Shown here piece by piece: positions 1 to 47,805 of a DNA stretch of 47,805 nt. Every line of letters starts with the position of its first letter. Position 1 is the stretch's first letter. Origin of the DNA: Deltaproteobacteria bacterium (GTDB lineage: Bacteria > Desulfobacterota > JAJRXV01); the NCBI GenBank assembly GCA_024275075.1, contig JAJRZU010000012.1, positions 1 to 47,805 on the forward strand, read 5' to 3'. A model generated the notes under the pieces. The model was given only the letters and a program-made list of their open reading frames with translations. It was not told the DNA's origin and searched no databases. Made by a program: the position numbers and the translations under genes.

Positions 1-45
1 AAACAGGCGGCGAGGGAGTACCTGCTCGCCAAGGACTTGATCTGA
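1..45 (+). CDS. C-terminal end of an upstream gene (partial)
   Basis: Frame 1 is open from the first base and encodes 14 residues ending AREYLLAKDLI before TGA at 43-45. The next gene starts one base after this stop, so this is very likely the last part of the preceding gene in the same operon. The residues are helical and alanine/leucine rich, as at the end of a TPR-like or other helical protein, but the fragment is too short to name. Confidence 0.6.
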   Translation, partial: KQAAREYLLAKDLI

Positions 46-46
46 C

Positions 47-838
47 ATGAAAAAATTTAAATTATACATAATGGCCCTCATGCTGCTGACCGGTTGTCAC
101 AGCGGGCAGATAGCCGCGGACAAAGGCGCCGCAAAGCCGCCGGCCGCCGCGGAGATATCTGGAATCATCACCAGCGATACGACGCTGAGCGGTGATGTAC
201 TGGTAGCCGGTGACGTATACGTCCCTGAGGGCGTGACGCTCACCATTTTGCCCGGTACGAGGCTCACTGTGCGGATGAGCGAAAGCACCAAGGTGCTCCC
301 GACATACCTTTCACCGAAAACCGAGCTTCTCGTAAGGGGGCGCATCATCGCGAAGGGCGCGAAGGATGACAGGATCGTCTTTCTATCCGACCAGGAGAGT
401 GCTGGGATGAAGGATTATGAGGGGATAATACTCCTTGAGAGCGAGGAAGCCGTTTTCGAGAACTGCACATTCAGTAACGCCTATGCCGCGGTCACGGCGT
501 TCAGATCGACATTAACGCTATCCTCGTGCGAATTCGTCAACTGCTTCTACGCCATCTCCGCGAACGGCTCTGTGGTCACGGTAACAGGGAATGTCGTGAG
601 AGACTGCGACAAGGGGATGTACTTTCACAAGGGAACAACCGGCAGCGTCACCGGCAGCGGGTTCACCAACTGCCTGGAAGACGGGATATTTATCGACAAT
701 ACGAGCTCCGTTGAGATAACGGGTAATTCATTCACAGACAATCTTTGGGGCATCTCGACGATATCGTATGCAGGCGACTTCACCAAAAACAATGAATTTA
801 AGAATAATATCAAAGATGTAAGGCGGTTAAACTATTGA
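47..838 (+). CDS. NosD-like parallel beta-helix lipoprotein
   Basis: A 263-residue secreted protein with a lipoprotein signal (MKK start, hydrophobic core, lipobox LLTGC with Cys17). The mature part opens with the beta-helix entry motif 'VPEGVTLTILPGTRL', followed by rungs rich in N, G, V and S such as 'ENCTFSNAYAAV' and 'ITGNSFTDNLWGI'. This fits the NosD/CASH right-handed parallel beta-helix family. It is the first of three such proteins in this operon. It starts one base after the preceding stop and its own stop overlaps the next start, so translation is probably coupled. No catalytic residues are recognisable. A structural or ligand-presenting role at the outer or inner membrane is inference. 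Confidence 0.85.
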   Translation: MKKFKLYIMALMLLTGCHSGQIAADKGAAKPPAAAEISGIITSDTTLSGDVLVAGDVYVPEGVTLTILPGTRLTVRMSESTKVLPTYLSPKTELLVRGRIIAKGAKDDRIVFLSDQESAGMKDYEGIILLESEEAVFENCTFSNAYAAVTAFRSTLTLSSCEFVNCFYAISANGSVVTVTGNVVRDCDKGMYFHKGTTGSVTGSGFTNCLEDGIFIDNTSSVEITGNSFTDNLWGISTISYAGDFTKNNEFKNNIKDVRRLNY

Positions 839-1944
839 TGACGCGCTTTTTCATTTACATAATATCATTCAGCATGTTACTGATCATACTCACCGCGTCA
901 AGCGCGCCGTGCGAAGAATACAGCCGCGTGTACGGTAACGAGACGATATTCAAGGACACCACGTGGTCAGGTAAGGTGCTGATACAGGACATTGTGACGG
1001 TATTCGCGGACGTGACGTTGACTATTGAACCAGGAACGGTTATCATGTTTGAGAAGCGCGACACCAACGGTGACGGTTTCGGTGAGAACGAGATATACAT
1101 TCAAGGCGAGGTGATCGCGATAGGTACGCGGGCGGCGCCGATAATTTTCACGTCCGCCGAGAAGGTAAAGCGCCCGGGAGACTGGGGGGCTATCAACATG
1201 ATGATCTCCGAGGATAAGCGAAACATCTTCTCAAACTGCGTACTGGAATACTCATATCGCGGGTTCCACGCTCATTTCTCCGCGATGAACCTCGTTGACT
1301 GCGAGATAAAGAATAACTTTCTGGCGGTACAGTTTCAGGACTCGAAGGTGACTATAAAGGGCTGCAACATCCACGATAACAATCAGGGGATGCAGTTTCG
1401 CGACTCGACCCTTTTGATGGAGGGCACAAACCTTACCAATAACAATATCGGTATCCGGTGCGTTTACAGCGAGGTCGATTTCAGGGGTAATGAGATATCC
1501 GGCTCTTCTATGACGGGTTTTCGGGCAAGGGGCTCTACTGTGGAGATCACCGGCGGCAAGGTGGAAGGCTGCCGGTCGGGCATCACCGCTCAGGATTCAT
1601 CGATCACCGTAAAGGGTTCGATGATACTGAACAACATGGAGGACGGCCTGTCGCTACACAATTCAGACACGAAAATATCTGGTAATATCATCATGTTAAA
1701 CGGTGACGACGGGATTTTCCTTGAAAATACCACCGCGGTGATTAATAATAACAACATATTCAATAACGCGAAGTACAACGTCTCGCTCGAGCAGCCGGGC
1801 GGCGTTGACGCAAAAAACAACTACTGGGGAACTGACGACCCCGACAAACTAGACGAATTCAACTTTGACAAAAAAGACTCTGGCTCCCTTGGTGAGATTG
1901 ACATCGGCGGCTACTTTGATACAGAAATACATTTAACGGAATAA
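838..1944 (+). CDS. NosD-like secreted parallel beta-helix protein
   Basis: About 368 residues with an N-terminal signal peptide (hydrophobic stretch to about residue 23, then SSAPCEE). The entry motif 'VTLTIEPGTVIMFEKRD' is followed by about ten beta-helix rungs with repeated N-N-x-I, G-N-x-I and 'DSTLLMEG' patterns, ending in 'NNYWGTDDPDKLDE', a common end motif of this family. I chose the ATG at 838-840 because it overlaps the previous stop as TGATG; an in-frame TTG at 835 would add one residue. It is longer than its two beta-helix neighbours and lacks a lipobox, so it is probably released or held by partners. Confidence 0.85.
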   Translation: MTRFFIYIISFSMLLIILTASSAPCEEYSRVYGNETIFKDTTWSGKVLIQDIVTVFADVTLTIEPGTVIMFEKRDTNGDGFGENEIYIQGEVIAIGTRAAPIIFTSAEKVKRPGDWGAINMMISEDKRNIFSNCVLEYSYRGFHAHFSAMNLVDCEIKNNFLAVQFQDSKVTIKGCNIHDNNQGMQFRDSTLLMEGTNLTNNNIGIRCVYSEVDFRGNEISGSSMTGFRARGSTVEITGGKVEGCRSGITAQDSSITVKGSMILNNMEDGLSLHNSDTKISGNIIMLNGDDGIFLENTTAVINNNNIFNNAKYNVSLEQPGGVDAKNNYWGTDDPDKLDEFNFDKKDSGSLGEIDIGGYFDTEIHLTE

Positions 1945-1954
1945 GGACGGAAAA

Positions 1955-2854
1955 TTGAAAAAATTACTGGTTTATCTTATCGCATTACTTTTGACGGCGG
2001 CGCTCTTCTCATGCAAGCAGGGGGCGAAGGATGGCAGGGTGTACAAAATCGCGTACATGATCTGCAACAATACCCGGGAGACGAACGAGCGGTTTGTTCC
2101 GCTCACAAACTACCTGACCGAGAAGACCGGTTACAAATTCGAGCTGTATACCGTCAATACGCAGGACTTTGTTTCTGAGTACGAGAAGAAGAAATTCGAC
2201 TTCACGCACACGAACTCGTACCTGTTTTACCTGCTCAAGAAGACGAAGGGCGCGAAATATCTCTGCACAGAGAAACGCGGCGCCTACGGTACCCGCACAA
2301 AGGGCGTTATTTTCACCCTGAAATCGAGCGGAATAGACAGCATCGCGGCTATCAAGGGGAAGAAGGTGCTCTTTGGCCCCGTCTTCGCGCCATACGCCTT
2401 CCTTGCACAATACGATCTTTTGGTGAATGACGGGGTTGACCCCGAAGAGGATATCATCTACGCGATACCCTGGGGCTCGTTCAAGCACCAGAAGGTGGTC
2501 TATGGCGTGCTGTACAATGATTTCGATGTCGGCGCCGTCTCCTCATTGGATCTTGAGATGATGGCGAAGGAGGGCAAGATAAACATCAACGATTTCAACA
2601 TCATCGCCGAGAGCCCGCTACTGCCGTACTGCACTTTCGGTTATGCGGACGGGGTACCCGCCAAGGTGGTGAAGAGCGTGAACGACGCGCTCCTTGGCCT
2701 CACCGAAAACGACACCGCGGCGGTCGGCAATGAGACTCTGGCGATATTCAAGCGCGCTTTCATAGACGGTTATGAAGTGGTGGATGAGAGCGAGTATGAC
2801 ATCATCGACCGATACGCGAAGACCGCGAAGCTACCGCCGTACGAAGAATTTTAA
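1955..2854 (+). CDS. PhnD-type oxyanion ABC substrate-binding lipoprotein
   Basis: A 299-residue periplasmic binding protein with lipobox LFSC (Cys20). The body follows the PhnD/phosphonate-binding fold: 'YKIAYMICNNTRETNERF' at the start, 'FDFTHTNSYLFYLL', 'GVIFTLKSSGIDSIAAIKGK' for the second lobe, then 'VVYGVLYNDFDVGAVSS'. The start is TTG at 1955, with the ribosome site AAGGACGG just upstream and no better in-frame start. No ABC permease or ATPase gene lies nearby, so this is an orphan binding protein. Known relatives bind phosphate, phosphite, phosphonate or other oxyanions; the ligand here cannot be read from sequence. The YedE-type transporter in the operon makes a selenium or sulfur oxyanion worth considering (inference). 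Confidence 0.8.
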   Translation: MKKLLVYLIALLLTAALFSCKQGAKDGRVYKIAYMICNNTRETNERFVPLTNYLTEKTGYKFELYTVNTQDFVSEYEKKKFDFTHTNSYLFYLLKKTKGAKYLCTEKRGAYGTRTKGVIFTLKSSGIDSIAAIKGKKVLFGPVFAPYAFLAQYDLLVNDGVDPEEDIIYAIPWGSFKHQKVVYGVLYNDFDVGAVSSLDLEMMAKEGKININDFNIIAESPLLPYCTFGYADGVPAKVVKSVNDALLGLTENDTAAVGNETLAIFKRAFIDGYEVVDESEYDIIDRYAKTAKLPPYEEF

Positions 2855-2863
2855 GGGCATGAT

Positions 2864-3385
2864 ATGTTTGAGAAAATAAACTATGTGTCGCTGGTCATAC
2901 TCACCGGAATACTCGCCTTTTTCCTATACAGCGGCGGGAACGCTAACTGGAAGGAAGCGCCGGGCAGGGATTTCTACGCGATGGCGGCTCAGAGCAATAT
3001 TTCGGCAAAGGAGAAGGAAGCGAAGATAAAGAAGCGCTATGGCGGCATCGAGGAGATGATCGGCGCCGGCCAGCTCGAAAAAGCGCTCCTCACGCTCAAG
3101 CAGATGGAAACGGGCTACAAGAAGGACGCGCACCTTTATTTCCTGCAAGGTCAGATTTACGCAAAGATGAAGTTATATAAAGAATCGATAACGAATTTTT
3201 TTAAAGCGGTCAAGCTTGACCCTGACTATGTAGATGAGGGTTGCTCGCTTTACAAGGGCACTTTGATCAAAGAGGTCACCCTGGACGCGATGGATTATTA
3301 TAAAGGCAAAAGCGACGCGGGGAGCAAGTCCGCGAAGAAGCTGGTATTCGCGATGCAGCGCAGATTGGCAGGGAGCTGCGAATGA
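2864..3385 (+). CDS. Membrane-anchored TPR protein
   Basis: A 173-residue protein with one N-terminal membrane segment (residues about 6-24, 'VSLVILTGILAFFLYSGG') and no lipobox. Residues about 62-125 form tetratricopeptide-like helices: 'LEKALLTLKQMETGYKKDA' then 'AHLYFLQGQIYAKMKLYKES' and 'FFKAVKLDPDYVDEG'. It probably sits on the periplasmic side of the inner membrane and bridges partners. It starts 9 bases after the binding-protein gene and its stop overlaps the transporter start (ATGA at 3382-3385), which ties it to the transporter. Its exact role is unknown. Confidence 0.75.
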   Translation: MFEKINYVSLVILTGILAFFLYSGGNANWKEAPGRDFYAMAAQSNISAKEKEAKIKKRYGGIEEMIGAGQLEKALLTLKQMETGYKKDAHLYFLQGQIYAKMKLYKESITNFFKAVKLDPDYVDEGCSLYKGTLIKEVTLDAMDYYKGKSDAGSKSAKKLVFAMQRRLAGSCE

Positions 3386-4443
3386 AAAAGAGATTCAGCC
3401 AGAGTTCCATAGTGATCTTCACCGGTGCGCTCCTGGGCGTTATCTCCATCGTGCTCGTCTATTACGGTAACCCGAAGAACTCCGGAATCTGCGTGTCATG
3501 CTTCATCGAAAACATCGCCGGCGCACTGGGGCTGCACCCGAACCCGCGCCTGCAATATCTGCGCCCCGAGCTGCTCGGGTTCCTGCTCGGCGCTTCGATA
3601 AGCGCGCTTTTCGGCGGCGATTTCAAGGCGCGCGCTACGAACGCGCCGCTCGTTCCTTTTATCACCGGCGCTCTGCTCATCGTCGGTTCCGCTGTATTCA
3701 TCGGGTGCCCGATTAAGCTGTTCATACGATTTTCCGCGGGTGACCTGACGTCAATCGCCGGTATCGCCGGTCTGATCGCCGGTGTCTATATCGGTATCAA
3801 GTACCTGCAAAACGGCTTCACTTTCGGCGACGCTAAGGACTCACCGAACTTCTTTGCGTGGCTGCTACCGGCGGCGGTGATCATCCTCATCGTCTTTTTG
3901 TTCTACGAACCGAATTTTATATTCTTCAGCAAAAAAGGGTCGGCGACGATGCACGCACCGAAACTCATATCACTTGGCGCGGGCATTTTGTTAGGGGTCT
4001 TCGCCCAGCGCTCGAGGTTCTGCATAACCGGCAGCATAAGGGACACAATCCTCATGCGAAGCATAAAAGGCGGAACAGGGCTCATCGCGTTAATCGGATT
4101 CGCGATACTATTCAACGTTATTTTCGGTTATTTCAACCTTGGTATGAATGGTCAGCAGAGCTCGCACCTTGACCACCTCTGGAGCTTCCTTGGGATGGCG
4201 CTGGTCGGTATCGGGTCGGTCATGATAAACGGGTGTCCGTTCCGGCAGATCATACGCTCTGGCGAGGGCGACATAGACGCGGTGATGGCTGTCTTGGGGA
4301 TGGTAGCCGGCGGAGCGTTTGTGCAGACGTTTAACATCGCGAGTACCACCCGGGGCGTTACCTTCGCCGGCAAGGTCGCGATCATTACCGGGCTTATCTT
4401 TGTCACGGCATTAGGGCTCTCTTCACGGGATGAGGACATTTAA
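3382..4443 (+). CDS. yedE: YedE/YeeE-family membrane transporter, putative selenium transporter
   Basis: A 353-residue polytopic membrane protein with about ten membrane segments in two homologous halves. The halves carry cysteine motifs typical of YeeE/YedE transporters: 'SGICVSCFIENIAGALGL' and 'FIGCPIKLF' in the first, and 'QRSRFCITGSIRD' and 'NGCPFRQIIRSGEGD' in the second. Family members import thiosulfate through conserved Cys residues (YeeE). The motif set here looks more like the subfamily linked by comparative genomics to selenium metabolism. I recognise that subfamily from memory, and its substrate is not settled. Its start overlaps the TPR gene stop, with GGGAG as ribosome site. 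Confidence 0.78.
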   Translation: MKKRFSQSSIVIFTGALLGVISIVLVYYGNPKNSGICVSCFIENIAGALGLHPNPRLQYLRPELLGFLLGASISALFGGDFKARATNAPLVPFITGALLIVGSAVFIGCPIKLFIRFSAGDLTSIAGIAGLIAGVYIGIKYLQNGFTFGDAKDSPNFFAWLLPAAVIILIVFLFYEPNFIFFSKKGSATMHAPKLISLGAGILLGVFAQRSRFCITGSIRDTILMRSIKGGTGLIALIGFAILFNVIFGYFNLGMNGQQSSHLDHLWSFLGMALVGIGSVMINGCPFRQIIRSGEGDIDAVMAVLGMVAGGAFVQTFNIASTTRGVTFAGKVAIITGLIFVTALGLSSRDEDI

Positions 4444-4445
4444 CT

Positions 4446-5258
4446 ATGCGGATATTCATTAAGGCAGCGTTGCCGATATTAATTATTATGTTCTTCACAT
4501 CGATCCCTGGCGCGAAGGATTATGATTTTTACTATGAGGGACAGGCATCGCTGACGAAAGACACCGAGTTTTTCGGCGCCGTTTACATTAAGGAGAAGCT
4601 GCGGGTTCCTAAGGGGGTGACGCTTACCATCAGAGCTGGTACGGTCATCAGGTTCGGACATCCGGGGCTGAGCGACGACGGTAACGTCGATTCCTCGATC
4701 ATCGTTGAGGGGAGGATATCCGCTGTCGGCACCAGGGCCGCGCCGATAGTATTCACCAGCGCTCAAGCCAGGCAGAAGAGCGCATTCGGTGAGATCTACC
4801 TTAGTGAGGCAAAGGACTCTACCTTCGAGTTCTGCAATTTCCTTTATTCGCACTGGGGGCTGCATGTCCATGAAAGCAACGTGACTGTGAGAAACTGCCT
4901 GTTCAAAGAGACATTCGGCGGGATCCGGTTCAAAGGCGACACTGTGACCGCTATAAATAACGAGTTCGTCAACAGTGATGTATCATTCCGGTTCTGGCAG
5001 GCGTCACCGGTTATCGTGGATAACAGGTTCGTTGATGTCACCACCGCGATATTTGCGCGGGAACAGGTGAAGGCGCCTGTGATCACCGGCAACACTTTTC
5101 GCGGTACAAAGGATTATTATATTAAATTAGGTGAACTGCAAGAAGACGATATTACTCTCACAGGCAGCGATTTCGGAACTACAGACAAAAAAGAGATAAG
5201 CGCCAAGATCTTCGACAAAGAGGATGAAGACTACATCGGCAGGGTGATCATCAAGTAA
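4446..5258 (+). CDS. NosD-like secreted parallel beta-helix protein, last gene of the operon
   Basis: A 270-residue protein with a cleavable-looking signal peptide (residues 1-22, ending SIPGA). It has the same entry motif as the two upstream proteins ('VPKGVTLTIRAGTVIRFG') and rungs such as 'NVTVRNCLFKETFGGIRF' and 'PVITGNTFRGTKDYYI'. It has fewer rungs than the 835-1944 protein and no lipobox. It begins two bases after the transporter stop, with GAGG about 12 bases upstream of the ATG. A binding protein, a TPR protein, a transporter and three beta-helix proteins in one operon suggest one envelope assembly, but I know of no described system with exactly this set. Confidence 0.82.
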   Translation: MRIFIKAALPILIIMFFTSIPGAKDYDFYYEGQASLTKDTEFFGAVYIKEKLRVPKGVTLTIRAGTVIRFGHPGLSDDGNVDSSIIVEGRISAVGTRAAPIVFTSAQARQKSAFGEIYLSEAKDSTFEFCNFLYSHWGLHVHESNVTVRNCLFKETFGGIRFKGDTVTAINNEFVNSDVSFRFWQASPVIVDNRFVDVTTAIFAREQVKAPVITGNTFRGTKDYYIKLGELQEDDITLTGSDFGTTDKKEISAKIFDKEDEDYIGRVIIK

Positions 5259-5304
5259 GTATCCGCCCGCTGTCCACCATTTTTAAAAAAAAATAAAAAA
5301 AGGG

Positions 5305-5332
5305 TTGCTTTTTAAATAAATGTGCTTATATT
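5305..5332 (+). promoter_or_regulatory. Sigma-70-type promoter of groES-groEL
   Basis: A -35 box TTGCTT (5305-5310) and -10 box TATATT (5327-5332) are separated by 16 bases. The predicted start, near 5339, falls just upstream of the CIRCE operator, the usual arrangement for HrcA repression. Confidence 0.7.
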
Positions 5333-5346
5333 ATATGCGTTTTCAA

Positions 5347-5373
5347 TTAGCACTCAGTGCCGTCGAGTGCTAA
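5347..5373 (+). promoter_or_regulatory. CIRCE operator (HrcA binding site)
   Basis: A perfect inverted repeat TTAGCACTC-N9-GAGTGCTAA matches the CIRCE consensus in both arms and spacer length. It lies between the promoter and groES, so HrcA should repress the operon and release it on heat shock. hrcA itself is not in the window. Confidence 0.97.
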
Positions 5374-5424
5374 CAGCCATACAATAATCATAAAATAAGT
5401 TAATTAAAGAAAGGAGAAAGTTCT

Positions 5425-5721
5425 ATGGGTAATGTTAAGTTAAGACCTCTTCACGACAGGATATTGGTAAAGAGATCAGAAGAGGAAACGAAGACGAAGG
5501 GTGGCATCATCATTCCTGATACCGCGAAGGAGAAACCGTTAGAGGGTACAATCATTTCCGCGGGCAATGGCAAGATATTAGAGAATGGCGACAAGGTACC
5601 GTTAGAGGTAAAGAAGGGGGATACGATCCTTTTTGGTAAGTATGCCGGCACCGAGATCAAGATCGACGGCGAAGAGTATCTCATGATGCGCGAAGAAGAT
5701 GTACTTGGAATTATTGAGTAA
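5425..5721 (+). CDS. groES: Co-chaperonin GroES (Cpn10)
   Basis: 98 residues, the normal GroES length. Diagnostic stretches are '[12 protein letters not shown]' at the start, the mobile loop '[20 protein letters not shown]' at about residues 18-37, and the end '[15 protein letters not shown]'. It forms the heptameric lid of the GroEL chamber in the cytoplasm. The ribosome site GGAG lies about 10 bases upstream of the ATG. It is the first gene of the CIRCE-controlled operon, 55 bases before groEL. Confidence 0.98.
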
Positions 5722-5776
5722 ATTTGATCTAACTAAATCTAATACTAAAAGGGTAATTAACAAGGAGGTAGGATAA

Positions 5777-7420
<1,644 letters not shown>

Positions 7421-7452
7421 CCTTGTTACCTGAAATATTGATTTACACTAAG

Positions 7453-7479
7453 AGCCCCTAATTATTGGGGGCTTTTTTT
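7453..7479 (+). terminator. Intrinsic terminator of groES-groEL
   Basis: The hairpin stem AGCCCC / GGGGCT, extended by a TAA/TTA pairing near the loop, is followed by seven T residues at 7473-7479. It lies 33 bases after the groEL stop. Confidence 0.9.
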
Positions 7480-7515
7480 GTGCGCTAAACAGCCTCTGTG
7501 AACTATTATGTTTCC

Positions 7516-8187
7516 TTAAAGATCTTTGTGGCACCTTTTACACAAAACATCTTTTGACGGCGCAAATAGATTCTCGCTAAATGAAGCGTGCGGATCGTGA
7601 CAACCGGTGCAGATGAAGCTCTCCCAGTCCTTTTTGAAGCGTGGGGCGATCTTGATCTTTTTACCATCGCTTTTCCCAGTGATAGAATGATGAGACGGGC
7701 TTAGCTCGTGGCACTTCGCGCAAAGACTGTTTTCGCGGGCAAGCAGTGGCACGCCCTTTTCCTGCGTATCGTGACAGTCCGCACAGCCGGTTAGCAGCGG
7801 TTTGTGATAGAACGCTTTTGCAAAACCGTCTGGCACAGTCATCGCACCATTATCGTAAAATATTTTGATATGTATATTACCCGCTATGATCTCGTTTTCA
7901 CCCTCATAAAGCTCCAGCTCATGGTTGAAGACCCTGTCATCAAAGAAAACCGTTTCACTTGACTCCTCATCGCCAAACTGCGTCCTGCCCTTTACGGTTA
8001 TCTTTATCTCGTCCTTGTCTGCGGTGTCCTCTGAGCCGGTTACCACCACAGCGCTTTTTTCGGTTACAGAGTTATCAATCGGGCGTATTATGGAGAGCTT
8101 GGCGGATACCGGAGCGCTGAAAAGGAACACATTCAAGAAGATCATGGTTATTATCTGTTTGCTTAGGTTCAGTACTCTTTCTTGCAT
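7516..8187 (-). CDS. Periplasmic tetraheme cytochrome c with N-terminal Ig-like domain
   Basis: A 223-residue exported protein with a signal peptide (hydrophobic residues about 12-29, ending PVSA). Residues about 30-125 form a beta-sandwich-like domain ('LSIIRPIDNSVTEKSAVVVT', 'ELYEGENEI'). The C-terminal half has four heme motifs: CADCH, CAKCH, CTGCH and CKRCH, with 'SPSHHS' and 'CHDPHAS' giving likely distal histidines. Spacing resembles paired-CXXCH domains. It lies downstream of a 14-heme cytochrome gene but after a terminator-like hairpin, so it may be expressed on its own. A possible promoter is TTTACA then TATATA just upstream. A small electron shuttle feeding the larger cytochromes is a reasonable inference. 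Confidence 0.88.
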   Translation of the reverse strand: MQERVLNLSKQIITMIFLNVFLFSAPVSAKLSIIRPIDNSVTEKSAVVVTGSEDTADKDEIKITVKGRTQFGDEESSETVFFDDRVFNHELELYEGENEIIAGNIHIKIFYDNGAMTVPDGFAKAFYHKPLLTGCADCHDTQEKGVPLLARENSLCAKCHELSPSHHSITGKSDGKKIKIAPRFKKDWESFICTGCHDPHASFSENLFAPSKDVLCKRCHKDL

Positions 8188-8253
8188 ACTGATATATATC
8201 GTATATAATATATTTTGTAAAGCCGATTTTTTCAGTCCTGTAAGCAGTACAAG

Positions 8254-8286
8254 AAAAGTGCGAAAGGTTTCCCGATCGCACTTTTT
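8254..8286 (-). terminator. Intrinsic terminator after the first 14-heme cytochrome gene
   Basis: Arms AAAAGTGCGA and TCGCACTTTT form a 10-bp stem with a 12-base loop, with T-rich sequence on both strands, so it can work in either direction. A similar hairpin (AAAGTGCG...CGCACTTT) lies after the second 14-heme gene. Confidence 0.85.
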
Positions 8287-8314
8287 ATACCACTTTATAG
8301 ATTACAAAACGATA

Positions 8315-10861
8315 CTACTTCGTGTACATGTGACACTGCTCGCAAAACTGGGTATAATCAACATCAAGGTTGCCGCGCGGATGATTTATGTGACCGCCCC
8401 CTAAAGTCAGCACGGGCTCTCCCCTGTCATTCTCAAATAATGCGTCAGGGTTGGCTACATTGGCGGGAGGGGCATCTAAAATGTAAGTCGCGCTGTTTGT
8501 CGAGGCGTCATGCACCTGGTGACAACTGTCGCAACTCATCTCACCAGGAGTACCCTTTGCGTTGTTTGCCGGCGGGTATGTCGTATAACCACCAAGCGCC
8601 GTCGGTGCATTTATGTCAAGGTAAGCCGAGTTTGTATCTATCTGATTACCCGTTCTTGAAACAAAGTTAGCGGTCAGCGGGTGAGTGTTCGCAGGTCCGT
8701 CGTGAGTATGACACCCTTCGCAGAAATAGGAATATGGATCGTTTGCGGTAACAGTTTCACCTTCGGCATAAGCGAAGAGCAGCAGCTTGGAGCCATTTAT
8801 ATTTTTGTCAGGTTCTAACTCATGGCACGATTCACAGACAAGGTGCTGTCCTTCGGTCGCGGCGGTCGTGTTATCTGACAAGAGCGCATCCCACCGGGAC
8901 CAGCCGCCGCCCGGCCACGCGGTAGTAGTCGGGTTGAATGTGCCTTCCGCACCGGTCGTGGAACCTGTTGTCCAATCTATGTTGGCTGCGGTGACATCTC
9001 CTAAGAAATGAGTACCAAGGCCGTCTTTCTGGAATTCCGTCTCGCTTGCCCATTCATCAGTAGCGTTATGTGTCGGGGTAAGGATATTCGGGTCTATGTT
9101 CGCACCGGTTCGTAACCTGTAATGACATTGTTCGCATGTCCTGCTTGCGTTAGCGGCAAGCCTGTCTGTAGCCATTACATCAGAACGGCCGTTATCCGCC
9201 GGCTCCCAGTCAGGATCAAGGCCGACGCCGTTTGCGGTCAACCAGTTATGAGCGGCTGTCGCGTTATGGCAATCCGCGCATTCAAGCATATCGTCACTAT
9301 CACCGATCCTACCATCATCAGCGCCTGTACCGGGAATGTCGACTCCCGCAAGGTTAGGCATATTCCTGGCGGGGTTACCGCCAGAGATGGGATGATGCTC
9401 GGCCAAAGCGGAAGTGTGGCATCTTGCGCATATATCTATATGGTTGTTCCTTAATAGAAATTCGCCGGCGCCCGCGATAACATCAATATCCACTCTTGAT
9501 TTTTGAAGAGCTCTTGCCGGATGTGGTATATGGCATGACTCACAGATCGGCGCGTTACCAACGGAAGCCGCGAGATAACTGCTTTTAGGCCAATCCGCAG
9601 GGAAAGCGTCAACTGCGTCATTGACAATAGTAGCGTCATCTATCGGGTGGGAATAAGGTGTCGCACCCGGGTTTGGCCAATGCGTACCAGCATATGCGGT
9701 CGTATCGTTTTGAGTGAAGTTACCGGCGGTTGACCACGCTGCCGGATTCGCCCAGGCAGCCGCCGCGTCTGAGTTGTGGTGGCACGACTCACAAAGGAAG
9801 TTTGCCGCGTAGTTATCCCCGTTATAAGCCTGCGGGTTGATAGCCATAGTACCCGGAGACTGAGTTACCGCAAGCAGGTTACCGGCAGGAAGTTGAATCG
9901 GGGTTGAAGGGTCGGTATCATCCTGAACGCCGTGAACCGCGTGGCATGATACACATACGACGCCTTCTCCGGCGGCATTCCCGACACCTGGCAATACAGC
10001 GGCATTCGAAGCGCTATGCCTGCCCAAATTCCAGAGGCCGGTGTTATCGCCATAGGTTACACCGCCATCAGTAGTCCCGGCCGCACCATCCGCTCCATTA
10101 TCATCAAACTCTCTAAAGAATTCGAAGTTAAAAGTTATTATAGGTGAGTCATTGCCATCAATATCGCCAGAGATATTGGTGCCGACTGGGTGTGAGCCTA
10201 AGTTGTTTAGCCCAAAGCCAGCCCATGTACCCAATGTAACACTATTGCCATAAGTCCATGTAGCGCCATCAGAGGTATATCTCGTATTGTGGCAGTTGAT
10301 ACATAAGTCCCTGATATTCCTCCTTAAAAACGGTCTGTTAGTTGAGTTGTCATGTACATTATGACAAGTCGTGCACTGGATCATGTTCGTAACCGCGGCT
10401 TTTGTGTCCTCGTTGTCACCGGCAGGCGCATAAGGCAATGTTAAGGCAGCGGCGTCAACTTCATCGGCACCGGCGCTGCCGACACCATCGGTGACATACC
10501 CAGAGACGTTAAGCCCATGCGCTCCGTTAGTAGATGGGAACACGTTCTGCCCGGCATAGCCTGCCTGCGGGACAGAGCCGGTTGTTGAGTTACCATAAAC
10601 ACCACCGGTGCTATGGCACGCAAAACACAACCTGCCGACAATACCATCGACGTTTATAGCGCCGCCGCCCATAGGCTGCGCCCACAGTCGCTCAGAGCCC
10701 GGCGATTTGTGCGGGATATGGCATACCGAACAGGTGCCCTGCGCAGGTTCAAGCTGAGTAATATCGTGAGGCGTCCCCACAACGCTTGCGGCGAATACCG
10801 CATTTGTTACTACTAATATCATTAATAAAAGCAACGACAAAATACAACACATCTTCTTCAT
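8315..10861 (-). CDS. Secreted 14-heme cytochrome c (copy 1)
   Basis: 848 residues with a signal peptide (about residues 1-24, ending VFAA). I count 14 CXXCH motifs: CSVCH, CFACH, CTTCH, CINCH, CVSCH, CESCH, CESCH, CARCH, CADCH, CEQCH, CESCH, CEGCH, CDSCH, CEQCH. There is no lipobox or membrane anchor after the signal, so it is periplasmic, surface-bound or extracellular. Many free His in NxHP and GxHP contexts ('SHPVGTN', 'HPIDDA', 'NTHPLT') are likely distal ligands. It is a very close paralogue of the 19872-22400 protein: the same 14 positions, long identical blocks and the same ending 'QFCEQCHMYTK'. This copy ends with TAG and the other with TAA. The ribosome site is AGGGGGG. Confidence 0.95.
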   Translation of the reverse strand: MKKMCCILSLLLLMILVVTNAVFAASVVGTPHDITQLEPAQGTCSVCHIPHKSPGSERLWAQPMGGGAINVDGIVGRLCFACHSTGGVYGNSTTGSVPQAGYAGQNVFPSTNGAHGLNVSGYVTDGVGSAGADEVDAAALTLPYAPAGDNEDTKAAVTNMIQCTTCHNVHDNSTNRPFLRRNIRDLCINCHNTRYTSDGATWTYGNSVTLGTWAGFGLNNLGSHPVGTNISGDIDGNDSPIITFNFEFFREFDDNGADGAAGTTDGGVTYGDNTGLWNLGRHSASNAAVLPGVGNAAGEGVVCVSCHAVHGVQDDTDPSTPIQLPAGNLLAVTQSPGTMAINPQAYNGDNYAANFLCESCHHNSDAAAAWANPAAWSTAGNFTQNDTTAYAGTHWPNPGATPYSHPIDDATIVNDAVDAFPADWPKSSYLAASVGNAPICESCHIPHPARALQKSRVDIDVIAGAGEFLLRNNHIDICARCHTSALAEHHPISGGNPARNMPNLAGVDIPGTGADDGRIGDSDDMLECADCHNATAAHNWLTANGVGLDPDWEPADNGRSDVMATDRLAANASRTCEQCHYRLRTGANIDPNILTPTHNATDEWASETEFQKDGLGTHFLGDVTAANIDWTTGSTTGAEGTFNPTTTAWPGGGWSRWDALLSDNTTAATEGQHLVCESCHELEPDKNINGSKLLLFAYAEGETVTANDPYSYFCEGCHTHDGPANTHPLTANFVSRTGNQIDTNSAYLDINAPTALGGYTTYPPANNAKGTPGEMSCDSCHQVHDASTNSATYILDAPPANVANPDALFENDRGEPVLTLGGGHINHPRGNLDVDYTQFCEQCHMYTK

Positions 10862-10897
10862 CTGATTTCCCCCCTAAAGATATTTTCATTTCATTTT

Positions 10898-10942
10898 TAT
10901 ATAAAGAGCTCCAAATCATTTTTTAAGAAAGGCTCTATATAA
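10898..10942 (-). other. Stem-loop in the 5' leader of the copy 1 cytochrome gene
   Basis: Arms around AGAGC and GCTCT, extended by TATAT pairs after a one-base bulge, enclose an AT-rich loop 37 bases upstream of the start codon. There is no T-run, so it is not a terminator; an mRNA-stabilising or regulatory hairpin is possible. The rest of 10862-11152 is AT-rich and shows no other gene. Confidence 0.4.
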
Positions 10943-11152
10943 AAGCTATGTAATATAGCGATATTTTTTAGTCAAAAGACACAAATAATCTTACATACTA
11001 TAATCCATTGGATTTAGCGGCGATTAACTTTTGGCGAAAAATACTTAAAAAAACATAGTTTATGTAATCAACAAATAAATACTGAAATTAATTAGAATAG
11101 TTCAGTTGGGAATGAATAAGTTTATGCAATTTTCATGCCTTGCTTGAAGATG

Positions 11153-12106
11153 TTACAACGACCGGTCATACGCTTTGATTATATCCTGAACCAATTTATG
11201 CCTGACAACATCCCTTGAAGAAAAGTATTTGAATTTAATGCCATCAATACCTTTTAAAATCTTTTGTACTTCGACCAGCCCGGACCCCCTTCCGGCCGGC
11301 AGGTCTATTTGAGTCACATCACCAGTTATTACGGCTTTTGAATCATACCCAAGCCTTGTCAAGAACATCTTCATCTGCTCAGAGGTGGTGTTTTGAGCTT
11401 CATCTAAAATGACAAAGGAATCGTTCAGAGTCCTCCCCCTCATAAACGCCAAAGGCGCAACCTCGATGATGCCTTTTTCCACCATCATAGCCGCGCTGTC
11501 AAAATCCATCATATCGTGCAGGGCGTCATAAAGCGGTCTTAAATAAGGGTTTATCTTTTCATACAAATTGCCGGGTAAAAAGCCAAGCTTCTCACCAGCC
11601 TCGACAGCCGGCCTGGCAAGTATTATTCTGCTTATCTTCTTTTTCATCAACCATGCGACAGCCATAGCCATCGCGAGATAAGTCTTCCCCGTACCCGCCG
11701 GCCCGATACCAAATACGATATCAAACTTTCTGATCGTATCTATATACTCTTTTTGCGCAAGACTTTTTGGTGTGATGTACCTTTTGTTCGCGGTTATATA
11801 TACCGTATCTAAAAAGATATCCCTTAATGTCGCGCTGCTGTTTTCTGATAATATCCTTACAGCATACTCTAAATCATTTCTGTATACAGGGAAGCCTTTT
11901 TTAATAAGATAATAAAGTTCCTCTAAGAGCCTTTTCGCTATTTGCACGTTCAGTTCATCACCGTCTATCACTGCCGAATGCTCTTTTGAGCTTAGCTTGA
12001 CATCAAGGAGTTTCTCAATGCTTCTTAAGTTTTTATCCTTGGGTCCGAACAGCATATTTAAAGCTGTCGTATCCTCAAATGAGATTATATTAGTTTTTTT
12101 GTCCAT
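11153..12106 (-). CDS. phoH: PhoH-family ATPase
   Basis: About 317 cytoplasmic residues. A small N-terminal KH-like region (about residues 15-75) precedes the PhoH ATPase domain. This has Walker A GPAGTGKT at about 135-142, 'RPAVEAGEKLGFLPG', Walker B 'VILDEAQN' and 'TRLGYDSKAVITGDVTQ'. Family members act with the RNase YbeY in RNA handling. In many genomes ybeY follows phoH, but here the next gene is a cytochrome on the same strand. I chose the ATG at 12106; a TTG at 12115 would add three residues. The gene is the only cytoplasmic housekeeping gene inside the cytochrome region. Confidence 0.93.
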   Translation of the reverse strand: MDKKTNIISFEDTTALNMLFGPKDKNLRSIEKLLDVKLSSKEHSAVIDGDELNVQIAKRLLEELYYLIKKGFPVYRNDLEYAVRILSENSSATLRDIFLDTVYITANKRYITPKSLAQKEYIDTIRKFDIVFGIGPAGTGKTYLAMAMAVAWLMKKKISRIILARPAVEAGEKLGFLPGNLYEKINPYLRPLYDALHDMMDFDSAAMMVEKGIIEVAPLAFMRGRTLNDSFVILDEAQNTTSEQMKMFLTRLGYDSKAVITGDVTQIDLPAGRGSGLVEVQKILKGIDGIKFKYFSSRDVVRHKLVQDIIKAYDRSL

Positions 12107-12148
12107 ATCGCTCAATGATGAAATAATCGCCTAATATGAAATCCGCGT

Positions 12149-14236
12149 TTACTTTGGCGCGCCTCCTTGCTCCATGTGGCAGTGAGTGCAAAAATTCGTA
12201 TAATCTCTTGGGGTCGGTTGTATCGCCAATGGGTCAGTATTTTCACCATCAACTTCCTTCATGAGAAAAGACCCGCCGGCAACTTTTGAGTTATGTACAC
12301 TATGGCATGACTCGCAATTAAGATTAAAGTTCTTTGTATAAGTAACGGGAGGAACCACTACTTTCCTGTTTATCAGGCTACCATCTGGCATTTTACCATC
12401 AATATTCATCATACGGTGGCTTACGATTACAGCGCCTTCATTTCCGGGGTCTTCACCATGGCAACCGACGCATAAGTAATAACCGGCAGGCACAGCGCCT
12501 TCTGGGTCAGCGTTCTCTTTTCTATATCCAGGATTCTGTACAATCCATTCAAGGTTCTCATCAGAACGGGCGATTAAGAGTTTTTCATTGTTTGCCAGGT
12601 ACTCATATTTAGTATTGTTAAGGTTATTTTTATTGATAACATGACACGATTCACACACCACTTCTTTTTCATTAGCGCCGCCATATTTTGAAACAAGCCC
12701 TGTTTCTAACCATTCATCTCTTTTCATGCTAACCTTGTCTGATGGCTTGTTGTATGTTTCTGGTGAACTTGAGTCACCCATGAAATGCGTAGCCGTCATC
12801 ACCAGGTTTGTACTGAAGGTAGGGTTCTGTTTGTAATGGCACAAGAAGCACAACTGGTTCGCGGTGTGGGATACGACCAACAAGGGGACGGCCGCTTTTG
12901 TAATGCCCATGCCCGCGTTATGCGCCCGATGACAGCTTGAACAATATATCTTGTTCTGAACATTCTTACCGTAAGTCTTACCGTATCCATTGGATTTATT
13001 GCTGGCTTCAAACTTCAGCTTCGGGTTCCCGTTTTCCCAGAGGCCAAGAGTCTCATAAGTCCAGCTCATACCCGTTGTCTTAAAAGTCAGGTTTTTCGGG
13101 TTAGAGTCCTTCCCCGAAGAATGATGACCTACAAGTTCTTTATCATGGCACTCCTCACAAAAAGTATCGCCTTTGGGCGTCCGTAATATCGGCGAGTTTG
13201 GCAGTCCATTATGAATATCATGACATGTGCTGCAAAGAATGTTTTTTTCATCCCCTGTGCCGAATGGCCAGCCCTCTGGCTCGGTTATCTTGACAATACG
13301 TCCTTCACCGTTCGAGATGTCATCATCGGCAGGGTGATATGTTCTTGGCTCTTTTGTACCGCCTGGATTCGGGAAAGTTGTCTTAGCATTGCCTTTATCT
13401 CCCCTTTCCCCCTGGTGGCACCCTTCACAGAATTCATCAGAGACACCTCTTACAGGGTTGACGGTCATAAGCTTTTCGTTCGGGCCGTCAAATTCATCCC
13501 CGTGTACAGAATGGCATGTGTAGCATTCGATATTGCCATATTTGCCGGCAGATAAATGACCGCCTAAGTCCCAGTGTACACCTTCGGCAAACTTCCCGCC
13601 TTCTATAGGGTAGGGTTCTGGGAAGGCCGTCTGGTAGATTTCATTTAGATTGATCGGTGACGGTCCGCCCGTAGAGTCAGACGGGTCGGTCGCGACAGGG
13701 TGGTTACTCTCTGCGTTTTCATCACCGTAACCAGAGTTTCTCCTTGACTGGTGGCACATACCGCAAAGTTCGCTTATTGGTACGGCCAAAAACGGCCGAT
13801 TATCCGTATTGTGCGGATTGTGGCACGTTGTACATTCAAGAGTCTTACCATCAGTATGCTTTAAAGGTACATTGCTGATAGAATCACCCGACGGGAGATT
13901 GGTAATAAACAATCCGTGCGATTTCGGGGAGAATGCCGTGCGTGACGCATCGACATTAATGTCAACAATAGTCACGCCATCGTGGCAGGAGAAGCAAAAG
14001 GGCGCGATTTTCCCAAACCCTTTTAAGGATTTCGGTGTCTTTCCCCAGATCTTGTGCCCTTTATCTTTAAAGACAAAATGACAGTATGAGCAGTTGCTTC
14101 TTTCGGTCACCTCATCCCGCGCAAAAAATTCCTGTGCAGTCATATCATGTGCGGACGACTCGATCTCGGCAAATGATACCCCTTGTGTTAATATCAGCAA
14201 CAACCATACAAAGAATGTGTAATAAAATGCTCTCAT
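12149..14236 (-). CDS. Secreted 14-heme cytochrome c (divergent third member)
   Basis: 695 residues with a signal peptide (about residues 1-23, ending SFAE). It has 14 heme motifs: CSYCH, CFSCH, CTTCH, CGMCH, CYTCH, CEGCH, CSTCH, CEECH, CSSCH, CFLCH, CESCH, CVGCH, CESCH, CTHCH. It is shorter and more charged than the two close paralogues. It keeps the same count and order of heme blocks, the 'NRPFL' segment after motif 3, and the ending 'DYTNFCTHCHM' against 'DYTQFCEQCHM'. I therefore place it in the same family. No strong ribosome site is visible. It lies downstream of the NHL gene and close upstream of phoH. Confidence 0.93.
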   Translation of the reverse strand: MRAFYYTFFVWLLLILTQGVSFAEIESSAHDMTAQEFFARDEVTERSNCSYCHFVFKDKGHKIWGKTPKSLKGFGKIAPFCFSCHDGVTIVDINVDASRTAFSPKSHGLFITNLPSGDSISNVPLKHTDGKTLECTTCHNPHNTDNRPFLAVPISELCGMCHQSRRNSGYGDENAESNHPVATDPSDSTGGPSPINLNEIYQTAFPEPYPIEGGKFAEGVHWDLGGHLSAGKYGNIECYTCHSVHGDEFDGPNEKLMTVNPVRGVSDEFCEGCHQGERGDKGNAKTTFPNPGGTKEPRTYHPADDDISNGEGRIVKITEPEGWPFGTGDEKNILCSTCHDIHNGLPNSPILRTPKGDTFCEECHDKELVGHHSSGKDSNPKNLTFKTTGMSWTYETLGLWENGNPKLKFEASNKSNGYGKTYGKNVQNKIYCSSCHRAHNAGMGITKAAVPLLVVSHTANQLCFLCHYKQNPTFSTNLVMTATHFMGDSSSPETYNKPSDKVSMKRDEWLETGLVSKYGGANEKEVVCESCHVINKNNLNNTKYEYLANNEKLLIARSDENLEWIVQNPGYRKENADPEGAVPAGYYLCVGCHGEDPGNEGAVIVSHRMMNIDGKMPDGSLINRKVVVPPVTYTKNFNLNCESCHSVHNSKVAGGSFLMKEVDGENTDPLAIQPTPRDYTNFCTHCHMEQGGAPK

Positions 14237-14251
14237 ATTTAATAACTTTTT

Positions 14252-14271
14252 AACAGGCTCGCCTGTTTTTT
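14252..14271 (+). terminator. Short hairpin with T-run between the NHL and third cytochrome genes
   Basis: Arms AACAGG and CCTGTT with loop CTCG are followed by TTTT on the + strand. On the - strand, where the neighbouring genes lie, the T-run is missing. It may therefore act only against antisense transcription or as a processing hairpin. Confidence 0.45.
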
Positions 14272-14280
14272 AACGGGTTA

Positions 14281-14304
14281 ATTCCCCTTGGCTTGCTACG
14301 GGGT
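14281..14304. repeat. REP-like palindromic element
   Basis: Pattern ATTCCCC-TTGGCTTGCTA-CGGGGTA: short arms CCCC/GGGG around a GC-rich core, similar in layout to the element at 46806-46832 on the other side of the window. Confidence 0.4.
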
Positions 14305-14306
14305 AG

Positions 14307-14326
14307 TTTATTTATTTATTTATTTA
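14307..14326. repeat. Tetranucleotide repeat (TTTA)5 spanning a stop codon
   Basis: Five TTTA units cover the stop codon of the - strand NHL gene (14316-14318) and its 3' flank. On the - strand the repeat reads TAAA, which places stop codons in all three frames. Confidence 0.9.
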
Positions 14327-15905
14327 TTTTTTTTGTTTGGTCAGTCAATTGCCTTATTTGAATCCGGTTAATAAGTTTTTCAACAACGTATATTTTATTT
14401 TTCTTATCTATAAATATCCCATTAGGCGTTACAATGTCAAGCTGCCCGAATTTTTTACCGCCTAAGATGTATTTAAACTCCCCCTCAGGAGAAAACACCT
14501 GTATACTATTTGTATAAGAGTCCGCTACAAAAATATCGCCTTTGGGGTCACTGGCAATCCCTTTGGGTCGCACAAAAGTGCCTAACACGTTCCCAACTCT
14601 CCCAAAAACCATCTTCGGCTCTGCGTTCTGGTCATATACCGTTATCCGTTGATTCATCGTGTCAGAAAGAAGGATATCTTGTTTTTTATCGACATAAATA
14701 AATGTTGGCAGGTGTACCTGCTCTGGCTTCTGACCTTTATTGAAAAGGACTTCTAATAATTCACCGGTTCTGTTTAGTTTGTAAACATGGTTATTAAAAT
14801 TGTCAACGATGTAAATGACATTATTAACAATATCGACAGCTACATCTACCAGCCCAAATTTTTTAAAGTTATACTCAGGCCTTTTCTGGAGCGCTGTTTT
14901 TAAGGCAACCTTTAATATTATGACGCCTTTTTGGTTAAATACTTTTAATTCCCCCTTATAAGCGTCCACCGCATAAATAAACCCTTTGCGATCAACATCT
15001 ATACCTAAAAGGTTCTCAAATTTATCTGATGTACCATCATCTTTTTTAACTCTGCCGATAGACCTTTCATACACGCCTTTATATGTGAATATATGTATTA
15101 GACCAGAACCGGTATCCGCTACATATATCTTGCCGACGGTGTCTACCTTAATGTCTGTGGGGCTGATAAACTCTTGATTATCCGGTAGTTTTAAGTACTT
15201 GACAAGGACGGTTTTCCTTACAATGAAATCAGGGATATTCTCTGGCAGCTGTGCCGTCCCCACGCTGATTTTAACTGACATCTCTTCAGAACAAGCTATC
15301 TCTTGCAGATTTACGTCTAAGGAGCATACTTTATAACTTATCGTCTGCCCTTCGACAACATCTTTATCAATGAAGTTTGGTTCGGTGACGCTCTTAAAGA
15401 GTTTATAATCTTTATCTTCCCCTTTAACCTTTTTATAAAGATTAAAACCTCTTCGCTGGACGTCACAATTATCCTCCCACCGAAGAAGCACCCTTTTCGC
15501 CGTGGCAAAGGACTCAGACCAGATTGGTGGGCTGGAGCAGTCTTTCGGCTCTCCAATTGATTCGACGATAACATATCTTTCATCAGAAAAGCTACTTGAG
15601 TTGTTCTTTGAATCAAATGCCTGAAGCTTGTAAAGATAAATGCCTTCAGTTACACCTTTGTCCATGAAGTAACCCAATTCGCCTTGCGAAAGTACTTCAT
15701 AGGAATCATCACCTTCCCTCATGCGAAATACAGCTGTCCTTATCGCTTTTGGGGGCATTTGCCACGTCAATAACACCCCTTGTTGAGGCGTCCAGAGAGA
15801 AACTAACCATTTTGGCGGGTCCAACGTATCGCCGGAATTGGAAGCAGTTGTAGTGGAAGTTGCATAAAGGATAATGATTAAAAGAGCATAAAAATATTTT
15901 CTCAT
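14316..15905 (-). CDS. Secreted FN3-like/NHL beta-propeller protein
   Basis: 529 residues with a signal peptide (about 1-21). Two fibronectin-III-like domains (about 28-120 and 125-215, 'VLLTWQMPPKAIRTAVFRM' and 'RVLLRWEDNCDVQRRGFNLY') precede a six-bladed NHL-type propeller (about 225-515). Typical blades are 'SPTDIKVDTVGKIYVADTGS', 'RPKGIASDPKGDIFVADSYT' and 'TPNGIFIDKKNKIYVVEKL'. It is a paralogue of the 22622-24301 protein. Propellers of this type bind proteins or surface partners and are not enzymes by default. It lies between a PpiC-type isomerase and a 14-heme cytochrome on the same strand, which suggests a role in cytochrome assembly or surface attachment (inference). Confidence 0.88.
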   Translation of the reverse strand: MRKYFYALLIIILYATSTTTASNSGDTLDPPKWLVSLWTPQQGVLLTWQMPPKAIRTAVFRMREGDDSYEVLSQGELGYFMDKGVTEGIYLYKLQAFDSKNNSSSFSDERYVIVESIGEPKDCSSPPIWSESFATAKRVLLRWEDNCDVQRRGFNLYKKVKGEDKDYKLFKSVTEPNFIDKDVVEGQTISYKVCSLDVNLQEIACSEEMSVKISVGTAQLPENIPDFIVRKTVLVKYLKLPDNQEFISPTDIKVDTVGKIYVADTGSGLIHIFTYKGVYERSIGRVKKDDGTSDKFENLLGIDVDRKGFIYAVDAYKGELKVFNQKGVIILKVALKTALQKRPEYNFKKFGLVDVAVDIVNNVIYIVDNFNNHVYKLNRTGELLEVLFNKGQKPEQVHLPTFIYVDKKQDILLSDTMNQRITVYDQNAEPKMVFGRVGNVLGTFVRPKGIASDPKGDIFVADSYTNSIQVFSPEGEFKYILGGKKFGQLDIVTPNGIFIDKKNKIYVVEKLINRIQIRQLTDQTKKINK

Positions 15906-15948
15906 CTAAAAAGTTCTCTCTTGTTTTCACGTTAAAGAGCTACTTTTA

Positions 15949-17268
15949 CTAATCGGCTTTAGTTGATTCAACCCCGGAATCCACGGCGCCCGAACCAAAA
16001 AAGTCATCTTCACTAATTATGTTTTCATTTATAACAATATCCGCGCCTTCTCTAAGTTTAATCATCTTGTTAAATATAATCCTCTTCAACCGCTCCTGCC
16101 TTATCTCATCATCTACTATAGGTATTAATTCGTCATATTCGTCATACAATATATCGATTCTTTTAATTATACCATATATTGACTTAGAAATATTAAGAAC
16201 GTCGCTTATTTCTCCATCCTTCAATAATACAATAGCATCCTTCACGGCAGGAGAAGCTTTCTGGGTATAGTCTTGAATGCCGCCCGTCGCTTTTGTCAGC
16301 TCGTCTTCAGACTCTGCAACTGCTATTTTATAGAAATCCTCACCATTATCCAACCGCTCCTTTATCTTTCGGATCTCTTCTTCGTCACGTTTTATTATCA
16401 ACCCAAATTTTCTTAATACAAATCTATGCGTGTAATACTTCTTATTATAGTCCAACATCTCAAGCAGCTCTTTATCTGTGACAGTTATATCCTGGTATTC
16501 CTTCTTCTGATACGCGTCTTCTAATAATACATATTTTTCCTCTTCGTTAGGCTCTGGCACATTCTTGCCATAACCCAGCAAATGCGCCTCCTTTAATACA
16601 ACGGCTCTTCTGACAAGATCATCTAAAGCGCTGTCAAGCGAATCCTGACTTATCCTTTCACCAGGGTTGATTTGATCATAATATGATGAAGACGCTTTAT
16701 TAAGGACATCAGCTATAGAGATATCATAGTCATCTACTCGCGCTACTACGTCGTCAAGGGCAAATCCTTTTGCTAACGCGCCTTTTTGTACCAATTCCTT
16801 ATTTACTTTGATCTGATGCTTCCCCTTATAATCGTCTGGCATCTTGTTGACCGCCTGCGATACTAATTCCCGCTTCTTTTGGTCATCTTCCTCATCAATC
16901 TTATCGTATATCTCAGCTTTAATATAATTATTGATTATAATTTTCTCTTTAAATTGCTTCCTCTTAAGATTATACTCTTCCCCCTTGTCAAATTTTATTG
17001 ACAACAGATGATCAATAAGAAGATAATTATCGAAAATACCTTTTAAATAAATTCTGTCCGGTACTTCTTTAGATTTGCGGCCATGCTGACCATACGTATG
17101 CTCACTCTGCTCACCTTTTGACTTCTTCAAGGCCTCTAAGGATATTTCATGCTCATTTATATACGCGACAATATCCCCGTCTAATTTTTTAAATACGATC
17201 TTAGCGACCGAACTGTTTGCAGTAAATAATATCGCAATAATTAAAAATATAAATATTCCTTTGTACAT
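15949..17268 (-). CDS. Periplasmic PpiC/SurA-like peptidyl-prolyl isomerase
   Basis: 439 residues with a signal peptide (about 1-22, ending SSVAK). An N-terminal SurA-like helical chaperone region ('GDIVAYINEHEISLEALKK') and a second such segment ('VVARVDDYDISIADVLNK') precede a parvulin-type domain at about 275-375 ('YTHRFVLRKFGLIIKRDE', 'LDNGEDFYKIAVAESEDELT', 'GGIQDYTQKASPAVKDA', 'LKDGEISDVLNISKSIYGI'). The ribosome site is GAGAGG. It follows the second isomerase gene by 15 bases, so the two are one transcription unit. It ends TAG TAA, a double stop. Predicted role: folding or keeping soluble the exported cytochromes or propellers encoded next to it. Confidence 0.85.
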   Translation of the reverse strand: MYKGIFIFLIIAILFTANSSVAKIVFKKLDGDIVAYINEHEISLEALKKSKGEQSEHTYGQHGRKSKEVPDRIYLKGIFDNYLLIDHLLSIKFDKGEEYNLKRKQFKEKIIINNYIKAEIYDKIDEEDDQKKRELVSQAVNKMPDDYKGKHQIKVNKELVQKGALAKGFALDDVVARVDDYDISIADVLNKASSSYYDQINPGERISQDSLDSALDDLVRRAVVLKEAHLLGYGKNVPEPNEEEKYVLLEDAYQKKEYQDITVTDKELLEMLDYNKKYYTHRFVLRKFGLIIKRDEEEIRKIKERLDNGEDFYKIAVAESEDELTKATGGIQDYTQKASPAVKDAIVLLKDGEISDVLNISKSIYGIIKRIDILYDEYDELIPIVDDEIRQERLKRIIFNKMIKLREGADIVINENIISEDDFFGSGAVDSGVESTKAD

Positions 17269-17283
17269 CTTAACCTCTCTTTA

Positions 17284-19041
17284 CTATTGTAGTCCAGAAT
17301 GCCCGCTTGGTGGTGGCGCGGCCATATTTTGCTTTTGGAGATCTTTAATCTCTTCTACCAATTTACTTACATTCTCCTTAATCATCACTATCTCATCATC
17401 GCCTTGTATCTGCTTAAAATACTCTAACCTTGCATTCTCAACCTTCCTTTCTAATGCCCTTTTTCTTGTCCAGTCCTTGAATATATCATACGGTATGTTC
17501 TCCGCCTCTGTTTTCTCTTTAACCCGAACAATTACAAACCCATCCTTAGTCTCTATCGGTTCTGATATACCGCCTTCCATTAAGCTGAACATGACGCTAA
17601 TCACACTTTCTGGTACCCGCTTGCTGTCACTCTTTATCGTACCTATCTCTCCCTTGAACTTCCTCGTGTTTTCATCTATCGACAATTCTGCGGCAAGGTC
17701 ACTGAAGCTTTCACCTTCATTATACCTCTTTAGCGCTAATAATGCGTCCTCCTCAGACGGCAGGATCATTACCTGCGCCTTGACAGTAGCTTTCTTCGTA
17801 TATAAATCAGGGTTATCATCATAAAACTGTCTCATCTCATCCTCGGTAACATCTATCCCATTAAACTTGTAATCGAAGTAAGCAAGAGCGATATTCCCTT
17901 TTATCGCAGGGTTCTGTGTCCAATCCTTATCAGATCACACAAAAACATCACCAGAAAAGTGGTCGTCCATTACCATCACTCTTAATATCTTCCCAATTCG
18001 ATTTTTATATAATAAATAATTTAATAGAATGTTATTTTTTAAAAAAGTCTCTCGATTCGATATTTCAGTTTGGATCAAATCCAGATCATAATAAGTCAAG
18101 GAGATGTCATCAAATTTAGCGATTACTATATCATCTACCACCTCATCAGCCATATCCGCTTTTATTGCGTCAAATAACTCAGATTCTAATATTTTAACCC
18201 GGTCCTTATATTTTTGAGTTATTTCATCCATAGCCTTAGCCGCTCTAAGATTAGCTATAGATGCAATTGATTTCTGCCTTAGCATCTCTTTCGCCGCATC
18301 ATCAAGTATCTCTTTTTGCTGGATTTTGTAAACCATGTAACCCAATGAAGTCTTTACAACTCCATCATATACGTCTCCTTCACTCAAAGTAAACGCGATA
18401 TCCTCATCCTTTTGTTCCATAAAATAATCTGTACCGGGTAAAAATAAATCCGTTAAGCCATCCCGTGAAAAAGATGAGGGGCCAATTGAGTATTTTCTTA
18501 CTAATTCAATGAAATCTTCACCGGCTTTAGCCTTCTTTAAAACTTCCTGTGCTTCGCTGAGTGTCGGGACGATTATCTGTCTTAGCATAATTTTCTCATA
18601 CTTTCTTGGTAGCCCTGCCGCAATCTCCTCATCAGTTATCGAAGCTAATATATCTTCTCTCATCTTCTGCTCGATTTTTTGCTGCTTCGCCACACCAGAT
18701 TGAAATTTCCTGACTAATTGCGCTCTATCGCTTTCTAAAAAACCGTTCTTCTTGGCATCCTCAAATACATAGAACATATTCACCTTTTCACCAAGAATCT
18801 TATCAGTTAACTCCTCTATGCTCGCCGGCGCCTCCTGCCCGTGTGTCGCTTTAACACCGGCAATGATATTCGCCTTCACATCGTCCACATAGATTTTTAT
18901 TGTCTCTGACTTCACTAACAACATGTCGTCAGAGGTCTTAGCCCCCCCCTTTTTTTCTGCCTGCTGCCCGGTCTCTTTCGAACAACCGGTCAGGCAGCAA
19001 TAAAAGACAATCATGGCAAAAATAACATATTTTGATTTCAC
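17284..19041 (-). CDS. PpiC-type isomerase lipoprotein with two parvulin domains, split by an in-frame TGA
   Basis: The frame encodes about 585 residues if read through TGA at 17935-17937 (codon 369). I chose GTG at 19041 because AAGGAG lies six bases upstream; a GTG at 19062 is also in frame. The lipobox is CLTGC (Cys20). First parvulin domain: 'YEKIMLRQIIVPTLSEAQ', 'GEDFIELVRKYSIGPSS', 'FTLSEGDVYDGVV'. Between the halves, the frame after TGA runs SDKDWTQNPAIKG then 'YFDYKFNGIDVTEDEMRQFY', a normal parvulin linker with no start codon or ribosome site. Second domain: 'ATVKAQVMILPSEEDALLAL' and 'GFVIVRVKEK'. A CGA or GGA codon changed to TGA would explain it. I see no SECIS-like hairpin after the TGA. 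Gene callers would split it at 17935. Confidence 0.82.
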
Positions 19042-19167
19042 TCGATTCTCCTTAAGATTCACCTTAATAATAGATTACAGTATTTTATAATATTTGATTA
19101 AATTAAGCAAATACATTTTTCCGCTTAATTAAATAAAAGGTCATATAAGTGAGTTTTTATAGCACGT

Positions 19168-19209
19168 GAAAAAATAGGGGAAGCGGCTCATTGCGTGCTG
19201 CTTCCCCTA
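19168..19209 (-). terminator. Intrinsic terminator after the TlpA-like gene
   Basis: A 10-bp perfect stem TAGGGGAAGC / GCTTCCCCTA is followed on the - strand by six T residues. It lies just after the 19231-19770 gene and should end the transcript coming from the second cytochrome gene. Confidence 0.9.
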
Positions 19210-19230
19210 AAAGAAAAAACGTCCTCAACC

Positions 19231-19770
19231 TTACTTTAAAGCATCTTTAACAGCCTGAATAATAGTATCAGGATCTGTTGATGGAGAGTAGCCGCCCTTC
19301 ATGAAAAGAACTTTGCCTTCCTTGCTTGCGATTACCAAGCTTGGTGTGTAAGTAAAACCAAATTTCTGAGGAATTGTAAACTCAGGATCTAATAAATATC
19401 TTACATTAAAGCCAAAAGTCTTATCATAAGCAGGAACTGATTTGTCTCCATTAATATCAACAGCTACAGCATAAGCTGTGAAATCATCACCGAACTTGTT
19501 AGCCAGGTCGCTAAGGAGATTCATTTCAGCCTTACATGCAGAGCATGATGTCGTCATAAAAGAGATAGCGATAACTTTGCTCTTGCCTTTGATATCATTG
19601 TTAAATGATACTTGAGCTGATGAAACGCCGTCAGGAAGACTAAAGTCTGGGATCTGATCACCTTCCTTTAACAATTTAGGAGCTTTAGCGTCAGCAGCAA
19701 TAGATACTGTTGCAAAAGCGAACACCATTGCCAATACCATCAATATTGTAAGTTTAGAAGCTCTTTTCAT
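19231..19770 (-). CDS. TlpA-like periplasmic thioredoxin
   Basis: 179 residues with a signal peptide (about 1-25). The thioredoxin-fold motif is CSAC at residues 76-79 in 'FMTTSCSACKAEM', with cis-Pro in 'FTYTPSLV'. TlpA/ResA-type proteins reduce periplasmic thiols, including apocytochrome CXXCH cysteines before heme attachment. The position 101 bases after a 14-heme gene, with a strong ribosome site AGGAGG, supports that role. It is a paralogue of the 34665-35183 protein, which has CGAC. Confidence 0.9.
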   Translation of the reverse strand: MKRASKLTILMVLAMVFAFATVSIAADAKAPKLLKEGDQIPDFSLPDGVSSAQVSFNNDIKGKSKVIAISFMTTSCSACKAEMNLLSDLANKFGDDFTAYAVAVDINGDKSVPAYDKTFGFNVRYLLDPEFTIPQKFGFTYTPSLVIASKEGKVLFMKGGYSPSTDPDTIIQAVKDALK

Positions 19771-19796
19771 TTTTCCTCCTAATAAATTTAATTGTT

Positions 19797-19831
19797 AAAG
19801 TGCGCGGGAACATCATGTCCCCACGCACTTT
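19797..19831 (-). other. Intercistronic hairpin after the second 14-heme cytochrome gene
   Basis: Arms AAAGTGCG and CGCACTTT, extended by GGG/CCC, form a long stem with loop CATGATG. The T-run on the - strand is only three bases, so partial termination or mRNA protection between cytochrome and tlpA is more likely than full termination. It resembles the terminator at 8254-8286. Confidence 0.65.
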
Positions 19832-19871
19832 AAAGGTTAATAATATAAAATAATCAGTTAAAAGAAACTAA

Positions 19872-22400
19872 TTATTTTGTGTACATATGGCACTGCTCGC
19901 AGAATTGTGTATAATCTGCATCTGCATTACCTCGTGGGTGACTAACGTGTCCACCACCTAAAGTAAGTACAGGCTCGCCACGTGTGGTTTCAAATAATGT
20001 ATCAGGGTTGCCAACGTTAGCTTCTGGTGCGTCCAGAATATAAGTCGCACTGTTTGTAGCAGAGTCATGAACCTGATGACAGCTGTCACAGCTCATCTCA
20101 CCTGGTGTAGCCTTGGCGTTGTTAGCCGGTGGATATGTTGAATATCCACCAACTGCTGTCGGTGCGGCTGCATCGAGGTATGGAGATAACGTATCTAATG
20201 CGTTACCTGTCCTTGAAACTATATCACCTGTCAATGGGTGAGTGTTTGCAGGACCGTTAGATGTATGGCAACCTTCGCAGAAGAAGTTAGTTGCCTGATT
20301 AGCTGTTGCTGTAGTGCCTTCAGCAAACGCCATTAATAAGAGCTTAGAACCAGCTGCGTTCTTGTCAGGCTCTAACTCATGACATGACTCACATACGAGA
20401 TGCTGACCTTCTGTAGCGGCTGTTGTGTTATCTGAGCCTAATGCATCCCATCTTGACCAACCACCTGCAGGCCATGCTGTGGTAGTAGCGTTAAATGTAC
20501 CTTCAGCGCCGTTTGTAGAACCTGTAGTCCAGTCAATATTAGCGGCTGTAACATCACCTAAGAAGTGAGTACCAACGCCAGTTTTCTGGAATTCGTTCTC
20601 AGTGCCCCACTCATCTGCTGCAGCGTGTGTAGGTGTCAATACTGTAGTATCAATAGCGCCTGTTCTTAATCTGTAGTGACACTCTTCACAAGTCCTACTT
20701 GCGTTAGCAACGAGTCTGTCGTTAGCCATTACATCGGCAGGATCACGACCGTTGTCTGCTGGCTGCCAGTCAGGATCAAGACCAACACCGCCGGCTGTAT
20801 TCCAGTTATGAGCGCCTGAACCGTTATGGCAGTCAGCACATTCAAGAACCGTGTTACCATCACCGATTACGCCGTCATCAGCTCCTGAGCCAGGAACCGC
20901 GCCTATGTTAGGCATATCATTAGCGGGTACAGTACCCGTAATCGGGTGGTGATTTGCGAATGAAGAGCCGTGGCAATTAGCACAGATACCCACCTGAGAA
21001 TCTCTCAAGAGGAACTGACCTGCGTTAGCAACGTTATTTACGTCAGCCCTTGACTTAAGAAGAGCTCTTGCCGGGTGCGGCACGTGGCATGACTCACAGA
21101 TAACAGCCTGGTTTCCACCAAGACCTGCAACTGAACTTACCGGCCATATTGCAGGAATACCGTCGCAAGCGTCGTTGTTTATTGCAGCATCGTCAATTGG
21201 ATGCGTAAACGGGGTACCGCCCGGGTTCGGGAAGTCAGTACCAGCATAATCAACGTTATCGTTAGGTGTAAAGTTACCAGCAGTAGCCCATGCAGCAGCG
21301 TTAGCCCATGCACCAGCAGCGTCAGAGTTATGGTGACACTTCTCGCAAAGTGTGTTAGCGGCATCGCCATCACCATTATAAGCCTGCGGGTCAATAGCTA
21401 TGTTACCTGGAGACTGAATAGTTCCAAGTAAGTTACCTGAAGGCAGTTGAATTGGTGTTGAAGGATCGGTATCGTCCTGAACGCCGTGAATAGCGTGGCA
21501 TGATACACAGACAACGCCTTCACCAGCTGCATTACCAACGCCAGGAACAACAGCGGTAGTAGTAGCTGAGTGACGGCCTAAGTTCCATACGCCGGTACCA
21601 TCGGTATATGTGAAACCACCGTCAATCGTTCCATCTGGATCATCAAAAGGCTGGAACCATTCGAAGTTGAAAGTGATGATCGGAGAACCGCCACCGGAAA
21701 CGTCGCCGGTTACGTTAGTACCAACAGGGTGAGAACCCAGGTTAGTCCTGCCAGCGCCAGACCATGTGGTCAATGCAACAGCATCACCATAAGTCCATGT
21801 AGCGCCATCAGATGTAAATCTTGTATTATGGCAGTTGATACACAGGTCTCTGATATTCCTTCTTAAGAAAGGCCTGTTACTAGTATTATCATGGACATTA
21901 TGACAAGATGTACACTGGATCATGTTAGTAACACCAGCTTTTGAATCTTCATTGTCGCCTGCTGCGGTATAAGGTAATGTCAATGCAGCGCCGTCAACTT
22001 CGTCAACACCGGCAGCGCCTACACCATCAGTAACATAACCGCTGATATTAAGACCATGCGCGCTATTAACTGAAGGGAATACAAACTGACCAGCAAGACC
22101 AGCCAATGGAACAGAGCCAGTTGATTGGTTACCATAAACACCACCAACATTATGGCAGGCAAAACACAAACGGCCTACGACGCCGTCGATGTTAACAGCG
22201 CCACCACCCATTGGTGAAGCCCACAATCGCTCAGTACCTGGCGATTTGTGCGGGATATGGCATACGGAACAAGTACCTTGAGCAGGTGCCTGCTGTGTAA
22301 TGTCGTGAGGAGTACCCACAACGCTTGCGGCAAATGCAACGCCTACCGCTAACATGGTTGCTAAAACAACCATCAATAAAATTAAACCAGCTTTTCTCAT
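19872..22400 (-). CDS. Secreted 14-heme cytochrome c (copy 2)
   Basis: 842 residues with a signal peptide (about 1-25, ending AFAA). The 14 heme motifs are CSVCH, CFACH, CTSCH, CINCH, CVSCH, CEKCH, CESCH, CANCH, CADCH, CEECH, CESCH, CEGCH, CDSCH, CEQCH, collinear with copy 1. By eye most residues match copy 1; gaps are few and lie in loops. Differences at DNA level are mostly in third positions, and this copy favours A/T-ending codons (GCT, GCA, GTA). The ribosome site AGGAGG is stronger than that of copy 1, so this may be the main expressed form. It lies between an NHL propeller gene and a TlpA-like gene. Confidence 0.95.
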   Translation of the reverse strand: MRKAGLILLMVVLATMLAVGVAFAASVVGTPHDITQQAPAQGTCSVCHIPHKSPGTERLWASPMGGGAVNIDGVVGRLCFACHNVGGVYGNQSTGSVPLAGLAGQFVFPSVNSAHGLNISGYVTDGVGAAGVDEVDGAALTLPYTAAGDNEDSKAGVTNMIQCTSCHNVHDNTSNRPFLRRNIRDLCINCHNTRFTSDGATWTYGDAVALTTWSGAGRTNLGSHPVGTNVTGDVSGGGSPIITFNFEWFQPFDDPDGTIDGGFTYTDGTGVWNLGRHSATTTAVVPGVGNAAGEGVVCVSCHAIHGVQDDTDPSTPIQLPSGNLLGTIQSPGNIAIDPQAYNGDGDAANTLCEKCHHNSDAAGAWANAAAWATAGNFTPNDNVDYAGTDFPNPGGTPFTHPIDDAAINNDACDGIPAIWPVSSVAGLGGNQAVICESCHVPHPARALLKSRADVNNVANAGQFLLRDSQVGICANCHGSSFANHHPITGTVPANDMPNIGAVPGSGADDGVIGDGNTVLECADCHNGSGAHNWNTAGGVGLDPDWQPADNGRDPADVMANDRLVANASRTCEECHYRLRTGAIDTTVLTPTHAAADEWGTENEFQKTGVGTHFLGDVTAANIDWTTGSTNGAEGTFNATTTAWPAGGWSRWDALGSDNTTAATEGQHLVCESCHELEPDKNAAGSKLLLMAFAEGTTATANQATNFFCEGCHTSNGPANTHPLTGDIVSRTGNALDTLSPYLDAAAPTAVGGYSTYPPANNAKATPGEMSCDSCHQVHDSATNSATYILDAPEANVGNPDTLFETTRGEPVLTLGGGHVSHPRGNADADYTQFCEQCHMYTK

Positions 22401-22621
22401 TAATTCATCCTCCTAAATTTTAGTGTTGTCATCGAGCGTGATTTTTTACGTTCACGCAAAGACATTTTGTAAAACTCCCAAGATTTTTGCCCAAACTCCA
22501 TATTCGGGCAATTTGACACCTCAATATACACCCCCTTTCCAAATTTACTTAGACTTCTTAAAATAGTGCAATATAGTTATTGCAACAAGCGCGCCAGACC
22601 CGTTACAGCAAGGCGCCCTAC

Positions 22622-24301
22622 TTACTTCAGGAACTCCTCTGGGATTTTCCCCTCTGGCTTATCTTTAAGGATATCCCATATATCTTCGCTTGTGAAGGAT
22701 CTTACGGCAAAGCATCTTTTACCGTGAACATACACCCATACACGCCCCTGCTTATCCATGTTAATCGCCCCGGGGAACTCCAAGCCTGCGACATACGGCC
22801 TCTGGTCATTACTTCTTGGGTCTGGGATCGCTTTCTCGCCACCCAAATGATACATATAAGAGCCGTCTTCTTTGCTGAAGAACTGGACGGAGTTCATGGC
22901 GCTGTCAGTGACCATAATGTTACCGTCGTTGTCAAAGCCGATGCCTGAGATACCGACAAACGCGCCGACAAAGGTTTTTGACCTGCCAAGATCATATAAA
23001 TGCTCCCCAGTCTCAACGTCATAGACATTTACAAGCCTCATAAAAGTTCTTCGTATGTACATTTTACCGTCAGAGCTGATCGTTAATCCCGCGGCGGCGC
23101 CGAAAGTGGGTAATTCACCGGTTTCCTTGTTCTTATAATACCCGATAAAAGAACCATCACTCTTATTATACATCTGGATCAGGCTCGAGACAGAATCGTT
23201 CATGTAAAGTTTATCTTTCCATACAGCCATCCCTCTTGGTATCGCGATATTCGGCGGCGTCTTGCCTTCATACTTCTTGATTTTACTTGTAACGGACTCT
23301 TCTGTTACAACATGAGGCTTAACAGCATATATCAAGCCGCCTGAAGAATCGTAAGCCAAAATAATATGCTTCATACTGTCAGCGACATAAAGCGTGCCAT
23401 CACTATCCACAACCAAATTAGAAGGGACTTTATACTGGTTGGGCTTTGGTCCGGCCTCACCGATCACACTCTCTTGGTCCCCGTATTTGTCAAGCACCGC
23501 GATCCTGTGCTGAAGTGCGTCCGTGTATATAAGGCGTGATCCGTCATTAGTGAATTTAGCGTCACCGACGCTCTTTATGTCAGAGCCGCTGCCCATAGGC
23601 TTCGCCAGAAGGTCAAGTTTCGATCTTCTGATCCTTAACACAACGTTCTTAACGCCTTTTGCCGCTTTAGCTTTTTCTGGTATTTTCGCTTCGTATATTT
23701 CAGCGTCAGAGCTTGTCCCGCCAAACTGGTCTTTTGAGATAACTTTATAAAAGAATGATTTCCCTTCATTGCCCTCTTGCTTAACGTCAGCATCAACGTA
23801 CTTATCATCAGTAACAGAAGCTATCAGCTTATACGGGCCATCTTTTGTCTCCGCTCTATGAACATCATAAATAACAGCGCCTGGCGCTTTTGTCCACCTA
23901 AGGTTCATTATCCCGCCTAACACCTGGTGGCTAACGTCCTTGGGCTGCACTAATTTTATGATCGAAAGGACACCTTCCTTTGAAACTGGCCCTTCCGCGC
24001 CATCCGCGCCGACACCGGTCAGAGTATACTTATAAGTGCCCGGGTCTTGCGGCGCCGGAGTTGTAAACGGAGGGGCAGGAGCCTCACCGATAGGCTTTCC
24101 ATTCAAGTATATTTTGTATTTCACCGCGTTAGGCACCGGCACCCACATGATCATTACATTATCACCAGCTAACATCGGGAAATTTGGGATAAAACTTGGG
24201 GACGTTGTTACACTGCCTGCGAACGAGGCGGTTGAAAAAGAAAAGAGCATTGCTAATATTACAACAGCAAATAAAACATAACTGAATTTTTTACCTTTCA
24301 T
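22622..24301 (-). CDS. Secreted FN3-like/NHL beta-propeller protein
   Basis: 559 residues with a signal peptide (about 1-28, ending ASFAG). Two fibronectin-like domains ('NVMIMWVPVPNAVKYKIYL' and 'GIMNLRWTKAPGAVIYDVHR', about 40-215) are followed by a propeller (about 225-545) with blades such as 'VPSNLVVDSDGTLYVADSMK', 'LTISSDGKMYIRRTF' and 'GIGFDNDGNIMVTDSAMN'. It is a paralogue of the 14316-15905 protein with the same domain order. The ribosome site is AAGGAG. It is the first gene of the unit carrying the copy 2 cytochrome, and the promoter at 24427-24456 probably drives it. A role as assembly or surface partner of the cytochrome is inference from context. Confidence 0.88.
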   Translation of the reverse strand: MKGKKFSYVLFAVVILAMLFSFSTASFAGSVTTSPSFIPNFPMLAGDNVMIMWVPVPNAVKYKIYLNGKPIGEAPAPPFTTPAPQDPGTYKYTLTGVGADGAEGPVSKEGVLSIIKLVQPKDVSHQVLGGIMNLRWTKAPGAVIYDVHRAETKDGPYKLIASVTDDKYVDADVKQEGNEGKSFFYKVISKDQFGGTSSDAEIYEAKIPEKAKAAKGVKNVVLRIRRSKLDLLAKPMGSGSDIKSVGDAKFTNDGSRLIYTDALQHRIAVLDKYGDQESVIGEAGPKPNQYKVPSNLVVDSDGTLYVADSMKHIILAYDSSGGLIYAVKPHVVTEESVTSKIKKYEGKTPPNIAIPRGMAVWKDKLYMNDSVSSLIQMYNKSDGSFIGYYKNKETGELPTFGAAAGLTISSDGKMYIRRTFMRLVNVYDVETGEHLYDLGRSKTFVGAFVGISGIGFDNDGNIMVTDSAMNSVQFFSKEDGSYMYHLGGEKAIPDPRSNDQRPYVAGLEFPGAINMDKQGRVWVYVHGKRCFAVRSFTSEDIWDILKDKPEGKIPEEFLK

Positions 24302-24426
24302 ATTTTCTCCTTTTTAAACTATTTAATATGCTTTTTAAACTTCTAATTGCGGGAAAACGCTTTGTGCCCTGACTCACCACCTCTCGCTAATTCTTTATCT
24401 TTATCAGACAGTTTTTGCAAGAGGCA

Positions 24427-24456
24427 AGTTTAGCAAATTCTTAGCGACAATGTCAA
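24427..24456 (-). promoter_or_regulatory. Promoter of the NHL / copy 2 cytochrome unit
   Basis: On the - strand, TTGACA (24451-24456) and TAAACT (24427-24432, with TG one base before) are 18 bases apart. This leaves a 5' leader of about 120 bases before the ATG at 24301, with no match to a riboswitch I know. The rest of the gap 24302-24649 is AT-rich and shows no gene. Confidence 0.55.
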
Positions 24457-24649
24457 TTAAAATTTTAAAAAGTACATTAACCCCCAACAACAAAGCTAAT
24501 CATAATAGCAATTAGTATGCCACCTTGTAATGTCACTAATTTTAATGATTTTTTTGATTACAACTTTTAAACAGTGTTTATTTTACCACAAATAAAGTGT
24601 TAAAAGACACTGCTTCTTGACGCAGACACGCAACTATAAGCGGGAAATG

Positions 24650-26212
24650 CTATTTTAACTCTAAAACTATTATTTGCGAAGTATAATGAGCCTGCTTTAC
24701 TGCGCCATTATATATCGCTATAGCAAACTTGTACTTGTTTGGAGGCAAAAAGATAATATCATCTGAGCGATTGGTGCTAAGTTTGCGTGAAAATTCCACT
24801 GACCACTCACGCTTTAAATAAATGCCGCCGGCTTTTACGTCAGCACTGCTCTTCGTCGGCTTACTTGGCAGATAAGAGGGGACCTTCGCGCCCTTAAATT
24901 TGATCGGCAGCTGGATCTTCCACGGAAGCTTACCGGCATCCGGCTTCTTCCTTATCCAGACGATCTTGCCGTTTTGTGACGGGTAAGCATTCGCATGGGA
25001 CAGCGGTGAACTGCTGATCCTCATCTTACCGTCATAAGCATACCTTGACCCCTTTAACCTTGCCGCCCGCCAATGCCAGTAGTCCGCCGTCACTTCTTCC
25101 CCGCTCCTCATGCATGAATCATCAATATCGTTCATGTAAAATAACAATGCTATTGAATCCTCTAAATCCTTACCAACACGATACTCTTTCTTCTTGCTGT
25201 CCCAGAGTAATGTCTCATGGGTATCATTCTTGACGCTATCTTGCCACTGAACTAAAAAGAATATCCTGCCATTTGTATATGCCGCCTTTATACCAGCTTT
25301 TAACCTTCCCCCCGCTGCCGTCTCAAGTTCTAAAACAAGCGGCTTTGTTTTCTTCCAGATGGCATCACTCCTCTTACCATCAATCTTTGGGGCTTGCTTC
25401 ACCGAGATCTTTTGGGCTATTACCGTCAGCGCCTTCTTCTTTGGTGGCTCAGGCTCCTTCTTCAGTGGCTCAGGCTCCTTCTTCGGTGGCTCAGGCTCCT
25501 TCTTCGGTGGCTCAGGCTCCTTCTTCGGTGGCTCCTTCTTCACAACCATGGCCTTGGGGACTTTATCTTTATCTTTGAGCACCGGTTCTATCTCGACAGA
25601 ATAATCCAATACACCCTTACTCTTGACTGCCAACTTAACCACTTTCGGTTCTGGTTCTGGTTCTGGTTCTGGCTCTGGTTCTGGTTCTAATGGTTCGGGT
25701 TCTTCTATAGTCACCGGCTCGGGCTCGGGCTCGGGCGGCTTAACAAATTCCACCCTTTTCGGTCTTGCAAGCTTATATGACAGTTTCAACAATAATGTAT
25801 CATTTTTAAATGTACCGCTTATAGATTTTATTTTCAGGTCATCCTTCTTCATCTTCTTGATTATATTGTCCCTGGAAAAATCATTGGCTATCATGTACAA
25901 ATCATTTTTATACATGCTTATTGTCGGTGAGAGGACTTCCTTGTCTACCAGGACGAAGATTTTCAGCAGGATATGATCCTTGGATCTCCTTATCTCTATT
26001 TTTCTTACCGAAGAGTTGGCGTCTTTGAGCTCTTTCTCGATCTCATCCTGGTAAAAGTTTGTATCATCGGCGGCGATTTTAAAAAGGAGCGGTTTTGGCA
26101 GCTTGACGTTCACTTCATCATAATACAGATAAGCTGCGTTTGAAGTTTTGATTAAACAAGATAACAGAATTATAAATAAAAAGAGGTTTATAATAAAAAG
26201 ACGTTTTTTCAT
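24650..26212 (-). CDS. Secreted protein with proline-rich linker and ethylbenzene-dehydrogenase-type heme-binding domain
   Basis: 520 residues with a signal peptide (about 1-26, ending SNAA). The N-terminal domain (about 27-150) is unrecognised and beta-rich. It is followed by a PEPEP repeat (about 160-190), a short spacer, and a second low-complexity block of PPKKEPE heptads (about 225-260). The C-terminal domain (about 265-518) opens 'APKIDGKRSDAIWKKTKPL' and has 'IFFLVQWQDSVKNDTHET' and 'SIALLFYMNDIDDSC'. This matches the EB_dh / cytochrome c-552-type DOMON domain that holds heme b in molybdoenzyme gamma subunits. No molybdoenzyme lies here. The long linker would let the heme domain reach across the periplasm; this is inference. 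Confidence 0.78.
   Translation of the reverse strand: MKKRLFIINLFLFIILLSCLIKTSNAAYLYYDEVNVKLPKPLLFKIAADDTNFYQDEIEKELKDANSSVRKIEIRRSKDHILLKIFVLVDKEVLSPTISMYKNDLYMIANDFSRDNIIKKMKKDDLKIKSISGTFKNDTLLLKLSYKLARPKRVEFVKPPEPEPEPVTIEEPEPLEPEPEPEPEPEPEPKVVKLAVKSKGVLDYSVEIEPVLKDKDKVPKAMVVKKEPPKKEPEPPKKEPEPPKKEPEPLKKEPEPPKKKALTVIAQKISVKQAPKIDGKRSDAIWKKTKPLVLELETAAGGRLKAGIKAAYTNGRIFFLVQWQDSVKNDTHETLLWDSKKKEYRVGKDLEDSIALLFYMNDIDDSCMRSGEEVTADYWHWRAARLKGSRYAYDGKMRISSSPLSHANAYPSQNGKIVWIRKKPDAGKLPWKIQLPIKFKGAKVPSYLPSKPTKSSADVKAGGIYLKREWSVEFSRKLSTNRSDDIIFLPPNKYKFAIAIYNGAVKQAHYTSQIIVLELK
25437..25538 (-). repeat. 21-bp tandem repeat encoding PKKEPEP heptads
   Basis: About five units of 21 bases with core GGCTCAGGCTCC (+ strand reading) lie inside the 24650-26212 gene. 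Unit number may vary between strains. Confidence 0.85.
25645..25735 (-). repeat. 6-bp tandem repeat encoding PE dipeptides
   Basis: Repeated GGTTCT/GGCTCG units (+ strand reading) encode runs of Pro-Glu in the 24650-26212 protein. Contraction or expansion by whole units stays in frame. Confidence 0.8.
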
Positions 26213-26214
26213 AT

Positions 26215-26412
26215 TTAATGTGTTTCTTCAATCATGTGTCTCATTTTGTCGGCAATGGCCTTTGATTTTTCCGGATCCAAAAAGACATATATGTACTTCT
26301 CGATTTTATCGCATGAACTCATAAGTTCAATCTCAGAATTGTCGCAACCCAGAATCAATGTCTCGATTTTTTTTGCTTTGCCACCAAAAATATCGACAAC
26401 TAATTTTATCAT
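26215..26412 (-). CDS. Small unknown ORF, probably the C-terminal part of the DUF4388 protein
   Basis: 65 residues from the ATG at 26412. The only ribosome-site-like stretch (AGGAG) abuts the ATG with no spacing, which argues against independent initiation. Reading upstream in the same frame, nine sense codons lead straight to the TAG that ends the DUF4388 gene. The sequence 'IKLVVDIFGGKAKKIETLIL' followed by 'YIYVFLDPEKSKAIADKMR' looks like a compact alpha/beta domain. Its stop is followed two bases later by the next gene's ATG. I do not recognise a family. It could be a separate small gene or a read-through extension. Confidence 0.55.
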   Translation of the reverse strand: MIKLVVDIFGGKAKKIETLILGCDNSEIELMSSCDKIEKYIYVFLDPEKSKAIADKMRHMIEETH

Positions 26413-26439
26413 CTCCTGCTTAAGGCTGTTTATGCTCTC

Positions 26440-26802
26440 CTAATACGAGACTCTCTTTTTGCTTGTGGCGCTTTCAAAAAAGCCCTGGTCATTTTTCTTC
26501 TCATCAAATTCCCTTGCGGCATCCATAAGTACATTCATCGGGTCTAAGTTAATAGTCTCACGCTCGGCAACAACTTCAGTATAAAAATGGAACTTACCGT
26601 CTTCAAGATGAAACATCTTCATCACAGCGTCTTTACCCTCAGCGCTTAGCATCGTAGCATGAACAATATGGCCGTCTTTAAAATACAGGTTAGCTTTTTG
26701 ATTCATGAAAGTAATAGTCAGCATACCCGTCTTCTTCCCAAGGCCGACCAGTTGTATAATATCCGGTAGCGGAAAATCTTTTATGTTTCCTTTAAGTTCC
26801 AC
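26440..26802 (-). CDS. DUF4388 (PATAN-like) domain protein, frame continues past its TAG stop
   Basis: About 120 cytoplasmic residues. The DUF4388 signature is clear: 'ELKGNIKDFPLPDIIQLVG' at the start, 'KKTGMLTITF', 'LYFKDGHIVHA', 'KDAVMKMFHLEDGKFHF'. Such domains occur in signalling proteins of gliding, chemosensory and two-component pathways. I chose GTG at 26802, with GGAG eight bases upstream; a TTG at 26808 has too little spacing. The TAG at 26440-26442 is followed in the same frame by 75 sense codons to TAA at 26215. Many DUF4388 proteins continue into a C-terminal region, so the TAG may be an interruption. Confidence 0.8.
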   Translation of the reverse strand: MELKGNIKDFPLPDIIQLVGLGKKTGMLTITFMNQKANLYFKDGHIVHATMLSAEGKDAVMKMFHLEDGKFHFYTEVVAERETINLDPMNVLMDAAREFDEKKNDQGFFESATSKKRVSY

Positions 26803-27056
26803 GCACAATTCTCCATCTTCTTTTGGCGGTTTATTCTTTAATATATTTTTGATTTTGTCAAGTCAATTCCATAATTTTATTAATTTGTATAGACTTAATC
26901 TCCAGTTGTAGATGATTAATCGCAATGTTTCTAAGGAGGTAGGCGTTGTCGCGATACCTGTATATATATCTGTTATTCTACCGGCAGGGTTAAGGTTTAG
27001 TTACAAGATAAAGCCGTATTTTTTTGAGAAATCCTCTTAAAAAAGAGAACCCGCTT

Positions 27057-27554
27057 TTATTCAGACACCTCACAGAAGTAGGAGCTGACGTCAATGCACC
27101 CAAACTTGGTGACATCTGGTAATTCATGCGCTTTTATGTGGTATATATAATAACCGGTATCCGCGACCCTGATATTACTGATCTTCGGGTAGAAGCCTTT
27201 ATCGTAACCATAATCTCTCGCCTCCTCTGGCTCGCTCAGCCTGGTCAGCCAGATGCTAAGCTCCCGTGACTGCCCCGCGCAATACTGGACAGACGCCTCA
27301 TAAACCCTCTCGCTACTAAGATACACCGTTACGTCCTTCTCATCACCGGCCTTTATGTTATCGTGAAGACCTATGATGATACACACGCCCTGCCTAAGAT
27401 AGTCATCTTTTTGCAGCTGCTCTCTCGTTACAATCTCTTTTAGTACATCTGCCTCACTGGTTACCGGTTTTATCTGCCGCGACTTTGAACAACCTGTAGT
27501 AAAAAACAATATGCTTATAAAAACTAAGAGTAAAACATGACTTCTTCTTACCAT
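27057..27554 (-). CDS. Hypothetical lipoprotein
   Basis: About 165 residues with a lipoprotein signal (lipobox FTTGC). I chose the ATG at 27554, nine bases after AAGGAG; in-frame ATGs at 27560 and 27587 are possible. The mature part has two cysteines near 'VQYCAGQSREL' and a C-terminal pair in 'FGCIDVSSYFCEVSE', which could form disulfides. No family is recognised. The gene stands alone and is preceded by a 150-base element also found at 38734-38880. Confidence 0.7.
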   Translation of the reverse strand: MVRRSHVLLLVFISILFFTTGCSKSRQIKPVTSEADVLKEIVTREQLQKDDYLRQGVCIIIGLHDNIKAGDEKDVTVYLSSERVYEASVQYCAGQSRELSIWLTRLSEPEEARDYGYDKGFYPKISNIRVADTGYYIYHIKAHELPDVTKFGCIDVSSYFCEVSE

Positions 27555-27572
27555 AACCATTTTCTCCTTAAC

Positions 27573-27720
27573 GGGCATGTTGCCCAATGCAATAAAAGGA
27601 ATTTGTACTGTAAAGAAATCCCACCTTCGCCTCCGAGCATCCAGATGCTGTTAGCGCCCTTTTTTCAATAACTTACAAGCGTTACTTGATCTGAAATAAG
27701 AAGATTTTTATATTTGGCTT
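27573..27720. repeat. Intergenic repeat, copy A
   Basis: It begins with the palindrome GGGCATGTTGCCC, then shares AATTTGTACTGTAAAGAAAT, a run of T, and TCAATAACTTACAAGCGTTA with copy B at 38734-38880. The middle differs in a C/T-rich tract. It lies directly upstream of the - strand lipoprotein gene. The remainder up to 27864 is AT-rich with no gene seen. Confidence 0.8.
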
Positions 27721-27864
27721 AACTCCCTTAAAGCATTACTTCGTGCTATCCATATACTATATAAGGATAACATATAATCTTACTTTTATCAAATATATAT
27801 ATGAATTTTTTATCTGGCTCTGTTCGTGTAACCGGTAAAATCATCCGCCCGCGCGGTGTGTCTG

Positions 27865-28176
27865 CTATTCCTTACCCTCTACCGGCTTGAATCGCTTTTG
27901 CAGTTCCATGCAGATATCGTTTATCGATAGGTCGTAATAATTCAAAAGGACAAGTATGTGGAAGATCAGATCCGCCGCCTCATGGACAATATTCCGCTTG
28001 TCTTCATTCTTCGCGGCCAAAACAAGCTCGCAGGCCTCTTCGGAGACTTTTCTAAGGATGCCGTCCGGTGCGCTTTTCATAAGCGATGTGACGTATGACC
28101 CTTCGGGCATATTCTCCATCCGGGACTTGACGACTTGCTCGATCGCGGACAGTATGTTTATGTTCTGGTTCTCCAT
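27865..28176 (-). CDS. hisE: Phosphoribosyl-ATP pyrophosphatase
   Basis: 103 residues, the usual HisE length. It hydrolyses phosphoribosyl-ATP in the second step of histidine synthesis. It has the all-alpha NTP pyrophosphohydrolase metal motif 'KVSEEACELVLAAKNEDK' and 'IVHEAADLIFHILVLL'. I chose the ATG at 28176, with AGGGA upstream; a GTG at 28209 would start inside a repeat. It is the last gene of the his operon and is separated from hisF by a repeat-bearing spacer. Confidence 0.95.
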   Translation of the reverse strand: MENQNINILSAIEQVVKSRMENMPEGSYVTSLMKSAPDGILRKVSEEACELVLAAKNEDKRNIVHEAADLIFHILVLLNYYDLSINDICMELQKRFKPVEGKE

Positions 28177-28194
28177 CGATCCCTGCTCTTTTTT

Positions 28195-28302
28195 AACCAC
28201 AGAGGGCACAGAGGGCTTTCTATCACAGAGAACACAAAGATCTCTGTTTGAAAAGTTTTTTACTCCGCAAACTATGTGCTGTACTCCGTGTTCTTAGTGG
28301 TT
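28195..28302. repeat. Imperfect palindromic intergenic repeat (AACCACAGAGG type)
   Basis: The left end AACCACAGAGGGCACAGAGG and right end CTCCGTGTTCTTAGTGGTT are inverted relatives, with a second inner copy (CACAGAGAACACAAAGA). Elements of this type are common in environmental genomes. It lies between hisF and hisE. Confidence 0.65.
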
Positions 28303-28357
28303 CATTCATAGCGTTCTTCTCTTTTAATTGGGACGGGACACCCACTCTTCGCGGCGC

Positions 28358-29215
28358 TCAGGGCCTGACCCTTACACCTCTCTCTTTCAGGTAATCCTTC
28401 ACCTGACGTATCGTGAACTCTTTGTAATGGAATACGGATGCCGCCAGCGCCGCGTCCGCCCTGCCCTTTTTGAAACCGTCATAAAAGTGCTCTAATGTAC
28501 CAACCCCGCCAGAAGCGATTATCGGTATCGTAAGCTTATCTGATATCTTTGATGTCAGCTCGCAGTCAAAGCCGATCTTCGTACCGTCCCTGTCCATAGA
28601 GGTGAGCAGTATCTCACCGGCGCCCAGCTCCTCCATCTTCTTCGCCCACTTGACCGCGTAGATACCGGTCGGGTTCCTGCCGCCGTGGGTGAATACCTCA
28701 CATGCGGCGCCTTTCCCTTTCGTATCCTCTTCCTCTAACAACACGTCCGGGTACCCGCCCTTGATATTCTCTTGCGCCATGGCATATATCTCGTCTTTGG
28801 TGAGCGGGCTTGTCAACCGGCGGGCATCGACAGCGACGACGATGCACTGCGCACCGAACTTGAAAGACGCTTCCCGCACAAAATCAGGGTCGTAGATCGC
28901 GGCGGTGTTTATCGATACCTTATCCGCACCGGCTTTCAGAAGGATGCGGATATCATCGAGGTTTCTGATGCCGCCGCCGACGGTAAGCGGCATGAACACC
29001 TGCTCCGCCGTGTGCTTCACGACGTCGATGATGATGTCGCGCTTCTCGTGCGACGCGGTGATGTCAAGGAATGTAAGCTCGTCAGCGCCCTGCTCATCGT
29101 ACAGCTTCGCCACCTCTACCGGATCGCCGGCATCCTTCAGGCCGACAAAGTTGATTCCCTTTACCACGCGCCCGTCCTTCACGTCAAGGCACGGTATTAT
29201 TATGACTGCAAGCAT
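28358..29215 (-). CDS. hisF: Imidazole glycerol phosphate synthase cyclase subunit HisF
   Basis: 285 residues, about 30 longer than most HisF. It joins ammonia from HisH with the hisA product to give imidazole glycerol phosphate and AICAR. The TIM barrel opens '[16 protein letters not shown]', with catalytic Asp11, and the second catalytic Asp lies in 'VVAVDARR'. Phosphate-binding loops are '[12 protein letters not shown]' and 'IIASGGVGT'. The extra residues sit between 'VDARR' and 'THGGRNPTG' and contain an acidic stretch '[11 protein letters not shown]'. This may be a lineage trait. It lies 35 bases after hisA. Confidence 0.96.
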
Positions 29216-29250
29216 TTCTGACCATCCTTTTTTGTAATCGTAAAAGAGGG

Positions 29251-29976
29251 CTAACTCATCGTTGAGCAGATCCTTATCGCTTCCCGTAAACTTAATGTAC
29301 CGTCATATAAAGCCTTACCTGTGATGACGCCTTTAATACCCCTTATCTTGCACAGATCCTTTATATCTTTCAGATTCGACACGCCACCAGAAGCGATTAC
29401 CGGTACGCAGGCGTACATCGCCATCGTTTTGACCGCCTCGAGGTTCGGCCCTGTCAGCATACCGTCACGCTTTATATCGGTATAGATAATATCCGCTATA
29501 TTATATTTCGACATCTTCTTCGCCAGCTCCAGAGCGTCCATCTTCGTTACTTCCGCCCAGCCCCTGACCGCCACTTTGCCGTTTTTAGCATCGATACCAA
29601 CTACGATCCTGCCCGGATGTTTCGCCGCCGCCTCCTTGACAAAGTCCGGGTCATCAATCGCCTTCGTGCCCAGTATTATGCGGGAAACACCGGCAGCGAC
29701 AAGCGAATCGATCGTCTCCATCGTCCTGATACCGCCACCGACCTCGATGGGCATCTTCACACTTCTGACGATATCCTTTATCTGCTTCAGGTTCTTCAGC
29801 GTACCGGCGAACGCGCCGTCAAGATCGACAACGTGCAACAGCTCCGCGCCGACACTCTCCCACTTCTTCGCCATCTGACCGGGCTGGTCAGAATAGACCG
29901 TCACTTCGTCCATCCTGCCCTGGCGCAGCCGCACACATTTACCGTCCTTCAAATCTATCGCGGGTATTGGTATCAT
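29251..29976 (-). CDS. hisA: ProFAR isomerase HisA
   Basis: 241 residues, normal length. It performs the Amadori rearrangement before HisF. It has '[19 protein letters not shown]' with catalytic Asp8, a second Asp in '[16 protein letters not shown]', and phosphate loops '[12 protein letters not shown]' and 'IASGGVSN'. The ribosome site AGGAG lies about seven bases upstream. It is the second gene of the his operon. Confidence 0.97.
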
Positions 29977-30020
29977 TTATAGCTCCTATAATAAAATTCT
30001 ACTTTTTAACCACAGTTTTT

Positions 30021-30043
30021 TATGGTGGGCACCGCCCACCATA
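30021..30043. repeat. Perfect palindrome between hisH and hisA
   Basis: Arms TATGGTGGGC and GCCCACCATA with a three-base loop. On the - strand it is followed by A residues, so it is not a terminator for the his operon. It is probably a small repeated hairpin or a processing site. Confidence 0.7.
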
Positions 30044-30116
30044 CGGTCTAATTAATTTAACAACCTTCCACCCAGACCGCCAACGGCGGGCTATATCAGG
30101 TGAAGCGTTACGCTCC

Positions 30117-30755
30117 CTATATTTGGTGGAGCGTTAAGCTTCCGAAGTTCTTTAGTATCTTCAGTCCTTCTGACCGGCTCTTCTCAGGGTGGAACTGGCA
30201 CGCGAACACATTATCAAAACTTACCATCGAAGTGAAGTCGATACCGTAGTTCGTCGTCGCGGCTGTCACGCTCTCATCCTCGGGCTTCACATAAAAAGAA
30301 TGCACGAAATAGAAATACGTACCGTCAGCGATCCCTTTTAGCAGTGGTGTATCCTTTTTGATATCAAGGCTATTCCAACCCATGTGCGGGATCTTCAGCT
30401 TCGTCTCCATCCTGGCGAACTCCTCCTCGGGGAACTTCACAACACGCCCCTTGATTATATCCAGCCCCTTGGTCAGCTCAAACTCCTCGCTTTCGGTGAA
30501 GAGTAGCTGCAAACCGATGCATATCCCTAAATACGGCTTCCCGCTATGGATATGGTTCTTGATCACGTCCACCAGATCGAGGTCGCGCAGGTTCTTCATA
30601 CAATCGCTAAACGCGCCCTGCCCGGGGAGGACTAACTTGTCAGCCGCCGCCGCGACCCGCTTGTCAGAGGTGAGGCACACCTTCACCCCGACGTTCTCGA
30701 AGCCCTTCACCACACTTCGCAGATTACTCATACCGTAGTCTATTACCGTTACCAT
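30117..30755 (-). CDS. hisH: Imidazole glycerol phosphate synthase glutaminase subunit HisH
   Basis: 212 residues. A class I glutamine amidotransferase that supplies ammonia to HisF. The nucleophile is Cys79 in 'LGICIGLQLLF', the oxyanion strand is 'LPGQGAFSDCM', and the His/Glu of the triad are in 'CQFHPEKS'. The ribosome site is GAGGGA. It is the first gene of the operon, behind the promoter at 30819-30847. Confidence 0.97.
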   Translation of the reverse strand: MVTVIDYGMSNLRSVVKGFENVGVKVCLTSDKRVAAAADKLVLPGQGAFSDCMKNLRDLDLVDVIKNHIHSGKPYLGICIGLQLLFTESEEFELTKGLDIIKGRVVKFPEEEFARMETKLKIPHMGWNSLDIKKDTPLLKGIADGTYFYFVHSFYVKPEDESVTAATTNYGIDFTSMVSFDNVFACQFHPEKSRSEGLKILKNFGSLTLHQI

Positions 30756-30818
30756 CTTCCCTCGCTTGTGCGCTTTAAAGAAACCGGCACGCTAAAAAAC
30801 GGCGGGCCTGTTGACCTT

Positions 30819-30847
30819 CTTATAATGAATTTGTCATATTATGTCAA
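30819..30847 (-). promoter_or_regulatory. Promoter of the hisH-hisA-hisF-hisE operon
   Basis: On the - strand TTGACA (30842-30847) and TATAAG (30819-30824) are exactly 17 bases apart, with the predicted start about 60 bases before hisH. No His-rich leader peptide was seen. Confidence 0.75.
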
Positions 30848-30887
30848 GTGAAAGTCTGGGGATCCCCTCTAAAAAGCGACGCGCCTG

Positions 30888-32129
30888 TCAAAATATTGCC
30901 ACAAGCACCATAGTGATGGTTATCACTATCAGGAATGTTATTGTGAAGTAGGATATTACGTTATATACGCGTGAGTTTGTGTACTCGCCCATGAGCTCTT
31001 TGTCGTTTATTATCTTGATGATGAATAGCAGTACGAACGGCAGGACTACCCCGTTCGCGACCTGTGACAGGTACATGATGAACAGAAGCGGCAGGTTTGG
31101 TATCAGCACAAATAGCGCGCCGAACAGTATGATACCGGTGTAGAGCCCGAAGAACTGCGGCGCTTCCTTGAACGATTTATTGACGCCCGCGTTCCAGCCC
31201 ATCCCTTCGCAGATATAGTATGCTGTCGTGAGCGGCAGTATCGACGCGGCGAACAGCGACGCGTTTGCCAGCCCGAGTGCGAAGAGGATGGATGCGTACC
31301 TGCCCGCGAGAGGTTTCAGCGCCAGGGCGGCCTGCTGTGCGGATTCTACCCTTATCCCGTTTTCAAACAGGATTGTGGAGCACGCGACTATGATGAAGAA
31401 CGCGACGACATTTGTCAGGAAGCAGCCGACGATCACGTCCCACTTGATGATATTGTAATCCTTTATTTCCGCGCCCTTCTCGACATAGGAGGCCTGCATG
31501 TAAAACTGCATCCACGGCGCTACGGTCGCGCCGACGATACCGACGAACATCATGAGGTACGACGGGCTGAAATCGATAACCGGCGTGACAAGCGAGGTCA
31601 TGACGGCGTTCCAGTCAGGTTTCGCCATGACGCCAGAGATGATGTATGTAATGTATATCAGGCACGCGAGCATGAATATCTTCTCGACCGACCGGTATGT
31701 ACCCTTCACCACCATGTACCAGATACCGAACGCGCCTATGGGTACGGTTATGTACTTGTTCACGCCGAGCAGCTCCATCGCGGCCGCCAGCCCTGCGAAC
31801 TCTGCGACGGTATTACCCAGGTCGGCGAACAGCAGGAATATCACCAGGTAGAAGATAGCCTTTACGCCATATTTCTCGCGGATGAGGTCGGCAAGCCCTT
31901 TACCAGAGACGATAGCCATCCTCGCGACCATCTCTTGTACGATGATGAGTATTAGCGTGATCGGTATGAGTGTCCAGAGCAGCGTATTGCCGAAATTAGC
32001 GCCCGCGATCGAATATGTGGCGATCCCGCCGGCGTCGTTATCGACATTCGCCGTGATGATACCAGGCCCGATGACCGACAGGATGATTAGCAGCCGGTTG
32101 CGCTTTATTTTATCAAATATTCTTTTCAC
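30888..32129 (-). CDS. Nramp-family metal transporter with atypical metal site
   Basis: 413 residues, about 11 membrane helices. The first helix reads 'GPGIITANVDNDAGGIATYS', where standard Nramp has DPGN. The sixth-helix motif reads 'GATVAPWMQFYMQ', where standard Mn/Fe transporters have a Met-Pro-His. Loss of that methionine is known in Nramp-related Mg2+ transporters, since its sulfur selects transition metals; that this protein moves Mg2+ is inference. The start is GTG with TGGGG upstream. It lies 48 bases after a gene for a soluble MgtE-type Mg2+ sensor on the same strand, which supports a shared function. Confidence 0.88.
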   Translation of the reverse strand: MKRIFDKIKRNRLLIILSVIGPGIITANVDNDAGGIATYSIAGANFGNTLLWTLIPITLILIIVQEMVARMAIVSGKGLADLIREKYGVKAIFYLVIFLLFADLGNTVAEFAGLAAAMELLGVNKYITVPIGAFGIWYMVVKGTYRSVEKIFMLACLIYITYIISGVMAKPDWNAVMTSLVTPVIDFSPSYLMMFVGIVGATVAPWMQFYMQASYVEKGAEIKDYNIIKWDVIVGCFLTNVVAFFIIVACSTILFENGIRVESAQQAALALKPLAGRYASILFALGLANASLFAASILPLTTAYYICEGMGWNAGVNKSFKEAPQFFGLYTGIILFGALFVLIPNLPLLFIMYLSQVANGVVLPFVLLFIIKIINDKELMGEYTNSRVYNVISYFTITFLIVITITMVLVAIF

Positions 32130-32177
32130 AAAACTACCCCAAAATGGGCATGGCGCCCGATCAAATTATCCGGTGCG

Positions 32178-33443
32178 TCACTTTGTAATGTATTTCTTTT
32201 TCCGCGACTCCGGTGGCAGCAGAATATCCACAACATCATCGACAGTAACGATACCTAACAGTGTCTCATCGTCATCGACAACAGGTACGCTGAACAGATT
32301 GTACTTCGACACTATCTTTGCGGCGCGCATCTTATCGTCACCGGCAGTCAGCACCTTTACCGGCGGCGTCATGATCTTTGAGATGTTTGTGTTACCCCTG
32401 GAAAGCATCAAATCCTTCAAGGTGACCATCCCGACAAGCTTCTCATCCTTATCGGTGACATAAAGCGTGTAGACCGCCTCGACATCAGGCGCCTGGAGCC
32501 GCCACTCCTTCACCGAATCACCGACGGTAAGCTCTGGTCGGAGTGTGACGAACTCTGTCGTCATGAGGCCGCCCGCAGTATCGTCGTCATGCTCTAAAAG
32601 CTCCATGACATACTCGGCTTCCTCATCCTCAATCAAGCTCAAGAGCTCGTCAGCCTTCGGTCTGGGCAGGTCGCCCAAAACGTCCGCGGCTTCGTCAGGC
32701 GGCATCTTCTCCAAAATCTCGGTAGCCGCCTCCTTGTCCATGTGAGTGATGATACTTGCCTGGAGCTCGGGCTCTAATTCATGCAGAGCCTCCGCGGCAA
32801 CGCCAACGTCTAACGCGTTAAACAGCGCCTCCTTATCGTTGCGGGAGACCTCGCTTATCAACTGCGCGATATCAGAAGGGTGAAGCGTCGATATATTCTG
32901 CTTCGGTACCGTGAGCGAGAGCTTGGAGAGCTTCGCTTCGAGCGGCTGAAGGTAGTTACATGTCAGGAGGCTGTCAGAGAGGTTGATGCCGAAAGCCCTT
33001 AGCAGCCTGTCAACACCCTTCTCAAAACCAAGCAGCCGCATCAGCCCGCGCGTACCGGTATCCACGGCGATCAGGCTGAGCTTGTTCTTCACCTTACCAA
33101 GCTTGATGTCGTTCACCCGAATGACCTTGATGCCGTCAACGTCCACCAGCTGCTGATCCAAAACATCGCGGCAGACTAATATGTCATCTTTCTGCCTGAT
33201 ATATTCAGTTACGCTGCCAGCCTTTATGGTAGCGGAGATCATCCTCGCGTTAAGGTACTTCAAGGAGCCGACGGGAAGCTGTAAGAGCGTCGCGCCCCGC
33301 TTTATGACAAACGACATGATCTGTGGGAAAACAGCACCCGGAGTCACCGTAAAGTCCCAGATGACACCGATATCCTTACCAGACTGGTCAAGTACCGGCT
33401 TCTTTAATATCTCACTGACGAAGACTTCGCTGACATATTGCAT
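32178..33443 (-). CDS. PRC-barrel / MgtE_N / CBS-pair cytosolic sensor protein
   Basis: 421 residues with no membrane segment. Two PRC-barrel-like parts (about 1-75 and 90-160) are followed by an MgtE intracellular N domain (about 185-285: 'LHPSDIAQLISEVSRNDKEA', 'EILEKMPPDEAADVLGDLP', 'EHDDDTAGGLMTTEFVTL') and two CBS domains (about 290-410). In MgtE channels this N-CBS unit binds Mg2+ and closes the pore; here the channel part is missing and an Nramp transporter is the next gene. The most natural reading is a detached gate for that transporter. The ribosome site is GGGAGG, and a promoter lies at 33487-33515. Confidence 0.9.
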   Translation of the reverse strand: MQYVSEVFVSEILKKPVLDQSGKDIGVIWDFTVTPGAVFPQIMSFVIKRGATLLQLPVGSLKYLNARMISATIKAGSVTEYIRQKDDILVCRDVLDQQLVDVDGIKVIRVNDIKLGKVKNKLSLIAVDTGTRGLMRLLGFEKGVDRLLRAFGINLSDSLLTCNYLQPLEAKLSKLSLTVPKQNISTLHPSDIAQLISEVSRNDKEALFNALDVGVAAEALHELEPELQASIITHMDKEAATEILEKMPPDEAADVLGDLPRPKADELLSLIEDEEAEYVMELLEHDDDTAGGLMTTEFVTLRPELTVGDSVKEWRLQAPDVEAVYTLYVTDKDEKLVGMVTLKDLMLSRGNTNISKIMTPPVKVLTAGDDKMRAAKIVSKYNLFSVPVVDDDETLLGIVTVDDVVDILLPPESRKKKYITK

Positions 33444-33486
33444 GGCCCCCTCCCATAATAGATTTTTTAGGTCGCGCAGGGGTCTT

Positions 33487-33515
33487 ATAATACTTGTAAA
33501 TCAGTAAAAATTCAA
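33487..33515 (-). promoter_or_regulatory. Promoter of the sensor-Nramp operon
   Basis: On the - strand TTGAAT (33510-33515) and TATTAT (33487-33492) are 17 bases apart, about 45 bases before the start codon. Confidence 0.65.
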
Positions 33516-33598
33516 CTGTTTATTTTGCCATGATAAATAGAAACCGGTGTAAAAATGGTAGCGAGCCATTATATTTGCCCTACCCGATGGGAGTTTCC

Positions 33599-33627
33599 TT
33601 GACAAAAAATGTGATAATGCTTATTAT
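33599..33627 (+). promoter_or_regulatory. Promoter of the zinc peptidase gene
   Basis: TTGACA (33599-33604) and TATTAT (33622-33627) are exactly 17 bases apart, 50 bases before the ATG. It diverges from the - strand promoter at 33487-33515. Confidence 0.75.
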
Positions 33628-33677
33628 ACGGGAGTAAAGAGGTTGACAGTTTAATGATGTTCGCGGAGGCGTAAAAG

Positions 33678-34364
33678 ATGTTCTTATATTTTGATCCACT
33701 ATATTTTATACTTATCGGGCCGGCGCTGATATTATCGATCGTAGCGCAGGGATACGTTAAATCCACTTTCTCTAAGTACTCAAAGGTAATGAGCGAAAAG
33801 GGCTACACCGGCGCCGAGGTCGCCAGGTACCTGCTTGACGCGAACGGCATAAGCGGTGTCGGTGTCACGATGGTCCAGGGCAGGCTCTCAGACCATTATG
33901 ACCCGGTAAAAAAGGTACTGCGGCTCTCTAAAGAAGTTTACGAGAACCGGTCGCTTGCGGCGATCGGTGTCGCGGCGCACGAGGCGGGTCACGCTATCCA
34001 GCACGCGACGGATTATGTACCGCTCAAGCTGCGGCACGGCTTGTTCCCTGCCGCGAATATCGGTTCCCGGCTCGCGTTCCCGCTTATCATAGCCGGCCTG
34101 TTCTTCAAGGCGTTCGCGCTGACCAAGATCGGTATCATCTTCTTCGCGGCGGCAGTCGCATTCCAGATCGTCACACTGCCCGTCGAGTTTAACGCAAGCA
34201 AACGGGCGCTCGCGATGATCACCGAATACGGCATTGTCAGCGTAAAGGAATCAGACGGCGCGAGGGCTGTATTGAACTCAGCGGCGTTGACTTATGTCGC
34301 GGCAACCGCGGTCGCTGTGATGCAGTTACTATACTTTGTCTTGTTAGCGCGCGGCAGGGATTAA
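33678..34364 (+). CDS. yugP: YugP-like membrane zinc metallopeptidase
   Basis: 228 residues with an N-terminal membrane segment (about 8-24) and two or three more after residue 125. The zinc motif HEAGH is at residues 101-105 in 'GVAAHEAGHAIQH', and the pre-motif 'DHYDPVKKVLRLS' is typical of the Zn_peptidase_2 family. Its substrates are unknown. The ribosome site is GGAGG. It stands next to a small basic protein gene. Confidence 0.93.
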   Translation: MFLYFDPLYFILIGPALILSIVAQGYVKSTFSKYSKVMSEKGYTGAEVARYLLDANGISGVGVTMVQGRLSDHYDPVKKVLRLSKEVYENRSLAAIGVAAHEAGHAIQHATDYVPLKLRHGLFPAANIGSRLAFPLIIAGLFFKAFALTKIGIIFFAAAVAFQIVTLPVEFNASKRALAMITEYGIVSVKESDGARAVLNSAALTYVAATAVAVMQLLYFVLLARGRD

Positions 34365-34445
34365 GGTTTACCCAATAAATGCCGTTAGTTATATTATAAG
34401 GCAGTGTTGTTTGCCAATAACCAATAAATTAAGGAGGGTGGTTAA

Positions 34446-34616
34446 ATGGTCCCAATCAATCGGATAAACAGGTATCAGATCGGGATTCATACAGGTCTTC
34501 CAAACAAAGTAAAGAGCATCAGGAAAGAGGAACGGAACCACAAGCAGGAAGACAAGAAGAAGGAATCTTTCAAGGATGTCTTTGAAAAAGCCAAAAAAGG
34601 TAAGGGGAAAGAATAA
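34446..34616 (+). CDS. Small basic protein of 56 residues
   Basis: ATG at 34446, seven bases after AAGGAGGG, opens a 56-codon frame ending TAA at 34614. It starts MVPINRINRYQIGIHTG and continues with a lysine- and glutamate-rich, probably helical or disordered tail. There is no signal peptide or membrane segment. The strong ribosome site and same-strand position 80 bases after the peptidase gene support it as real. No family is recognised; the opening residues faintly resemble small flagellar or anti-sigma-type proteins, but not enough to name one. Confidence 0.7.
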   Translation: MVPINRINRYQIGIHTGLPNKVKSIRKEERNHKQEDKKKESFKDVFEKAKKGKGKE

Positions 34617-34664
34617 ACAACCTGAATCGGCTATGCAGGACGTTTTTGTAAGTTGTCGTAAATG

Positions 34665-35183
34665 TTATTTGAACAGGTCTCTGACCTTTCTTATTAAAAG
34701 GTCTTTGTCCTTCTTAATGTTGTAGCCGCCCTTCTTGTAAACGATCACACCCGCTTTATCAACGATCAACATAGACGGCGTAAAGCTGAATCCGTATACC
34801 GGCGGTATGGAAAAATCAGGGTCTAAAAGGTATGTAACATCATATTGAAACTGCTTATCGTAATCACTGACAATATCCGCGCCGCGCATATCCACCAGGA
34901 CAACATACGTCATGAAATCCTCATATTGCGAACTAAGGTCGCTTAGCGTCCTCATCTCTTTCCGGCAGGCGCCACATGCGGTATTGGCGAATATTATCGC
35001 AGTGTACTTCGTTTTACCTTTTATGTTGTCGATGAAGCTGACATTCTTCATCGTCAGCCCCTCTTTTAAAATGAAATTGTCAACTAAATCACCTTCTTGA
35101 AGCTCACCGCCTCTTGAAAACGCTGATGGAATAAAAGATAAAACAAGCAAAGCAACACATGCACTTAGTATAACTTTTTTCAT
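34665..35183 (-). CDS. TlpA-like periplasmic thioredoxin
   Basis: 172 residues with a signal peptide (about 1-23). Redox motif CGAC at residues 70-73 in 'FANTACGACRKEM', cis-Pro in 'FSFTPSML'. It shares 'DYDKQF' and 'YLLDPDFSIP' with the 19231-19770 protein, so the two are paralogues. This copy stands alone behind its own promoter, 15 kb from the cytochrome genes. Ribosome site AGGAGGGG. A role in thiol reduction for cytochrome maturation or in oxidant defence is likely, but the substrate is unknown. Confidence 0.88.
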   Translation of the reverse strand: MKKVILSACVALLVLSFIPSAFSRGGELQEGDLVDNFILKEGLTMKNVSFIDNIKGKTKYTAIIFANTACGACRKEMRTLSDLSSQYEDFMTYVVLVDMRGADIVSDYDKQFQYDVTYLLDPDFSIPPVYGFSFTPSMLIVDKAGVIVYKKGGYNIKKDKDLLIRKVRDLFK

Positions 35184-35213
35184 ATCGCCCCTCCTGATTC
35201 CCCGTGTTCTCTA

Positions 35214-35242
35214 TTTATAAAACAAATGAAAACAAAAATCAA
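35214..35242 (-). promoter_or_regulatory. Promoter of the solitary TlpA-like gene
   Basis: On the - strand TTGATT (35237-35242) and TATAAA (35214-35219) are 17 bases apart, about 30 bases before the ribosome site. Confidence 0.6.
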
Positions 35243-35383
35243 CATTTTTTTCAAATCTGCATCGTTTTCACCCCGTGCTACGTTATCTACAGGGCTTACA
35301 GCGATGGCTTTTTAGAAAACAGGGGGGGCGCTATTTGGCAACAGCCCTATAATTTACTTGACAGGCAAGACATTATCTATTAG

Positions 35384-36859
35384 TTAGTCAAGCCCTTTTT
35401 TTGTCATTTCAACGGCGTTTAACATAGCCTTCGCTTTGCTGATCGTCTCATAATATTCTGTTTCTGGTACGGAGTCCGCAACGATACCGGCGCCGGCCTG
35501 GACATATACCTTCCCGTTCTTTATGAATATAGTCCGTATTGTTATGCACAAGTCCATATTGCCAGAGAAGCTGAAGTATCCGACGGAGCCCGCGTACGGC
35601 CCCCTCTTTGACGGCTCTAATTCATCGATTATCTGCATCGCTCTGATCTTCGGGGCGCCGGAAACCGTACCGGCGGGGAAGCATGCGCTCATGACGTCGA
35701 ACGCGTCAAGCCCCTCTTTCAGCCTGCCGACAACATTTGATACGATGTGCATTACGTGTGAGTAGCGTTCGATGATCATCAAATCGTCCACGTGTACGGA
35801 ACCGACTTCGCTGACGCGGCCGGCGTCGTTCCTGCCAAGGTCGACGAGCATGATGTGTTCCGCTCTCTCCTTCGGGTCTGCCAGAAGCTCCTTCTCGAGC
35901 GCGATGTCCTCCTCCTCCGTCGCGCCGCGCTTTCTTGTGCCCGCGATCGGCCTGAGCACGACCTTTCTGCCCTCAAGCCGCACCAGCACCTCTGGTGATG
36001 AGCCGACGATTATCGCGTCGTCGAATTTGAGGTAGAACATGTACGGCGACGGGTTGATGACGCGCAGTGACCGGTACAGGTCAAACGGGTCGATATCCGC
36101 GTCGATGGAGAACCGCTGAGAGAGCACCACCTGGAATATGTCGCCCGCTTTTATATATTCCTTGGCTTTATCGACGACTGCTTTATAATCTGCCATCGAA
36201 AAGTTTGACGCCATCTTAGATTCCGTCGTATCGGGCTTCGCGGGGGGGGTGACATACGGCTTCTTCAGCGATTTGACGAGGCTCTCTATCTTTTTTATGG
36301 CATCGTCATAAACGGCGTCAGGGTCATCGCCATCTTTTATGTGCGTGTTACAGACTATCTTGAGCGTCTGCGACACGTTATCGAATATGAGTATCGTATC
36401 GGTGATGACAAAGTACATGTCGTACATTTCAAGGTCATCGACGCCGGTGCCGGGTATATTCTCGAAGTACCGGATTATGTCGTAGCTGAAATAACCGACA
36501 GCGCCACCGAAGAACCTTGGCAGACCGGGACTCTTCGCGGGGTCGTAGCGTGACATTATCTTTTTTAGCTCAGCGGTTGGGTCGGCGCTCTCAAATTCCC
36601 TCACGTCGCCATTCTCGGTTATCGTGACCTTGTTGCCGCGCGCCTTGATTACGATCGACGCCTTGATGCCGATCATGCTGTAGCGCCCCCATTTTTCGCC
36701 GCCCTCGACGCTCTCTAACAAAAAGGAGTGGGTGGAGCCGGCAAGCTTCCTGAAAGCGGATACCGGTGTCTCCATATCCGCGAGTATCTCCTTGTATACC
36801 GGTATAAGGTTTGAGCTTTTACATTTCTCTTTAAATTCATCTATCTCTGGTGAGTACAT
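35384..36859 (-). CDS. trpE: Anthranilate synthase component I
   Basis: 491 residues, normal TrpE length. It converts chorismate to anthranilate with ammonia from TrpG. N-terminal Trp-feedback residues lie in 'SFLLESVEGGEKWGRYSM'. The catalytic half has 'GDIFQVVLSQRF', 'SPYMFYLKF', 'PIAGTRKRG', 'LVDLGRNDAGRVS' and 'FPAGTVSGAPKIRAMQI'. I chose the ATG at 36859, after the GGGGGGA ribosome site; an in-frame ATG at 36871 is possible but overlaps that site. No trpG or other trp gene follows before the end of this strand's block, so trpE is alone here. It is controlled by the attenuator upstream. Confidence 0.96.
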   Translation of the reverse strand: MYSPEIDEFKEKCKSSNLIPVYKEILADMETPVSAFRKLAGSTHSFLLESVEGGEKWGRYSMIGIKASIVIKARGNKVTITENGDVREFESADPTAELKKIMSRYDPAKSPGLPRFFGGAVGYFSYDIIRYFENIPGTGVDDLEMYDMYFVITDTILIFDNVSQTLKIVCNTHIKDGDDPDAVYDDAIKKIESLVKSLKKPYVTPPAKPDTTESKMASNFSMADYKAVVDKAKEYIKAGDIFQVVLSQRFSIDADIDPFDLYRSLRVINPSPYMFYLKFDDAIIVGSSPEVLVRLEGRKVVLRPIAGTRKRGATEEEDIALEKELLADPKERAEHIMLVDLGRNDAGRVSEVGSVHVDDLMIIERYSHVMHIVSNVVGRLKEGLDAFDVMSACFPAGTVSGAPKIRAMQIIDELEPSKRGPYAGSVGYFSFSGNMDLCITIRTIFIKNGKVYVQAGAGIVADSVPETEYYETISKAKAMLNAVEMTKKGLD

Positions 36860-36957
36860 GTTTCCCCCCAAAAAAGGTTAATCACTAAGTTTACTAAGTC
36901 TATTATTCTCCCTCCCTGGAAGGGTGAAGCGTCCAGATGCAAGCGCATGGCTTCTAT

Positions 36958-36991
36958 AAAAAAGCCATGAGCTTATTTACCCATGGCTTTT
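36958..36991 (-). terminator. Attenuator terminator upstream of trpE
   Basis: On the - strand arms AAAGCCATG and CATGGCTTT form a 9-bp stem with a 12-base loop, followed by a U-run (CATGGCTTTTTT). A further copy of AAGCCATG just downstream (near 36944-36951) can pair with the 3' arm instead. It lies between the leader peptide stop and trpE. Confidence 0.85.
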
Positions 36992-37011
36992 AGTTTGTTA
37001 TTATGAATCGG

Positions 37012-37107
37012 TTTCAGCCTGCATCTTGGCGCTCATATCATGCGGATATGTTAAGATGTGCGCCACCAAAGGTTCTTGAATTGTTTAGAATTAAAACAGG
37101 CTGAAAA
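37012..37107 (-). promoter_or_regulatory. Structured trp leader RNA
   Basis: Several pairings are possible: TTTCAGCCTG inside the leader peptide coding region with CAGGCTGAAA at its 3' edge, TGGCGC over the tandem Trp codons with GCGCCA, and a local CATATC/GATATG hairpin. A ribosome stalled on the Trp codons would open the TGGCGC pairing. This is the layout expected of ribosome-mediated attenuation; the exact antiterminator needs folding. Confidence 0.7.
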
Positions 37108-37110
37108 CAC
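37051..37110 (-). CDS. trpL: trp leader peptide with tandem Trp codons
   Basis: GTG at 37110, six bases after AGGGGG, opens a 19-residue peptide MFSACFNSKQFKNLWWRTS ending TAA at 37051. The two adjacent TGG codons sit four codons before the stop, as in classical trp leader peptides. Promoter, peptide, alternative stems, terminator and trpE follow in the right order. Confidence 0.8.
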   Translation of the reverse strand: MFSACFNSKQFKNLWWRTS

Positions 37111-37184
37111 TTTTTGCCCCCTATTATAAAATTCCACTTAAAAATTTGCCGCCAAATTAAAGGTTATGTTCCCTTAATTCGAGA

Positions 37185-37213
37185 TTATTATCACCAGAGT
37201 ACTGTTATGTCAA
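37185..37213 (-). promoter_or_regulatory. Promoter of the trp leader and trpE
   Basis: On the - strand TTGACA (37208-37213) and TAATAA (37185-37190) are exactly 17 bases apart, placing the start near 37178, about 70 bases before the leader peptide. A TATAAT at 37123-37128 lacks a fitting -35. Confidence 0.75.
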
Positions 37214-37220
37214 GAAAAAA

Positions 37221-38633
37221 TTAATCGGTACTGCCACCGGGTCCCGTTTTTACCAGGAACATATCCCAGCCGTTCGCGTCAAGGGACTTGGTGATGCCAA
37301 GCAGAATGTATCTGCCGTCAGAGGTCTGTTGTACGGAGAATCCCCAGTCAGCGCCATCCCCGCCGATGGTTTTGCTCCACTGTTCGTCACCTGCCGCGTC
37401 GGTTTTTACCAGGAACATATCCCAGTTCTTAGCGCCGAACGATGATGTGTACCCTAACAGGATATACCCGCCGTCAGAGGTTGCGGCCAGTGCGGAACCG
37501 GAATCGTTCTTGCTCCCGCCGAACGTTTTCCCCCACAATTTCTCGCCCTTTGCGTCGGTTTTTACCAGGTACATGTCTCTTAGCCCACTGCCAGAGGAGT
37601 ATGTATGCCCTAAGAGCATATACCCGCCGTCAGCCGCCTCAAGGACCGCGAATCCTTTATCGTTCTCGAATTCCCCAGTGACCTTTGACCATAATGTGTT
37701 GCCGCTCGCGTCCGTCTTCACCAAAAACATGTCAGGATTACCGTTGATATATTCCTCAGTATACCCTAACAGGATGTATCCGCCATCAGAGGTCTGCACG
37801 ACGGAATAGCCCGATTCATCCTCCATAGAGCCGAAAGTTTTGCTCCAGAGCTCTTTTCCGTTCGCGTCAGTTTTCACAAGGTACATATCCTGGCGCCCGG
37901 ATCCATAGGACATTGTAGTCCCCAGCAGGATAAACCCGCCATCAGAGGTTTTTTGAAGGGATCTGCCGGCGTCGTAATTGTTTCCACCGAAAGTTTTGCT
38001 CCAGAGCTCCTTCCCTTTCTTGTCCGTTTTGATGAGGTACATGTCACAGTTACCGGCGCCGAAAGACCATGTTTTCCCTAACAGTATGTATCCGCCGTCA
38101 GAGGTCTGCGCGACGGAGTAGCCCACTTCATCTTCTAAGCTGCCGTAAGTCTTGCTCCAGAGCTCGGTGCCGTTCCCGTTCGTCTTCACGAGGTACATGT
38201 CACAGCTGCCGGTTCTAAAGGAGCATGTTTTCCCTAACAGTATGTATCCGCCGTCAGAGGTCTGCGCGACGGAGTAACCATTTTCATCGGAGATGCCACC
38301 GTAAACGGCTTCAAAAGAGCTGATCAACTTATCATACCCGTCACAGTCCTGGTCTACGCCATCATTCGGGAGCTCCTTCATAGAGGGGTTGATGTATTCA
38401 TCGGTGTCATCACAGTCATAGTTATTGTCGACGTATCCCGCGGGCGCCAAAAAGCCTTTGAATTCAGCATTCGGGTCGCCATACCCGTCTTTGTCCGCGT
38501 CTTTATAGAACTTGTCTTTTACTATCTTTCGTCTTGGGAGGATCGGTTCTACATGTTTCAGGCATCCAACGAATGAAAAGAGAATCATGGTGAGAACAGC
38601 GGCTGCAATTATCTTTTTTATGGTATAAAACAC
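37221..38633 (-). CDS. Lipoprotein with MopE-type metal motif and seven propeller-like repeats
   Basis: About 470 residues with a lipoprotein signal (lipobox FVGC). I chose GTG at 38633, preceded by GGGGAGGGGG; the longer frame from 38753 would start inside promoter sequence. Residues about 40-90 carry a MopE/calcium-type motif 'DADKDGYGDP', 'YDCDDTDEYINPSMKELPND' and 'GVDQDCDGYD'. Seven repeats of about 53 residues follow, each with 'SVAQTSDGGYILLG' and 'DMYLVKTDANGKELWSKTFG', which should form a seven-bladed beta-propeller. The surface lipoprotein probably binds metal; its partner is unknown. Confidence 0.88.
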   Translation of the reverse strand: MFYTIKKIIAAAVLTMILFSFVGCLKHVEPILPRRKIVKDKFYKDADKDGYGDPNAEFKGFLAPAGYVDNNYDCDDTDEYINPSMKELPNDGVDQDCDGYDKLISSFEAVYGGISDENGYSVAQTSDGGYILLGKTCSFRTGSCDMYLVKTNGNGTELWSKTYGSLEDEVGYSVAQTSDGGYILLGKTWSFGAGNCDMYLIKTDKKGKELWSKTFGGNNYDAGRSLQKTSDGGFILLGTTMSYGSGRQDMYLVKTDANGKELWSKTFGSMEDESGYSVVQTSDGGYILLGYTEEYINGNPDMFLVKTDASGNTLWSKVTGEFENDKGFAVLEAADGGYMLLGHTYSSGSGLRDMYLVKTDAKGEKLWGKTFGGSKNDSGSALAATSDGGYILLGYTSSFGAKNWDMFLVKTDAAGDEQWSKTIGGDGADWGFSVQQTSDGRYILLGITKSLDANGWDMFLVKTGPGGSTD

Positions 38634-38665
38634 GAGCCCCCTCCCCTTACAGATATTTGCGGTGT

Positions 38666-38693
38666 ATAATACTCTGATTAGTTTATATGTCAA
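38666..38693 (-). promoter_or_regulatory. Promoter of the MopE/propeller lipoprotein gene
   Basis: On the - strand TTGACA (38688-38693) and TATTAT (38666-38671) are 16 bases apart, about 30 bases before the GTG start. Confidence 0.75.
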
Positions 38694-38733
38694 TAAAAAA
38701 AACATCTTCGGTATACTTATGTCGGCGTCAAAT

Positions 38734-38880
38734 GGGCATGTTGCCCAATGCAATAAAGGGAATTTGTACTGTAAAGAAATTCCCCCTTCCCCCCTGTTGT
38801 CCCCGCCCCCTTTTTTTCAATAACTTACAAGCGTTACTTTTTTTGAAACAGAGCTGTTTTTCTATCGCGATTTGCTTAAG
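38734..38880. repeat. Intergenic repeat, copy B
   Basis: It matches copy A (27573-27720) in GGGCATGTTGCCCAATGC, AATTTGTACTGTAAAGAAAT and TCAATAACTTACAAGCGTTA, in the same order and spacing. It lies about 40 bases upstream of the - strand lipoprotein promoter and just before the + strand promoter at 38894. Confidence 0.8.
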
Positions 38881-38893
38881 TCCCCAAATAGGC

Positions 38894-38921
38894 TTGACTT
38901 TTGTTGCTGATTAGATATATA
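38894..38921 (+). promoter_or_regulatory. Possible promoter of the YfhO-led operon
   Basis: TTGACT (38894-38899) and TATATA (38916-38921) are 16 bases apart, leaving a leader of about 75 bases before the first start codon. Confidence 0.5.
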
Positions 38922-39003
38922 TTCCCATGTGAGTCAGATTATGGGTAAATGTGGTAGGGCGAGCAGGTAAGAATTCAATACATCCTTTTAAAAGACATTA
39001 TAT

Positions 39004-41502
39004 ATGCTTATCATGAAAAAAATCATCCCTTTTATATTATTGACGATAATCTGTTTATTTATGCTAAACGCGAACCCGTTTGACAAAGAGACTGTCGCGC
39101 CGATGGATCTGTTGTCAAAGTATCCGGGCTGGGCTTCGACGCCGGTGAAAGCGCCGAACATCCACCCTGAAAGAAGCGATGTGGTGGATTATAAGCTCCC
39201 GAACTGGATCTATGTGAAGAACCGGATACGCGGCGGGGAGTTCCCGACGTGGAACTACGTTCACTCAGGCGGAACTCCCGGCGCCCAGCTCTTCACAAGC
39301 TCGATCTTCACACCGGCATTTATGGCGTTTCTCGCCGTCAGGGACAACGCCACCGGCTTTTATTTCGCATCTTTAGTAAACATCATTATATGCAGTTTTG
39401 GCATGTTCCTGTTCATCAGCGCCATTACCAAAGGGAATATTTACGCGTCTCTTTTCGGTGCGGTGGTGTTCACATTCTGCGGCTTTAACAGCGCGTGGTT
39501 TTTCTGGCACCATGTGAACACCTCCATCTGGATACCGTGGCTACTGTTCGCCGCAGTGCAATACCTGAAGAGCGAGCGAAGCGAGTACCTGGTATTAGTG
39601 ACCTTTTCATCGCTTATGATGATATTCGGCGGCTTCCCGAGCGTCGCGGTGTATGGGTACATCTCTTTCAGCCTGCTTGTCGTCGTTTACAATATAAAAA
39701 ATTACGAGAGCCCGAAGAAGTTTATCATAAAGAGCGTCCTGCCGTTTATTTTCGTAGGCTTCTCTTTCCTTATCGCGCTCTTTTCACTATACCCGCTGCT
39801 CGAATCCTTCAAGGTGACAGGATATTTTGGTAAGAGGCATGGCGGGACGAACTACAAGCTAAAGGATTTTATATTACTGTATAAACCTTATAAATTTGGG
39901 ATACCAAGAGTCGAGAAGACATTATATGTCGGCAGGATACCGCTCTTTCTGTCAGTTATCGGCGCATATATATATCTATTCGTAAAGAGAAGCTCCTACC
40001 TCTTGTTCGGGCTTTGGCTTCTGCTCATCTCCACTGTAATAACTTTCGGGCTTATCCACTACGATCTAATCAGGATGATACCGACTTTTAACAAGAACCC
40101 GTGGAACAGGATGAACGTGATCCTCTCGTTATCCATCGCGATAATCTCTTCTTACGCGATTTACCACCTTTCTAAGAAGATGAAGAAGATAGGTAAGAAC
40201 GCTTATATCGCCGCGGTTTTAGTTTTCGACGCGCTTTTCGCGTACCAGATACTTGACCAGAAAAGATTGTTCAACAGCTTTAACAATGCCGTCCCGAATG
40301 AATCATTCTACCCGGATACACCATCAATAGAGTACGCGCGCAAGAACATCTTACCGATGCAAAGCGTACTCGCGGACAGCTCTTATATCATCTCTGGCAC
40401 CTTAGGCGCTTATGACCTGCCCGAATGGTTTGCTCACGGCATAAAGTCCGACAAGGATAAGCAGACGCTTGCAAGGATAGTTGATGACCCGTTTAAGAGC
40501 CCGACCGCCGCGGCCTTTACCGGTGATAAAATACAGTTTGAGAGTAATCTTATAAACCTGTTAGGGATAAAGTATATTCTATGCAACAGCAATTCCATTA
40601 AAGAGAACCTGTTTGTCAGCTACGATAAGGCGGATAAGCAGGTGCCGGCGCCGCCGCTGCCGCAAAACAGCCTGACACAGGTCATAAGGTTAGAGAAGGA
40701 TATTACGGCCTCTGGCGCCGCACTGTTACTGGCCACTTACTTCGAGCCTTCTGCGCCGGACGATGTGCTCCTGACGTTATCTGAAAATGGTAACGCCATG
40801 TCTAAGGTGAAAGTTGACAAAGAGGCCGTTCGGGATAACCGCTGGGTCTACTTTGATTTTGGCGAGGAGCTGGCGCTTGTTTCCGGGGTGGAATACAGCA
40901 TCGCCGTAGAGCTGGGTGATTATACCGGTGATAAGCGCCTCACCGTATGGGCTTCTGAGCAAAAGAAAGCTGGCGATAATTATCTTATCGTAAATGGCAA
41001 GCCGTCAAATTTGACATTCAGGATGAAATTGTATGGAAATAATTTGAATATAAATGATATATATAATATAAAGGGTTTAGAGCGCGGTATCACTTTGTTG
41101 GAGAATAAGGTAATAAAAGGCGGGGCGTACTTCATCGGCGCTTTAGACGAGAATATAAGCCCTGACTATAGTGAAGTCGCGCTGGTAGACTTCAGGAACA
41201 ATGAAGTGACCATCGATTATACCGGAGCCAGGAGCGGCTGGGTGGTGCTACCGGTCAGGAGCTACCCGGGCTGGAACGCGTATCTGGATGGCGCGAAGGT
41301 GGAGCCGTCACTATTTTTAGAGATGCTGCCGGCAATCAAAGTGGACAGACCGGGCAAAATAGTCTATAAGTATGAACCGAAGATGCTGTACCTGACAGCG
41401 CTTGTAAGCCTTGTCTCTTTAGTTATATTTATTTTAGTTTCAATAATGATGTTCATGACGAGGAAAGATGAAACTGATAATACAGATACCGTGCTACAAT
41501 GA
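39004..41502 (+). CDS. YfhO-family polytopic membrane protein
   Basis: 832 residues with about 12 membrane segments in the first 410 residues, then a long periplasmic domain (about 420-800) and a last membrane helix (about 798-820). Family features are 'GGEFPTWNYVHSGGTPGAQL' in the first outer loop, 'WFFWHHVNTSIWIPWL', and a C-terminal beta domain with 'VVLPVRSYPGWNAYLDGAKV'. YfhO proteins are GT-C-like membrane enzymes thought to transfer sugars from lipid carriers, as in teichoic acid glycosylation in Firmicutes. It overlaps the next gene by 35 bases. A second in-frame ATG lies at 39013 and neither start has a clear ribosome site. Confidence 0.85.
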   Translation: MLIMKKIIPFILLTIICLFMLNANPFDKETVAPMDLLSKYPGWASTPVKAPNIHPERSDVVDYKLPNWIYVKNRIRGGEFPTWNYVHSGGTPGAQLFTSSIFTPAFMAFLAVRDNATGFYFASLVNIIICSFGMFLFISAITKGNIYASLFGAVVFTFCGFNSAWFFWHHVNTSIWIPWLLFAAVQYLKSERSEYLVLVTFSSLMMIFGGFPSVAVYGYISFSLLVVVYNIKNYESPKKFIIKSVLPFIFVGFSFLIALFSLYPLLESFKVTGYFGKRHGGTNYKLKDFILLYKPYKFGIPRVEKTLYVGRIPLFLSVIGAYIYLFVKRSSYLLFGLWLLLISTVITFGLIHYDLIRMIPTFNKNPWNRMNVILSLSIAIISSYAIYHLSKKMKKIGKNAYIAAVLVFDALFAYQILDQKRLFNSFNNAVPNESFYPDTPSIEYARKNILPMQSVLADSSYIISGTLGAYDLPEWFAHGIKSDKDKQTLARIVDDPFKSPTAAAFTGDKIQFESNLINLLGIKYILCNSNSIKENLFVSYDKADKQVPAPPLPQNSLTQVIRLEKDITASGAALLLATYFEPSAPDDVLLTLSENGNAMSKVKVDKEAVRDNRWVYFDFGEELALVSGVEYSIAVELGDYTGDKRLTVWASEQKKAGDNYLIVNGKPSNLTFRMKLYGNNLNINDIYNIKGLERGITLLENKVIKGGAYFIGALDENISPDYSEVALVDFRNNEVTIDYTGARSGWVVLPVRSYPGWNAYLDGAKVEPSLFLEMLPAIKVDRPGKIVYKYEPKMLYLTALVSLVSLVIFILVSIMMFMTRKDETDNTDTVLQ

Positions 41503-42430
41503 GGAGAAGACGCTGGCGATCGCCTTAAAGGAGCTCCCGAAAAATGTAAAGGGCTTTGACGAGGTGCAGTGGCTTATCATAAATGACGGCAGCGTCGATG
41601 ACACGGCGAAGGTAGCCAAAAAATGCGGAGTGAAGCACATCATAAATTTTACGAAGAACCAGGGGCTCGCCAGGGCGTTCATCGCCGGGCTGAATGAGTG
41701 CGTAAGGCTCGGGGCGGACGTTATCGTCAATACGGACGCAGACAACCAGTACAGCGCGAAGGATATACCACGGCTCGTCAAACCGATACTTGACAAGAAG
41801 GCGGATATCGTTATCGGCGCCAGACCTATCAGCAATATCCGGCACTTCTCGATAATGAAGAAGATCCTGCAAAAGCTCGGGAGCTGGGTCGTCAGGAGAG
41901 CGAGCAATACGGACATCCCTGACGCGCCGAGCGGGTTTCGGGCGATGAGCCGTGACGCGGCGATGCAGCTTAATGTGTTTAACGAGTATACGTATACGCT
42001 TGAGACGATCATCCAGGCGGGGCAAAAAGGGATGGCGATAACATCCATCGATATCAGCGTGAACGAGGACTTGAGACCCTCGCGGCTGGTGAAGAGCATC
42101 CCCGGCTACATCAAAAAATCCGTCGGTACGATCGTAAGGATATTCGCCGTTTACAAACCCTTCCGGTTCTTCATCTCCATCGGGGCGGTACTCTTCCTCG
42201 CCGGCTTCGCTATCGGGCTGAGGTTCTTGTATTTTTACTTCACCAGTGACGGCACCGGGCATATCCAGTCACTGATCCTCGCGGGGCTTTTGATGGGTAT
42301 CGGGTTCCAGACCGGCCTCATCGCGTTCATGGCTTACCTGCTCGCGGTGAACCGCCGCCTGTTAGAGGACATAAAGACACTGAGTATGAAGGAGCGTAAC
42401 GCGCACGGGTCTTATGGCAAAGATAATTGA
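41468..42430 (+). CDS. Family 2 glycosyltransferase with C-terminal membrane helices
   Basis: 320 residues. The catalytic domain (about 1-215) has 'IIQIPCYNEEKTLAIAL', 'LIINDGSVDDT', the metal-binding 'VNTDADNQY' and 'IVIGARPISN'. Two membrane helices (about 235-260 and 268-295) give a DPM/GtrB-like layout, so it probably builds polyprenyl-phosphate sugars at the inner membrane face. It starts inside the preceding gene, with AGGAAAG as ribosome site, and overlaps the methyltransferase gene by 17 bases. It could supply the lipid-linked sugar used by the YfhO protein. Confidence 0.9.
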   Translation: MKLIIQIPCYNEEKTLAIALKELPKNVKGFDEVQWLIINDGSVDDTAKVAKKCGVKHIINFTKNQGLARAFIAGLNECVRLGADVIVNTDADNQYSAKDIPRLVKPILDKKADIVIGARPISNIRHFSIMKKILQKLGSWVVRRASNTDIPDAPSGFRAMSRDAAMQLNVFNEYTYTLETIIQAGQKGMAITSIDISVNEDLRPSRLVKSIPGYIKKSVGTIVRIFAVYKPFRFFISIGAVLFLAGFAIGLRFLYFYFTSDGTGHIQSLILAGLLMGIGFQTGLIAFMAYLLAVNRRLLEDIKTLSMKERNAHGSYGKDN

Positions 42431-43052
42431 GGACGGCATACCAGCGGGTAACTGGTATGACAAATATAACACGAAGAACCCGATCGCCAGGATGCTGATG
42501 AGCAATTTCCTGAAGAGCGTCGGGGCGCTTCTGGTGAAAAGAGCCGGTGATATAGATTCCATCTGCGAGATAGGGTGCGGTGAGGGTATGTTGTCGCGCT
42601 ACCTGTATGGTCTTGGTATTACAAAGAATATGCGGGCGTTTGATTTTTCGGTGAATGTAATAAACATCGCGAAGAGCGCAGGCAGGGATTGTGCGATAAA
42701 TTTTTACCAGAAGAGCATCTATGACGCGGGTGACGAAGAGCGTTCAGACCTTATCGTCTGCTGCGAGGTGTTAGAGCACTTAGAGCACGTTGAAAAGGCC
42801 TTGGAGATGATCCAGCGGGTGACGAAAAAGTACTGCCTGCTAAGCGTACCAAGCGAACCTGTCTGGCGGGCGCTGAACATCGCGCGGGGTAAGTACCTGA
42901 AAGACCTTGGCAACACCCCTGGTCACATCAACCACTGGAGTTATAAGGCGTTTACAATACTTGTTGCGGATTATTTCGATGTCATAGAGATGAAGAGACC
43001 TCTGCCATGGACGATGGTGCTCGCTAAACGTAAAGATAACCATCTGAAATAA
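42414..43052 (+). CDS. Class I SAM-dependent methyltransferase
   Basis: 212 residues. SAM-binding motif I is 'SICEIGCGEGMLSRYL', the acidic loop is near 'MRAFDFSVNVIN', and motif IV is 'DLIVCCEVLEHLEHVEKAL'. No membrane segment is present. The operon context points to methylation of a sugar or lipid carrier intermediate; the acceptor cannot be told from sequence. Confidence 0.88.
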   Translation: MAKIIEDGIPAGNWYDKYNTKNPIARMLMSNFLKSVGALLVKRAGDIDSICEIGCGEGMLSRYLYGLGITKNMRAFDFSVNVINIAKSAGRDCAINFYQKSIYDAGDEERSDLIVCCEVLEHLEHVEKALEMIQRVTKKYCLLSVPSEPVWRALNIARGKYLKDLGNTPGHINHWSYKAFTILVADYFDVIEMKRPLPWTMVLAKRKDNHLK

Positions 43053-43057
43053 CTTTT

Positions 43058-43966
43058 ATGTTAAAAAAGATACTAAATATAGCCGGTAAGATAATCACCG
43101 TACTCGCGTTCATCTACATCGCCAGAATATTCAAGGATGTCGATCTGAACCTGTTTCGGTACAGCGCCGGCCAGATCGCGCTCTTTTTTGCCGTGATGCC
43201 GCTTTTTTACGCCTTGCTGGTCGCGCTTTTGTCGAACAGCTGGAAGCGCATACTCACCATGTTCACTGACGAGCCTGTCTCAAACAAGCTCGTATTTTGC
43301 GTATACGCGAAGGCGAACATAGCGAAGTACCTGCCATCGAATGTCATGCACTTTGTCTCCAGGCAGATTCTGGGGAAGGTACTGCACTTGAAGCAGCGTG
43401 ATATATTTTACAGCTCGGCGTTAGAGACTGTGCTTCTGACGTTCACCGTCGTATTCTACATCATGCTCATCTGGTTGACCATAAAAAGCGAACTGCTCAA
43501 AGAATACCTTAACGGGTACATCATCATCGCTGTCAACACCGGCGTCGTGATCACGCTTATCGTAGTCAAAAAGTTCTTTTTGAATTTTACATTCAAACGG
43601 TTCATTCTCGTCTTCACAAACTACTCGATAGTCTTCTTCGGGTTCTCGCTTTTGCTATCACTCATCTATAACATAAGCATTGATCTGCCCTTGGATGTCA
43701 ACAACTTAGCGTTCATCTTCAAGGTATTTTTAGTATCCTGGTTCATCGGGTACATAACGCCCGGCGCCCCCGGCGGCATCGGTGTCAGGGAGACGATAAT
43801 CATCCTCATGCTCTCTGGCGTTGTTGACAAAGAGAGCGCCTTGGTCGGTGCGCTGATATTCCGGCTGATCAGTATAATCGGGGAAGTGATCGCGTACTTT
43901 TACGCGGCATATCTCAAGAAGCGCTCGCTACCGATGCTGCGGGCAATGGATGAAGAGAGCGGTTGA
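43058..43966 (+). CDS. LPG-synthase/AglD-like multispanning membrane protein (UPF0104)
   Basis: 302 residues with about eight membrane helices. Family marks are 'YAKANIAKYLPSNVMHFVSR' after the second helix and the late motif 'WFIGYITPGAPGGIGVRE', followed by 'ALIFRLISIIGEVIAYF'. Relatives include the transmembrane part of lysylphosphatidylglycerol synthase and proteins in glycolipid clusters. A flippase-like role for a lipid-linked product is plausible. It is the last gene of the four-gene operon, five bases after the methyltransferase. Confidence 0.85.
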   Translation: MLKKILNIAGKIITVLAFIYIARIFKDVDLNLFRYSAGQIALFFAVMPLFYALLVALLSNSWKRILTMFTDEPVSNKLVFCVYAKANIAKYLPSNVMHFVSRQILGKVLHLKQRDIFYSSALETVLLTFTVVFYIMLIWLTIKSELLKEYLNGYIIIAVNTGVVITLIVVKKFFLNFTFKRFILVFTNYSIVFFGFSLLLSLIYNISIDLPLDVNNLAFIFKVFLVSWFIGYITPGAPGGIGVRETIIILMLSGVVDKESALVGALIFRLISIIGEVIAYFYAAYLKKRSLPMLRAMDEESG

Positions 43967-43975
43967 TTCGTTGTA

Positions 43976-46432
43976 CTATATCTGGTCGTCGTACATAAGG
44001 AACGGCAGGTTATTTTGGGACTGGTCGTCTTTGTCAAGCTCGGTCAGGTAAGGGAAGATGATGTGGAACTCGCTTCCGTTACGCTCGTTTTCGTCATAGC
44101 CTTTACTGTATACCCATACAGTGCCGCCATGAGCCTCGACAATACCTTTGCAGATGGAGAGGCCGAGGCCTGCGCCGCCGCCCAAGAAATCACTCTTGCT
44201 TGACGTGTGTTCGTTGATGCTGCCGATTTCGTAGAACCGGTCAAAAATGTGCTCCTGCTCGGCTTCATCGATACCGATACCGTTATCTTTAATGACTATA
44301 TTCACCCATCTCTCCGCATTGGCGCTTAACCTTTTTAAAGTGTCATCATTATTGACAATATCCTGCAGCTCACTGTTTAGTACAATCGTTGTGGTGACCT
44401 TTATCGATCCGCCATCTGGTGTATATTTTATCGCGTTACCCAAAAGGTTCGAGAATACCTGGTACATCCTGTCAGCATCAAAATAGAACATATCGATTTT
44501 CTTACCACCGTCTTCTTTGGGGTCGTCAAGCGTTATCTTATGCCCTCTCTTATTTGAATAGTGTTTTAAGTCATTTATCGCCTGCTCGATGACATTATGC
44601 ACATCGTTTTTCTGCTTACTCAAATATAGCCGGCTGTCATCGATTCTGCTTACATCCAGGATATCAGAAACTATACCGTTTAGCCGCTCGGAACTGGTAT
44701 GGATATTCTTCACCATCTCAAGGGTCACTTTATCCAGATCCGCTTTCTTCTCAAGCATTAGAAGCTCGGAATATCCCTTGATCATCGTTAAAGGAGTCCT
44801 GAGCTCATGAGAGACCATCCCGACAAAGTTTGTCTTTATCTTGTCCATCTTCATGAGCTTCTCATTCGCGTGATTCAGCTCATCGATGTTATTCTTTAAC
44901 TGGCCTTCTAACTTAATACGCTGGGTCATATCCTTGGCAAGCTCGATACCGGCAATAATCTTGCCATTCTCATCCCTTACCGGTGACGCGATGATATCGA
45001 CATATATCTTCTGGTTACTCTTACCCATTCCTTCTCTTAGCGACCGCGATACCTCGCCGGTCTCAAATGTCTTTTGCAAAGGGCAGCCGTCGCATATTTC
45101 ATCGTTTTGCTCATAGACTTCATAGCATTTCTTACCGATAATATCGTGCCCGAAAAGCTCATAGTAGAAATCATTAACGAATATTATGTTATAATCAGTA
45201 TCCTGAATGCTCAACCCATCACCAATGGAAGCTAAAATGGCGTCTAATTTATTTTTCTCCGCCCTTATCTCCTTCTGGTACATTTTCAGGTCTTTAATAT
45301 TCTTCTCCTGGTTGTTGTACAGATTACTAAGCTCCTCATAAGCGGCGGACAGCTCTTCGTTTAATACCTGCTGCTCCTGAGAACCCGCCTGAATATTGTC
45401 TTCCCGTTTCTTTATCGAATCGATCAGGTTCTTCACACTCGAAGAAAGGTTCGATAAATCCTCATCCAAGGTTATTTTCGGTAATGTGACATTAAAGTCA
45501 AGATACTTACTCTTTGCGGCTTCGCTGCTGATCGTATGGAAGGCTTTTGTAAACGTTCTCACTTCCTCTAATGTTCGCGCAATCTTTGCCCTCTTCTTCT
45601 CCAGGCGGTCTGACAACCTAAAGGAGATAACGCCGAAGAAGAAGAAACTACCGATGATCTCAGACACTCTTTTAACAGAATCAGTTATCTCATTATATTG
45701 TTCGCCGCTCGCTAAGTTGTATATGTGGAAGGCATGACCAAGAATAAAAAAACTAAATGCGATTACAACAAATGTAGTTATTATGTGCTTGTTCTCGCTC
45801 TTCTTTAAAGAATAGTTTCTAAACGCAATGTAAACAACTGTTATAAATAAAATACTTAGATGGATCAACTCGATTGTGATATCACCCCAGAACTGCCCGA
45901 AAGTAGTAGTTGCACCGGTCAATTTAAAAGAGCTATTAAAGAAATCTACCCAGTAGTTTGCGATGAAAAGGTAAATGATAAAAGAAGCTATAAGGCCAAT
46001 GAAAAGGAAATAATTTATAACTCTGACTTCCGCGTCCTGGTTTTCCCATGGCTTGATTACCGAGAAATCAACTTTTACATCCTTACCCTGAAATAACATC
46101 GAAATATAACAAACAGAAAATGATAACATGATGATCGCTACTGTCTCAAAATAGTGCTCCATCGGTGGGAACCACGGCTCCATCTGGTCTGTCGTGAATG
46201 TCTTCCACACGTGCATCGAGGATATCGCAAAAAACAGGATCAGCTTTTGGATGATGAACGCGACAAAACCAAACGCGATGAAGTTAAAAAAATCATCCCC
46301 TGTTTTTTTGTAAAAGCGTTGAGATAACAGGACTAAGGTGGTGAAGATAAGCAATGTTGAGAAGATGTTCCACATATCTCCCCGGGGGCCTTCCCCTAAG
46401 AACATATATGATTTAGCAATCATTTCTAACAT
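43976..46432 (-). CDS. Sensor histidine kinase with 7-TM input region and cysteine-bearing PAS domain
   Basis: 818 residues. Seven hydrophobic segments fill about residues 15-275, followed by a coiled coil (about 275-380) and a PAS domain (about 385-505) with 'DGLSIQDTDYNIIFVNDFYY' and the cysteine cluster 'CYEVYEQNDEICDGCPLQ'. The kinase core has the H-box 'FVGMVSHELRTPLTMIKGY', N-box 'NLLGNAIKYTPDGG', 'IKDNGIGID' and 'GAGLGLSICKGIVEAHGG'. There is no receiver domain and no regulator gene beside it, so it is an orphan. The C(x)nCxxC cluster in the PAS could bind a metal or sense redox state (inference). Confidence 0.92.
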   Translation of the reverse strand: MLEMIAKSYMFLGEGPRGDMWNIFSTLLIFTTLVLLSQRFYKKTGDDFFNFIAFGFVAFIIQKLILFFAISSMHVWKTFTTDQMEPWFPPMEHYFETVAIIMLSFSVCYISMLFQGKDVKVDFSVIKPWENQDAEVRVINYFLFIGLIASFIIYLFIANYWVDFFNSSFKLTGATTTFGQFWGDITIELIHLSILFITVVYIAFRNYSLKKSENKHIITTFVVIAFSFFILGHAFHIYNLASGEQYNEITDSVKRVSEIIGSFFFFGVISFRLSDRLEKKRAKIARTLEEVRTFTKAFHTISSEAAKSKYLDFNVTLPKITLDEDLSNLSSSVKNLIDSIKKREDNIQAGSQEQQVLNEELSAAYEELSNLYNNQEKNIKDLKMYQKEIRAEKNKLDAILASIGDGLSIQDTDYNIIFVNDFYYELFGHDIIGKKCYEVYEQNDEICDGCPLQKTFETGEVSRSLREGMGKSNQKIYVDIIASPVRDENGKIIAGIELAKDMTQRIKLEGQLKNNIDELNHANEKLMKMDKIKTNFVGMVSHELRTPLTMIKGYSELLMLEKKADLDKVTLEMVKNIHTSSERLNGIVSDILDVSRIDDSRLYLSKQKNDVHNVIEQAINDLKHYSNKRGHKITLDDPKEDGGKKIDMFYFDADRMYQVFSNLLGNAIKYTPDGGSIKVTTTIVLNSELQDIVNNDDTLKRLSANAERWVNIVIKDNGIGIDEAEQEHIFDRFYEIGSINEHTSSKSDFLGGGAGLGLSICKGIVEAHGGTVWVYSKGYDENERNGSEFHIIFPYLTELDKDDQSQNNLPFLMYDDQI

Positions 46433-46536
46433 TTTCCACCAACCCCTACTGCTTTTTGGCTGATTGTAAGAAAAAATGGCCTTTTTGTCAATAGATTTAA
46501 TCTTTTGCTAAATCAAACTGTATGCTTTTACGATAC

Positions 46537-46608
46537 GTCATCCCCGCGAAAGCGGGGATCCATAAAGATAATAATAACAACTGGATTCCTGCTTTCGCAG
46601 GGATGACA
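46537..46608. repeat. Inverted-repeat element (CGTCATCCCCGCGAAAGC type)
   Basis: Left arm CATCCCCGCGAAAGCGGGGATCC and right arm GGATTCCTGCTTTCGCAGGGATG are inverted copies around an AT spacer. Each arm is itself a hairpin. This is a widespread intergenic repeat type. Confidence 0.85.
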
Positions 46609-46673
46609 ACCTACTATATTTTTGATAAAATCGCAAAACATGCTATTTGGTAGCACTCCCTTGATGGAGCGAC

Positions 46674-46800
46674 AGTATCCCCCCTCCCTTGATGGGAGGG
46701 GCGAGGGGGTGGGTGAAAATCTTCCCATAGAGTAACATCTCCCCCACCCATCAGTGCAAAAGCAATCACTGATTGGCCTCCCCCATCAAGGGGGAGGGAA
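46674..46800. repeat. Inverted-repeat element (CCCTCCCTTGATGGGAGGG type)
   Basis: Two GC-rich hairpin blocks, CCCCTCCCTTGATGGGAGGGG near 46680-46700 and CTCCCCCATCAAGGGGGAGG near 46779-46798, face each other across a spacer. It is a second, different family of intergenic repeat placed directly after the first. The rest of 46433-46953 is AT-rich; a weak promoter-like pair TTGACG (46897-46902) and TAGTTT (46920-46925) precedes dapF. Confidence 0.8.
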
Positions 46801-46805
46801 CATTT

Positions 46806-46832
46806 GACCCCGCAGCAGAGCTACGGGGAATT
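46806..46832. repeat. REP-like palindromic element
   Basis: Pattern ACCCCGCAGCAGAGCTACGGGGAATTC, with CCCCG / CGGGG arms. It resembles 14281-14304 in layout and lies third in a row of intergenic repeats. Confidence 0.55.
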
Positions 46833-46953
46833 CTTTTGATTAAACAAATTACAACTTGCTTTTTAAGGTCTTGTATCTTAAAGAGCAAAGTTATCATTGA
46901 CGAACCGGTTAAATGGTGTTAGTTTAATATTAGTTATTTGAAGGGCTTAAACT

Positions 46954-47775
46954 ATGTCAAAATTCCAATTCACGAAGATGCAGGGTATCGGTAATGATTT
47001 CATCATCATCGATTGCCAAAAAAACGATATCTCAGGCGTAAAGGATTTCGCGAGAAGGCTGTGCGACCGCCGATTCGGTGTCGGCGCCGATCAGCTGCTT
47101 CTTTTGTACAGCTCATCGATCGCTGACTATAAGATGCTGATATTTAACGCGGACGGCGGCGAGGTAGAGATGTGCGGAAACGGCATCCGCTGTTTCGCGA
47201 AGTATCTTGTCGATAACAGGATCACGGCGAAAAAGGAGCTTGAGATAGATACCCTCGCGGGTATCATCAAGCCAAAGGTCATCGGGGATGATGTCACCGT
47301 CGATATGGGGCTACCGGTTTTGGACGGGCGCAAAGTACCCGTAAACGCTGACGATACGATCATCGGGTTCCCGCTCGTAGTCGGCAGCAGGGAGTTTCGC
47401 ATTACCGCCGTATCGATGGGGAACCCGCACTGCGTGACTTTTGTCGATGACGTCGATAAATTTGACCTCGCCCATTTCGGGCCGATGTTTGAGAAGCACC
47501 CGTTCTTCCCGAACCGGGTGAATTTGGAGGTCGTGCAGATCATAAGCGAATCAGAGATAAAGATGCGGGTCTATGAGCGCGGCGCGGCGGAAACGCTTGC
47601 GTGCGGTACCGGCGCCTGCGCGAGTGTTGTAGCGGCCTACCTTAACAGAAGGACTGACAAGGAAGTGACCGTCAACTTAAGGGGCGGTGACCTCAAGATA
47701 AAAATAGCCGATGATAAGCATGTATATATGACCGGCCCGGGAGAGAAAATCTTCACCGGTGAGATCGACCTGTAA
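46954..47775 (+). CDS. dapF: Diaminopimelate epimerase
   Basis: 273 residues, normal length. It interconverts LL- and meso-diaminopimelate for lysine and peptidoglycan. Catalytic Cys74 is in 'EMCGNGIRCFAKYL' and Cys217 in 'LACGTGACASVV'; the start 'FTKMQGIGNDFIIID' is typical. Its stop overlaps the next start (TAATG), so it leads an operon. Confidence 0.98.
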   Translation: MSKFQFTKMQGIGNDFIIIDCQKNDISGVKDFARRLCDRRFGVGADQLLLLYSSSIADYKMLIFNADGGEVEMCGNGIRCFAKYLVDNRITAKKELEIDTLAGIIKPKVIGDDVTVDMGLPVLDGRKVPVNADDTIIGFPLVVGSREFRITAVSMGNPHCVTFVDDVDKFDLAHFGPMFEKHPFFPNRVNLEVVQIISESEIKMRVYERGAAETLACGTGACASVVAAYLNRRTDKEVTVNLRGGDLKIKIADDKHVYMTGPGEKIFTGEIDL

Positions 47776-47805
47776 TGGCAAACGATATCGACATATCTTT
47801 TATCA
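47775..47805 (+). CDS. Start of the gene after dapF (partial)
   Basis: ATG at 47775-47777 overlaps the dapF stop and the frame is open to the window end (MANDIDISFI). Too short to name; genes after dapF are often lysine-pathway enzymes, but nothing here proves that. Confidence 0.6.
   Translation, partial: MANDIDISFI

Follow-up and report, generated by a model that had tools for sequence, protein, structure and literature searches.

A conserved bacterial gene set linking a YedE-type channel to a predicted periplasmic cysteine carrier arm, with a putative sulfur- or selenium-type cargo

The cysteines C22, C91 and C293 of the thiosulfate transporter TsuA have been described as a relay (PMC11073785). 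The TIGR04112 (YedE) family of putative selenium transporters is reported almost only from organisms with SelD (PMC5322559); selenium transport has not been shown for this family, and knock-outs of YedE in M. maripaludis gave no clear selenium phenotype (PMC11097638). In the Sox system, SoxY carries sulfur on the cysteine of a C-terminal GGCGG motif (PMC6067878), and SoxY has been proposed as a donor to SoxT, which is YeeE-like (PMC11582611). Among binding proteins of the PhnD fold, AioX and ArrX are orphans with a signalling role, and AioX binds arsenite by means of a cysteine in its pocket (PMC5908839). Here we describe a locus that resembles each of these in part. It belongs to a gene set that is conserved but uncharacterised in bacteria, and our literature search found no paper either on this set or on GeoRSP, a radical-SAM system to which it is linked by co-occurrence.

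The locus opens the window, by which we mean the whole 47,805-nucleotide stretch of DNA that was analysed, from a bacterium of the Desulfobacterota. Six open reading frames lie on the forward strand (47-838, 835-1944, 1955-2854, 2864-3385, 3382-4443 and 4446-5258), separated by gaps of -4, 10, 9, -4 and 2 nt. All are placed as in an initial annotation, which had described them as overlapping or nearly touching, and its family assignments hold: NosD/Beta_helix for genes 1, 2 and 6, Phosphonate-bd (144 bits) for gene 3, TPR for gene 4 and Sulf_transp for gene 5. The downstream boundary of the operon is clear: the next operon, groES-groEL, is preceded by a CIRCE operator of its own (5347-5373, forward strand, an exact match where none is expected by chance) and is outside the system. 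The same annotation had placed the operon at 1-5258; its six genes stand, but its start does not, as more genes lie upstream on another contig. Contig C85 and the window share their first base, which means that the window opens at the edge of a contig. Its initial 139 bases recur, identical and in reverse orientation, at the end of contig C92, and the operon therefore begins upstream of base 1. On the minus strand, C92 encodes in order an NtrC-type regulator, an EB_dh haem-type lipoprotein, a CarboxypepD_reg lipoprotein, a HEAT lipoprotein, a NosR-like 4Fe-4S membrane protein and a short OpuAC-like periplasmic protein, the body of which lies on that contig (L003:95-628, minus strand) and the 3' end of which would occupy bases 1-45 of the window (forward strand). 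This join is inferred from the 139-bp overlap. It has independent support, because the same upstream order, with NosR-like, OpuAC-like, beta-helix and PhnD-type genes in succession, recurs within single contigs of other organisms (e.g., L057, L064, L092).

A scan of bacterial genomes with an alignment of the gene 3 lipoprotein recovered 146 relatives, of which 80 were kept; the relatives occur in Geobacter, Desulfuromonadales, Nitrospirota, Desulfobulbales and other groups. Clustering of the open reading frames over the loci yielded a core of lipoprotein, TPR protein, YedE and beta-helix genes, accompanied by CarboxypepD_reg and OpuAC-like genes. The lipoprotein and TPR genes are neighbours 58 times and the TPR and yedE genes 62 times. 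The genes are not scattered in relatives, an outcome that the initial annotation had named as one that would refute it, and the idea of a single transcription unit tying the orphan binding lipoprotein to YedE is supported. In L069, L071 and L088 these three genes stand without the remaining ones, an arrangement seen in some Geobacteraceae, and we therefore regard PhnD-TPR-YedE as the core of the system. The wider layouts are of three types. Type A, to which the window belongs, is marked by genes for NtrC, EB_dh, HEAT and NosR-like proteins, and in relatives yedE is followed by PqqD, GeoRSP radical-SAM, SPASM and TIGR01977 PLP-enzyme genes; type B combines a long beta-helix with ResB, an ArsP_1/SaoE-like or NicO permease, and GeoRSP genes; and type C, known from Desulfobulbales and Desulfobacterales, joins genes for lyases and a dehydrogenase to NicO or HupE-like ones. 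The TIGR01977 PLP enzyme is encoded in 12 of the 39 loci with full flanks, and a PF11823 Se/S carrier gene adjoins yedE in L096. Both the association with GeoRSP and the presence of metal permeases in sister operons became visible only through such comparison with relatives. As a separate observation, the operons of L106, L117 and L132 (Desulfobulbales), L096 and L099 encode two lyases of the aspartase superfamily, for which the second-best NCBIfam match, below its cut-off, is the coenzyme M enzyme XcbD; they also encode a Glu-dehydrogenase-like enzyme, a JAB protein and a ThiS/MoaD-like protein, and these lyase-type operons perhaps deal with a sulfur-containing or chelating small molecule.

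The channel (353 aa; 3382-4443, forward strand), previously described only as a YedE-type transporter, can be assigned to the named family of putative selenium transporters TIGR04112 (394.9 bits, cut-off 200), whereas it scores just 33.9 and 33.8 bits against the TsuA/YeeE thiosulfate transporter models, with cut-offs of 645 and 400. Its alignment with S. thermophila TsuA/YeeE falls into two blocks whose order is swapped, and these place C214 (4021-4023), C285 (4234-4236) and C109 (3706-3708) onto C22, C91 and the outer relay cysteine C293 of the latter. The likeness to TsuA/YeeE with TsuB, known from S. thermophila and E. coli, thus lies in the three relay cysteines; the system differs in the swapped halves and in having an external carrier where a TsuB/TusA gene would be expected, none being found beside yedE. 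With canonical YedE it shares these three cysteines and the C37-x-x-C40 pair (3490-3501), and the latter, which falls within the signature given below, is like the other cysteines of the protein conserved in 98-100% of relatives. In addition, the TIGR01977 PLP enzyme is encoded near the system yedE in sister operons. However, the system copies form a clade of their own, set apart from canonical selenium YedE by a branch of length 1.03 with full support (100/100), and their signature reads GNPxNSGICVSCFxEN against GNPxNMGICVACFxRD in the canonical form. They have fixed lipoprotein and TPR partners, with no SelD or YedF gene beside them. Given the deep split and the different signature, their cargo may also differ.

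The first of these partners is an orphan Phosphonate-bd (PF12974) lipoprotein of 299 aa with a TTG start (1955-2854, forward strand). Its AlphaFold model (pLDDT 95.4) has PtxB and ArrX as nearest folds, and its nearest solved relatives bind phosphite, phosphonate, arsenate or sulfate. The protein itself falls far below the cut-off of the phosphate/phosphite/phosphonate subfamily, and it matches neither the PhnD phosphonate binding protein (TIGR03431, 62 bits, cut-off 261) nor the putative selenate binding protein TIGR04553 (31 bits, cut-off 250). The initial annotation had remarked on the absence of an ABC permease, and this holds at the locus and, for PhnE, over the whole genome, where the best match reaches 27 of the required 216.7 bits. 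Five residues, Cys37, Cys226, His85, His178 and Asp191, are kept in 98-100% of 84 relatives, with Cys37 (YMxCN motif, codon 2063-2065) and Cys226 (PYCTF motif, codon 2630-2632) each present in 99%. When the lipoprotein is aligned with PtxB, its His178 and Asp191 fall on a His and an Asp there; going by the same alignment, the two cysteines may line the ligand cleft.

The second partner is a TPR protein of 173 aa (2864-3385, forward strand), predicted to be anchored in the membrane by a helix at residues 2-26, followed by a linker and the TPR helices. At the opposite end, its AlphaFold model shows a free, unstructured C-terminal tail, the last codons of which (3371-3382) read G-S-C-E before the stop. 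The initial annotation had not remarked on this tail. The Gly and the penultimate Cys of its G-[G/S]-C-x-COOH ending are invariant in 40 aligned proteins, even though these are mostly just 20-30% identical to the copy in the window; one row of the alignment, L080, from a short contig, extends a few residues beyond the Cys. As the gene overlaps yedE, the tail might have been a by-product of the yedE ribosome site. For the Cys this can be rejected, since it persists in nine loci in which the yedE start lies over 10 nt downstream and since both of its codons are used (40 TGC, 24 TGT). It stays possible for the Gly residues, whose codons partly coincide with the yedE Shine-Dalgarno site in many loci, and their conservation is accordingly the weaker evidence. 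The arrangement recalls SoxYZ/SoxT, in that a carrier-type cysteine arm at a C terminus is encoded together with a YeeE-like channel. It differs from it in the TPR fold, the membrane anchor and the lack of sequence relation to SoxY, the TPR protein matching TPR-type families only; no other Sox genes were seen in the operon. The likeness to the SoxY arm is confined to the tail and would be one of function and not of homology.

The three beta-helix proteins are related to one another over their N-terminal parts (pairwise E of 1e-14 to 1e-25). They comprise a lipoprotein of 263 aa (47-838, forward strand; NosD 56 bits, Beta_helix 56 bits), a protein of 369 aa (835-1944, forward strand; Beta_helix 72 bits) with a conserved HxH formed by H145 and H147, the second of which is present in 98% of 45 relatives, and a protein of 270 aa (4446-5258, forward strand; Beta_helix 35 bits) with an LHVH motif. 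The multi-part envelope structure that the initial annotation read from these three proteins is a putative one. We considered whether they represent NosD of nitrous oxide reductase and rejected this (TIGR04247, 28.8 bits, cut-off 300).

Taken together, the gene set looks like a variant of YedE-type uptake with an unusual and well-conserved periplasmic carrier arm, for which the cargo is putative. The reading that we favour, to which we tentatively give somewhat less than an even chance, is that the core is an importer in which a sulfur- or selenium-type ligand is handed over from thiol to thiol until it reaches YedE. The PhnD-fold lipoprotein would capture the ligand, perhaps holding it by Cys37 and/or Cys226, and would load it onto the penultimate cysteine of the flexible TPR tail; this arm would then reach the periplasmic mouth of YedE, where C109, C285 and C214 would relay the cargo inward, by homology with TsuA. 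In the cytoplasm a PLP enzyme resembling cysteine desulfurases, such as that encoded next to YedE in sister operons, could take over. The NosR-like Fe-S and EB_dh haem proteins encoded upstream might conceivably bring electrons to the periplasm and so keep the thiols or the ligand reduced, and the beta-helix, CarboxypepD_reg, HEAT and OpuAC-like proteins might serve as partners on the envelope side. The fixed periplasmic partners of this YedE clade offer a testable route, namely a movable three-gene unit with named cysteines.

A stricter version, in which the lipoprotein takes up reduced or oxyanionic selenium, the TPR cysteine tail carries it covalently and the YedE clade imports it, we consider rather unlikely as a whole, although within the thiol hand-over reading selenium is favoured over other sulfur species by a factor of somewhat less than two. 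To our knowledge, an importer dedicated to selenium is yet to be proven in any organism; under the strict version the system would be the first that is specific for this element, and its periplasmic selenium relay would likewise be the first of its kind. The initial annotation, which had suggested uptake of a selenium or sulfur oxyanion, had held that a genome devoid of selenium or thiosulfate metabolism would speak against such a role. The genome does encode selD, with an in-frame TGA of the selenocysteine type, and this objection falls away, but selD proves uninformative as a selenium test: it is found in 72 of the 79 relatives and is as common without the system (64/71) as with it (47/50; p=0.52). 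Canonical YedE is found in none of the 8 system genomes against 28 of 71 others (p=0.024, uncorrected for kinship), which is only a hint toward selenium. Also in favour of selenium are the membership in TIGR04112, the TIGR01977 enzyme, the PF11823 carrier gene of L096 and the selenocysteine-type selD of this genome; against it, selD provides no test, the YedE clade is distinct and metal permeases occur in sister operons. Our confidence in both the hand-over and its selenium version reflects this balance.

These permeases lead to the strongest alternative, in which the system acquires or traffics nickel, cobalt or copper, the thiols and the HxH motifs binding a soft metal or its chelate and YedE moving a metal-thiolate or a counter-species. 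NicO, CbiM/NikR, HupE-like and ArsP_1/SaoE-like permeases are encoded in sister operons, and among the 39 loci with full flanks a metal-type permease is present in all 16 of the ResB type (type B); the NosD-type beta-helices carry a conserved HxH, and the Desulfobulbales/Desulfobacterales type, with two lyases, a dehydrogenase and an MFS transporter, might encode a small-molecule chelator. Against this, such a permease is missing from all 12 full loci of the NosR type (type A), to which the window belongs, YedE and its cysteines belong to a sulfur/selenium transporter family, and the solved proteins closest to the lipoprotein bind the ligands listed above. We therefore hold a metal cargo to be unlikely; should it prove correct, YedE-type channels would have been recruited beyond sulfur and selenium.

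Less probable still is a role of the lipoprotein in signalling, as an AioX/ArrX-like sensor whose partner would be the NtrC-type regulator encoded first in the operon. It shares with AioX and ArrX, which are among its nearest folds, the PhnD fold, the absence of an ABC permease and a conserved cysteine. Moreover, the two further PF12974 orphans of this genome (L008:1354-3721 and L010:1438-3693) adjoin, as read from sequence, a histidine kinase and a chemoreceptor, so the organism may use this fold for sensing. However, AioX and ArrX have a histidine kinase as partner, while the lipoprotein gene adjoins those for TPR protein and YedE, and no histidine kinase gene lies beside it in the operon or in the sister operons. 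The ResB-type and three-gene loci lack NtrC, and the lipoprotein gene stands next to TPR-YedE far more often than next to a regulator.

Under the preferred thiol hand-over reading, the whole gene set may belong to one system with the GeoRSP genes (TIGR04302-04304). A GeoRSP radical-SAM gene is present in 7 of the 79 relatives, all of them among the 8 that have this PhnD lipoprotein (Fisher p=2.8e-9; 4e-7 when counted by family). In relatives the two often share an operon, into which PqqD, the radical SAM and SPASM are frequently built. In the genome of the window they lie apart, with a radical-SAM gene of 468 bits (TIGR04303, cut-off 400) on contig C19, adjoined by a short open reading frame with likeness to PqqD. 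The gene set would thus provide partners for radical-SAM genes for which we found no assigned role. Some relatives lack GeoRSP altogether: GeoRSP genes are absent from seven system genomes whose loci are of type C, which makes GeoRSP a partner and not a part of the core. The TPR proteins of these genomes keep the same thiol tail, and a need for the tail as a GeoRSP substrate can accordingly be rejected. That the genes instead form envelope and redox machinery for a GeoRSP-modified peptide, with YedE and the lipoprotein supplying or recycling sulfur for the radical-SAM product, would accord with the co-occurrence and the shared operons, but is the least probable of the alternatives in view of those seven genomes with their unchanged tail, and no precursor peptide was recognised.

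Some further features of this genome may be recorded. On contig C174 (L143:6153-7163, minus strand), a SPASM-like gene, assigned by likeness, directly precedes a TIGR01977 PLP enzyme gene and is interrupted by an in-frame TAA, which could reflect either an error in sequencing or genuine damage to the gene; selenocysteine was considered and rejected here, as the stop is TAA and relatives do not have Cys at this site. Close to the GeoRSP radical-SAM gene on C19 lies a gene for a LarE-like ATP-dependent sulfur transferase (L138:8154-8966, forward strand). Farther along the window, on the reverse strand, two closely similar long multihaem cytochromes (8315-10861 and 19872-22400) enclose NHL-type and peptidyl-prolyl isomerase-like proteins, in what, as read from sequence, looks like an extracellular electron-transfer cluster; near them (24650-26212, reverse strand) lies a gene whose product combines a long Glu-Pro repeat with, after it, an apparent second EB_dh-type domain.
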